Below are positions 1 to 45,225 of a stretch of 45,225 bases of DNA, in pieces. The number at the start of each line of letters is the position of its first letter. Within the stretch, counting starts at the first letter, position 1. Position numbers and translations under genes: made by a program. Location: IMG/VR virus record IMGVR_UViG_3300027759_000145, positions 1 through 45,225 of that record; one strand, 5' to 3'. Under the pieces are notes generated by a model. That model was not told where the DNA came from. It saw nothing but the letters and a program-made list of their open reading frames with translations, and did no database searches. The DNA is from a virus.

Positions 1-1
1 A

Positions 2-1510
2 TTACTGAGTTTTTTTGTTATACCCAAAAATCTTTTTCATCTTCTTAATTTCCTCATTAATAAGATTTGTCTTTAATACTTCCGACTCGTTAACCTCTTT
101 TGTGGGTTGTGCGTCTTTTTTATACATTGGAGCTTTTTCTTGTTCTGCTTCTTTTTTCTTTGCTCTGTCTGTTAATTTTTTTCCTGTATCAGTTGCAATA
201 ACATTGGCGGCATCATGTGAATTACCCATTGTGGTGTCGCCGTCTAATGCTTTCTTTACTCTTGCGTTGAATTGTTCAGATGGTTCATTATCATAATCTA
301 AATCTAACAATGTACCACCTCTAAAGTTGCTTACAAATTCGTCTTCTTTTTCCGTATTGTTAGTAACAACTTTTTCTCCTTTTTTATTTGACTCGGGAAA
401 TTCGGGATTACTACCACCTGGTATTTCTAATTGACCTTTGATTTTTTTATTTACGTCATTCAAATTAGCATCGTTTTCTTTACCACTTGCTGAACGTACT
501 TTCTTTTGTGTTTCAAGACCCGGTACAGCAGCTTCGCTAACCATCTTACCGATTAATTTAACTAAATCAGATTCTGTTAAACGTATTGTCTTCTTTTTAG
601 ATTCCATCATATTACCTGAACACTCTGTGCACATACCTTCTTCATTCATCATACCGCCACACTCGTTGCAAGTCTCCATCATTTCATTCATATCACCCAT
701 GTTATTGTCACCACATTCTTCACACATTTCTCCATTCTCATCTAAGTCATCCGGAAACTCTTCAAATTCTTCTTCATGTGAAAATTCAATATCGGGATTT
801 TTCATACTACCACCCGTAATGTAAAAATAATACTCAATTTGTTCTACATCATTAATAAAAATAATATAATCTTCACTATGTACCTTTGTTTTAACTAACT
901 TACCATTTTTTGCCATTCTTAATGGCGCAACCAAGTCTTTTAATTCGCCTAAAGTAGTACAATCAAAAATTTCAGATGGTGTAGACTGAGTGTCTTCTTG
1001 TTGTTCTTTTACATCTTGTTTTTGACCTTTAAGGATTTTAAAATCTTGAGCATCAATTTTACCATTGTGATTCTTATCTAATTTCTTTTGTCCACCAATT
1101 AATTCTTCTTCTACATCGAATTCTTTACCATCAACGGTAAATGTTTTTTCACCGCTTTCTTTTGCTTTAGTCATAGCACCAGTAAATGCGTTACCTTCTT
1201 TTGTTTCAAATTTTTTCATATTTTCAGTTTCTTCTAATTCTTCACCCATTTTATCTAATTTTTCAATCATATCACTATGAGATTCATAATTTGCTTTCTC
1301 AATGATAAATTGTTTTCCCGGATGTTCTTTTTCTAATTTATTAACATGCTCTTCAGCTTCTTCTTGCGTGTCGCAATTAACAACAGGTTCACCTTCACAA
1401 GTTACATGATATTTTTCCATTACACCACCCATTGATTCTTTAAGAATACTTTTTTTAATTTCATCAAAAATGATGCTTTCCATGATTGAGTTTAATTCTT
1501 CAACTTTCAT
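2..1510 (-). CDS. Hypothetical acidic protein with an EF-hand-like loop and three CxxC knuckles
   Basis: 502 aa, complete, ATG start one base after the upstream gene's stop. I do not recognise a function. Residues 145-156 form a canonical EF-hand/dockerin-type loop with D145, N147, N149, D153 and D156 at the calcium positions. Residues 263-297 hold three CxxC pairs (C263/C266, C281/C284, C294/C297), which could bind zinc. Residues 309-320 contain the short motif IRLTESDLVKLI, which I recall from virion-associated proteins of uncultured marine phages. The C-terminal half is highly charged and low in complexity, and the tail is KKMKKIFGY. Composition and position next to other structural-looking genes suggest a virion, core or scaffold component. 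That is inference; an assembly or regulatory role is equally possible. Confidence 0.5.
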   Translation of the reverse strand: MKVEELNSIMESIIFDEIKKSILKESMGGVMEKYHVTCEGEPVVNCDTQEEAEEHVNKLEKEHPGKQFIIEKANYESHSDMIEKLDKMGEELEETENMKKFETKEGNAFTGAMTKAKESGEKTFTVDGKEFDVEEELIGGQKKLDKNHNGKIDAQDFKILKGQKQDVKEQQEDTQSTPSEIFDCTTLGELKDLVAPLRMAKNGKLVKTKVHSEDYIIFINDVEQIEYYFYITGGSMKNPDIEFSHEEEFEEFPDDLDENGEMCEECGDNNMGDMNEMMETCNECGGMMNEEGMCTECSGNMMESKKKTIRLTESDLVKLIGKMVSEAAVPGLETQKKVRSASGKENDANLNDVNKKIKGQLEIPGGSNPEFPESNKKGEKVVTNNTEKEDEFVSNFRGGTLLDLDYDNEPSEQFNARVKKALDGDTTMGNSHDAANVIATDTGKKLTDRAKKKEAEQEKAPMYKKDAQPTKEVNESEVLKTNLINEEIKKMKKIFGYNKKTQ

Positions 1511-1511
1511 A

Positions 1512-2609
1512 CTAAATAAATATCTGTTTTATTTCATTTAATACAATTTTTTGAATTTCATTTTTAGGAATACCCGTATTTTTTGAAACTTCGTTAATTG
1601 CATTTTGTATTTCTTTATCTTCTTTAATAAATTCTAATGCTTCAGTATTACCTTGATTGCAATATGGGAACTTTTTACACTTTTCTTTTATCTTAACAAA
1701 TACGCCACATGGTCCTCCCCATTTAGGAAATTTTTTATCTGTTACTGCTCTACCTTTATAGATACTATCCGGTCCATCAATCTTTAATGGGTCTTTACGT
1801 CCACCTTTAGTTGTCTTACCGAATGCAGGAACATCAAATGCACCTGAAGATGATGAATCTGTTGCTTCTTCAATTTCTTCTTCATTCTCATTTAAATTAG
1901 CGTTAGGTATGGTGTTAATTTTTCTTTTAACCATACCGCCAAATGCGGGTCCTTCAAATGAACCCGATGAACCACTGTCAGTTTCGTCAATATCTTTTTT
2001 TTGTGATTTTACACCTGACATTTTAGAAAATTCTTTTTTACTAAATTGAACATCCTCTTTGTCAAATTTATCAACCATATTATTAAAAACCTTTTTTCGG
2101 TTGCCGGTGTCTTTAATTTGTTTTAAAATTTCTGCTACACCAATAACCATATCATCGTCATGTTCATGAGAATCATTACCACTTGATTTATTTGATTCGT
2201 TCATATTTTCTATTCTTGCAATAAAAACTTTAGGACTAACACCAATAGCGGCGGCGGTACTTAATCTTGTGTTACCCGCAATTAAAATATATCTATCACC
2301 CAATTTTAATATTAAGGGTCTATTATATTCGCCTTTCATAATAGCCTTTGCTAAAATTTTTGGACTTGTCTTGTTATACATTTTAGCAATCTTCATCACC
2401 GCATTTGTATCACCTTTTTGGATTTCATTAGATTCTGTATTTTCTAATTTACCCCATATATCATTGGTTAAAGTTTCTTCTTTAGAACTATTGAAAGCTT
2501 TTACTAATTGTTCTACACTAATATCAACATCTTCATCACGACTCAAGTCTTGAACCGCTCTTTGCAATTCATCCATTTCACCTTCAATGTCGGGTCTTTT
2601 ATTACTCAT
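1512..2609 (-). CDS. ParB/Srx-fold domain protein
   Basis: 365 aa. Residues about 96-133 look like the ParB N-terminal (ParB/Srx) fold: a strand with PLILKLGDRYILIAGNTRLS followed by an AAAIG helix, with the GNTR motif (G112 to R115) in the position of the family's GxxR box. These domains bind or hydrolyse CTP in true ParB proteins, and in phages they also occur as nuclease or modification domains. No helix-turn-helix DNA-binding part is evident, so plasmid-style partition is unlikely. Downstream, a short unit SSG(S/A)F-x2-PAFG occurs twice (about residues 213-224 and 250-262). The C-terminal 75 residues include a small Cys-containing basic stretch (GGPCGVFVKIKEKCKKFPYC) that I recall from other uncultured phage proteins. 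It starts in a TAATG overlap with the gene upstream. Confidence 0.6.
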   Translation of the reverse strand: MSNKRPDIEGEMDELQRAVQDLSRDEDVDISVEQLVKAFNSSKEETLTNDIWGKLENTESNEIQKGDTNAVMKIAKMYNKTSPKILAKAIMKGEYNRPLILKLGDRYILIAGNTRLSTAAAIGVSPKVFIARIENMNESNKSSGNDSHEHDDDMVIGVAEILKQIKDTGNRKKVFNNMVDKFDKEDVQFSKKEFSKMSGVKSQKKDIDETDSGSSGSFEGPAFGGMVKRKINTIPNANLNENEEEIEEATDSSSSGAFDVPAFGKTTKGGRKDPLKIDGPDSIYKGRAVTDKKFPKWGGPCGVFVKIKEKCKKFPYCNQGNTEALEFIKEDKEIQNAINEVSKNTGIPKNEIQKIVLNEIKQIFI

Positions 2610-2848
2610 TATTTAACATTCTTTAATGCGCCTTCCCAAAAAGATTTACGTTGCCATAATGTTTTAAACAATTCAACAACAACCTTGGTAGATAAATCAA
2701 TTATTTTATCATCAATATTCTTAGTACCCAACTCTTTTTGAACCATCTTAATTACTTGGCTATGAGCTTGTGTGGTATCCAAGAAATCTTTTATTTCTTT
2801 TCTTGTAATTCTTTCAATTTCTTTTTTATCTTCGTTACTAAGTGCCAT
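2609..2848 (-). CDS. Small hypothetical protein
   Basis: 79 aa, charged and predicted helical, with no signal peptide or membrane segment. It starts with MALSNEDKKEIERITRKEIK. Its stop overlaps the start of the ParB-domain gene by one base (TAATG), so the two are probably translationally coupled. One base separates it from the gene upstream. No family is recognised. The tight packing and the lack of a better ORF in other frames support it as a real gene; position in the block suggests a structural or assembly role, but nothing in the sequence proves that. Confidence 0.6.
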   Translation of the reverse strand: MALSNEDKKEIERITRKEIKDFLDTTQAHSQVIKMVQKELGTKNIDDKIIDLSTKVVVELFKTLWQRKSFWEGALKNVK

Positions 2849-2849
2849 T

Positions 2850-3359
2850 TTAGTTATTATTTCTTTGACTTATTATTGGTTCCATTGAACTTTTAAACAC
2901 TTCGTTAAACTTAGCTAACTTTTCTAATGTATTTGCAACGTTCTGCTCTAATTTTAACATATCAGCCATTACATATACACCACCTTCTTTACCTGCGATA
3001 AACACAAACTTAATTCCATCGTCAGTTAATGTACCATCCAATCTAATTTGGTCAGGGAATAATGAAAACCCTGGTTCAAAGTTTACAATTTGTGAAACTT
3101 GTTGTCTAAAATTATCTATAATGCCCGAGATTTCATTCTTTTGCTCATCCAATAATTTCATATCAACATCATCAGTGGAATTAATTTTAACATCAACGTC
3201 ATTTACAACAAGAACATCATCTTTCATGTTTTGTTCTGGTTGAGGTTCGTTTTGTGCCATCTCAACTTGTTCCCTTAAAATTTTATTTGACGTGGTTGAT
3301 TCATTGAGTTTCCTCATCATGTTCAACATTTTTTTGTCTAAGTCGTAACTATTTTTCAT
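2850..3359 (-). CDS. Hypothetical protein, probable virion-associated
   Basis: 169 aa. The N-terminal 40 residues are polar and helical; the middle has an acidic run with repeated V-D-V (about residues 50-66). Residues about 95-130 form an alternating hydrophobic pattern (FSLFPDQIRLDGTLTDDGIKF) typical of a beta domain, followed by a helix. No signal or membrane segment is seen. Its start lies 11 bases inside the end of the amidase-fold gene, so the two are tightly linked. I cannot name a family. Placement between that gene and the ParB-domain gene makes a structural or assembly role plausible only by association. Confidence 0.5.
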   Translation of the reverse strand: MKNSYDLDKKMLNMMRKLNESTTSNKILREQVEMAQNEPQPEQNMKDDVLVVNDVDVKINSTDDVDMKLLDEQKNEISGIIDNFRQQVSQIVNFEPGFSLFPDQIRLDGTLTDDGIKFVFIAGKEGGVYVMADMLKLEQNVANTLEKLAKFNEVFKSSMEPIISQRNNN

Positions 3360-3966
3360 TTTTTCTTGAATTGCTAAAGAATACCCTAAAATTAAAAGAA
3401 GGGTTTATATCAGTATAAATACTTGCAAAATTAGATTTACATACAATTCCATTGAAATTTGATGCATTTTCTAAGTATCCTTGCGATGGTACCGTTTGTT
3501 TATATATTTCATGCTTATCACATAAGTGTTCGCACAATTTGGCAAGCGAATCTAATTGTGTTTCGCCGTACTTATCCCAAAAATAATAGTTTCTCCAATT
3601 ACGTATATGTGGCTCAGACCTGTATGGGTCTCCAATCCAATTGTGTAATATACCTGTGATTGTGTTTTTGTTTAACCACCCTAAGTTTTCAACGGCGATT
3701 TTAATTTGTTTTCTATCTACTTTTGGATTGTCAAAGGTGTTTGAACTATAATTGGTGTCGAATAGTTGATAGACCATGCCAAGCTTAGAAACAACAAAAT
3801 GGGGTACGTCTTCGTACTTCCCATTTTTGCGATACTTTATCTTATTTATGAAATCGTCGACACGTCTTTGTGTGTCATAAAGTAAAATCTGTGTTTTTTT
3901 AGATTTTCTTTTATGTATGTTAAGTTGATTTTTATCTAATGTTTCTACATTAAAAATTTCTAACAT
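3349..3966 (-). CDS. N-acetylmuramoyl-L-alanine amidase-fold protein, probably inactive
   Basis: 205 aa. The layout matches the Amidase_2/PGRP fold: a first strand with ILLYDTQRRVDDF (residues 27-39), a central PHFVVSKLGMVYQLFD (55-70), the strand IKIAVENLGWL (88-98), and a final CKSNFASIYTDINPSFNF (176-193) resembling the family's H-x-D-I-x(n)-T-D-P-G-P-x-F end. In active members three zinc ligands sit on the first strand (His), in the final motif (His) and near its end (Cys or Asp). Here those positions read Y30, C176 and D186, so two histidines are missing. It may bind peptidoglycan or serve structurally rather than cut the wall, or use altered metal ligands. The start is two bases after the stop of the -1 extension of the gene upstream. 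Confidence 0.55.
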   Translation of the reverse strand: MLEIFNVETLDKNQLNIHKRKSKKTQILLYDTQRRVDDFINKIKYRKNGKYEDVPHFVVSKLGMVYQLFDTNYSSNTFDNPKVDRKQIKIAVENLGWLNKNTITGILHNWIGDPYRSEPHIRNWRNYYFWDKYGETQLDSLAKLCEHLCDKHEIYKQTVPSQGYLENASNFNGIVCKSNFASIYTDINPSFNFRVFFSNSRKNEK

Positions 3967-3968
3967 TT

Positions 3969-4072
3969 TTATGATTTTTTATCATCAGCTTCCCAATATA
4001 TGTTACGATATTCTGCTGAATTTAACATTTCCTCCGGGCGGTTTTCTATTATTTCTTCGGATGGTTCTGTTA
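3969..4072 (-). other. -1 frame extension of the four-TM protein after an A11 slippery run
   Basis: After the run of 11 A residues, the -1 frame codes for 34 residues, beginning ITEPSEEIIENRPEEMLNSA and ending WEADDKKS, then TAA at 3971-3969, two bases before the ATG of the amidase-fold gene. Its acidic character matches the upstream tail, and its end fits the packing used across the window. A run with A AAA AAA in the zero frame is a classical -1 slippery site and also favours transcriptional slippage. An assembly indel is the plain alternative. Without it, the 100 bases here would be an unusually long gap for this region. Confidence 0.6.
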
Positions 4073-5257
4073 TTTTTTTTTTTCGTCGATTGCGTCATCT
4101 ACGATATCTAACATTTTATCTAATTCTTTTGAATCTGTTTGATAAATTGGTTCGTCATCTTTATCTATTGGGTCAACACCCACATCCCACGCTTCGTCAG
4201 GTTCGGGCGAAGATTCTTCTAATGCTTCTAACATTTCCAATTCATTAAATTCAGCAATTGCTTGGTCAATTTCTTCATCAGTTAAATTGAGTTCGTCACT
4301 TTCCCAACTCTCAATTTTTTTTAAAGCCTCGGCTTGTTTTTCAAGAATTAAAAGATTATTATCTTCTTCCACTTCTTTCATGTGTTGCGCCTGACGTTTA
4401 AAATAATCGTTTCTCATTTTAATTAATTCATCATCTTCTTCAACCTTTAATCTATGTTCGCTGTTAGCTAAAGCACCAACGGGGTCTTCACTTTCATCCT
4501 CATACCCTCGTATTTCATTTTGAATCTCACCAATTCTTTTCATACGTTCGGCAATTCTTTTAAATTCAATTTTCTGTGCTCGTTCTACAATTTCTTCATC
4601 ACTTAACGTTACGCCATCTTTTAATGATGCTTTTTGAAGTTTCTCATATTCTTCTTTAGGTTTTGTGCGTAATAAACGTTCTTCAAGTAACGCTAAATCT
4701 TCTTCAGATAATCTAACCCTTGAAATCTCTCCAATTAAATCGGACGCATCAATTTTTTCTATATTTTCTTCTTTTTTATCACTAACTTTATTTTCTTCTT
4801 CACTGAATTTTACTAACATGTGAAGAAAAGATAATGAAATTAGTGGTAACATACCACCGGAGAGGAACGCCAAGAATCGTTTGTGTCCTATGAAGTCCGT
4901 AGGCTCCACCCCTGTCATTTCTAACAACGGTGATACTAGCTCAACCCAAGATTTAAACGAACTGGCGGTTACATCAATAAATGAATAAGCAAAGAATACA
5001 TTGCCTATGAATTGTATTAATGTAACAATACCAAATGGGAAGTAAATTTTCTTACCCATATTTGCAGAAATTGCTGCAAGTGCTGATAACGCCGCAATCT
5101 CAATACCAACTGATAGGTAGATTGCCCACGTAAGAGGATTTGATATACCGTACCATTGAGTAACGTGTGATATTGAAACCACAGCCACAGTAATGATTGG
5201 TATTAAAAACGCTAATATGATTACCGTTTTGTAATTTTTATGAAACCAAACTTTCAT
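4070..5257 (-). CDS. Membrane protein with four TM segments and a long acidic cytoplasmic tail
   Basis: 395 aa in the zero frame. Four hydrophobic segments lie at about residues 11-32, 42-64, 71-93 and 130-150, followed by about 240 highly charged residues predicted to form coiled coil. I do not recognise the family; it would sit in the host inner membrane with its tail in the cytoplasm. The ATG overlaps the stop of the small upstream gene (TAATG). The zero frame ends directly after an 11-A run (T-run at 4073-4083) with codons GAA AAA AAA AAA TAA. The -1 frame continues with a similarly acidic sequence to 3969, so the natural product is probably about 430 aa, by frameshift or because the run length is misread (see the separate entry). 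Confidence 0.7.
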   Translation of the reverse strand: MKVWFHKNYKTVIILAFLIPIITVAVVSISHVTQWYGISNPLTWAIYLSVGIEIAALSALAAISANMGKKIYFPFGIVTLIQFIGNVFFAYSFIDVTASSFKSWVELVSPLLEMTGVEPTDFIGHKRFLAFLSGGMLPLISLSFLHMLVKFSEEENKVSDKKEENIEKIDASDLIGEISRVRLSEEDLALLEERLLRTKPKEEYEKLQKASLKDGVTLSDEEIVERAQKIEFKRIAERMKRIGEIQNEIRGYEDESEDPVGALANSEHRLKVEEDDELIKMRNDYFKRQAQHMKEVEEDNNLLILEKQAEALKKIESWESDELNLTDEEIDQAIAEFNELEMLEALEESSPEPDEAWDVGVDPIDKDDEPIYQTDSKELDKMLDIVDDAIDEKKK

Positions 5258-5523
5258 TATTTGTTAGATTCTAATTTTTTTATTTCCTCGTCAATCTGTG
5301 TTTGTCTTTGAACGTCTAAAATTTTTCTATCGGATGCTTGGATTGAACGTTTTTCAGATTTTAATCCTTCAATTTGCATTTGTTTATTTAAACGACCTTC
5401 TAAATCTGTCATTTCTTTTCTAACCTTAGTGATTTCTCTTGTGTCACCACAACTCTTTAAAAAACCTAATAATGATATCACCAATACAATCATAGTGAAT
5501 TTTTCTTCGATAAATTTTTTCAT
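5257..5523 (-). CDS. Small single-pass membrane protein with a coiled-coil tail
   Basis: 88 aa. A hydrophobic segment at about residues 9-25 (FTMIVLVISLLGFLKSC) is followed by a charged helical region to the end. The Cys at 25 follows LKS, which is a poor lipobox, so lipidation is possible but not convincing. An N-terminal anchor plus coiled coil is also the shape of inner-membrane spanins, but no outer-membrane partner is seen nearby, so I do not call it one. It lies two bases after the sigma factor gene and overlaps the four-TM gene by one base, so the three are probably co-transcribed. Confidence 0.6.
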   Translation of the reverse strand: MKKFIEEKFTMIVLVISLLGFLKSCGDTREITKVRKEMTDLEGRLNKQMQIEGLKSEKRSIQASDRKILDVQRQTQIDEEIKKLESNK

Positions 5524-5525
5524 GT

Positions 5526-6335
5526 TTATAAATAGTTTAATAGATTGAAACTCTCGTTTCTTAATTTCTTTATTGCCTTATCTCTTAACTGTCTTATACG
5601 TTCTTTTGTACAACCAAACTCATCACCTAAATCTTCTAAGTTACATTCAATACCATTTAAACCATAATATTTCTCAATGATTACCTTTTCTCTATCGTCA
5701 AGAACACTTAACATTCGAGCAACTCGTTTTTTTATTTCTTCTGGTGTGTTGAATATTTCTTCAGGATTCCCCGCGTCCTTATTGGGAATCAAATCAATTA
5801 GTTGGTCACCATCTTCATTAATCTCCTTAAACAATCCCACACAATAAGGTAATGTTGTTGTGTTTTCATTGTTTCCGTCCGTGTAGAACTTATCAATTTT
5901 ATTTGTTTCATTCTTTTTGTTCTTTTGAGCTTCTTGAACTAAGTTAGATGGGAGTCTAATTGTTCTCGCATTATCATTTAATGATGCCATAATGGATTGT
6001 TTAACCCACCACACGGCATATGATATAAATTTCAATCCGCTATTGGGGTCAAAACGTTCTGTTGCCTTAATAAGACCAATATTACCTTCAGATATTAAAT
6101 CTAATAAATCGAGACCTTGTCCTTGATACATTTTAGCAACCGAAATTACAAATCTTAGATTACCTAAAACAAGTTCTTCCAATACTTTATCTTTTTCCTT
6201 TTTGGTTGATTTAGAGTCAAGTAACAATTTAAAGATTTCGTCTTGTCTTTGATGACTTACGATTGGTATTTTACGAATATCTTTAATGTATTGATTAATT
6301 TCGTCGGTGCTGATAAGGACGGCAGGTTTTCTCAT
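5526..6335 (-). CDS. RNA polymerase sigma-70 family sigma factor
   Basis: 269 aa. Directs host RNA polymerase to phage promoters; by position and analogy with T4 gp55 it is the likely late sigma factor. Region 1.2-like sequence is at about residues 9-40. Region 2 is at 54-129 and carries LGNLRFVISVAKMYQGQG, DLISEGNIGLIKA and FISYAVWWVKQSI (core binding and -10 recognition). Region 3 is shortened and divergent (about 130-190). Region 4 is at 205-262, with the helix-turn-helix at 232-256 (LEDLGDEFGCTKERIRQLRDK) for -35 contact. It is far closer to a housekeeping RpoD than to the small, degenerate gp55 of T4, which suggests capture from a host. The upstream gap is AT-rich and holds no clear Shine-Dalgarno sequence. 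Confidence 0.93.
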   Translation of the reverse strand: MRKPAVLISTDEINQYIKDIRKIPIVSHQRQDEIFKLLLDSKSTKKEKDKVLEELVLGNLRFVISVAKMYQGQGLDLLDLISEGNIGLIKATERFDPNSGLKFISYAVWWVKQSIMASLNDNARTIRLPSNLVQEAQKNKKNETNKIDKFYTDGNNENTTTLPYCVGLFKEINEDGDQLIDLIPNKDAGNPEEIFNTPEEIKKRVARMLSVLDDREKVIIEKYYGLNGIECNLEDLGDEFGCTKERIRQLRDKAIKKLRNESFNLLNYL

Positions 6336-6375
6336 AAATTTATGGTATTATATTATACAATATAACTAAAAATTC

Positions 6376-6819
6376 TCAATTTTCAAAATTGTCTAAGAAC
6401 TTTTTTTCTGCTGAAGTAAGACTCTCCATTCCCGTTTTTTCAATCTTGTCCAATAAATCATCCAATTCAAAAACTTCATTAGATTCAGGCTTTACATAAT
6501 CTAAATTCATTATTTTTAAATTGGATGGCTTATAAATAAAATCTTTGATTTCTTGTGGTACATGGGCACTTACTAAATTGTTTCTGTCAAATATAAAATA
6601 AAACCTAACATTATCATTTTTTAGAACGTCAAACATATCTTTAGATAACTTTTGTAATTCACTATCCGAATCAAATATTACTATAACGTTTTCGGAACTC
6701 TCAATCACATATCTAACAGACTTCACGCATTCCATTTCACCAATGACTTCCATACAAAAATATTCTATATCTTCGTGGTCTTCAAACATCCCGAAAATAA
6801 ATAAAATAAATGTGTTCAT
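6376..6819 (-). CDS. Hypothetical protein with a Bacteroidota rhomboid-type C-terminal tail
   Basis: 147 aa. The first 100 residues alternate hydrophobic strands and helices (FILFIFGMFEDHEDIEYF, ENVIVIFDSDSEL, VRFYFIFD) as in a small alpha/beta domain. The last 30 residues, with the core LDDLLDKIEKTGMESLTSAE and ending KKFLDNF, closely resemble the tail found at the end of many Bacteroidota rhomboid-family proteins (pattern LDKIxxxGxxSLTxxEKxFL). There is no rhomboid membrane domain here, so only the tail is shared. Its function is unknown to me; a docking motif for a host factor is one idea. It lies four bases after the anchored protein gene and 40 bases before the sigma gene. Confidence 0.6.
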   Translation of the reverse strand: MNTFILFIFGMFEDHEDIEYFCMEVIGEMECVKSVRYVIESSENVIVIFDSDSELQKLSKDMFDVLKNDNVRFYFIFDRNNLVSAHVPQEIKDFIYKPSNLKIMNLDYVKPESNEVFELDDLLDKIEKTGMESLTSAEKKFLDNFEN

Positions 6820-6823
6820 AAAA

Positions 6824-7480
6824 TTACTTTTTAAGTTTTATTTTCCAATACATACCAACACCAACATACGGTGACATTTTGTTACCGGTGGCTGTGTTAC
6901 TATTAGCTACTCCAACATTAAGTTGAACTAACTTATCTCTCTTAGTTTTTAAAATTAGACCCGCAGAAACGTTACTAACAACATCTTCTTTATTAAACCC
7001 ACCGTTGAAACCCCAATAAACTTGGTTCTTAGGTAATTCTTTAACGATTGTTGTTTCCTTAACCGTTCTTTCTTTAAGATATGCATTCCATTTTCTACCC
7101 AATACTTTATTCTTATAAATTGTATCGGTAATTGAAATCATACCTAAATCATTATCTAATTTTAACGAATCTTTATAGACAACTTTCTTATAAAAATCTC
7201 TAAGGATTGTTAACGTATCTACTTTTGTTAATACAGGTACCTCCACATTTTTTTCAACAATTGTTTCATGGTAAATGTCATCACCTTTCACAATTTTTGT
7301 TTTATAATGGTCAATAATAACTGTATCCACCTTGCGACTTATCAGTTCGTATTTTTTACCATTAACTTTTACAGTTTCACCCGGAATATCGCCACCTTTA
7401 TCTGTAAAGTAGTAATAGGCAACAATACATGCTAATATGATTAGGACAATTGTTTTGATGTCAAGTTTGAAAGTGTTCAT
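6824..7480 (-). CDS. Membrane-anchored beta-rich hypothetical protein
   Basis: 218 aa. A hydrophobic segment at residues 9-25 (IKTIVLIILACIVAYYYF) acts as a signal anchor. It is followed by a charged, strand-rich middle with repeated K-x-D-T units (KVDTVIIDHYKTKI, TKVDTLTILRDF, ITDTIYKNKV). The last 75 residues alternate Gly and aromatics (VYWGFNGGFN, VSAGLILKTK, YVGVGMYWKIKLK) like a half beta-barrel or a membrane-associated sheet. It is probably exported or periplasmic. No enzyme motif is seen. It sits just after the terminator downstream of the ClpP-like gene and has a TATAAATA-type motif upstream (+ strand 7496-7503), so it may open a new transcription unit. Confidence 0.55.
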   Translation of the reverse strand: MNTFKLDIKTIVLIILACIVAYYYFTDKGGDIPGETVKVNGKKYELISRKVDTVIIDHYKTKIVKGDDIYHETIVEKNVEVPVLTKVDTLTILRDFYKKVVYKDSLKLDNDLGMISITDTIYKNKVLGRKWNAYLKERTVKETTIVKELPKNQVYWGFNGGFNKEDVVSNVSAGLILKTKRDKLVQLNVGVANSNTATGNKMSPYVGVGMYWKIKLKK

Positions 7481-7495
7481 TATATCTATTTTATA

Positions 7496-7503
7496 TATAA
7501 ATA
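7496..7503 (-). promoter_or_regulatory. TATTTATA motif upstream of the 7480 gene
   Basis: Reads TATTTATA on the coding strand, 15 bases before the ATG and right after the terminator hairpin. The same element precedes several late-type genes in this window. It is a candidate promoter -10 or start-region element. Confidence 0.35.
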
Positions 7504-7508
7504 TAATG

Positions 7509-7528
7509 AAGGGGACTTTTGTCCCCTT
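7509..7528 (-). terminator. Hairpin terminator after the ClpP-like gene
   Basis: Perfect 8-bp inverted repeat, AAGGGGAC and GTCCCCTT around a 4-base loop, lying three bases past the ClpP stop in the direction of transcription. The tract that follows on the minus strand is AT-rich rather than a clean T run, so termination may be partial. It is the natural end of the unit from primase to ClpP. Confidence 0.65.
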
Positions 7529-7531
7529 TTA

Positions 7532-8203
7532 TTATTTCTTCTTAACTATCTCATCAATGATACCGTAAGCCAAAGCTTCATCGGAACCTAACCATAAATC
7601 TCGACTTGCATCGTTCTTAACAGTTTCAGCATCTTTACCACAGTATCCACCTAACAATTCAAATAATGTATTGTTAATCTTCTCCCACTCAATCATAGTG
7701 ATGCGAGCATCTTGAATATTACCACCGGCGCCTCCTGATGATTGGTGTAACATAGTACGAGAGAATCTCAATGAACCACGTTTACCTTTTGTACCCGCAC
7801 CTAATAAAACAGAACCCATAGATGCCGCCATACCGGTGTTAATTGTACGAATGTCTGAACCAATGTATTCCATTACATCAACCATTGACAAACCTGACTT
7901 CACACTTCCTCCGGGTGAGTCGATATGCATCGTGATGTCCGTACTATCCAAACTGTCTAAGAACATCAACTGTGCTTGAACTATGGTGGACATGTGGTCA
8001 TTTACCTCACCGGCCACCCAAATAATTCTTTCCATCATCAAACGTGAGAACACGTCCATTACGGTTACGTTCATACTTCTTTCTTCAAGAATATATGGTG
8101 TCATGTTGTTTTCAATGTTCGAATTGAATCTATGTAAGTCCAATGAACTGATTTTGTGGTCTTTAGCGTATAGACCAAAACTATTTAATTCTTTCGGTGT
8201 CAT
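7532..8203 (-). CDS. clpP: ClpP-like serine protease
   Basis: 223 aa, close to the usual ClpP length. All three catalytic residues are present: Ser128 in NTGMAASMGSVLL, His153 in TMLHQ and Asp202 in SRDLWLG. The oxyanion-region motif HIDSPGGSV (residues 93-101) and the ending EALAYGIIDEIV are standard for the family. ClpP forms a barrel that degrades unfolded proteins delivered by a Clp ATPase; none is encoded here, so it would use a host unfoldase or act alone. In phages ClpP-type enzymes can also be the prohead protease, but this one lies beside recombination genes rather than capsid genes. Alternatives are remodelling of host Clp activity or turnover of phage proteins. It is followed by a terminator hairpin. 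Confidence 0.92.
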   Translation of the reverse strand: MTPKELNSFGLYAKDHKISSLDLHRFNSNIENNMTPYILEERSMNVTVMDVFSRLMMERIIWVAGEVNDHMSTIVQAQLMFLDSLDSTDITMHIDSPGGSVKSGLSMVDVMEYIGSDIRTINTGMAASMGSVLLGAGTKGKRGSLRFSRTMLHQSSGGAGGNIQDARITMIEWEKINNTLFELLGGYCGKDAETVKNDASRDLWLGSDEALAYGIIDEIVKKK

Positions 8204-8245
8204 ATATTTATTATTTAGGTAACAAAGATAGTTAAAAAATCGAAA

Positions 8246-10579
8246 CTACGAAATTTTTGTTGTGATAAAATCAATGGATGAAACGTTCTCATCTTTCTTA
8301 ATCATAATCAAATTATCTGACCAGTTACGAATCAATGGATTATGAGAAATGACAATGATATGTTCAAAGTAATTTTTAATCTTCTTAAAAAATTCACCAA
8401 CCATTTCAAGGTTTTCATCCGCAATCTTGCCAAAGACTTCGTCCATTACAACGATGTTAGGCTTTGGTAATGATGAGATTTTAGTTAATACACTACGAAG
8501 TGCTAATGACGAAATTGTTCTTTCATAACCCGAACCCGCATTAAGCGGTTTAGCTATTCGTGTTTCATTATCAATCATAATGAATTCAACCTCATTCTTA
8601 TCATTAATGTTCATCTCCAAAATAAAATGGCAACTATCAACCAATAAACGATATAGTTCTTGATTAATCAATGGTACCATGTTTTTAAGGATAACCTTTG
8701 AGATACCATTCTTACCATACACGGTTAGATATACTTTGAACACTTGTAACAATTCTTCCTCTGATTTAATTTTCTTAATCAAATCTTCGTTCACGCCAAT
8801 CTTTTCTTTCATGTTGGCAATATTGTTTTTATGTCTTTCGGTGTTGGTGCCGTTCAAGCGAATATCAGCATTAGCGGTCTCAATTTTTGTTCTGATACCA
8901 ACAATTTCCGCATCAATTTTACGATTATCCTCAAGTTTCTTTTTGTTATTTTCGTAATTGTCTAATTTTAATTGTTTAACATCAATTTCGACTTGTTTTT
9001 GTTCAACCTCTAATTCATAACGCGCTTTGATAATCTTATTTCTTTCGTAAGTATCAAACTGTTCTTTTGAATCTTTGAATGATTTTTCTTTATCACGCAA
9101 ATCTTTTAATTTACCTTCACGCTCTTCACGATTTTTCTTTAATGTTTCAATAAGTTCTTTAATCTTATTGATTTCATCGGTATGGTCAACATCTTCAAGT
9201 GCTCTGTTACATGTTGGGCAGATTGAACCTTCTTCAAATTGTTTGATTAGCTTTTCGTTTCTTCCAATCGCATCGAAATCAATTTTGTCTTCAATTAAAA
9301 GTCCATTTATTAATCCTTTAACCGCATCGTGTTCTTCTTCTAAATAATATTGTGATGGTTCTACAACATTAACATTATTTGCGTTAGTTCTGCTTGTTGA
9401 TTGTTTTGTTTTAAAATCATTAATATCACTCTCAAGTTGAGATGGGTTTGTATTAATTAACTCGATGTCAATGTTATTATTTCTTGACCCAAGTAAATCA
9501 TCTCTTTTATCTTCTAAACTTTTTAATGTCTTAGTATGCACATCTAGTTCATTAACTAAAATACCTAATTGTTCCTCTGAATTAGTTATACTGTCATTGT
9601 AAGTTTGATTATCTATCTCTAACTGAGTAATGTTATATGTATTAGAAATTAATTTCTTACTCCAATCATTGTAAATGTTCTTAGCTACCTCTTCTTTTAA
9701 TTTAAGACTCTCTAATCCCATGAACTTAGTCAATATCTGTCCACGAGCAGTTGGCTTCGACTCAATCAATTCTTCAAGATTATAACCGGTAGTTAAGATA
9801 GTTGATAGAAAATCCTCTTCAGTACCAATGGCAGATTCAATAAATGATTCTGTTTCTCTACGTTGTTCACCGGATAGGTTTTCAATTGTGCCATCTTCCT
9901 TACGTTTATAGAACTCCAACTTATTGGTTACCGTGTATTCTCCTGATTTTGATTTTTTTCTTAATGTCTTTCTCTCAATAACGTAATCACCACCATCGAT
10001 GGTAATTTCGCCACGAACACTAACCTCATCTTTATCTGTAAATCTATTAAAGATTTCAGCATTGGTTTTGGTCTTAGTCGTTGAATTAAAGAATAAGAAC
10101 ATTAATAAGTCTACCGTTGATGTAGATTTTCCACCAAAGTTTTTAGGAGTGGACTCAACAACCGATATTCCATCCAAATTAGTAAAATCAATAACATTAT
10201 TATCACCAAAAGATAAGAAATTAGAAAATTCTACTTTCTTGATGAACCATTTGTTGTAGCGTACTTTGTTTTCATTTTGTTTATCAATCTCACCATTAAC
10301 TCTATTATCCAATCTATCAACAAGTTCCCATTTAGTTGTCATATTGTTTTCATCCATGAATTCCTTCATCAATGTTTTTTGATATTGACCATCTAAAATA
10401 TTATCGGATACCTCTAATGATTGTAATCGAGTATTTTTGACATTAGATAATGTCTTGGTTATAATTTGTACGCTCGTACTATTATATTTGTTTTGAAAGT
10501 ACGTCTTGACTCTCTTAATTTTTTCCGGCGTGAAGTTCTCGGGAACATCTTGCCATGTCACTTTAATAAATGGATTCAT
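8246..10579 (-). CDS. 46: gp46-like recombination endonuclease subunit (Rad50/SbcC-type ATPase)
   Basis: 777 aa. SMC-type ATPase that pairs with gp47 to resect DNA ends for recombination-dependent replication and host DNA breakdown. It starts with FSNFLSFGDNNVIDF, the usual strand before the nucleotide site. The Walker A region at about residues 141-153 reads ESTPKNFGGKST, a divergent form with Pro and Phe where the family has glycines. The middle is coiled coil around a zinc hook SICPTCNRAL (about 452-461). The C-terminal lobe carries the signature LNAGSGYERTISSLALRSVL and the Walker B PNIVVMDEVFGK. T4 gp46 is about 560 aa, so the coiled coil is longer here. gp47 lies upstream, separated by two small genes. 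Confidence 0.93.
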   Translation of the reverse strand: MNPFIKVTWQDVPENFTPEKIKRVKTYFQNKYNSTSVQIITKTLSNVKNTRLQSLEVSDNILDGQYQKTLMKEFMDENNMTTKWELVDRLDNRVNGEIDKQNENKVRYNKWFIKKVEFSNFLSFGDNNVIDFTNLDGISVVESTPKNFGGKSTSTVDLLMFLFFNSTTKTKTNAEIFNRFTDKDEVSVRGEITIDGGDYVIERKTLRKKSKSGEYTVTNKLEFYKRKEDGTIENLSGEQRRETESFIESAIGTEEDFLSTILTTGYNLEELIESKPTARGQILTKFMGLESLKLKEEVAKNIYNDWSKKLISNTYNITQLEIDNQTYNDSITNSEEQLGILVNELDVHTKTLKSLEDKRDDLLGSRNNNIDIELINTNPSQLESDINDFKTKQSTSRTNANNVNVVEPSQYYLEEEHDAVKGLINGLLIEDKIDFDAIGRNEKLIKQFEEGSICPTCNRALEDVDHTDEINKIKELIETLKKNREEREGKLKDLRDKEKSFKDSKEQFDTYERNKIIKARYELEVEQKQVEIDVKQLKLDNYENNKKKLEDNRKIDAEIVGIRTKIETANADIRLNGTNTERHKNNIANMKEKIGVNEDLIKKIKSEEELLQVFKVYLTVYGKNGISKVILKNMVPLINQELYRLLVDSCHFILEMNINDKNEVEFIMIDNETRIAKPLNAGSGYERTISSLALRSVLTKISSLPKPNIVVMDEVFGKIADENLEMVGEFFKKIKNYFEHIIVISHNPLIRNWSDNLIMIKKDENVSSIDFITTKIS

Positions 10580-10592
10580 TCAATGATTTTTG

Positions 10593-10904
10593 TTATTTGA
10601 TTCTATTCTCCTCAAAAAATTCTACAATTGCATTCAATGCCCAAACAGCACCGGCGGTAAACATACCATCAAAAAATGTAGTTGGTACAATCGGTAACTC
10701 AATAAAGGTGTTAATTAAACCACCTAAGATAAGTGACATAAAGAATCCAACCCACGTTGACGTACACAACGTACATGAGATTAAATCACCAAAAAACTTT
10801 GAGTGTTTCTTTATAAAAAGACGGGGTCTTTCAAAAATTGCGCCCCAAACAAGGATAGAGGTCATTCCATAACCTGCGATAATCCAAAAAATAATTAATT
10901 CCAT
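10593..10904 (-). CDS. Small membrane protein with a CxxC motif
   Basis: 103 aa with three hydrophobic segments at about residues 3-24, 41-65 and 75-95. The loop before the second segment reads LISCTLCTSTWVGF, a CxxC next to a conserved W-V-G, similar to the DUF1360-type small membrane proteins of bacteria and phages; that match is by eye. It may bind a metal or form a disulfide at the membrane. It lies between the repeat protein and gp46, with gaps of 35 and 13 bases, so it is probably co-transcribed with the recombination genes. No role is known to me. Confidence 0.6.
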   Translation of the reverse strand: MELIIFWIIAGYGMTSILVWGAIFERPRLFIKKHSKFFGDLISCTLCTSTWVGFFMSLILGGLINTFIELPIVPTTFFDGMFTAGAVWALNAIVEFFEENRIK

Positions 10905-10939
10905 AACGAAATATAGATAAAAAAAATGAATTAAAAAAG

Positions 10940-11662
10940 TTATTCATCATATAAAGAATTCATATCGCTATTTCTCATAAATTTTGCCTTATTAATTTTA
11001 GTAAGACTTTCTGTTATAGCGTCTAATTCTTTTTGTAGTTTTTCATTTAGTCCTTTTAGACAAATTATCTCCGTTTCGTCTATTTTAACGATTTCTTTGA
11101 TAACTTCAATTTGTACCTCTTTTATAACCTCCTTAATAACTTCAATGGGCACTTCTTTAATGACTTCCCTAATAACCTCAATTGGCACCTCTTTAATTAC
11201 CTCAATTGGTACTTCTTTTATTATGGTATTGGTCTTTGATTCGCCCCGCACTTCTTTGATAACCTCAACCTCAATAGGAACTTCTTTAATTATTTCCTTG
11301 ATGACTTCGACGGGAACTTCTTTAATTATTTCCTTAACGACTTCGACTTCGACAAAGACTTCTTTGATGACTTCCTTAATAACCTCAAACGGTACCTCTC
11401 TAACAACTTCCCTAATAACCTCAACTGGTACTTCCACAAGCTTTTCAACTGTGATTTCCACGATTTTTTCGACCTCTTTAATGATTTCTTTTTCAATTGT
11501 TACCTCCTTTCCTTTTATATGTGATGGAGTCTCACCGTATTTTAATATGGTAAACCCCCGATTAAATGTTTCTTTTGCTTTTTTATCAATGTCTTGGACG
11601 TTATTTAATTCACAATATTGTATGAATTCTTTATCCAAGGTTAAGGTGTGCTTCTTTACCAT
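10940..11662 (-). CDS. EVPxEVIKEV-repeat protein
   Basis: 240 aa. Residues about 1-50 form a globular N-terminus (LDKEFIQYCELNNVQDI then FNRGFTILKYGETPSH). Residues about 53-195 are an almost pure repeat of E-V-(I/P)-(x)-E-V-I-K, alternating acidic or basic residues with Val/Ile. The final 45 residues are a normal charged helix. The repeat could form a long beta-helical or coiled rod. The codons vary between units, so the pattern looks kept at the protein level. The first 32 bases overlap the end of gp47, so they are translationally linked. Function unknown; a spacer or scaffold for the recombination complex is possible. Confidence 0.7.
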   Translation of the reverse strand: MVKKHTLTLDKEFIQYCELNNVQDIDKKAKETFNRGFTILKYGETPSHIKGKEVTIEKEIIKEVEKIVEITVEKLVEVPVEVIREVVREVPFEVIKEVIKEVFVEVEVVKEIIKEVPVEVIKEIIKEVPIEVEVIKEVRGESKTNTIIKEVPIEVIKEVPIEVIREVIKEVPIEVIKEVIKEVQIEVIKEIVKIDETEIICLKGLNEKLQKELDAITESLTKINKAKFMRNSDMNSLYDE

Positions 11663-12449
11663 CCTCTATGTCGGTTATATCTTTTATTTCAAAATGGAGA
11701 AATGGTTGTTCATTGGGTAAATCGTGAAATGTATAACCATCTGTCTCCATATTATATATACCATAACCGTGATGTTTCACCGTCTCACCAAAATTTTGTT
11801 GGATGAGGCTACCCGGCATTATGGCTTTTCCACCTTCTGGTAATGTAAAAGTTTGGCGTTTGTGAATATCTCCACATAAAAGTAATTCTAAACCAACAAA
11901 GTTTAATCTATCATATGCATCCTCAAATTCAAATCCCATATCGGTAGATAACCCTTGGATTGGTCCGTGGAATAAACCTACGTGAAATTTACCTTCCTCC
12001 TTTTCGTATTCAGGTTTTACATTGTGTTGATACAATGAATAAACAACCCAATTAATATTTTCATCGGGATATACACCGCTATCTTTGTAATAAGAAATAG
12101 GTTCATCGTACAATAGTTCAACAATCGGCGTGATACTATCCAAACGTTGTGTATTGTTTTCCAAGAAGTCGTGGTTACCCGGTATGATTACAACTTTACC
12201 AAATTCACCTAATTCTTTTAAAAACCAACTAGTTAACATTAACTGTTCGTTTGAGATATTAATCTTTTGATGGGCCAAATCTCCCGCAACCACAATACGA
12301 ATATTATCCCAAGTTAACCCTTCGTTAACCCAACCATCATATTGAACCTTTAATTCATCAATTAAAAACTCAAATTGTTTCTTATACAATTCGTGGTATT
12401 GATATGTCCTAATGTGGATGTCGGCAATGTGCACTATTCTTTTAATCAT
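11631..12449 (-). CDS. 47: gp47-like recombination endonuclease subunit (Mre11/SbcD-type nuclease)
   Basis: 272 aa. Calcineurin-like metallophosphoesterase that forms the nuclease half of the gp46/gp47 complex. The metal-binding motifs come in order: HIADIHIRT (D10, H12), VVAGDLAHQK, IIPGNHDF, GLFHGPIQG and LLCGDIHKRQ. The length is slightly below T4 gp47 (about 339 aa), the capping domain being short. It overlaps the RecB-like nuclease gene upstream by 4 bases and the repeat-protein gene downstream by 32 bases, so all three are likely expressed together. The separation of 47 from 46 by two extra genes differs from the near-adjacent T4 arrangement. Confidence 0.93.
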   Translation of the reverse strand: MIKRIVHIADIHIRTYQYHELYKKQFEFLIDELKVQYDGWVNEGLTWDNIRIVVAGDLAHQKINISNEQLMLTSWFLKELGEFGKVVIIPGNHDFLENNTQRLDSITPIVELLYDEPISYYKDSGVYPDENINWVVYSLYQHNVKPEYEKEEGKFHVGLFHGPIQGLSTDMGFEFEDAYDRLNFVGLELLLCGDIHKRQTFTLPEGGKAIMPGSLIQQNFGETVKHHGYGIYNMETDGYTFHDLPNEQPFLHFEIKDITDIEDGKEAHLNLG

Positions 12450-13303
12450 CGTTTCAAATATTTGTTTAAATCCATAGTTAGTATTGTGTCACTTATTTCT
12501 TTTGGTACTCTGAATTCCTCAAATGTACTATTATCTTTTAAAAGAACAACAACACTTCCCATTAATTTTGTATTATTAAATTTGGTACCTTGTAACATTT
12601 TTAATATCAATCTACCATATAGTGGTAGTTGTAAGTAATAGTGACCTAAGGCGTTATCGTGGTAATTACTAAATGGTGGATACAATCTACCCGTATAATA
12701 TTGAACTTCAAAGTTCTTGGGCTTATTTGTCTTCCAGTCTGTTATAACCAAACCATAATCCGTTTTTTGTTTGTTCATCATTAACCATACCTTATCGGGT
12801 TGACCGGTATATCCCTCTTCGGGGTCACCTAATACTATCTCGGTATCTAACAATACACCACCACGTTCAAACATCAAGTCAAGGAATTGTTTTCCTGCAA
12901 CAATCATAGCATCGCTTTTGCGTTGTTGTTCTTCGTTGATTTCAAATATTGGTTGTCTAACGTCCTTGTAACTACCAAACCTATCAATGGTATCGCTTTC
13001 TAATTCAAAGTGAACACGGCTACCCATATTGGTTGATAAATCACCCGCAAGTTTCCATTCTGCCAACAATTCTTTTGTGGCTTCAGGGTCACCTTTACAC
13101 ATCTGTAATGCCTTACCTTCCGAGTCAAAGTGTTTGTGAAACTTGGATATTAGTCTTGAAACTGATGGGAAATTACTTTTAATTTCACCGTTAAGGTCTC
13201 TCATGTAATAAATGTGTTCGTCTTCAATAAAGGTTAACTCTAATTGTTTCCTCTTCTCTTCAAGCACTTCTCTCATCTCTAAGGAGATATCGTTTAAATT
13301 CAT
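12446..13303 (-). CDS. PD-(D/E)XK nuclease, RecB/Cas4-like
   Basis: 285 aa. Carries the full RecB-type active site: H98 in MGSRVHFELE, E155 in LLDTEIVL, D170 in GYTGQPDKVW and D189-W-K191 in VITDWKTNK, followed by the QYYTGRLYPP and YLQLPLY helix that RecB-family enzymes use. These enzymes cut DNA with two metal ions. The four cysteines of the Cas4 iron-sulfur cluster are not seen. Lying between primase and gp47, it probably takes part in end processing or recombination-linked replication, perhaps as an exonuclease helping gp46/gp47. It ends inside the start of gp47 (4-base overlap) and lies one base after the primase stop. Confidence 0.85.
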   Translation of the reverse strand: MNLNDISLEMREVLEEKRKQLELTFIEDEHIYYMRDLNGEIKSNFPSVSRLISKFHKHFDSEGKALQMCKGDPEATKELLAEWKLAGDLSTNMGSRVHFELESDTIDRFGSYKDVRQPIFEINEEQQRKSDAMIVAGKQFLDLMFERGGVLLDTEIVLGDPEEGYTGQPDKVWLMMNKQKTDYGLVITDWKTNKPKNFEVQYYTGRLYPPFSNYHDNALGHYYLQLPLYGRLILKMLQGTKFNNTKLMGSVVVLLKDNSTFEEFRVPKEISDTILTMDLNKYLKR

Positions 13304-13304
13304 A

Positions 13305-14249
13305 TTAGTCTAATTTTTTTTCTTTGTATTCACTTAAATCACCCGCAAGGTCTGCAATATCCTTATCACCCTCTAACTTTATGATGTTTACTCGACCCAT
13401 TAATTTGCCGCAATTAATTTTATGATATAGTTTCTCAGCATCATTCCACGCATCGGGGTCTAATACAATTGTAAGTTCACTTTTTGCATTGTCATATAAT
13501 GTATTAAAGAGGTGGTCTGACATAAACTTACCTAACATTGGTATTGAATTGGGTATGAATATGCTATCAAATGCACCTTCAACGATGTATATCTTTTCAT
13601 TCCAATTAACTAATTTTTCATTGAAGATAATGATTTCCTTTTGTACTTCGGGGTTTTTATACTTCAATTTGGTGTATAAAAGATATGACCTTGCAATAAA
13701 ATAATTTAGATAACCCTCTTCGTTATATGATGGTATGATAATTCTATTTGCAAAATCACCTTCATAACAGAATCCAATGTTATATCGTTCTAACATTTCA
13801 TCGGTAATGTTTCTTTTTTTGATATAAGCCCATGCTTGTCTGAATTGCGATGTTAATTGTAAACCTCTGCTTGCATCTTTAAATGCTATAAATTCTTTTG
13901 GTAATTTTACTTGCTTATAAATTCTTTTAGGTGCTTCGCCATCCTCATCAGGTCTTAATATAAGATATTTCTTGAGTAGTTTTGGGTTACCGTGTTGTTT
14001 TATTAACTTATATAATGTACCGCGAGTTCCGTGAGTTTCAGAACATGACCAACATTTAAAAACGCTTTCTTTGTAGTTGATTTCAAGATTTCCTTTCCCA
14101 TCTCCGTGGTCAAGTTCCTTAATGTCATATGAACAAACAGGACAATCAAATGATATTTGTCCTTTGTAATCGTTGTGGAGTTTAGGTGTACCTAAAATGT
14201 CCTCAAGGATATCAATTACCGGTGAATAATCTACTTTTTGGTCAGTCAT
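13305..14249 (-). CDS. 61: DNA primase (DnaG/gp61-like)
   Basis: 314 aa. Makes RNA primers for lagging-strand synthesis together with the helicase at 40463-41842. The N-terminal zinc site is FDCPVCSYD with C36/C39 and KCWSCSETHG with C66/C69. The Toprim core follows, with IYIVEGAFDSIF (the catalytic Glu, about residue 220) and TIVLDPDAWND (the metal-binding DxD). The length is near T4 gp61 (342 aa). Between the domains is KRNITDEMLERYNIGF, as in DnaG proteins. The gene starts a short distance downstream of a terminator hairpin and opens the primase-nuclease-gp47 unit. No Shine-Dalgarno sequence is seen. Confidence 0.9.
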   Translation of the reverse strand: MTDQKVDYSPVIDILEDILGTPKLHNDYKGQISFDCPVCSYDIKELDHGDGKGNLEINYKESVFKCWSCSETHGTRGTLYKLIKQHGNPKLLKKYLILRPDEDGEAPKRIYKQVKLPKEFIAFKDASRGLQLTSQFRQAWAYIKKRNITDEMLERYNIGFCYEGDFANRIIIPSYNEEGYLNYFIARSYLLYTKLKYKNPEVQKEIIIFNEKLVNWNEKIYIVEGAFDSIFIPNSIPMLGKFMSDHLFNTLYDNAKSELTIVLDPDAWNDAEKLYHKINCGKLMGRVNIIKLEGDKDIADLAGDLSEYKEKKLD

Positions 14250-14293
14250 ACTTGAAAGGTATGTAAAATATTTGATAAAAAAAAATTAGACAT

Positions 14294-14360
14294 AAAAAAA
14301 GAGGATTCGACACCACCCGAACCCTCTACCAACCAAGAATGTATTGCTACATTCCCGACC
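14294..14360 (-). ncRNA. Candidate small structured RNA between the RuvC-like gene and primase
   Basis: In a 152-base gap without ORFs, the minus strand has two consecutive hairpins. The first, at 14334-14357, is a 10-bp stem with GAATGTA/TACATTC and a GCAA tetraloop (GNRA type); its lower part pairs by G-U only on the minus strand. The second is the terminator. Directly upstream (14368-14378) is the TATTTAT motif seen before late genes. It may be an independent small RNA of about 65-70 bases or just the structured 3' UTR of the RuvC-like mRNA. I found no tRNA cloverleaf. Confidence 0.45.
14300..14327 (-). terminator. Strong rho-independent terminator
   Basis: On the minus strand AGAGGGTTCG and CGAATCCTCT pair over ten positions (one G-U) around an 8-base loop. 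A clean run of seven T follows (A-run at 14294-14300). It ends transcripts coming from the RuvC-like gene or from the RNA described next. Confidence 0.85.
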
Positions 14361-14367
14361 TACATTA

Positions 14368-14378
14368 ATAAATATAAA
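14368..14378 (-). promoter_or_regulatory. TTTATATTTAT motif upstream of the candidate RNA
   Basis: Coding-strand TTTATATTTAT, about ten bases before the first hairpin. This copy is the only one not followed closely by a start codon, so it would favour a promoter role for the motif. The transcription start is unproven. Confidence 0.3.
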
Positions 14379-14401
14379 CAAAAGTTTTTGAAAAACAAAG
14401 C

Positions 14402-15016
14402 CTACTTCGTATTTTTTTCATTTTCTTTTATCATATTTACATATCCTATCACACAACACGCAGCATCCGCCATGTCGTAGTTTTCTTTCTTTAACGCATT
14501 GTTTTTTCCGTACAACCAATTAATGTCAGGACAAACCTCATTAACGTGTTCCCATATTACATGTTTCTTGTCAATATCTTTTGGATAACCCCCAAACAAA
14601 ACATTACGTCCTTTATCATTTGGACCAACCAAATCGGGAAAAGCAAACTTTCTCGAATTATATGTTGATATAAATGTTGGTAAGACACCTAAAGCATCGT
14701 AACACACTTTAAGAATTAAAGTATTGTAACGTAACAAAGTACCAATTGTATAGATGTTGTTAGATTGAAGAAGTGGCTCTTCTATAATGACACGAGTAAT
14801 TCCCATTCCTTTATAGTTTTCGATGTGTGCTTTGAACGCATCCGCCTTCTTAATTAATTCTTCAATTTTATCTTCAGGTTGTGGTTTAATTTTTGGTGAA
14901 AAATGTGTTAACTCCAATAATTTTGAACCCGAAATATCAAATAACGCAAAACCAATAGTTTTAGTACTAATATCTAAACCAAGAATTTTAGCCGACTCAA
15001 GTATTTTTTTATTCAT
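14402..15016 (-). CDS. RuvC-like Holliday junction resolvase
   Basis: 204 aa. RNase H-fold nuclease expected to resolve branched DNA before packaging, the job T4 gives to the unrelated gp49. Catalytic acids fit RuvC: D15 in ILGLDISTKTIGFAL, E79/E80 in VIIEEPLL, and the two aspartates in NYDMADAACCVIGY near residues 177-181. The length is near RuvC (about 173 aa) with a small insert. An ATG start, with a TATTTAT motif ten bases upstream, places it in the late class, where resolvases are usually needed. It is the last gene before the terminator at 14300-14327, after a 39-base gap following the baseplate-type gene. Confidence 0.88.
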   Translation of the reverse strand: MNKKILESAKILGLDISTKTIGFALFDISGSKLLELTHFSPKIKPQPEDKIEELIKKADAFKAHIENYKGMGITRVIIEEPLLQSNNIYTIGTLLRYNTLILKVCYDALGVLPTFISTYNSRKFAFPDLVGPNDKGRNVLFGGYPKDIDKKHVIWEHVNEVCPDINWLYGKNNALKKENYDMADAACCVIGYVNMIKENEKNTK

Positions 15017-15026
15017 GTAAACTATA

Positions 15027-15033
15027 ATAAATA
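15027..15033 (-). promoter_or_regulatory. TATTTAT motif upstream of the RuvC-like gene
   Basis: Coding-strand TATTTAT ten bases before the ATG, inside a 39-base gap. A member of the recurrent late-gene motif family. Confidence 0.3.
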
Positions 15034-15055
15034 ATTTAACATGAATTGTAAAGTC

Positions 15056-16993
15056 TTAGAAATCTAACTCAACATCAATTAAAGGTGTGATGTCTCTATC
15101 TAAAGGTTCTGACATTTTACCCATTACTAACGTTTCTTTATTTGAATTTAATAAGGCCACTTCTGTAATCATAATACTTCCTGAAATATATGTCGGATTA
15201 ACTGATGTGATAAATTTATTGGGGGGTAACGTTGCCCTAAATGTTAATGTTTGGATTTCAGTTCCTCTAACTACATTAATACCACCGGGGAATGGTTGTT
15301 CATCGCCAAAATATGGCCCTGTTGTTCCTGTAAAATTACTTGTCATAAAATTACCTAAATTAAATGAACCCGTAGCACTTGATACATTACTTTGATTTAT
15401 TGTGAATGTATTATTTGATAATTGTGACGACTCAATTAATCCCGCACCATTTAATGTGATACCCGATTGTTTATAATAACTCCAATCGTCAGAATCGGGA
15501 TATTGATTGTTATTTGTTATTTGAAACAATAAATAAAATTGATTTGATATGTGTCCATTAATTATATTGCCGGTGGTTGTTTGTAAGTTTTGAAATTCAC
15601 CACTACCAAATTTAACCGAAACGCTATGTGGTGTGGTTGAACCTGTAACTTTCATAAAATAATTACACGGTAAACTATTGGTATCCGTTTCCCCCGAATA
15701 ACTTAACATATATGTTACCCACATAGTTTTACCGGTTGTTAATTCCGTTATCGGGTCATTGGTTATGATGGCACTTACTTTTGGTGCCGGTAATGTAAAT
15801 TTTCTATTTGATTTATAATCTAAAACAGCCACAATTTCTTCATCATCAAAGACAATAACCTGTTGATTGTAGAATATTTTACCTACTCTTACATTTTGTT
15901 CATCAAGTAAATCTCTATATTTTAAAACAAATCTTGAATTATATGATGAAACTATTTGTTTATCGGTTGAGCCCATATGAAATATTGCACCTATTGTTGA
16001 ACCTGTATTTCTATGGTATAATATAAATGGTATGTATACTTGGAAATACTCCTCATCGGATATGTCAGACACATGTGGTTCCGTAAATCCTGTACTTGTA
16101 CTTATATGGTCATCATATTTAAAAAATCTATTCGGGTCAATATTATCACCATTTTTTGAATAGTGAATGATTGCTATTGCTTTTTGTTCTTCGGGCGTTA
16201 TTGAGATTAATTCATCAACCGTATTTACAATTGTGGTACCTGTATTATATGTTTGCCCATATGATGATTTATAACCAAAAAATTCTTTAGTTCCAACATA
16301 ACCATTACTTGTATATCCCGTGATGTTTCTATGTGTCGAACCCAATCCTATTGGTTTTTCATCCCATACAACATTTAAAGTCCAAGGATTGTGTTGTGCT
16401 GTTGTGCCTGTTGGTATTGGATTTTCAAATTCATCATCATTTTGAATCACAACGACTTTAGTACTTGGTAATGTTGGTATTGTTCTATCAAGCGTAATTG
16501 ATGTTGAACCGGTTGCGGTTACTTTATACACTAAACTATTTGTTTGACCCGTAATTAAATTGTTGTTTAATTTATTACCATTAAAAGCTAATGTAATAAA
16601 ACTACCTGTTTGATAATTTGAACCGGTTGCAACCGTAATTGAATTTGTATTTCCTGTAAATGAGTTAACGGTCTCATAACTTGATGTTATATATGAACCA
16701 GATACGAAACCTGATGGCCCCATAACATTAGCACATTCAATTGTTCCCATCATTGATACCGGTATACCGTAAGGTGAACTACCCGAAACATATTGAATTG
16801 GATATTTTACATTACCATAATCATCGAATGGTGCCATTATTGTTTGTTCAGTGGTTGAACCACTATATGAATACTCCGAATCGCCCACAGCAAAGTGTGT
16901 AATTACAAAATTACCGTTTGCAATACTTTCTCTACCCTTTTGTGTTAATCTTGCCGCAATTTGTCCTGAATAATTTTTATCTAAAAATCCCAT
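15056..16993 (-). CDS. Tail/baseplate structural protein
   Basis: 645 aa. The N-terminus (GFLDKNYSGQIAARLTQKGR then FVITHFAVGDSEYSY) resembles that of baseplate or tail-fibre attachment proteins of T4-like marine phages, which begin with a similar F-x-D...LTxxGR...F-AxGDxE pattern. The rest is rich in Ser, Thr, Gly and Asn with many short strands (repeated T-G-S-T), typical of a beta-structured virion protein. No enzymatic motif, signal or membrane segment is visible. It ends the continuous virion block; the next gene in the direction of transcription is the resolvase. The TATTTATA motif (16995-17002) lies one base from its ATG. It could be a fibre rather than a baseplate part. Confidence 0.65.
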   Translation of the reverse strand: MGFLDKNYSGQIAARLTQKGRESIANGNFVITHFAVGDSEYSYSGSTTEQTIMAPFDDYGNVKYPIQYVSGSSPYGIPVSMMGTIECANVMGPSGFVSGSYITSSYETVNSFTGNTNSITVATGSNYQTGSFITLAFNGNKLNNNLITGQTNSLVYKVTATGSTSITLDRTIPTLPSTKVVVIQNDDEFENPIPTGTTAQHNPWTLNVVWDEKPIGLGSTHRNITGYTSNGYVGTKEFFGYKSSYGQTYNTGTTIVNTVDELISITPEEQKAIAIIHYSKNGDNIDPNRFFKYDDHISTSTGFTEPHVSDISDEEYFQVYIPFILYHRNTGSTIGAIFHMGSTDKQIVSSYNSRFVLKYRDLLDEQNVRVGKIFYNQQVIVFDDEEIVAVLDYKSNRKFTLPAPKVSAIITNDPITELTTGKTMWVTYMLSYSGETDTNSLPCNYFMKVTGSTTPHSVSVKFGSGEFQNLQTTTGNIINGHISNQFYLLFQITNNNQYPDSDDWSYYKQSGITLNGAGLIESSQLSNNTFTINQSNVSSATGSFNLGNFMTSNFTGTTGPYFGDEQPFPGGINVVRGTEIQTLTFRATLPPNKFITSVNPTYISGSIMITEVALLNSNKETLVMGKMSEPLDRDITPLIDVELDF

Positions 16994-16994
16994 A

Positions 16995-17002
16995 TATAAA
17001 TA
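16995..17002 (-). promoter_or_regulatory. TATTTATA motif at the start of the 15056-16993 gene
   Basis: Coding-strand TATTTATA one base from the ATG. It is too close for an ordinary -10 element serving this start, so a translation-start function or transcription from elsewhere must be considered. Confidence 0.3.
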
Positions 17003-17005
17003 ATT

Positions 17006-19414
17006 TTAACTTTTTTCTTTACAATCATATTCAAAATTCCCACCGTAATTTGGTTTATAATAGCGATATTTTGACCTATTAAATATTGTATTTTTTATTA
17101 ATACGCCGCCAGTCCAAAGAGTTGTTGCAGGAACAAATTGTTCAATAAATTTAATCCAGTGTGGTGACATTTTTTTGATGTATTCAATTAATGGCCCATA
17201 CTTAAATGGTATAGTATCAACATTATTTACATTACTAATATAATCACTATATATCTTATCTAAAATAACATAACCTCTATCAAATCTCATTGTATTACTG
17301 TTAGTTAATACATTTTTTAACGCAGTATTTAAAAATTCTACAAATGTTATACCTGTTTGTGGTGTTAATGTACCAAATATCAATTCCAAATTTGATGATT
17401 GTCTCCAAATATCGTATTCTATTGTCTGAGATGGTGAAAGACTTACACTTAAATTCTTTCTATTTAATGTTAAAATACTTAATTCATCAACAACACTTAA
17501 TTTTTTATTGTCAATTCTTGATTTTAATTCATAACCATAGTCTAATCCTTGAAATGTTCTAAAACTATTAAAGTAATCTTCACCATATGTAAATGGTTTA
17601 TTCATTGTTTTGGTATATTTGGTTCTACCGGTTAATACGGAGTTTTCATAATCAATAACTAATGGTGACCTATGTTGTAATGTTACATCGTACCAACCAG
17701 AACCTTGTTGAAAAAATACACTACCATCACTACTTGTTGCACTTTTTGGTACACCATTCTCATTAATTGGGTAGTCGCTTCTTGTTAACGTTGTACCAGA
17801 TGTTGATGTCATACCCGTATTATAAGATATAAATGTGCTACCCGACATTGTTATACCTGTAATAATTGGTCCCGTTTCAATACCGTTGATATAGTTATAT
17901 AAATCAAAATTAACTTTTAAATCGGTAGTGTCACCAACGGTTACTAATGTAGTTGCCTCAGTTGGTGTTGATGTAATATCATAGACAAATTCATCTATTT
18001 TAATCATTGGTTCGGGCGCACCTAAGAATTTTAAAAAGAATTCTAATGCTTTACGTGTACCTTTTGATTTATATAGTTGAGCTAAATTAATTAATATTCT
18101 TCTATAAAATTCGTATTCAGATTCTATTAGGTTTTTACCAACACTAATACCCGAATAGTTACTATCTTGTCTTGTATAAAGAATATCGTTTAAACTTTTC
18201 TCATCAAAAAGATTTACGGTATCAAGTCCCAAGTTTTGTGACAAGTTTTTTAACAACATGTCAGGTATATTATTGATGGAATCATAACTCACGTGTCTCA
18301 TGAACGCAATGTTATCGATGTATTTTTTTATACTATCAAAGCTTTGACCATATAATTGGAATACGGACTCAGCTCTTTTATCTTCCGTGTCGAATTCAAA
18401 TAGTTGTGGTGATGTTAAGAATCTAACAATTAAATTAGACTTATAATCATCAATCTCATCTGACAAATCAAATAAACTTTGAACAAATTGGTTATATTCG
18501 ATACCCACAATTTGTGGATTCCATCCATCCTTAGATACGGGCCATGTTACGTTAACACCAACTAAATCAGTTGCACTGTTATCGTAATTGTCTCTTGGTA
18601 CTCTAAAACTTGAGGTGTATATTGGATTTGATTCTCTATTAAGTAATAATTCTTCAAGGTCATCTAAATTTTTAAAGAATTCCTCAACTATACTATCATT
18701 TGGTTTGATAACGTAATCAAAATTTACATCGGCATATCCACTAAATAAATTACCTTCAACTTCTAACGTTAAAACAAAATTATTATCAAAAGTTGGTTCA
18801 GTATAATTTGTAATATTGTAAGAAACGCCACTATAAATTAAAATGTAATTCTTATAAGCAGAATAAAAATTTCTTATTTCATTATCAGTTTCTACCAAAG
18901 TATTACTATTTGGTTTTGCTAATATAATTTCAAAAGGATTGTAAAAAATTGATTGTTGTGATTCAAATTCGGTGATGTTAGTCGCACTATCATATGAAAT
19001 ATTCTCTGCGGTATAATTTGTTGTTTTTGTTACTGTTGAACTATCGGCAAATAATGACGCGGGAAACTTACCAATGATTCTGCCAAGTGAAATGTTTAAT
19101 CTTTCTTTTAATGAACCAAATAATGAACGTCCCGCATCACTCCGTGATGGTCTAAACTTAATAACATCTTTTGTTGTTTTTGATGTATTTGTTTTTGGTG
19201 CATTAGTTTCTTCTTTTAAAGTGTCTAACGTTAAGAAATCGGAAAATGGTGCACTTGAAAAACTTTTACTATCTTTTTCAGGTGTTGCTCTGTCTATAGC
19301 AAAGTTGGTGTTGGTCAATTGACTACTACCATCGGTAATTTGAATACCGACTAAATTGTCACTAAACGTTTGAGCCCCACTAGCTGCTTGACTCGGAACT
19401 TTATATTTTGCCAT
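17006..19414 (-). CDS. Large baseplate/tail protein with a tail-protein-I-like middle
   Basis: 802 aa. The centre (about residues 330-470) is helical and resembles the P2 gpI/tail-protein-I group of baseplate wedge proteins: an RAESVFQLYGQSFDSIKKYI stretch, then NIPDMLLKNLSQNLGL, then EFYRRILINLAQLYKSKGTR followed by KALEFFLKFLGAPEP. The flanks are strand-rich. The C-terminus (SPHWIKFIEQFVPATTLW then KYRYYKPNYGG) is aromatic. A wedge or fibre-connector role fits its size and place. In T4 the equivalent would be near gp7/gp8, but direct homology is not shown by the sequence. The ATG overlaps the upstream stop (TAATG). Confidence 0.6.
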   Translation of the reverse strand: MAKYKVPSQAASGAQTFSDNLVGIQITDGSSQLTNTNFAIDRATPEKDSKSFSSAPFSDFLTLDTLKEETNAPKTNTSKTTKDVIKFRPSRSDAGRSLFGSLKERLNISLGRIIGKFPASLFADSSTVTKTTNYTAENISYDSATNITEFESQQSIFYNPFEIILAKPNSNTLVETDNEIRNFYSAYKNYILIYSGVSYNITNYTEPTFDNNFVLTLEVEGNLFSGYADVNFDYVIKPNDSIVEEFFKNLDDLEELLLNRESNPIYTSSFRVPRDNYDNSATDLVGVNVTWPVSKDGWNPQIVGIEYNQFVQSLFDLSDEIDDYKSNLIVRFLTSPQLFEFDTEDKRAESVFQLYGQSFDSIKKYIDNIAFMRHVSYDSINNIPDMLLKNLSQNLGLDTVNLFDEKSLNDILYTRQDSNYSGISVGKNLIESEYEFYRRILINLAQLYKSKGTRKALEFFLKFLGAPEPMIKIDEFVYDITSTPTEATTLVTVGDTTDLKVNFDLYNYINGIETGPIITGITMSGSTFISYNTGMTSTSGTTLTRSDYPINENGVPKSATSSDGSVFFQQGSGWYDVTLQHRSPLVIDYENSVLTGRTKYTKTMNKPFTYGEDYFNSFRTFQGLDYGYELKSRIDNKKLSVVDELSILTLNRKNLSVSLSPSQTIEYDIWRQSSNLELIFGTLTPQTGITFVEFLNTALKNVLTNSNTMRFDRGYVILDKIYSDYISNVNNVDTIPFKYGPLIEYIKKMSPHWIKFIEQFVPATTLWTGGVLIKNTIFNRSKYRYYKPNYGGNFEYDCKEKS

Positions 19415-20337
19415 TATACGTCAGTAATGTTATCTAATCCCAATGTTTCATCAATATCCGTTCTTTCTTCACGAACCTCATATAGTGTCTCACTAAATTC
19501 GTCTTTGATTTCATAAAGATTGTATTGTTTGTAAATTTGGTTATTCTCATCGTAGATTGTGTAGATACCCGGAGTAATCGCTTTAGTTTGATTACCGTAC
19601 AATGCGTGTGCTAATGTACTCGCATCGTGTTCTACCATATCAACCTCAATTGTTGTTGGATTAACAAACGTATTGGTTAATATAATTTTTTGACCCGGTT
19701 GTCCGATAAATGGAATAACATTTGGTCTACTCGATGGTGATGACGAAGGTGTAATCGTCATGAATATTAAATTACTTACTTGGTCAGTATATTGATATCT
19801 TATAGCTTTGTCAGATGTATTTGTTAAATTCGATGTAATTGCTTGACAATAAAATGATGATGTTATAACTCTATAAAAATTTGGGATTTTTGTTTTGTTA
19901 TCAGTTGTGTTAATATATTCAACACGGTATCCAACCATTCCTTGTGGTGTGAATTTGTTTCTATCGGCTGCCGGTACATTTGATGTATCAATAACCAATC
20001 CTCTAACTGATGGAAGTGAAGCTAAAACACCACAATCGGTAATTGTTGTTCTAATTTGTTTTGGTCTAATGTGTAATGTGTAAATTCCTAAGTTGGCAAA
20101 ATCATTAGCATTTAACTTTAAGTTATATAAACCACCCAATATCTCAGCGTTTGGTGCTGCTCCGTCATCCGTTGTATCAGAATTATGATAGACAGGTGTT
20201 AAAACATCTGTTGATATTAATTTCTTTAGTGTAACCGGTGCCGTAGCCGTTCTACCTGATGTATAATGATAAAATATCTCAACATCTGCTGGGGATACGT
20301 CTGCGGGTCTAATTATTCCATAACTTCCAACGGCCAT
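19414..20337 (-). CDS. Structural protein, probable baseplate component
   Basis: 307 aa. The N-terminus is MAVGSYGIIRPADVSPADVE. The remainder is strand-rich with a well-ordered, hydrophobic pattern (LGIYTLHIRPKQIRTTITD, FIGQPGQKIILTNTFVNPTT) and an acidic C-terminus (ETLYEVREERTDIDETLG). No family is recognised, and there is no signal or membrane segment. The stop overlaps the start of the 802-aa baseplate-type gene (TAATG), so equal production and a shared complex are likely. A TATTTATA motif lies 17 bases before its ATG. The context is wholly structural. Confidence 0.55.
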   Translation of the reverse strand: MAVGSYGIIRPADVSPADVEIFYHYTSGRTATAPVTLKKLISTDVLTPVYHNSDTTDDGAAPNAEILGGLYNLKLNANDFANLGIYTLHIRPKQIRTTITDCGVLASLPSVRGLVIDTSNVPAADRNKFTPQGMVGYRVEYINTTDNKTKIPNFYRVITSSFYCQAITSNLTNTSDKAIRYQYTDQVSNLIFMTITPSSSPSSRPNVIPFIGQPGQKIILTNTFVNPTTIEVDMVEHDASTLAHALYGNQTKAITPGIYTIYDENNQIYKQYNLYEIKDEFSETLYEVREERTDIDETLGLDNITDV

Positions 20338-20354
20338 ATTATTTCTTTTTTAAT

Positions 20355-20367
20355 TATAAATATAAAT
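20355..20367 (-). promoter_or_regulatory. ATTTATATTTATA motif upstream of the 20337 gene
   Basis: Coding-strand ATTTATATTTATA in a 31-base gap, 17 bases before the ATG. This spacing would suit a promoter with a very short leader. Confidence 0.4.
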
Positions 20368-20368
20368 C

Positions 20369-20878
20369 TTATTGTTTTTTTACTTTAAAATAACCATTTC
20401 CATATACACTTAATTCTCCCATGTTTTCAATTTCACCTAATCTTAGGTTCATCTCCATTACACCCTGTTTTCCACGTTCAACAAAAACATCAGAATAAAT
20501 TGTTGGTTCTTCAATAAAACCTAAGAAATGTTCGTTACGAGATAATACTTCAAAAATTACTTCTTCTTTTGTAAAACCAACTGTGTTACCCGTTAAAATT
20601 GTATAACCTTCAGGATAATCCCTATAATAAATGTTATCAATAGTGTAACCAGTTATATCGTCAACTATGTTTAATGCTATAGTGTGGCCATTTCCTCCAT
20701 ACTTTTTATATTCGGATAGTTTACTTAAACCAATTGCATTATAATACGTTGTACCTGTAAAAGTAGTGTTGCCGGTATATGCCGTGTAGTCTAAATCATT
20801 TTCATATCCTTGAGTCACACCAGTTGATGGAGTAATGTAAGGTAACGTAAATGTTAATGAACCTGAACTAAGTAGCAT
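20369..20878 (-). CDS. Structural protein of unknown type
   Basis: 169 aa. Strand-rich, with many Thr/Gly/Tyr turns (TPSTGVTQGYENDLDYTAYT) in the first third, and a C-terminal part (EVLSRNEHFLGFIEEPTIYS then RGKQGVMEMNLRLGEIENMG) that looks like a small folded domain. I cannot assign a family. The sequence VFVERGKQGVMEMNLRLGEI recalls short adaptor proteins near tail genes of uncultured phages, but only by memory. It has the longest gap of the virion block (79 bases) upstream, containing a hairpin. Confidence 0.5.
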   Translation of the reverse strand: MLLSSGSLTFTLPYITPSTGVTQGYENDLDYTAYTGNTTFTGTTYYNAIGLSKLSEYKKYGGNGHTIALNIVDDITGYTIDNIYYRDYPEGYTILTGNTVGFTKEEVIFEVLSRNEHFLGFIEEPTIYSDVFVERGKQGVMEMNLRLGEIENMGELSVYGNGYFKVKKQ

Positions 20879-20888
20879 AATTAATAAT

Positions 20889-20915
20889 GTATTCTAGTAA
20901 ATATCTTTAGAATAC
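20889..20915 (-). repeat. Inverted repeat upstream of the 20878 gene
   Basis: 7-bp perfect inverted repeat GTATTCT/AGAATAC with a 13-base loop, in the 79-base gap 11 bases before the ATG. No T tract follows on the minus strand, so it is not a classical terminator. It could be an operator, an mRNA start-region structure or chance. Confidence 0.3.
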
Positions 20916-20957
20916 TTTTGGATTAATATAATGAATAAAATGATGTAAATAAATCTT

Positions 20958-21557
20958 TTATAATGAGCCGCACTCAATAAATTCAAGTTCTACGTATCTA
21001 TCAACACTTGAGGTTGATGATGTTATATTAAAAGTAAAATCATATTTACCTTGACCCAATTGAATTTCTTTATAAACCGTGCCCACTGTGGGTGCGGATG
21101 TTGACACTGTAATTGTGGATGGTGAGGGCGGTGTTGCATTTCCAATTGGTGTAACTGTTAAGCTGCTTGTAACACTATTACCATCACTGTTATTAAATGC
21201 TTTTAATCTTAAAGTTGGTGAACCGTTTGCTCCAAATAAATCGGCTCGATAACTTGAATAACACACATCTGTTGACTGAAACACCAAATATAAATCTCCA
21301 CATCTTAATTGATTAAATGTATAACCATCTATTAATTCTTGATGAGTTAAATCATCTTTTAATATACTATAAACGGGGCCAATGTTTAATGTTTCTACAA
21401 CACCCGTACTAACTCCCCCTGTGGTACTTATTAATTGATATGTGCTTCCCGAAGTAAACGTAAACCCCGAAGATTCAAAATATTCCAACGTAGCGGTAAA
21501 TGGACCTATTGTTTCACGTGGGATATTCTTATATGTTGCGGTTATGTTAAATGCCAT
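20958..21557 (-). CDS. Hypothetical virion protein next to the fibre genes
   Basis: 199 aa. Starts MAFNITATYKNIPRETIGPF and is nearly all beta-strand in character, with Ser/Thr-rich turns and several short strands (TFTSGSTYQLISTTGGVSTG, TLRLKAFNNSDGN). It has a linker-like Pro/Ser stretch (TPPSPSTITVSTSAPT, about 140-160) before a last strand domain. This is typical of a small fibre or Ig-like decoration module. No signal peptide. The position between the PT-repeat fibre gene and the tail genes, and its TATTTAT motif, suggest co-expression with them. Function is inferred from context only. Confidence 0.5.
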   Translation of the reverse strand: MAFNITATYKNIPRETIGPFTATLEYFESSGFTFTSGSTYQLISTTGGVSTGVVETLNIGPVYSILKDDLTHQELIDGYTFNQLRCGDLYLVFQSTDVCYSSYRADLFGANGSPTLRLKAFNNSDGNSVTSSLTVTPIGNATPPSPSTITVSTSAPTVGTVYKEIQLGQGKYDFTFNITSSTSSVDRYVELEFIECGSL

Positions 21558-21562
21558 ATATC

Positions 21563-21569
21563 ATAAATA
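21563..21569 (-). promoter_or_regulatory. CTATTTATG motif upstream of the 21557 gene
   Basis: Coding-strand CTATTTATG, about five bases before the ATG. A member of the recurrent late-gene motif. Confidence 0.3.
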
Positions 21570-21590
21570 GATTAAATAGTTTTTTTAATA

Positions 21591-23516
21591 TTACACTGTT
21601 ATCATATAAGCCGTTGTTTCACTACAACCGTTTCCATCAGTAGCAACAACGTAGTAGTATCCCGCTACAACACTATTAAATGTTACACTAGTTGAGTCAT
21701 ATAATGTATCAACTAAAGTGCCCCCACCAATTGCATAAGGCGTATCATTATCGCTATATAATTCAAAGGTTTTAGACCCTGAGGCTCCACCTGAAACCGA
21801 CGCATAAATTTGGTCAAAACCAGTTTTTTGTGCAAATAATCCAAGAGAACCTGGTTGAGTTATTGTTATATTAAATGTAACCTCTCTTGATGCACTATCT
21901 TTAACATATATTGTATATGAGGTTGCGGTTAAAGTACTATATGTTGTAGATGATGTCCAATTGGTGTAAGTTCCACCAACATTTAATTTAGTCTGATATG
22001 TTCCACCAAATCCACCCGAAACGTTAGTAACGGTAATTGAACCATTATTTCCGCCATTACATGAAACATTTGAACCTGTAATTGTTGCCGTAATGGCTGC
22101 GGGTGTTGGGGTTGGTTGTGCTGTTGGTGTAGATGTTGGCGCATTACTTGGTGTGGGTGCTGGTGTTGTTGCTACTTGACAATCGTTACAAGAACCGTGT
22201 TCTGTTATTTGTCCATATGTGTAGAATGGACCAACGTTGGGACCTTTACTATTAGAAACAACATAATAGCATTGTGTAATTCCATTACCATCAATACCCG
22301 ATATTACTTCATTTCCACTAAAATTACCATTTGGGTCATATAATTGATATGTTGCATTACTATTGTCTGAACAGAATTTTAAACTCCAATAAAAATTAAC
22401 ACTTGTTGGTGTTGAGGTTGGTTGTGCTGTTGGTGTAGATGTTGGTTGTGCTGTTGGTGTAGATGTTGGTTGTGCTGTTGGAGTTGTGCTTGGTGGTGCA
22501 CATGCAACTATATTTGTAATCTCGCCAACATTAACAATATATCTATAACTTCCGTCTGAATAGAAACCTGTTGCCAATGTTGAACCTCCGCAACTATTAT
22601 AAAGTATGTTACCAATTGATAAACCGCCACCAGTCGTTTTATATGCTGTAACATCATCACCGCTTCTTGTGCAAACCGTATCAAACACCGGCGTTAAATT
22701 AAATCCATAACAAGGTGTGCTTGGTGTAGGTGTAGGCTGAGCTGTTGGTGTAGATGTTGATGGTGGTGTTGATGGTGGTGTTGATGGTGGTGTTCTTGTT
22801 GGGGTAATCGACGGTGTTGGTGTAATAGTATTTGTTGGTGTTACTGTATTGGTTGGTGTTATTGTTGCAGTTCTTGTTGGGGTAATCGACGATGTTGGTG
22901 TAATAGTATTTGTTGGTGTTACTGTATTGGTTGGTGTTATTGTTGCCGTAATAGTTGAAGTTGGTGTTACTGTATTGGTTGGTGTTACGGTTGGGGTAAT
23001 ACTTGAAGTTGGTGTTATAGTGTTAGTTGGTGTAATTGATGGTGTAACAGTACTTGTTGGTGTTATAGTGTTGGTTGGTGTTACTGTGTTGGTTGGTGTA
23101 CTTGTTGGTGTAACTGTACTTGTTGGTGTTATAGTGTTGGTTGGTGTAACGGTGTTTGTTGGCGTTATTGTCGGTGTTGGTGTTTGTGATGCACCTTCAG
23201 ATGGTGTGATAGATGGTGTTGGTGTTATGGTGTTGGTTGGTGTGGCGGTAGTTGTTGGTGTTGGTGTTGGGCTTGGTACAGAATATGTAACGTCAAATGA
23301 ACAATTTTCTTTTGTGTTTAATAGTGTTACGGTTGAAGTACCATCAGGTACAGAAACAAGAACACCTAAATTAGTTGTTAAATTAACGTAAGATACGTTT
23401 ACAGCATTACCACCACCATACACTAAAGTTGCGTAGTTGGTACTCACACCATTGTAGTATATGTTGTAGGGTCCTTGTGATGTTCCGGAAGTAATTTTTA
23501 CATAAAAGTATCTCAT
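21591..23516 (-). CDS. PT-repeat fibre-like protein with SprB-like repeats
   Basis: 641 aa. Residues 1-75 form a small N-terminal domain. From about 80 to 265 the sequence is a Thr/Pro repeat (units like TPTNTITPTSS), then a Cys-containing module (YGFNLTPVFDTVC, ending NVGEITNIVAC), a second PT linker, another module (about 380-440), and a third PT linker. From about 474 it reads ITATITGSNVSCNGGNNGSI, then GGTYQTKLN and YTIYVKDSASREVTF, which matches the SprB repeat of Flavobacterium gliding-motility adhesins; a second weaker copy fills 560-641 (VSGGASGSKTFELYSDN, YYVVATDGNGCSETT). It looks like a fibre or surface appendage that binds host carbohydrate or protein. The rigid, perhaps glycosylated, PT parts act as spacers. 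Confidence 0.75.
   Translation of the reverse strand: MRYFYVKITSGTSQGPYNIYYNGVSTNYATLVYGGGNAVNVSYVNLTTNLGVLVSVPDGTSTVTLLNTKENCSFDVTYSVPSPTPTPTTTATPTNTITPTPSITPSEGASQTPTPTITPTNTVTPTNTITPTSTVTPTSTPTNTVTPTNTITPTSTVTPSITPTNTITPTSSITPTVTPTNTVTPTSTITATITPTNTVTPTNTITPTSSITPTRTATITPTNTVTPTNTITPTPSITPTRTPPSTPPSTPPSTSTPTAQPTPTPSTPCYGFNLTPVFDTVCTRSGDDVTAYKTTGGGLSIGNILYNSCGGSTLATGFYSDGSYRYIVNVGEITNIVACAPPSTTPTAQPTSTPTAQPTSTPTAQPTSTPTSVNFYWSLKFCSDNSNATYQLYDPNGNFSGNEVISGIDGNGITQCYYVVSNSKGPNVGPFYTYGQITEHGSCNDCQVATTPAPTPSNAPTSTPTAQPTPTPAAITATITGSNVSCNGGNNGSITVTNVSGGFGGTYQTKLNVGGTYTNWTSSTTYSTLTATSYTIYVKDSASREVTFNITITQPGSLGLFAQKTGFDQIYASVSGGASGSKTFELYSDNDTPYAIGGGTLVDTLYDSTSVTFNSVVAGYYYVVATDGNGCSETTAYMITV
22731..23285 (-). 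repeat. Low-complexity Thr/Pro tandem repeat inside the 641-aa protein
   Basis: Coding-strand codons alternate ACA/ACT/ACC with CCA/CCC, giving TPTxT units; on the plus strand it appears as GGTGTT-type repeats. The coding strand is strongly C/A-biased. Confidence 0.85.
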
Positions 23517-23520
23517 TTGT

Positions 23521-23528
23521 TATAAATA
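23521..23528 (-). promoter_or_regulatory. TATTTATA motif upstream of the PT-fibre gene
   Basis: Coding-strand TATTTATA, four bases before the ATG, in a 26-base gap. Confidence 0.3.
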
Positions 23529-23542
23529 TTTATTATTTTATT

Positions 23543-26500
23543 TTAATTATCACAATAGAATGTCCAATTTGTTAATGTTATTGTTATGTTGCCAGCCGAC
23601 CCACTACTACTTTGTACAGTACCTCTTAATGTTGCCGCACTACAACCACCATTATATAGGCTATAAGAATTTCCCACAACTAATGCACTTTGTGGTGTAC
23701 CCACATTCACAGTAAATGTGTCCTTCTTAAAGTCAAGTGAGAATGTTGGTGGAGTTGTACAAACATTGGTTTCAATAGATGTTACCACACCACTCGAGTT
23801 TACAATATATTTGTTATTATTTCTCATAACATACGCTCCTTCAGGTGCGGTTATGGTACGAATTGAGTTTATATAAATTGTTGACCCAGTGGCTAATGGC
23901 GCACCTGAATTAATATTAGTTTGTGCAATGGTATAATAAATTTCTTTTGTTTCGTTAAATGAATAACACGCGTATTCACCACTTGTATTGGTGCTAAACT
24001 TAACAATTGATGAAGTTTGGTCTCCAACACCTAAATAATCAATATAGAACTCACCAACCTCTTCATATCGTGCTAAAGTGGTTCCTGTACACCCACAATT
24101 AGTTTGAGGTATGCAATAAACATCATATTTTACAAAATGCTTATTAAGTATTCCACCCACTATATTATAATCATTTAAATTTAAATTAGCGTAATCATCA
24201 TTATTTACACCACCATAACGTTGTAATAATTGTTGACCTGCAAGATTATAGATTTGTTTAACATATAATTCATTTACATTACGGTACGAATTATCTGCGG
24301 CATTTTTAATATTTAACCAATTTAATATATTACTATGCCCGTCATAATTTCTTTTATACACACCAACAAATGCGGGGTCGGACGCTAAACAAATTGGATT
24401 ACTAATGGTCCTTTGGCCCGAATAATTTGGTACAGTAGGGAATGGTGTACTTGTTGGTATTGGTGTTATTGATGGTGTAACAGTGTTTGTTGGTGATGGT
24501 GTTGTATTTGGTGTGCTTGTTACTGTTGGTGTTGGTGTAACTGTATTTGTTGGTGTTGCCGTTACTGTTGGTGTTGGTGTTGGTGAAGGTACTTCAAAAA
24601 TTTCGGTAAATGTAGCCCCAACAATACAATCGATTGATTGTGTTACTGTTGGTGTAATTGTTGCAGTTACTGTTGGTGTTGCAGTATTTGTGGGCGTAAC
24701 GGTATTTGTTGGAGTTGTGGTTGAGGTCGCTGTTGGTGTTGGTGTTACAGTATTTGTTGGAGTAACAGTAGATGTTACAGTTGGTGTAATCGAAGACGTT
24801 GGTGTAATAGTATTGGTCGGTGTAATAGTATTTGTTGGTGTAACACTTGAGGTTAGTGTTGGGGTTTGAGTATTTGTTGGTGTAACTGTTGGTGTATTTG
24901 TAACTGTAGATGTTGGTGTTACTGTGGTTGTTGGAGTAACCGACGGTGTGTTGGTAGGTGTTTCGGTGTTGGTTGGAGTTTGTGTATTGGTTGGTGTAAT
25001 CGTATTGGTTGGTGTAACCGACGGTGTGTTGGTAGGTGTTTCGGTGTTGGTTGGGGTTTGTGTATTGGTTGGTGTAATTGCATTGGTTGGTGTTATGGTA
25101 TTTGTTGGTGTATTTGTTGGGGTAACACTACTTGTTGGTGTTATAGTATTTGTTGGTGTAATTGTTGGGGTAACACTACTTGTTGGTGTTATAGTATTTG
25201 TTGGTGTAATTGTTGGCGTAATTGATGGTGTAACACTACTTGTTGGTGTTATAGTATTTGTTGGTGTATTTGATGGTGTAACAGTACTTGTTGGTGTAAT
25301 GCTGTTTGTTGGTGTTATTGTTGGGGTAATTGATGGTGTAATACTACTTGTTGGTGTAATGCTATTTGTAGGTGTTATTGTTGATGTTGGTGTAACTGTT
25401 TTAGTTGGTGTAATAGTGTTGGTTGGGGTAATAGTGTTGGTTGGGGTAATTGATGGTGTAACAGTACTTGTTGGTGTAATGCTGTTTGTTGGTGTTATTG
25501 TTGGGGTAATTGATGGTGTAACAGTACTTGTTGGTGTAACAGTTTTAGTTGATGTAATTGTTGGGGTAACACTACTTGTTGGTGTAATGCTGTTTGTTGG
25601 TGTTATTGTTGGGGTAATTGATGGTGTAACAGTACTTGTTGGTGTAATTGTTGGCGTAATTGATGGTGTAACAGTACTTGTTGGTGTAACAGTTTTAGTT
25701 GATGTAATTGTTGGGGTAACACTACTTGTTGGTGTAATTGTTGGGGTAACACTACTTGTTGGTGTAATTGTTGGGGTAACACTACTTGTTGGTGTAATTG
25801 TTGGGGTAATTGATGGTGTGACAGTACTTGTTGGTGTAACAGTTTTAGTTGATGTAATTGTTGGGGTAACACTACTTGTTGGTGTAATTGTTGGGGTAAT
25901 TGATGGTGTGACAGTACTTGTTGGTGTAATTGTTGGGGTAACACTACTTGTTGGTGTAACAGTTTTAGTTGGTGTAATTGTTGGGGTAATTGATGGTGTG
26001 ACAGTACTTGTTGGTGTAATTGTTGGGGTAATTGATGGTGTGACAGTACTTGTTGGTGTAATAGTTCTTGTTGGTGTTACTGTCGGTGTAATAGTATTTG
26101 TTGGTGTAGGCGAAGATGATGAACCAGGTGATGGTGTTACACTTGTTGTTGGGGTTTTAGTAATTGTTGGTGTAGGTGAAATTGTTGCGGTTGTTGTAAC
26201 AGTACGCGTTGGCGTTCTTGTAATCGCCGGTGTTTCAGTATTTGATGGTGTATTAGTTGGTGTATTAGTAATTGTTGGTGTTATTGTAGGTGTACTAGTA
26301 ACCGTACTTGTTGGAGTCGGTGTTGACTGTGGTGTTCTTGTTGGTGTTGGTGATAAACTTGCGTCCGGTGTTTTAGTTGGTGTTGGCGTTAATGTTCTTG
26401 TATTACTTGGTGTAATTGTGGCGGTTGGTGTTAATGTACGTGTTGGTGTCGGTGAAACAGTAACACCCACACAATATAAATTAAAGAACCATAACGATTC

Positions 26501-28126
26501 GGTATCTGTTGTATTAACAACAATTTTTACTCTGTTATCCAATAATGTCGAACCTGTAACCGTAATGCTATTATATCCCGTACCACTATATGATACTGTA
26601 GGTATTGAACTTGTTTCAGGATAATATAAATCAAATGAATCGTTAATTGTATATGCCGCATATTCAAATACACTAGTTCCTCCACTTAAACCCGCACTAA
26701 TATAGTATGTTTGAGCACCTATTGATGTATGTCCGCCACTTACAGGGTCACCACAAACATAATTTCTTGTTACAGATGGTGTTGGTGTAACTGTTTTTGT
26801 TGGTGTGTTTGTTGGGGTGATTGTTTTTGTTGGTGTAGTGCTTGGAGTTGCCGTTGGGGTGGCAGTTGGGGTGTTTGTTTTTGTCGGTGTTGGAGTTGGA
26901 GTAATTGGAACCATACATCCAACAATAAATGACCATAATGTTTCAATTTGACCATTATCAACAGGGTTGACAACTACCTTTACCTTATCGGATGAGCCAT
27001 CCACCGATAATGTGGTAGAACCTGTTACACCAGATACTGATGTATATCCTGTAAATAATACATTCTCAGGATAGTAAATGTCAAATCTATCTACAATTGT
27101 TAAACCTGTGTAGTTAAACGTAAATGTACCGGCCACAGGTAACATATCTAAAACAAATTCCTGCGGTTGTGGTGAATACCCGCCTGAATATAATGTTGCA
27201 CATCCATCACCTTGCGATATTGATATTACATCAATGTCAATTTCAAACACACAAAGAATTGTTGGTGTTATCGATGGTGTAGGTGTTGGTGTGGCATTCA
27301 TAGATGACGTTGGTGTCATTGATGGTGTCAATGTTGGTGTAGTTGTAACCGTAGGTCTTGGTGTTTCTGTTCTTGTTGGTGTAGCGGTATTTGTACGTGT
27401 TGGCGTTGGTGTTACTGTACGTGTAGCAGTAATTGATGGTGTTGGAGTGATTGTTGCCGGTGGTGTTGGCGACACTAAAGCATTACAATCAATCATTGTC
27501 GACTTAGATAATGTATTATTAGTCCAAGGCGAATCTAATCTAATAGTAATATTTTTACTACCATTAGTGGCATATGTTTTAATTGCTTTATGACAATCAA
27601 CGCCTGTACAAACACCCTCTACACCGATTGGTGATGTTGTTCCATCACCCCAATCTACCGTAAATATAATCTCACCCACGCCAGCAATACCACTTAAGTT
27701 AGTAGTATTAGTAACTGTAACTGTATTACAATTAACTTCGTAAATAAAGTTTGCATTAATTTGATTTTGTGTTGATTCAACACCAATGTTACCATCAAAT
27801 GCAACCATGGAGCCCATTTCATCTGCGGTCGCTTCTAAGTATAATGGAAGCTGTTGATTATCGTAAATTTGTAAATTTATTTGGGAAGTTGTGCCTGTAA
27901 CTAAATTCCATCTATTACCAGTAGGCACTCCCCATTTATAATATCCACTATTTTGTGTGCCACCTGTAATGTTATATATTACGGTACCATCAATAACTTG
28001 GTCATTAGTTAAATCAACCCAATTAATAAGATTATCATTAGAATCGTACCAAGTTTGACCAGTTAAAGAAACCAATCTAACATTTGCAATGTTTTTACGT
28101 CTAATGGTATACTTATTTTTTTTCAT
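23543..28126 (-). CDS. Giant PT-repeat fibre/adhesin-like protein with a PKD-like domain
   Basis: 1527 aa. The N-terminal 215 residues include a PKD-like segment, IIFTVDWGDGTTSPIG then YATNGSKNITIRL. Then come a first PT linker (about 215-292), a folded domain, a second PT linker (about 409-450), a related folded domain, and a long PT tract of about 600 residues (about 555-1160) made of units such as TITPTSSVTP. The two folded domains are relatives: each has F-D-(I/L)-Y-Y-P-E in the middle, a KVVVN/KIVVN strand, and an L-W-x-F ending. A C-terminal domain (about 1240-1527) follows, with RYEEVGEFYIDYLGVGD and a final KYIVNSSGVVTSI module also present in the 641-aa protein. It is probably a fibre or surface decoration; the receptor is unknown. 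Confidence 0.75.
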   Translation of the reverse strand: MKKNKYTIRRKNIANVRLVSLTGQTWYDSNDNLINWVDLTNDQVIDGTVIYNITGGTQNSGYYKWGVPTGNRWNLVTGTTSQINLQIYDNQQLPLYLEATADEMGSMVAFDGNIGVESTQNQINANFIYEVNCNTVTVTNTTNLSGIAGVGEIIFTVDWGDGTTSPIGVEGVCTGVDCHKAIKTYATNGSKNITIRLDSPWTNNTLSKSTMIDCNALVSPTPPATITPTPSITATRTVTPTPTRTNTATPTRTETPRPTVTTTPTLTPSMTPTSSMNATPTPTPSITPTILCVFEIDIDVISISQGDGCATLYSGGYSPQPQEFVLDMLPVAGTFTFNYTGLTIVDRFDIYYPENVLFTGYTSVSGVTGSTTLSVDGSSDKVKVVVNPVDNGQIETLWSFIVGCMVPITPTPTPTKTNTPTATPTATPSTTPTKTITPTNTPTKTVTPTPSVTRNYVCGDPVSGGHTSIGAQTYYISAGLSGGTSVFEYAAYTINDSFDLYYPETSSIPTVSYSGTGYNSITVTGSTLLDNRVKIVVNTTDTESLWFFNLYCVGVTVSPTPTRTLTPTATITPSNTRTLTPTPTKTPDASLSPTPTRTPQSTPTPTSTVTSTPTITPTITNTPTNTPSNTETPAITRTPTRTVTTTATISPTPTITKTPTTSVTPSPGSSSSPTPTNTITPTVTPTRTITPTSTVTPSITPTITPTSTVTPSITPTITPTKTVTPTSSVTPTITPTSTVTPSITPTITPTSSVTPTITSTKTVTPTSTVTPSITPTITPTSSVTPTITPTSSVTPTITPTSSVTPTITSTKTVTPTSTVTPSITPTITPTSTVTPSITPTITPTNSITPTSSVTPTITSTKTVTPTSTVTPSITPTITPTNSITPTSTVTPSITPTNTITPTNTITPTKTVTPTSTITPTNSITPTSSITPSITPTITPTNSITPTSTVTPSNTPTNTITPTSSVTPSITPTITPTNTITPTSSVTPTITPTNTITPTSSVTPTNTPTNTITPTNAITPTNTQTPTNTETPTNTPSVTPTNTITPTNTQTPTNTETPTNTPSVTPTTTVTPTSTVTNTPTVTPTNTQTPTLTSSVTPTNTITPTNTITPTSSITPTVTSTVTPTNTVTPTPTATSTTTPTNTVTPTNTATPTVTATITPTVTQSIDCIVGATFTEIFEVPSPTPTPTVTATPTNTVTPTPTVTSTPNTTPSPTNTVTPSITPIPTSTPFPTVPNYSGQRTISNPICLASDPAFVGVYKRNYDGHSNILNWLNIKNAADNSYRNVNELYVKQIYNLAGQQLLQRYGGVNNDDYANLNLNDYNIVGGILNKHFVKYDVYCIPQTNCGCTGTTLARYEEVGEFYIDYLGVGDQTSSIVKFSTNTSGEYACYSFNETKEIYYTIAQTNINSGAPLATGSTIYINSIRTITAPEGAYVMRNNNKYIVNSSGVVTSIETNVCTTPPTFSLDFKKDTFTVNVGTPQSALVVGNSYSLYNGGCSAATLRGTVQSSSGSAGNITITLTNWTFYCDN
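24640..26460 (-). repeat. PT-repeat tract with 30-bp and 150-bp tandem periodicity
   Basis: A DNA-level repeat coding for decapeptides such as TSSVTPTITP. Nearly identical 30-bp units lie in tandem at 25701-25790. A longer block recurs exactly 150 bp apart, starting at 25511, 25661 and 25811. This suggests recent expansion by slippage or unequal recombination. The unit count may be wrong in an assembly from short reads. Confidence 0.85.
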
Positions 28127-28140
28127 CTATATTACTATAA

Positions 28141-28968
28141 CTATCGTTTTTCAAAAAATTTAATTGAATTATTCATACCCCTTCCAACTAAATTATTTTC
28201 GGTTGTTGTGCCACCGGTGTAATTGTACACTTTGTATGAATAATCAGTTTTATCAATGACAATTTTATAGTACATGTCTCTTTGTTCAACAATTTGTTGA
28301 CTCGCAGTTAAACCTGTTGTTGTAAAATCTATGATTGAACCATCATTTGCATTCAAAAATTTTGCAGTCATAAAAAATGTATTACCGCTTAATGTTGAAT
28401 CACTTAAAACAGTATCGTCTTGAAACCAAAAAAGATACATATTTTCTTTGTTTTTATAATTTGAACCCATAAAAACGGGAATATGTATATTTTGTCTAAG
28501 TGTATTGTAATAAAACTTTTCACCTATTGGCAATTGTAAATTTTTTGAAAAAACCAATTTTCTATTAATCCTTGTTGGTGGTTCGTGTGTTGTCCCTGAT
28601 ATTAGTGGCGTTTTAAAAAATTCTAACCTAAAATAACTTTCGGTAGATGTCTTTATCATGTTAGCATTGTCTTTTGGTTTAATCCCAACCAAATTATAAT
28701 CTAAACCATTGGTGTAAGTATTATTTGAATCAATAAAATAAAATTTATACCAAATATCGCATTGTGTATCACCACTATTTCCTGTTAAACCACTATATGA
28801 TTTGTGGATATATCTAACCGTTTCATAATTGTCAATTGGATTTATTATTGTAGATAATACTTCGTCTTCAAAAATGTCCATACCTTCTTCCCAACCTAAA
28901 TTTACTTGGAAGTCGTTCTCTTGATTAAGAATAATATTATAATCACCAGATTTTCTTAAAATTTTCAT
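28141..28968 (-). CDS. Structural protein, probable baseplate or fibre-associated
   Basis: 275 aa. The N-terminus is MKILRKSGDYNIILNQENDF. Strand-rich with mixed polar turns and no signal, membrane segment or enzyme motif. Aromatic-rich stretches (YFRLEFFKTPLISGTTHEPP, MYLFWFQDDTVLSDS, MYYKIVIDKTDYSYKVYNYT) suggest a compact beta sandwich as in fibre or baseplate proteins. Its ATG overlaps the stop of the 585-aa gene (TAATG), and it lies 14 bases before the giant PT-fibre gene, so it may link the fibre to the baseplate. No family is recognised. Confidence 0.5.
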   Translation of the reverse strand: MKILRKSGDYNIILNQENDFQVNLGWEEGMDIFEDEVLSTIINPIDNYETVRYIHKSYSGLTGNSGDTQCDIWYKFYFIDSNNTYTNGLDYNLVGIKPKDNANMIKTSTESYFRLEFFKTPLISGTTHEPPTRINRKLVFSKNLQLPIGEKFYYNTLRQNIHIPVFMGSNYKNKENMYLFWFQDDTVLSDSTLSGNTFFMTAKFLNANDGSIIDFTTTGLTASQQIVEQRDMYYKIVIDKTDYSYKVYNYTGGTTTENNLVGRGMNNSIKFFEKR

Positions 28969-30725
28969 TAACAGATTAAATTGTTTGTATTTGTTCTTGA
29001 ATTGAAACTTGCAATTCCATTTTGTTTATTGGTATAATATCTTTCGTTTCTTAGATAAAGATTAATTTCACTTTTTATATAATGAATATTATTAACATAC
29101 GGGAAATTTGTTCCAAAACCATTTGGGTCAATATAACCGTGTGAATATAAATCTCTCCATCTCCACACATTTTCGTCATTATCATAAACCGTATTCTCGG
29201 GTAAATTATAAATCTGATTTGTTTTTGCGGTTTCTAAATAAGGTGAAAGTTCTCTTAGTTTCACTCTATGATGTACTTGATAATATAACCCTATTGGGTT
29301 TGTTTCTGTGGCACCCGAATAAACCTCGCTGCCTGTTTGTCCGTAATCAAATAGTGTCGTTGGGTTATATATCTTATGAAATGTACTGCTGATTATTCTT
29401 TCTTTTATTTCCTTTTTGTTATACTCAACAAAATCACCAACTAAAGTTGTACCTGTTGGTATCTCTTCACCAAATGTAAATGTGTAACCTGATTTAGAAA
29501 ATGTATTGCTACCTATATTTGTTTCTTTTGATGTGTCTCCATTAAAATGTTCATCAACCCACGAATCGTGAAAATTAAATTTATAACCTACCTTTGGTGG
29601 ATAATCAAAATAACCGTTTCCGTTTCTATAAATTGTTGTTACAAAAACTTCAATTGGTGTAAATCCTAAATTGTTTGTTAATCCGCTTAATACCAAAGGT
29701 TCTTTAAAATCAAATAATACCGATTCGGGTCTATTTCTTTCAACCAAAACATCATTATCACCTTTACTATTTTCAACCAATAATTTTCTTTCGTGTTCGA
29801 ATATTGGATTCTCAAAACCAACATTGTCTAAAATATAATCATTACTTTTGGTTAATGTTTTATGTTTTCTTACATAATATGTTGATGTAGAGCCACTTAC
29901 ATTGTTTCTATCTAAACACCTTTTACCTGTAACAACTAATGAAGCGTTTAATGTATCGGCATCCGTCGATGTAAATTGGGATTTATTAAGAATTATCACA
30001 TAATTCTTGGAATCATAAATTTCATTTCCTACATTATTAACATAATATGTTTTACCGCTTATAATAACATATTCACCGCTACTTAAACCGTGTGGTACGG
30101 GACTTGTTAATATAAATGTTTTGGTATTACCCGTTACCCTGAATGGTATTCCGTCACCCGAAACAAAACTTTTTGTATCACCAGTCGTTCCTCCCGATAA
30201 TGTATAACTCATTGGAAATTGAGTATCTCCCGTATATGCGTAACTTAAATAAATGTTCCAATTTTGATATGGGGCATTCATTGCCGTTACTGTTGTGTGA
30301 CCAGTTGAACCGACGTAACTAGTTACGGGATTATATTCCCCACCTAATGTTGTTCCTGTTGGGGTTGTGGTAACTTGTCTATATAAATCTCTTCTTAAAA
30401 ACGCAAACTCATCATAAGGAATAAAACCGGTAAAATCATTATTACTACCGTCACCAACTAAATAAAGTCTTTCTTTAAGATATTCGTAATTGCTATTTCC
30501 GCTATACATATTACGGAATACCATATTCATTTTACCAAATATTTTGTAGTTTACACTTTTGTTTCTTTCGTCGTCATATAACTTTGCAACATCTAAAATA
30601 ATATCTCTATCACCAATCCTTAATAGGGATTCAGATGTTTCAAGATTTAATTTAATTGATAATTCTTGGTCATCCGCATTAGCGTATCTTTTACTTGGTA
30701 AAATTATTTCTTTTTTCTCTTCCAT
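28968..30725 (-). CDS. Large structural protein of the baseplate/tail block
   Basis: 585 aa. It begins MEEKKEIILPSKRYANADDQ and the first 130 residues look alpha/beta (RDIILDVAKLYDDERN, MVFRNMYSGNSNYEYLKERL). The rest alternates beta strands and Thr/Ser/Gly-rich loops with many T-G-D/T-G-N turns, as in phage tail proteins. No domain can be named. It is joined by TAATG overlaps to both its neighbours (at 30725 and 28968), which suggests that the 1299-aa, 585-aa and 275-aa proteins are made together and belong to one complex. There is no signal peptide or membrane helix. Confidence 0.5.
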   Translation of the reverse strand: MEEKKEIILPSKRYANADDQELSIKLNLETSESLLRIGDRDIILDVAKLYDDERNKSVNYKIFGKMNMVFRNMYSGNSNYEYLKERLYLVGDGSNNDFTGFIPYDEFAFLRRDLYRQVTTTPTGTTLGGEYNPVTSYVGSTGHTTVTAMNAPYQNWNIYLSYAYTGDTQFPMSYTLSGGTTGDTKSFVSGDGIPFRVTGNTKTFILTSPVPHGLSSGEYVIISGKTYYVNNVGNEIYDSKNYVIILNKSQFTSTDADTLNASLVVTGKRCLDRNNVSGSTSTYYVRKHKTLTKSNDYILDNVGFENPIFEHERKLLVENSKGDNDVLVERNRPESVLFDFKEPLVLSGLTNNLGFTPIEVFVTTIYRNGNGYFDYPPKVGYKFNFHDSWVDEHFNGDTSKETNIGSNTFSKSGYTFTFGEEIPTGTTLVGDFVEYNKKEIKERIISSTFHKIYNPTTLFDYGQTGSEVYSGATETNPIGLYYQVHHRVKLRELSPYLETAKTNQIYNLPENTVYDNDENVWRWRDLYSHGYIDPNGFGTNFPYVNNIHYIKSEINLYLRNERYYTNKQNGIASFNSRTNTNNLIC

Positions 30726-33700
30726 TATTCAGCAGACGGGAATGCACCTAAAGGTCCAAATCTTTTAATAAATTTATCAACCGCAGTTTTACCTGGTTTC
30801 AATCCAAAATAATAAAGGTATGGTGTTGACAATATTTGTTTATTACCATTATAGTTTGAACTTGTTGGGGGTAATATATAATCAATAGTATTATCCCAAT
30901 CAATTTCATTCCAACCTCCCATATCACCAACTCTTGTATATAATTTACCAACGGTAGAACCACTTAATGTTCCGTCACCGCCCGTAATATAAAGGAATGT
31001 AAATCCTTCTTCTTGTTTATCATAAATTTGATGTGTTGTAAATCCGGTCGTATTGAAATTATCATAAATGTCATAGTTAAAATGTTCTATGTTAAATGTG
31101 GAAGCAACTAATGGGTTAACAATGGCATTTAATTTAATAACATCGCCACTGTATTGTTTGGTCATTGGCAATAAAAGATATTTGTGTGTTGTGTCACCAG
31201 TATAATTGTATTTATATGTCATACCTTGTAATGGTTGTGCTTCAACTGTACTTCCATTTACGGGTGATGGGTAATACCAAGCTTGGTCAACACCCGTACC
31301 AAATCCTGTACCGTTTTTATTCCATAAATAAAAAGGAACAACCTGTGAAGATTCTGTTAATCTACCATCTTCATTTAAACAAGCTCTAACACGATACCCG
31401 TCATTTTCATCTAATTTTAATTGTATAGGTAAGGGACCATTTGCATTATTGTTATCATCTTTAAAGAACTCGGTATACACATCGGGGTCTAAAAGTATTG
31501 GATTATACATTTCATATTTCTTACTTAACAAATCAAATCCATCAATACCCGCTTCACTATTCATGGACATCAATTGTATAATATCACCATTTAAAATTTG
31601 ACCTTTCATCTTGAATGGTAATCTTGAATCAAAACCTTCGTTCCTAAAAAACGCATAGATATCACCGGTAATTGGTGGACTCGCAACGTCTAATTTATAG
31701 TTGATGTATAATCCCAAGATAGGTCTTATATCTTGATACGATGTTGAGCTTATATTCCTTACCACAGAGCAGTTCGGGTCTAAGTTAGGGTCAATACATA
31801 TCTCCTTAATAAACTCGTCTCTTGGGCCTAAATCTACAAGTGTTGTTGGGTGTGCCAATGTTCCTCTTGCCGAATCAAATTTATTTGTTATAGGGTTATA
31901 CCAAGACGAACGATAATAAAATCTCTTATCGGGATTTAATACTGTGCCCCCTTTAAAATAAACTAAATCTTGACAATATGTGGTTGAAGAAACGTTTAAA
32001 TCCAACGCTTGTTCATCATCCCAAACAACTCTTGATTTGAATGGGAAGAAATATAATGAGCCGGATAACCAGTTATCTAAGAACGAATAGTTTACTAACC
32101 CTTCACAAAATAATTTACCAACTAATTTTCTTCTACAATACTCATCAATTGCGGAAATATTGGCTTCCCAATTTTTAATATCGGCCGCCGGTACAATTCT
32201 ATATAGTCCATTTCTAAACTCAGAATAGCCCGACCAAGTTTCGCATGTTTTACATTCATTACCTTTGCTTTTATATATTACTTGACCCGCGGGATTTTTA
32301 CCCCCACTACAACTAAACCCTAATGTTCTAGTTACCGTTTTTAATTCGTCATATGTTTTAGAATAACCATTTACGCAATAAGTTTCCTTAGCATAAAATT
32401 CATCATATGTGGTCATATATTGTGCGCAACCCGTAGGTAACGATTCGCTTGTCACATTTGATGATGATGCGAATGGTGAATTTAGTGGTATTTGTGTTTT
32501 ATCAAACAATTCGTAAGTTATACCTTTATTATTATTTGATGGTGTTGTGTAATCATATACCGTATTAATAAAATAATAATATGTGTTGGTATCGTATGGG
32601 TCATTTTCGGTATGTGTATATGTGAATGTACTAAAATTAATACCGAAACCAACACCGCTCAATCTTATGTGATATTTTGATGGGTTTTGTATAACTTGAG
32701 CCCACGTTGGCTCACCAGATGCGTTAGATGGTTTTGGATATGTGGCATTTGGTACAGTAAGATATAATTTTTGAACCGTAGTATCGGGATTAGTTATATT
32801 ATTTGTACCCATACCTTCATATATTGTATCGGGATAAATTGTGCCCTTTTTTACTACAGTATAAATTTGTGTTGGGTCGCTAATCCCTCCACTTGGTGTG
32901 ACAACGTCTTCACCATTAATGTTATTACATTGTATACAATCGGGATACGGCGTTATACCTAATCTAACAGTACCAAATCTTTGTAATCGTTCAATAACTA
33001 AACTATCAAAAACCTCAAATGGTCTCCAATTTATTGGCCATCCAATATAAAATTCATAAAGTATTTGAAATGGTACTATTAATACTTGTATTGCCGCAAC
33101 AAATACTTGATAAATTATTCTTTCAAATATATTAATTGTAATTGCAAGTAAAATTGCAAAATTAATATTCATCATACCCCAATTTGCGGGTGGTGTAACG
33201 ATTGAACTTTCGCAATCATCTTCTTTCTTTGGCGCTATCTCTTTAATACCAAGATATGTATGAGTTCCAAGTCCATTTGAACTGAAATAAGAACCCATAA
33301 ATGATGATAAGGTATAGACTTTATTATAAGTTAATCTAAAGAAATAATCTTTTGGATAAAAAGAACCTTGTATATTGCTAAATATGACATTATTATTTGT
33401 GGCGCCTGTTGGATAATCTTCCCAATTTAATGAAAAGTTATATGATAAATCTTCGTCTTCATTACTGTACTCTCTAATGTTAGGTACCAAATATGAAGCC
33501 ATAGAATGACTACCATTTGATTGTGTATTGTTCATTGTTATCCTAAAACGATAACAAGCCGATGTTGGCACACCTTTGTTTGGGTCATTGGTAATTTCAT
33601 TCTCACCAAATTCGTTTGTATAAAGATATTCCGCGTTCATTGGTAAATTCATAACAAATGAACCATCTTCATCAACATCTTCTTTTAATTCATATTCTTC

Positions 33701-34624
33701 AAGTATTGGTCTATTCAATGTGTCCATTGCATTTTTAAAACGAATGGCTTCAATTTTCGCACCACCCGTAACTAATGAACACTTTTCTCCCATTCTATTA
33801 GATGGGCCGCACCCTTTACCAACCGCAACATCTCCCGAATCTGTATAAACCGAACCAATGAAATAAGCCATAGGTTCTATCTTAATACCCAAAGATGATA
33901 AGTCAAAATCAACTCTTGAGATACCTAACTCACATAAATCTTGATTACCCCAAAATGGATAAACTGTTAATGATTTGTCAAATGAAACTATTTGTGGTAA
34001 CGAATCAATGTCTGATGAAGATTTAAATTCATATGTTGATTTAAAGTCATCAACACCTGCACCTTTTCTAATAAAATCATCTGGTCTAAATGAGAAACAA
34101 CTGATGTCGGATAAGTCAACATCCACGTGAATGCTTTGTTCACCAACAGGTACACCCCATATCATGAAGTCACCCGCATCATTTGTTCTAACCGTATATC
34201 TATAATATTTTTCGTAAACTTCTAAAACTTCTTCCCTTGTTAAAATTTTAGATTGGTCAGGAAACGTACCCGTTGGATTATGTCCACCATGTTGTTTTCT
34301 TTCGGGCAATAGATTGTAACGATAATTTTCATCGTTTCTCATATCCACCGAAGTGTATGGATACAATTTAGAAATTACAGGGTCTTCAGAATCTGAATCT
34401 GATAGTGGGATAAAAATTGATATTCTTGCATTGGGGATACCTAAACCATTGTTGGCAGTAATTCTACCGCAAACAACACCATAGTCGGCACAAACAGAAG
34501 CGTATACGTCTTGTTGAGTGAATTTTAATGATAAAATCTCAAGAAAATCGTAATCCTGATTTAATTCAACCGTAACTAATTGGTCTTCCCCTATATTTGT
34601 GGAGATTCTGTGTTTTTGTATCAT
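30725..34624 (-). CDS. Giant baseplate-type protein with a carboxypeptidase-regulatory-like domain and a membrane-like segment
   Basis: 1299 aa. Residues about 48-175 look like a carboxypeptidase-regulatory/transthyretin-like beta sandwich: CGRITANNGLGIPNARISIF, then VRTNDAGDFMIWGVPVGEQS. Around 488-535 is a long hydrophobic stretch (INFAILLAITINIFERIIYQ, VFVAAIQVLIVPFQILYEFY) with two helices that could insert in a membrane, which is unusual for a tail protein. Cysteine pairs follow, in YPDCIQCNNING and ECKTCETW. The second half is strand-rich. It directly follows gp25 and gp6, so a baseplate hub, wedge or injection-related role is likely. It might also be an internal virion protein delivered to the host. 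Names from T4 cannot be given. Confidence 0.65.
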   Translation of the reverse strand: MIQKHRISTNIGEDQLVTVELNQDYDFLEILSLKFTQQDVYASVCADYGVVCGRITANNGLGIPNARISIFIPLSDSDSEDPVISKLYPYTSVDMRNDENYRYNLLPERKQHGGHNPTGTFPDQSKILTREEVLEVYEKYYRYTVRTNDAGDFMIWGVPVGEQSIHVDVDLSDISCFSFRPDDFIRKGAGVDDFKSTYEFKSSSDIDSLPQIVSFDKSLTVYPFWGNQDLCELGISRVDFDLSSLGIKIEPMAYFIGSVYTDSGDVAVGKGCGPSNRMGEKCSLVTGGAKIEAIRFKNAMDTLNRPILEEYELKEDVDEDGSFVMNLPMNAEYLYTNEFGENEITNDPNKGVPTSACYRFRITMNNTQSNGSHSMASYLVPNIREYSNEDEDLSYNFSLNWEDYPTGATNNNVIFSNIQGSFYPKDYFFRLTYNKVYTLSSFMGSYFSSNGLGTHTYLGIKEIAPKKEDDCESSIVTPPANWGMMNINFAILLAITINIFERIIYQVFVAAIQVLIVPFQILYEFYIGWPINWRPFEVFDSLVIERLQRFGTVRLGITPYPDCIQCNNINGEDVVTPSGGISDPTQIYTVVKKGTIYPDTIYEGMGTNNITNPDTTVQKLYLTVPNATYPKPSNASGEPTWAQVIQNPSKYHIRLSGVGFGINFSTFTYTHTENDPYDTNTYYYFINTVYDYTTPSNNNKGITYELFDKTQIPLNSPFASSSNVTSESLPTGCAQYMTTYDEFYAKETYCVNGYSKTYDELKTVTRTLGFSCSGGKNPAGQVIYKSKGNECKTCETWSGYSEFRNGLYRIVPAADIKNWEANISAIDEYCRRKLVGKLFCEGLVNYSFLDNWLSGSLYFFPFKSRVVWDDEQALDLNVSSTTYCQDLVYFKGGTVLNPDKRFYYRSSWYNPITNKFDSARGTLAHPTTLVDLGPRDEFIKEICIDPNLDPNCSVVRNISSTSYQDIRPILGLYINYKLDVASPPITGDIYAFFRNEGFDSRLPFKMKGQILNGDIIQLMSMNSEAGIDGFDLLSKKYEMYNPILLDPDVYTEFFKDDNNNANGPLPIQLKLDENDGYRVRACLNEDGRLTESSQVVPFYLWNKNGTGFGTGVDQAWYYPSPVNGSTVEAQPLQGMTYKYNYTGDTTHKYLLLPMTKQYSGDVIKLNAIVNPLVASTFNIEHFNYDIYDNFNTTGFTTHQIYDKQEEGFTFLYITGGDGTLSGSTVGKLYTRVGDMGGWNEIDWDNTIDYILPPTSSNYNGNKQILSTPYLYYFGLKPGKTAVDKFIKRFGPLGAFPSAE

Positions 34625-34630
34625 ACTATA

Positions 34631-34637
34631 ATAAATA
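34631..34637 (-). promoter_or_regulatory. CTATTTAT motif upstream of the 1299-aa gene
   Basis: Coding-strand CTATTTAT, six bases before the ATG, just after a weak hairpin (6-bp stem TAGAAA/TTTCTA) in the 53-base gap. Confidence 0.3.
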
Positions 34638-34677
34638 GAAAGCTAACGATTTTCTATTATTATAAACAAAAAACATT

Positions 34678-36510
34678 TTAAAATGTAGTCGTTCCTACAG
34701 TTTTAGTTCGTACTTTTATGTCAACGTTAGGAAATCTAATTTGGTAAATTTGATTAGATTTCATGTTAATTGTCATGTCGTACTGTTGTATTTCTTTTGT
34801 AGAAGCAACTTTATAAGCTTGTGAAACCTCAGACAATGAATAATCACCACCAGTTTTACCATAAACACGTATATCTATTACGTTAACCACACCGTTAACA
34901 TTACCAATTTCTCTCATTAAGTCACCAACAAATAATGGGTCACCCATTTTGCGTTTTTCAATGGCGAAGAAAGTAATTACATTTTGAATTGTCGTCTTGA
35001 TAATATCGGTTGTTGTTGCGTTTTTATCTGTGATTAAATCAATCTCTAAGCCCAAGTCAATAACCTCACCACTTTGAATATCAATATAATCATTAATCAT
35101 TCTGTATTCTGAAAGGTAGTTAATTATATTATCTTTTAAAGTGTTTGAAACTATGTCAGTTAAGTTACCATTATCATCATATGATAATAATTTTACCCTA
35201 ACCTTATTGTCTTCTTCCATTACATTAACCTTAGCGGGCGCACCAAATGTACCGGGCATAGTTTCAATTAACGATTTGTAATCATTTAAAGTTACCGCCC
35301 TGTTTTGTGCAGAAAAGTTGTAACCAATCATGTTTCTTAGTTCTTCAATTGTTGGTTGGTCAGCACCACCAACCGCCGGTGTTACGTTAGCAACACGTAA
35401 TGATTGTTCAACTTGAGTATTAATTGACGATAATGGACCGCTTATATTGAATTCAACGTTATCAACATTCGATATTACGTCAACACCTAAATTAGAATCT
35501 TTGCCACCACCAATACGATATCTAACAAATAATGTTGTATTTGCTTTAGGTATTGTGCCTAATGAAATGTTATTTAGATAAGTTCCTAAATTAACTTTCA
35601 TTGAACCATTCATATAATCATCAAGATTATCTAATGGGTCAACAGTTCCTGAACCAAATGTAAGTGAGAAATAACTCTCCGGTGTGAATTCTGTGATAAA
35701 CTTATTTTTAACGGGGACATACGTACCTGCTTTGAAATTATCTTTGTCAGATGCAGTTGTTGGGTCAGGTAAGAATAATGTATCTTCAATTAAACTTTTT
35801 ACTTCGTACCATCTATTGGTACCCGATTCAAATTCTGAACTTGTTGGGTTAGCACCAAAACTTGTTCCTTCTTTGTGTATAACAGATGTCACACCTAAAA
35901 TATTTTGTTCGGGTAAAAATATTTTAAAGAATGGTCTTTGGTCTAACTCAGTCATTACTCTCCTATAGATTCTTGTAACACCATTGACAACGGCATCTCT
36001 TTTTGTAATTGTATATGAAATTAATGTATTGTTACTATCAAAATTTGGTATTTTTAATCTATTGGGTTCACCTTTAGTATTAAAGGGGTTTGAGAAATCA
36101 ATATCTTCCAATGTTTCAAATATCTGACCAGCACCCGATACTTGAGCACCCGCTTTTAAGACACCAAGATATCTTTCATCTTCCTTATCACCACGAACCG
36201 GAACATTTATTGAGAAATCACAAAGTGCAACTGATGGTCTATTACCCGGTATCTTAATACCATATGTTTTTGCAATATGAAATAATGATTGTCTTTGTTG
36301 TGCAAAATCCAACATAGTTTCTTGCCAAACTCTATCAATGTGAAAGTGTAAGTTATCAGCAACCGCAGCATTTAAGTCTAATAACACCGAAAATATTGAT
36401 GCGTCATTAGTATTTTTTACTAAATCAGGATAATACTCTTTTGTTAAGTTTACTAATTCTTGTCTTAATCCCGCAAAATCTCTTGTTGCGTATGAAATCT
36501 TTTTTGCCAT
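34678..36510 (-). CDS. 6: gp6-like baseplate wedge protein (baseplate J family)
   Basis: 610 aa, close to T4 gp6 (660 aa). gp6 forms the dimeric ring around the baseplate hub and drives sheath contraction. Characteristic are the N-terminus (SYATRDFAGLRQELVNLTKE, then NDASIFSVLLDLNAAVADNL), which matches the gp6/P2 J starting helices, the strand region with ERYLGVLKAGAQVSGAGQIF, and the C-terminal conserved NRAVTLNDYKSLIETMPGTF with GAPAKVNV. It directly follows gp25, as expected for the conserved 25-6 wedge pair. One base separates the genes. It is one of the firmest structural calls in the window. Confidence 0.92.
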   Translation of the reverse strand: MAKKISYATRDFAGLRQELVNLTKEYYPDLVKNTNDASIFSVLLDLNAAVADNLHFHIDRVWQETMLDFAQQRQSLFHIAKTYGIKIPGNRPSVALCDFSINVPVRGDKEDERYLGVLKAGAQVSGAGQIFETLEDIDFSNPFNTKGEPNRLKIPNFDSNNTLISYTITKRDAVVNGVTRIYRRVMTELDQRPFFKIFLPEQNILGVTSVIHKEGTSFGANPTSSEFESGTNRWYEVKSLIEDTLFLPDPTTASDKDNFKAGTYVPVKNKFITEFTPESYFSLTFGSGTVDPLDNLDDYMNGSMKVNLGTYLNNISLGTIPKANTTLFVRYRIGGGKDSNLGVDVISNVDNVEFNISGPLSSINTQVEQSLRVANVTPAVGGADQPTIEELRNMIGYNFSAQNRAVTLNDYKSLIETMPGTFGAPAKVNVMEEDNKVRVKLLSYDDNGNLTDIVSNTLKDNIINYLSEYRMINDYIDIQSGEVIDLGLEIDLITDKNATTTDIIKTTIQNVITFFAIEKRKMGDPLFVGDLMREIGNVNGVVNVIDIRVYGKTGGDYSLSEVSQAYKVASTKEIQQYDMTINMKSNQIYQIRFPNVDIKVRTKTVGTTTF

Positions 36511-36511
36511 T

Positions 36512-36964
36512 TTAAATGTTGATAATTACAAAATCCGAAGATGTAAATGCTCCGTTATTAACCGTATATTCTATTTTAACCACTGCAGTATATGGTTTAG
36601 TTGAGGCGTCAGATACTCTAAATAATCTTTCGTCCTCATCTTGATTAAATGAACGTGTTCCATCGGGGTCATCTTCCGCCGACATAACATCTAATTTCGT
36701 AATATCAAGATTGGGTATGTATTTTCTAACTGAATCTCTTATTTCACTTTCGATTAAACCGAATGTTACCGCATCGTTTTGGTCAAAGATATATTGATAT
36801 AGACGGGTACCAAAATCAGGCAAGAAATATCTTGAACCTTTTTTAGTTAATAATAGATGAATAAGATTTGTTCTAATTTCTCTTTCAGGTGATAATGTCA
36901 TTTTTACAAAACTACCATCACGACTTTCTCTAAAAGGAAATTCTATTCCATATTTTACTGCCAT
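36512..36964 (-). CDS. 25: gp25-like baseplate wedge protein
   Basis: 150 aa from ATG at 36964; a TTG further upstream (36982) is in frame but would add only six residues and remove the tight motif spacing, so I reject it. gp25 is the lysozyme-like baseplate wedge initiator shared by contractile systems (GPW/gp25 family). The core is LSPEREIRTNLIHLLLTKKG, then SRYFLPDFGTRLYQYIFDQN, and a later acidic SAEDDPDG loop before the last strands VVKIEYTVNN and SSDFVIINI. Together with gp6 (one base downstream) it identifies a contractile tail. The TATTTATA motif sits three bases before the ATG, and this gene opens the virion block after the terminator at 37006-37027. Confidence 0.9.
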   Translation of the reverse strand: MAVKYGIEFPFRESRDGSFVKMTLSPEREIRTNLIHLLLTKKGSRYFLPDFGTRLYQYIFDQNDAVTFGLIESEIRDSVRKYIPNLDITKLDVMSAEDDPDGTRSFNQDEDERLFRVSDASTKPYTAVVKIEYTVNNGAFTSSDFVIINI

Positions 36965-36967
36965 ACC

Positions 36968-36977
36968 TATAAATATA
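36968..36977 (-). promoter_or_regulatory. TATATTTATA motif upstream of gp25
   Basis: Coding-strand TATATTTATA, three bases from the ATG; first gene of the late virion block and just past a terminator, so a promoter is expected in this gap. Confidence 0.4.
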
Positions 36978-37005
36978 AACAATATAGAAATGGTAATAAA
37001 TAAAA

Positions 37006-37027
37006 AATCCCGACCTAAGCCGGGATT
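37006..37027 (-). terminator. Rho-independent terminator after nrdA
   Basis: On the minus strand AATCCCG and CGGGATT pair over seven positions around an 8-base loop, followed by TTTTTTA (A-run 37002-37007). It separates the replication/nucleotide unit from the virion genes. Confidence 0.85.
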
Positions 37028-37054
37028 ATGTTTATGTTAGTATATTAAAATTTA

Positions 37055-39478
37055 TCAAGAACCACAACCCTCACAGTCAAATGGTGAGTCAGATGGTCTT
37101 TCAACGGTCATCTCAACCTCTGGTGTGCTTTCACTAATCAGTGAATTATTGTTGGGTGTTGGAAAAACTTGTGCAGCTTCTACCTGTTTAACTGTTGAAG
37201 TATCAATACCTAATCCTTTCATAGCTTCAACCGCAGATGTAGAACGTAAGTAGTACATACCCGTTTTTAAACCTAACTTCCATCCATGTAAATGTGCCGC
37301 CAATAACTTTGCTTTGTTCACACCACTAATAAATAAGTTCATTGATTGAGATTGGTCAATATAAACACTACGATTGGCTGCCATGTTTAAAATACGTTTT
37401 TGTGACATCTCCCATACTGTTTTATAAATTTCTTTTAATTCAGTTGGTATCTCAGGTATATTTTGAATAGAACCATTTTCCATAATGATTTTATTTTTAA
37501 TATCTTCATTCCATAAATCAAACTTTAATAAATCCTTAACTAAGTGTTGGTTGATTACAATAAATTCACCGCCCAAAGTTCTTCTTGCATATAAGTTTGT
37601 TGTAAATGGTTCAAAACATTCGTTGTTACCCAAAATTTGTGCGGTAGATGCTGTTGGCATTGGTGCCACTAATAATGAGTTTCTAACACCATTGTTTACA
37701 ACTTCTTTACGTAATGATTTCCAATCCCAACGACCTGAAGTATCTTCATCTTTTTTACCCCACATTTGATATTGAAATTCTCCACGTGAAATTGGTGAAC
37801 CATCAATTGACTCATATGCACCGTGTAATTTTGCCAAATCTTTTGAAGACGTTAATGCCGCAAAATAAATTGTTTCGAAAATATCTGTCTGTAATTTATC
37901 GGCTTCGTCTGATTCAAATGGTAATCCTAAGATGCAGAAAACGTCAGCTAAACCTTGAACACCTAATCCAACTGGTCTATGTCTAAAGTTTGATAACTTT
38001 GTCTCCGCTGTTGGATAGAAGTTTAAATCAATTACGTTGTTTAAATTCTTAACAATTTGATACGTCGCATCATATAATAACTGATGGTCAAATTCCCCAT
38101 CAACAATATACTTTGGTAACGCAATTGATGCTAAATTACAAACAGCTTGCTCTGTTGGTGAACTATACTCAATGATTTCGGTACATAAGTTGGATGACTT
38201 AATGGTACCTAAGTTCTTTTGATTTGATTTATAGTTTGCGGCATCCTTATATAACATGTATGGAACACCTGTTTCAATCTGAGCAGTTAGGATTGCGTCC
38301 ATTAACTTTCTTGCTTTGATTGTTTGGCGACCCAAACCTTGTTGTTCGTATGATTCATATAACTCCGTGAATTTCTTGTCTTCGGGTGTGTCGTATACAT
38401 CAGATAAACCCGGCGCTTCATCGGGTGAGAACAATGTCCAATTACCGTCTTCTTCAACACGTTTCATAAACAAATCGGGAGTCCATAAAGCTAAGAACAA
38501 ATCTCTTGCTCTCATTTCTTCCTTACCATGGTTCTTTCTTAGTTCAATGAACTCTATAACATCGGCATGCCATGGTTCCAAGTATACCGCAAATGAACCT
38601 TTACGCTTACCACCTTGGTTAATCCAACGAGCAACTTCATTATAAGTTTTCATCATTGGTAATAGACCATCAGATTCTCCACCGGTTCCTTTAATATATG
38701 AACCCTTAGCACGAACATCATGTACGTGTAATCCAATACCGCCAGCCCACTTAGAAATCTTTGCAACGTCACCTAATGTATTAAATAATCCATCGATATC
38801 ATCACCTTTGTTACCAATTAAGAAACAAGAAGACATTTGTGGTCTTGGGGTTCCTGCGTTGAATAATGTTGGTGTGGCGTGTGTGTAAAGATGTTTGGAT
38901 AAATCATTGTAGATTCTTAAACCTTCTTCAAGGTTAAAGTTACAAATACCTAACGCGACCCTCATATAAAGGTATTGTGGTCTTTCTACAATTTTTTGTC
39001 CAATCTTAATAAGATAAGAACGTTCTAAAGTTTTGATACCAAAATAATCGAAATCAAAATCTCTATCCATTACAATTGCTGCATCAATAGTTTCTCTATT
39101 TTCAAGGACAAACTTATAAAGTTGCGTGTCAATTAATGATGACTGCTTTCCTGTTCTTGGCTCAATAAATGAATGTAATTCTCTAATACACTGTGAAAAC
39201 TTTTTTGGTGTTGACTTGTGTAAACTTGATACTTCGATTCTACCTGCCAACTTAGAATAGTCGGGGTGAGTTGTAGTCATTGCAACCGCAGTCTCTGCCG
39301 CTAATTTATCTAATTCAATGGTAGTAATGCCATCATAGATACCTTGTGTTACTTTTAATGTAACATAGGTTGGGTCAATGTACTCCATATTTAAATCGTG
39401 ACATAATATACTAATCCGTTTAGTAATCTTGTCATATCTCATTTCCTCAAGGGAACCGTCGCGTTTTTTTACTTTCAT
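37055..39478 (-). CDS. nrdA: Ribonucleoside-diphosphate reductase large subunit
   Basis: 807 aa. Class I ribonucleotide reductase alpha subunit, reducing ribonucleotides to deoxyribonucleotides for phage DNA synthesis. An N-terminal ATP-cone (about residues 1-90; KRDGSLEEMRYDKITKRISI) suggests allosteric dATP control. Catalytic-site landmarks are STPTLFNAG-like (ATPTLFNAGTPRPQMSSCFL), SSNLCTEIIEY, AVCNLASIALP and APMPTASTAQILGNNECFEP. The C-terminal redox pair is C802-x2-C805 (CEGCGS), with FYPT and YYLRS nearby. Overall it looks like eukaryote-type/Bacteroidota class Ia. Three bases separate it from nrdB upstream, so they are co-transcribed. It is followed by a terminator. Confidence 0.97.
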   Translation of the reverse strand: MKVKKRDGSLEEMRYDKITKRISILCHDLNMEYIDPTYVTLKVTQGIYDGITTIELDKLAAETAVAMTTTHPDYSKLAGRIEVSSLHKSTPKKFSQCIRELHSFIEPRTGKQSSLIDTQLYKFVLENRETIDAAIVMDRDFDFDYFGIKTLERSYLIKIGQKIVERPQYLYMRVALGICNFNLEEGLRIYNDLSKHLYTHATPTLFNAGTPRPQMSSCFLIGNKGDDIDGLFNTLGDVAKISKWAGGIGLHVHDVRAKGSYIKGTGGESDGLLPMMKTYNEVARWINQGGKRKGSFAVYLEPWHADVIEFIELRKNHGKEEMRARDLFLALWTPDLFMKRVEEDGNWTLFSPDEAPGLSDVYDTPEDKKFTELYESYEQQGLGRQTIKARKLMDAILTAQIETGVPYMLYKDAANYKSNQKNLGTIKSSNLCTEIIEYSSPTEQAVCNLASIALPKYIVDGEFDHQLLYDATYQIVKNLNNVIDLNFYPTAETKLSNFRHRPVGLGVQGLADVFCILGLPFESDEADKLQTDIFETIYFAALTSSKDLAKLHGAYESIDGSPISRGEFQYQMWGKKDEDTSGRWDWKSLRKEVVNNGVRNSLLVAPMPTASTAQILGNNECFEPFTTNLYARRTLGGEFIVINQHLVKDLLKFDLWNEDIKNKIIMENGSIQNIPEIPTELKEIYKTVWEMSQKRILNMAANRSVYIDQSQSMNLFISGVNKAKLLAAHLHGWKLGLKTGMYYLRSTSAVEAMKGLGIDTSTVKQVEAAQVFPTPNNNSLISESTPEVEMTVERPSDSPFDCEGCGS

Positions 39479-39481
39479 ATT

Positions 39482-40459
39482 TTAAAAATCTATATCTCCG
39501 TTAAATGCATCTTCAATGCTTTCATCACTTTTATTATTAACACCTGCCTTTTGATACTCAGCAACACGTTTCTCAAAGAAGTTGGTTTTACCTTGCAATG
39601 CAATGTTCTGCATAAAATCAAAAGGGTTTTCCGAATTGTATACCTTCGAACATCCCAATGCTGTTAATAATCTATCCGTAACAAACTCAAGATATTGTGA
39701 CATTAAATCAGAGTTCATACCAATTAAACGAACCGGTAACGCTTCCAAGATAAATTCTTTTTCAATAGCTAATGCACTAACAATAATTTCTTTAATCTTA
39801 TCTTCCGATAATTTATTTTGAATGTGATTATTGGATAAGTGACAAGCAAAGTCACAATGCATTCCTTCGTCACGTGAAATCAATTCATTGGAGAAAGTTA
39901 AACCCGGCATTAAACCACGTTTCTTTAACCAAAAGATTGAACAGAAAGAACCCGAAAAGAAAATACCTTCAACTGCTGCAAATGCAATAAGACGTTCAGC
40001 GAATGTTCCATTTTCAATCCATCTCATAGCCCACTCAGCTTTCTTTTTGATTGCCGGTATTGTTTCAATCGCATTAAATAAATTTAATTGGTCTTCTTTA
40101 TCTTTGATATAAGAATCAATCAATAACGAATAGGTCTCGCTATGAATATTTTCCATCATAATTTGAAACCCATAAAACATTTTCGCTTCGGTATATTGTA
40201 CCTCATTCAAAAAATTTATTGCAATGTTTTCATTTACAATACCATCGGATGCCGCAAAGAAAGCTAAGATGTGTTTTACAAAATGTTTCTCATCATCATT
40301 CAATTTATTATCCCAATCTTGAATATCTTGGCCTAAATCGATTTCTTCAGCAGTCCAAAAACATGCTTCTTGTTGTTTATAGTATTTCCATATATCGTTA
40401 TGTTCGATAGGAAAGAGGACAAACCTTCCTGGGTTGTCTTGTAGTATTTTTTCAGTCAT
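39482..40459 (-). CDS. nrdB: Ribonucleoside-diphosphate reductase small subunit
   Basis: 325 aa. R2 subunit holding the di-iron centre and tyrosyl radical that starts catalysis in NrdA. The iron ligands and radical fit the eukaryote-like R2 group: D41 in TAEEIDL, E103 and H106 in MENIHSE, Y110 in [10 protein letters not shown], a later E in [12 protein letters not shown], and E/H in [11 protein letters not shown]. The [11 protein letters not shown] motif (70-80) is also diagnostic. This form differs from the NrdB of T4/E. coli, and Bacteroidota commonly carry it, so it supports the host inference. It is packed three bases from both nrdA and the helicase gene. Confidence 0.97.
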
Positions 40460-40462
40460 AAT

Positions 40463-41842
40463 TTAAATTGTTTGATTTTCTCTTTGTTGTCTTGCTCTAT
40501 ACGCTTCAGCCGCTCTGTTTGCTCTATCTTGTGTCTTTTGTTCTTCGTGACCAAGTAAAGTATTTTGAGTATCGGTGTCGATAATTAACATTTTGTTATC
40601 GAATTTACAATTTTGGAATATAATTCCATCTTGCCCAATACGTGACTTTAATAAACTTAATGTTGCTAAGTTATGTTCTTTTTGTTCCAATGTTTTAGCA
40701 ATAGAAATAATAACGTGTGCAATTTGTGCTTTTTTAATCGAGCCGCCCATTTGGTCACTTGTTACAATTTCAGATGAAATTGAATCGCGACTACCTTGTG
40801 TTGCTGTCCATATTGCCATATCAAATTCAGTGGTCATAGATTCAAGACTTCTCATTACGGAGCCCTCGCCTTTCCACTCTTCACCATCTATACTCTTATC
40901 TGAACTAACACAATCCACATAGTCTAAAACTAACATATCGGGTTTAAACCCTTCAGATATTAGTTTTCTAATCTTTGATTTAATTTTAGATATGGTAGCG
41001 TCATCACTTGACATCTTAATCATCCTTAATATACCTTTAGAACGAGCTTGTGCTTCAAGTACTTTTTCTTTTACCTCCTCAGCACATTCGGGTTGGTCAT
41101 CGGGCTCAACATTTGTCCAAATGGTAAAATGTTTTCTTCTTATGTTGTCTCGATTATCCTCAAAGAATATTTGTAAAACATTTTTATCCAAATTAAAAGC
41201 TGTGTTGGCAAACTTGGTTAAGATTGTAGTTTTACCTGTACCGGTTGGTGCTAAGATAATACCTAATTCGCCACGCCCTAATCCACCTTTTAATAAGTTA
41301 TCGATACCCACGATACCGGTTGGTATTGGTAATCTAAAATCTTTCTCTAATGCAGAATCAATATCAAAGAATACATCGACAACATCATTATCATCGGTAC
41401 CAACTTGTAGTGCTTTTTGAATAATTTGTTCGATTTTATGGTAATCTTCAAAGTTACCATTATCAATAATATGATTTACAGACTTTAATTCCTTTTTAAG
41501 ATTTTGTTGTTTACAGAAGTTTAACGCTCTGTCTTTTACAAAATTTACGTCATTTTCATCATTTTTGATTTGCTCCAACGTGTCAATATGAATACGATTG
41601 CTATCCTTATTTCCACTTTCTGAAATAATTTTTTGAATGACGGTTTCATAATTTGGTATCTTACCGTATGATGAGTATAATTCTTTAACATTTTCGATGA
41701 TATATCTAAATGAGTTGTTATCAAAAAACTTTGTTTCCAAAACTTCGATGATAGTTTCACCATATTTTCTGTCTTCAATAATCGCTTTTAACAACGATTG
41801 TTGAAAAGAAAACCCTAGATATCCAAAATTTCTTTCTTCCAT
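40463..41842 (-). CDS. 41: gp41-like replicative DNA helicase (DnaB family)
   Basis: 459 aa, near T4 gp41 (475 aa). Hexameric 5'-3' helicase that unwinds the fork and forms the primosome with the primase. The N-terminal helical domain (about 1-120) is followed by a RecA-like motor: PTGIVGIDNLLKGGLGRGEL, Walker A APTGTGKTT (about 197-205), Walker B DMLVLDYVDCV, the sensor TATQGSRDS (DnaB H3-like), and a conserved GGSIKKAQIAHVII arginine-finger region before LLKSRIGQDG. The C-terminus is a disordered Arg/Gln-rich tail. It lies in the replication unit, three bases before nrdB, with an unknown gene between it and the exonuclease. Confidence 0.92.
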   Translation of the reverse strand: MEERNFGYLGFSFQQSLLKAIIEDRKYGETIIEVLETKFFDNNSFRYIIENVKELYSSYGKIPNYETVIQKIISESGNKDSNRIHIDTLEQIKNDENDVNFVKDRALNFCKQQNLKKELKSVNHIIDNGNFEDYHKIEQIIQKALQVGTDDNDVVDVFFDIDSALEKDFRLPIPTGIVGIDNLLKGGLGRGELGIILAPTGTGKTTILTKFANTAFNLDKNVLQIFFEDNRDNIRRKHFTIWTNVEPDDQPECAEEVKEKVLEAQARSKGILRMIKMSSDDATISKIKSKIRKLISEGFKPDMLVLDYVDCVSSDKSIDGEEWKGEGSVMRSLESMTTEFDMAIWTATQGSRDSISSEIVTSDQMGGSIKKAQIAHVIISIAKTLEQKEHNLATLSLLKSRIGQDGIIFQNCKFDNKMLIIDTDTQNTLLGHEEQKTQDRANRAAEAYRARQQRENQTI

Positions 41843-41862
41843 AATAATTTTTAAAAAGTTAA

Positions 41863-42309
41863 TTAAAGTTGGTAATTTAAATAAGTTGTTTCCAATTCAT
41901 CAGATGATAATATGTCGGTTAGGTTACCCAACATTCTCTTTAGTTTCGGACGAATATCAACAGTATATCTCACCTTTGGGTGAAAATAATGTGCCGGAAA
42001 TACTCTTTGTATAAATACATCTTCACCCAACTTTAGTTGTAGTAAAAACTGTTCTTTATCTTTATCAGAATTTTCTTCCACATAATCCGAAGACAGGAAA
42101 TAATTTTGATTTTCACACAAATAATCGGAAGTTTTTATTTTCAAATCATCCGAAATTTCCTCACAAATATTTTTTACATATTCGTAAATGTCTAACGAAC
42201 GGAGTGATTTAGGGTTATGTTCGATTACATTAAAAAAGCGTTGGCATACAATATTTTTTTCTAATGTTAAGATGAACTCAAATTTTGTGATTGATTGCTC
42301 GTTACTCAT
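41863..42309 (-). CDS. Conserved-looking hypothetical protein of the replication unit
   Basis: 148 aa. It starts MSNEQSITKFEFILTLEKNI and continues VCQRFFNV, a phrase I recall from uncultured marine T4-like phages; it has an acidic middle (YVEENSDKDKEQFLLQLKLG) and a basic end (HPKVRYTVDIRPKLKRMLGN). No signal, membrane segment or enzyme motif. It overlaps the exonuclease by eight bases and lies 20 bases before the helicase, which makes a replication accessory role plausible, for instance a helicase loader (gp59-like) or another fork factor. That is a guess from position alone. Confidence 0.5.
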   Translation of the reverse strand: MSNEQSITKFEFILTLEKNIVCQRFFNVIEHNPKSLRSLDIYEYVKNICEEISDDLKIKTSDYLCENQNYFLSSDYVEENSDKDKEQFLLQLKLGEDVFIQRVFPAHYFHPKVRYTVDIRPKLKRMLGNLTDILSSDELETTYLNYQL

Positions 42310-43321
42310 AGTTTTTGATTTTAATAATTCTTTTATTTTTTTCTTTTCTTGTTAATCTTAAGAAAGGATTTAAGAATTTAGCAAAAGCATCATCTGATTT
42401 TGGTAGGACATTGTTAATCCCATCTTCCGTCATTAATTTGATTGCATTCTTGTATGACCTTCCTTCAGAGTCAAGATTCTCCCCTATTAATTGGTTAATA
42501 TTTTCCTCAGCTTCATCTGTTAACAATGGTTCATCTAAGTTAACAATTTTATTGTTAATTTCAAAAAACTCATTACCAAAGACGCCGTGTTTAGTTACAC
42601 CGGTTAATAAATTGGTTATTAGTTTATTATTTTTATCTTGTTCAAAGATAACATTGCTTTTTTGTATAATGTCATCTAAAGATAGTTTTTTTGTTTGTAC
42701 TTCGGGGAAGAGAGTAATCAATCGTTTGATACCCATATTTTTAATACCTGAGATATTATCTGATGGGTCGCCGCATAGTATCTTAATAATTTTTACATTT
42801 TCAATTAAGACATCTTCATGGCTATACTTGATAGTATCATTGACACTATAAAGTTTATGATGCGATGGGTTATAAATTTTTGTGTTTTCGGAAACTAATT
42901 GAGTTAAGTCTCCATCTGAGGAATAGACTATTTTCTTTTCCTCTGGTGAGTTCTTTGTGTAGTAAGCAATACAATCATCGGTTTCGCAGAATTCGTACTC
43001 TCCTTGACGAACAAATAGCTCCTCAAGGTATTGTTTAACTCTTTCTCTTTGATAATTGTATGAATTTAATTCTTCATCACTACGAAGTCTACTTTTTCTA
43101 TTTTCTTTATATAGATGATAAACCTTTCTGCGTGATAATGAACCTTCATGCCCGTCCCAAAATACAACAATCTTATCTAAGTGATATTCTTCAAAAGACC
43201 TTCTAAGGGTATTGAGGAAATGATATATTCCCCCAATATGATTCCCTTTATAAAAGAAGTTTTTACACCCGTAAAATCCGATTGTTAATAAATTGTCACC
43301 ATCGACAAGTAAAACGGACAT
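42302..43321 (-). CDS. rnh: 5'-3' exonuclease / RNase H (FEN family)
   Basis: 339 aa. Removes RNA primers and DNA flaps on the lagging strand; equivalent to T4 RNase H (305 aa). Acidic metal-binding motifs occur in order: LLVDGDNLL at the N-terminus, VVFWDGHEGSLSRRKVYHLY (the clamp arginine/lysine region), ETDDCIAYY, VYSSDGDLTQL, and the C-terminal helix-hairpin-helix entry GDPSDNISGIKNMGIKR. The order and spacing fit the FEN/5'-3' exonuclease family. It is the second gene after the recombinase in this unit and overlaps the next gene by eight bases. The last 25 residues are basic and probably flexible. Confidence 0.9.
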   Translation of the reverse strand: MSVLLVDGDNLLTIGFYGCKNFFYKGNHIGGIYHFLNTLRRSFEEYHLDKIVVFWDGHEGSLSRRKVYHLYKENRKSRLRSDEELNSYNYQRERVKQYLEELFVRQGEYEFCETDDCIAYYTKNSPEEKKIVYSSDGDLTQLVSENTKIYNPSHHKLYSVNDTIKYSHEDVLIENVKIIKILCGDPSDNISGIKNMGIKRLITLFPEVQTKKLSLDDIIQKSNVIFEQDKNNKLITNLLTGVTKHGVFGNEFFEINNKIVNLDEPLLTDEAEENINQLIGENLDSEGRSYKNAIKLMTEDGINNVLPKSDDAFAKFLNPFLRLTRKEKNKRIIKIKNYE

Positions 43322-43344
43322 TTTATTTAATTTAAATTGTGAAA

Positions 43345-44385
43345 CTATTCTTCGTCTGAATCATTTGCATCCAAAACATCATCAAATTTGATGTCTTTTA
43401 AGTCAGATACTTTTTCACCAAACAACTTACTAATATAATCTAAGTTATCTTTAACATATTGTTCACGTGAAATCTTTTCTTCAGCCGTTTCTTTTGCTCT
43501 TAAGAATCCGTGTGGTGTGACCATAATCTTACCATCAGCAAACGCAATACCATTAACGTGGTTTTTCATTACAGAAATTTTACTTCTTGTAGCTACACTA
43601 ATAGTTCTTTTGTTTTTTGTGATAGGTATTTTAGTTGTACCGGCATTCTTTTGATTACCAAATAAGAAAACTAATGTTGAATTCAAATAAATTGCTTCAC
43701 CACCTTTTGCTTTAATCTTTGGTTGTCCATATATATTGTCAGGTAATTCAACCCAAGGTTGATTAACAATAATCAATGTATTTGTGTGTGGTTTCTCAGA
43801 ACGACGTGAACCCGAGATACGTTGGTTAATACCCATACCAATTTTGTCAGCCAAAGCTGCCGCATTGTGTTGTTTACCACCTTTACCTTCGTATGTCATC
43901 TTACAAGGAACCGAACCAACTGAATCCCATAGGAATAGCAAGTCATAAGGAATGCTTCCTTTATCTTGTGCATCCATAATTTCATTCATGAAATCGGTAA
44001 TTTGTTCAATGTAATCAAAATCGTTCTTAAAGATATAAGGACCTGAATAAGTCACTTCACCTGTTTCAGCATCCACCACTTGTTCAACAGGAATACCCAT
44101 AATCCTTGCATGTTCAAAATCAAACTTCTGTTCTGTGATAATAAACACAGGTAACATTCCTTTTTTAACACCATCAGCGGCTGCACCTAATAATGCGGTT
44201 GTCTTTCCTGTGTCTGAATGTCCTAACAACATGTTGATGTGACCAATGGCAGGACCGGGAATACCCGTTGCATCCAAGAAAGCATCTCCCAAATCTAAGA
44301 ACCTGTCAGCCTTATATGTGGTTTTAGTTGAGTATTTGTTTACAACACTCGCAATACTTGAAAAATCTTGTTTTTTAATTGCCAT
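43345..44385 (-). CDS. uvsX: UvsX-like RecA-family recombinase
   Basis: 346 aa, near T4 UvsX (391 aa). Forms filaments on ssDNA and performs strand exchange for recombination-dependent replication and repair. The Walker A motif is GHSDTGKTT (55-63), followed by PVFIITEQKFDFEHARIMGI (catalytic Glu region). The Walker B strand is LLFLWDSVGSVPC, the DNA-binding loop region is KIGMGINQRISGSRRSEK, and TLIIVNQPWVE follows. The C-terminus is acidic (KFDDVLDANDSDEE), as is usual for RecA proteins. It follows the gp32-like gene after a terminator hairpin, so it may be read by partial readthrough or from its own promoter. Confidence 0.92.
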   Translation of the reverse strand: MAIKKQDFSSIASVVNKYSTKTTYKADRFLDLGDAFLDATGIPGPAIGHINMLLGHSDTGKTTALLGAAADGVKKGMLPVFIITEQKFDFEHARIMGIPVEQVVDAETGEVTYSGPYIFKNDFDYIEQITDFMNEIMDAQDKGSIPYDLLFLWDSVGSVPCKMTYEGKGGKQHNAAALADKIGMGINQRISGSRRSEKPHTNTLIIVNQPWVELPDNIYGQPKIKAKGGEAIYLNSTLVFLFGNQKNAGTTKIPITKNKRTISVATRSKISVMKNHVNGIAFADGKIMVTPHGFLRAKETAEEKISREQYVKDNLDYISKLFGEKVSDLKDIKFDDVLDANDSDEE

Positions 44386-44403
44386 GTATTTTGTTTTTAA
44401 AAT

Positions 44404-44425
44404 GGGGCGGATATTTCACCGCCCC
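44404..44425 (-). terminator. Hairpin terminator between the gp32-like gene and uvsX
   Basis: A GC-rich 7-bp inverted repeat, GGGGCGG/CCGCCCC, with an 8-base loop, followed on the minus strand by ATTTTAAAAA. It lies about 30 bases past the gp32 stop. Such a hairpin suits an abundant upstream protein with reduced downstream expression. Confidence 0.7.
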
Positions 44426-44453
44426 GTGATATTAGAAGGGTAATTTTACCATT

Positions 44454-45225
44454 TTAAAAAGGTAACTCTTCGTCAACTTCCTCATCCGCCTGTGGGTCCT
44501 CAATTACAGGAGCCGAAGCGGGTGCTGATGGCGCGGAGGGTGCTGATGGTTGTTGTCCAACCGTTTCTTCGCCCGTTGAGTTAGATACCCACTTATTTGA
44601 GTTAGAATCCCAACGTGGTACTTCACCTTTTGCCACCATGTCTAAGTAGTCTTCACCTTTCTTAGAATAAACATCTGACCACACTAGTTCATCTTTAGCC
44701 CACGTGTTACCGATATTCTCATCAGTGTGTAAAGGTCCTTTATCTTCAGGAATCACTGAATTGATAGTTGTATAATCTTTACCATTACCTGACTTAGCTA
44801 AAGTTAATGATAAGATTAGGTCACGACCTTCAGTAACACTTGTGATATCACCTTTGTTACGGAAGATAGGAATAATTTTATCTAAGATACCGTCTCCTTT
44901 TGCATTATGTTTAAATCTCCAAAACTTAACACCATCATTTTCATTATCGCGGTCGATAACTTTCACAATATAGAATTTACGAGAACGATATTGACGAGCT
45001 AACTCGCGGTCAGACTCAACACCTGTCATCATTAATTCATCATGAATCTCGTTTAATGGAGAACGTTTTCCTTCTTGCTTAGGGTCAAATAATTTAATCC
45101 AATTTCCATCCACCTGTACTTCGTGGAAGTATACCTCAACAAATGGCGAAGAGCCATCTTTAGTAGGTAGAATACGAATACGTTTTTCTTCACCTCTTGA
45201 ACCTTTTGGTAAGACGGTTGTGAAA
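44454..45225 (-). CDS. 32: gp32-like single-stranded DNA-binding protein (5' end outside the window)
   Basis: At least 257 codons; open to the window edge. GTG at 45113 is an internal valine codon, as the frame continues upstream without a stop (FVEVYFHEVQVDG precedes it). It coats ssDNA and organises replication and recombination, as T4 gp32 does. The core has KFYIVKVIDRDNENDGVKFW, then NSVIPEDKGPLHTDE, and WSDVYSKKGEDYLDMVAKGE, typical of the phage gp32 fold. The H-C3 zinc site of T4 gp32 is not seen in the visible part. After a Pro/Ala/Ser linker it ends with the acidic tip EEVDEELPF, which resembles the bacterial SSB tip. uvsX lies downstream past a hairpin. Confidence 0.85.
   Translation of the reverse strand, partial: FTTVLPKGSRGEEKRIRILPTKDGSSPFVEVYFHEVQVDGNWIKLFDPKQEGKRSPLNEIHDELMMTGVESDRELARQYRSRKFYIVKVIDRDNENDGVKFWRFKHNAKGDGILDKIIPIFRNKGDITSVTEGRDLILSLTLAKSGNGKDYTTINSVIPEDKGPLHTDENIGNTWAKDELVWSDVYSKKGEDYLDMVAKGEVPRWDSNSNKWVSNSTGEETVGQQPSAPSAPSAPASAPVIEDPQADEEVDEELPF

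Follow-up and report, generated by a model that had tools for sequence, protein, structure and literature searches.

Evidence for a conserved poly(A) slippery run with three candidate C-termini in a tailed-phage membrane-protein gene

Transcriptional slippage on runs of A is a known mechanism (tssM1, dnaX). In bacteria, runs of at least 9 A have the classic length for it, and a large share of bacterial genomes show avoidance at a run length of nine (PMC1088944). In Citrobacter rodentium tssM1, a run of 11 A leads to mRNAs with 10-15 A and about 20% frameshift, and both protein forms are needed (PMC4256274). The phage locus analyzed here is similar to tssM1 in that 11 A lie shortly ahead of the 0-frame stop of a membrane-protein gene, an extra A restores the full-length form, and the short form would be the main product. 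Unlike tssM1, which uses one alternative frame, the phage family has both frames under selection, and the proteins are unrelated. Thermus thermophilus dnaX (A9) and IS-element slippage (PMC1088944) are comparable in their coding poly(A) run and heterogeneous mRNAs in three frames, but their non-genomic frames give a shorter product and no two conserved alternative tails. In Shigella spa13 (PMC5009743), as is proposed here, the slipped product carries a C-terminal extension whose end overlaps the start of the next gene, and slippage alters the expression of that gene; however, spa13 is a cellular secretion gene with a single alternative frame.

Two viral systems are also close. Editing in the paramyxovirus P/V/W genes and in filoviruses (PMC5009743, PMC8204654) likewise combines one slippery site and a common N-terminus with alternative C-termini, and in bovine parainfluenza virus 3 a stretch is translated in all three frames (PMC5009743, PMC8204654). 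Those are RNA viruses with their own RNA-dependent polymerase, whereas the present locus belongs to a tailed DNA phage. The lambda G/GT tail-assembly chaperone (PMC5009743) likewise involves a phage recoding site that is conserved, lies close to the 3' end of a gene, and yields a C-terminally extended form. It differs in being a ribosomal -1 shift in a tail gene, while here a protein with four transmembrane (TM) helices is encoded beside an amidase, and a poly(A) run serves two shifted frames (PMC5009743). A literature search covering few subscription journals found no paper on such a slippage site, and no precedent for a three-way output, in a tailed phage.

The window is the whole 45,225-nucleotide stretch of viral DNA analyzed, IMG/VR record IMGVR_UViG_3300027759_000145. 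The features of the locus are listed in Table 1.

Table 1. Coordinates of the slippery-run locus and its neighbors in the window
Feature	Position	Strand	Basis
4-TM membrane-protein gene, short (genomic 0-frame) form, 395 aa	4070..5257	-	ORF list; homologs in 80 IMG/VR loci
Conserved N-terminal domain, 4 TM helices and amphipathic helix	4763..5257	-	Alignment and AlphaFold2
A11 slippery run	4073..4083	-	11 T on the + strand; A9-A11 in 43/51 distinct homologous loci
-1-frame tail (acidic), ITEPSEEIIENRPEEMLNSAEYRNIYWEADDKKS, then stop	3969..4073	-	Needs one extra A; in the family, conserved (I/L)YWE motif and third-position signature
+1-frame tail (basic), NRTIRRNNRKPPGGNVKFSRIS, then stop	4003..4071	-	Needs one A fewer or two more; +1 third-position substitutions in the family
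Downstream Amidase_2 gene	3349..3966	-	Pfam PF01510, E 2.3e-7; start coincides with the -1 frame end
Upstream 88-aa protein, N-terminal hydrophobic segment	5257..5523	-	Syntenic in relatives
Sigma-70-type RNA polymerase sigma factor	5526..6335	-	Pfam Sigma70_r2/r4; phrog_351, E 2.1e-51; syntenic in relatives

On the minus strand, the 395-codon gene ends in GAC GAA AAA AAA AAA TAA, so that the protein terminates with DEKKK. The run is the longest homopolymer of the window, in which the second longest measures 9. Past the run, the -1 frame continues for 34 residues to a stop at 3969-3971, two bases ahead of the amidase ATG (3966). A sequence-only reading of this DNA had described an 11-A run, a 0-frame stop right behind it, and this open -1 frame, and all three were confirmed in the sequence. 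It did not mention the +1 frame, corresponding to an mRNA with A10 or A13, which is open for 22 codons beyond the run (stop at 4003-4005) and is also selected, as described below. The order sigma factor, small protein, 4-TM protein, and amidase is kept in relatives; the 79-aa (2609-2848) and 169-aa (2850-3359) genes past the amidase are syntenic as well and have no PHROGs family match.

We scanned IMG/VR with the protein and with its TM domain, obtaining 80 loci in the largest scan; together with the window, these gave 51 distinct loci. A run of 9-11 A stands at the gene end in 43 of the 51 (A9 once, A10 33 times, A11 nine times), a count of related loci and not of independent events. At least 10 A are kept in 42 of the 43, and exactly A11 occurs at the same position in three relatives from other metagenomes. 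The run-bearing loci belong to more than one clade of the TM-domain tree, indicating a broad spread. The eight run-less loci carry a single continuous, shorter frame whose end overlaps the amidase start. Outside this site, the same loci (549,639 bases in total) gave four runs of 10 and none of 11, in a list of other runs that also contains the site of locus L051. In eight large contigs (1.99 Mb), a run of 10 recurs 11 times apart from this site, and in nine cases it is not inside an ORF of at least 60 aa. The site has the features looked for in a slippage site: about 9 or more consecutive A within coding sequence, conserved in homologs and rare in other coding DNA.

The phase of the run is conserved along with its length. 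A11 is read as GAA AAA AAA AAA, and A10 as GAA AAA AAA AAN or TTA AAA AAA AAA, so that the same short genomic form is encoded in 41 of the 43 run-bearing loci. This compensation between run length and phase argues against both sequencing error and phase variation at the DNA level. Among near-identical loci, which are assembled consensus sequences, no variation in run length was found. Alignment to relatives had been proposed earlier as a way to refute recoding at this site; the run proved to be retained in 43 of 51 loci, and the A10 relatives are still phased to the 0-frame stop.

Two further A runs were observed in relatives. The contig of L055 carries an A10 within the 3' end of a 178-aa ORF (L096, 727-736). 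Either shift there meets a stop after a few codons, so this run has little resemblance to another recoding site. L020 has a second run (A9, about 6153-6162) in the same gene, about 54 bases upstream of its A10.

Cellular genomes and plasmids yielded no relatives, and no homolog turned up in an isolated phage. The phage records gave only LR756500, an unannotated 462-kb metagenomic phage, with a homolog at 35% that has no run at the gene end. For the remaining window genes, the nearest matches were phages of Tenacibaculum and Flavobacterium, along with an unannotated metagenomic phage; the ribonucleotide reductase matches a Tenacibaculum phage at 53%, and the baseplate wedge has matches at 26-28%. 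Because of the Tenacibaculum and Flavobacterium matches, a Bacteroidota host is likely.

L020 and L051 provide natural controls. Their A10 stands in another phase, and the long form is what the genomic frame encodes, with its end at -32 (L020) and -35 (L051) from the amidase ATG. Adding one A to L020 gives NSFRKPLTRGKYSIFTFGGNPRLDK, which is like the basic tail of L046 (Z 8.8 against shuffles), and removing one A gives a short form. In L020, then, the frames are rotated and the three predicted outputs are unchanged. What separates both loci from their relatives is the flanking sequence and not simply a changed number of A.

To examine selection in the shifted frames, substitutions were counted by parsimony on the TM-domain tree according to 0-frame codon position, with alignments guided by the frame tested. 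The three counts refer to the third positions of the +1, -1, and 0 frames, respectively. Upstream of the run they were 235/158/337, in the +1-tail region 121/72/74, and beyond the +1 stop 144/350/165. Because these alignments were frame-guided, we repeated the count on 13 non-overlapping close pairs, using nucleotide alignment without reference to any frame. In the overlap, the substitutions were 80/39/35, with +1 third positions enriched (p 2e-6); beyond the +1 stop they were 55/127/73, with -1 third positions enriched (p 6e-8). The tree-based and pairwise counts agree. This region-by-region enrichment is the signature of constraint, read from substitution patterns, on the +1 frame first and on the -1 frame beyond it, as expected if the products of both shifted frames are selected. 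Frames open by chance were ruled out by third-position signatures in two frames.

Over the same nucleotides (17 pairs), mean peptide identity was 73% in the +1 frame and 55% in the -1 frame. The -1 frame had no third-position signal of its own in the overlap (39 vs 35), so its product may be only a linker there. The pair formed by the window and L001 is uninformative by itself (3/4/3); the case for the window therefore rests on the family. A shuffle test of frame openness given the other peptide was weak per locus (typically 0.03-0.7) and was not used as main evidence.

Where no contig end interrupts the locus, the -1 tails measure 33-132 aa. Most of them end in RNV(G/R/S)N(S/T).RR (RNV.NSRRR), and many carry (I/L)YWE(S/A)(D/E)D; in the window clade, the tail is shortened and lacks the RNV end. 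Relative to the amidase ATG, the -1 stop falls at -32 or -35 (-38 in L045) and at +1 to +4 in the window clade, with the exceptions of L058, which ends 21 bases short, L028, which is cut by the contig end, and L022, which was scored to an internal ATG. The 0-frame stop is located 102-360 bases and the +1 stop 36-305 bases upstream of that ATG. Tail conservation, coding-like evolution, and the in-frame fusion in L020 and L051 thus support the -1 product, and the sequence evidence favors the earlier proposal of forms with and without this tail, made by recoding at the run. The earlier count of two forms did not stand, as there are three candidate outputs.

The long-form tails of L025, L081, L082, L087, L089, and others contain PTPT/TPTP repeats of variable length, which resemble repeats of a 1527-aa window protein (23543-28126, minus strand). 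Inside that gene, a 566-aa antisense ORF rich in VGV repeats (24924-26624, plus strand) mirrors the very long SVTPTITPTS/PTNT repeat region of the protein, and is probably a by-product of the repeat and not a gene.

The +1 tails are about 17-39 aa long, with recurring KLWFG.W, TYR(S/N)PNSNIDF, and PN(V/L)RI..(F/L). No ATG, GTG, or TTG was found among their 969 codons, which makes a separate start unlikely, and separate initiation of the +1 tail was dropped. The basic charge of this tail was also dropped as evidence: it is partly forced by the E-rich -1 codons, as GAAGAA reads AGAAGA in the other frame, so the acidic/basic contrast is not independent evidence. L005 (A9) and L051 are without a basic tail. 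As far as these loci show, the third, basic-tailed output is thus widespread but dispensable.

Taken together, we propose that one gene would yield three C-termini through a programmed slippery run on which the RNA polymerase slips, a reading to which we give a probability of roughly 75%. Transcriptional slippage is favored since at least 10 A are conserved, both directions are used, and no conserved downstream RNA structure was detected (29 loci, mean z -0.37, just two single loci below -2). In the sequence-only reading it was a mere alternative; the evidence points to it rather than to a ribosomal -1 shift.

Ribosomes might instead slip in both directions on the poly-lysine/poly(A) stretch and make three forms from an unchanged mRNA. 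Long stretches of AAA lysine codons favor ribosome sliding, and the conservation evidence is identical to that for polymerase slippage. Nevertheless, we consider this unlikely, as no ribosomal stimulator was detected and at least 9 A is the length classically tied to transcriptional slippage in bacteria (PMC1088944). Still less probable is a programmed -1 ribosomal frameshift on A AAA AAA, with the -1 product only. This X XXY YYZ heptamer is present within the run, the -1 frame is open and conserved in the run-bearing loci, and a purine-rich GAGGA stretch directly precedes the run in some loci. However, seven A would be enough for such a shift, but 42 of 43 loci retain 10 or more, and downstream structure is not conserved. 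Conservation is not confined to the -1 frame either: the +1 frame is constrained in the overlap, and the basic tail of L020 is kept in rotated frames, both of which such a shift leaves unexplained. The dedicated -1 ribosomal frameshift put forward earlier hence accounts for only one of the tailed outputs.

Very improbable is phase variation at the DNA level, in which the run length would differ between phage genomes and each particle would encode one of the three forms. Homopolymer tracts are classic contingency loci, and the long form is the genomic frame in L020 and L051; but the short-form phase is found in 41 of 43 run-bearing loci, near-identical genomes have identical run lengths (in assembled consensus, not reads), and L020 and L051 are set apart by their flanks, not simply by run length. 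Homopolymers are prone to error, but a sequencing or assembly error hiding one continuous true frame was rejected, as dozens of contigs from many different metagenomes have the identical phase, their A10 and A11 versions are compensated by flanking bases, and the +1 frame too evolves under constraint.

The polymerase-slippage model builds on observed elements, namely the conserved run and its phase, the selection acting in each of the two tail frames, and the placement of the stops relative to the amidase start. We infer that the polymerase rather than the ribosome slips, and likewise the product ratios. Slipping on the 10-11 A would generate mRNAs with a variable number of A. From the unchanged mRNA, translation would produce the short 4-TM protein, which closes with KKK or KKN followed by 0-4 aa. 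An mRNA longer by one A (-1 frame) would encode the long form, whose tail has an acidic or PT-rich linker and, as seen in most relatives, the conserved RNV.NSRRR end. One A fewer or two more (+1 frame) would give the third form with its short basic tail. In a reporter study, E. coli RNA polymerase gave no deletion product on the poly(A) runs examined (PMC6260861); by analogy, the +1 form may need a +2 A insertion and be rare.

Since translation of the long form would terminate at the amidase start, it could be coupled to the amidase, and the geometry suggests that only this form would be translationally coupled. The ratio of the forms, or the identity of the tail, may thereby tune membrane protein and amidase expression. 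We lean slightly towards a full three-way switch, in which the short, acidic-long, and basic-tailed forms are all selected and slippage would set the isoform ratio and, via the long form, amidase output.

The N-terminal domain of the protein is conserved, with a mean column identity of 77% in an alignment of 41 sequences. AlphaFold2 modeled it with pLDDT 81.7 and pTM 0.66 (62.8-81.7 over five models), placing helices at 2-36, 41-64, 68-93, 99-113, and 122-162, of which we read the four long ones as TM helices, with one short helix besides. Searches of Pfam, PHROGs, PDB sequences, and PDB folds gave no family or fold match, and a viral fold library gave only uncharacterized phage proteins. Four TM helices beside an Amidase_2 gene recall a holin, yet there is no match in Pfam, PHROGs, or PDB, and the family proteins, at 317-514 aa with a long tail, are unlike a typical holin. 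As a guess, an envelope or lysis role would be compatible with the place beside the amidase.

Examples of one slippery run with both shifted frames put to productive use come mainly from RNA viruses. If the proposed model is true, RNA-polymerase slippage can serve tailed phages as a built-in means of making isoforms, and gene-calling programs cut such proteins short and overlook two conserved tails. With three frames, one run, and simple reporters, the locus offers a directly testable system.
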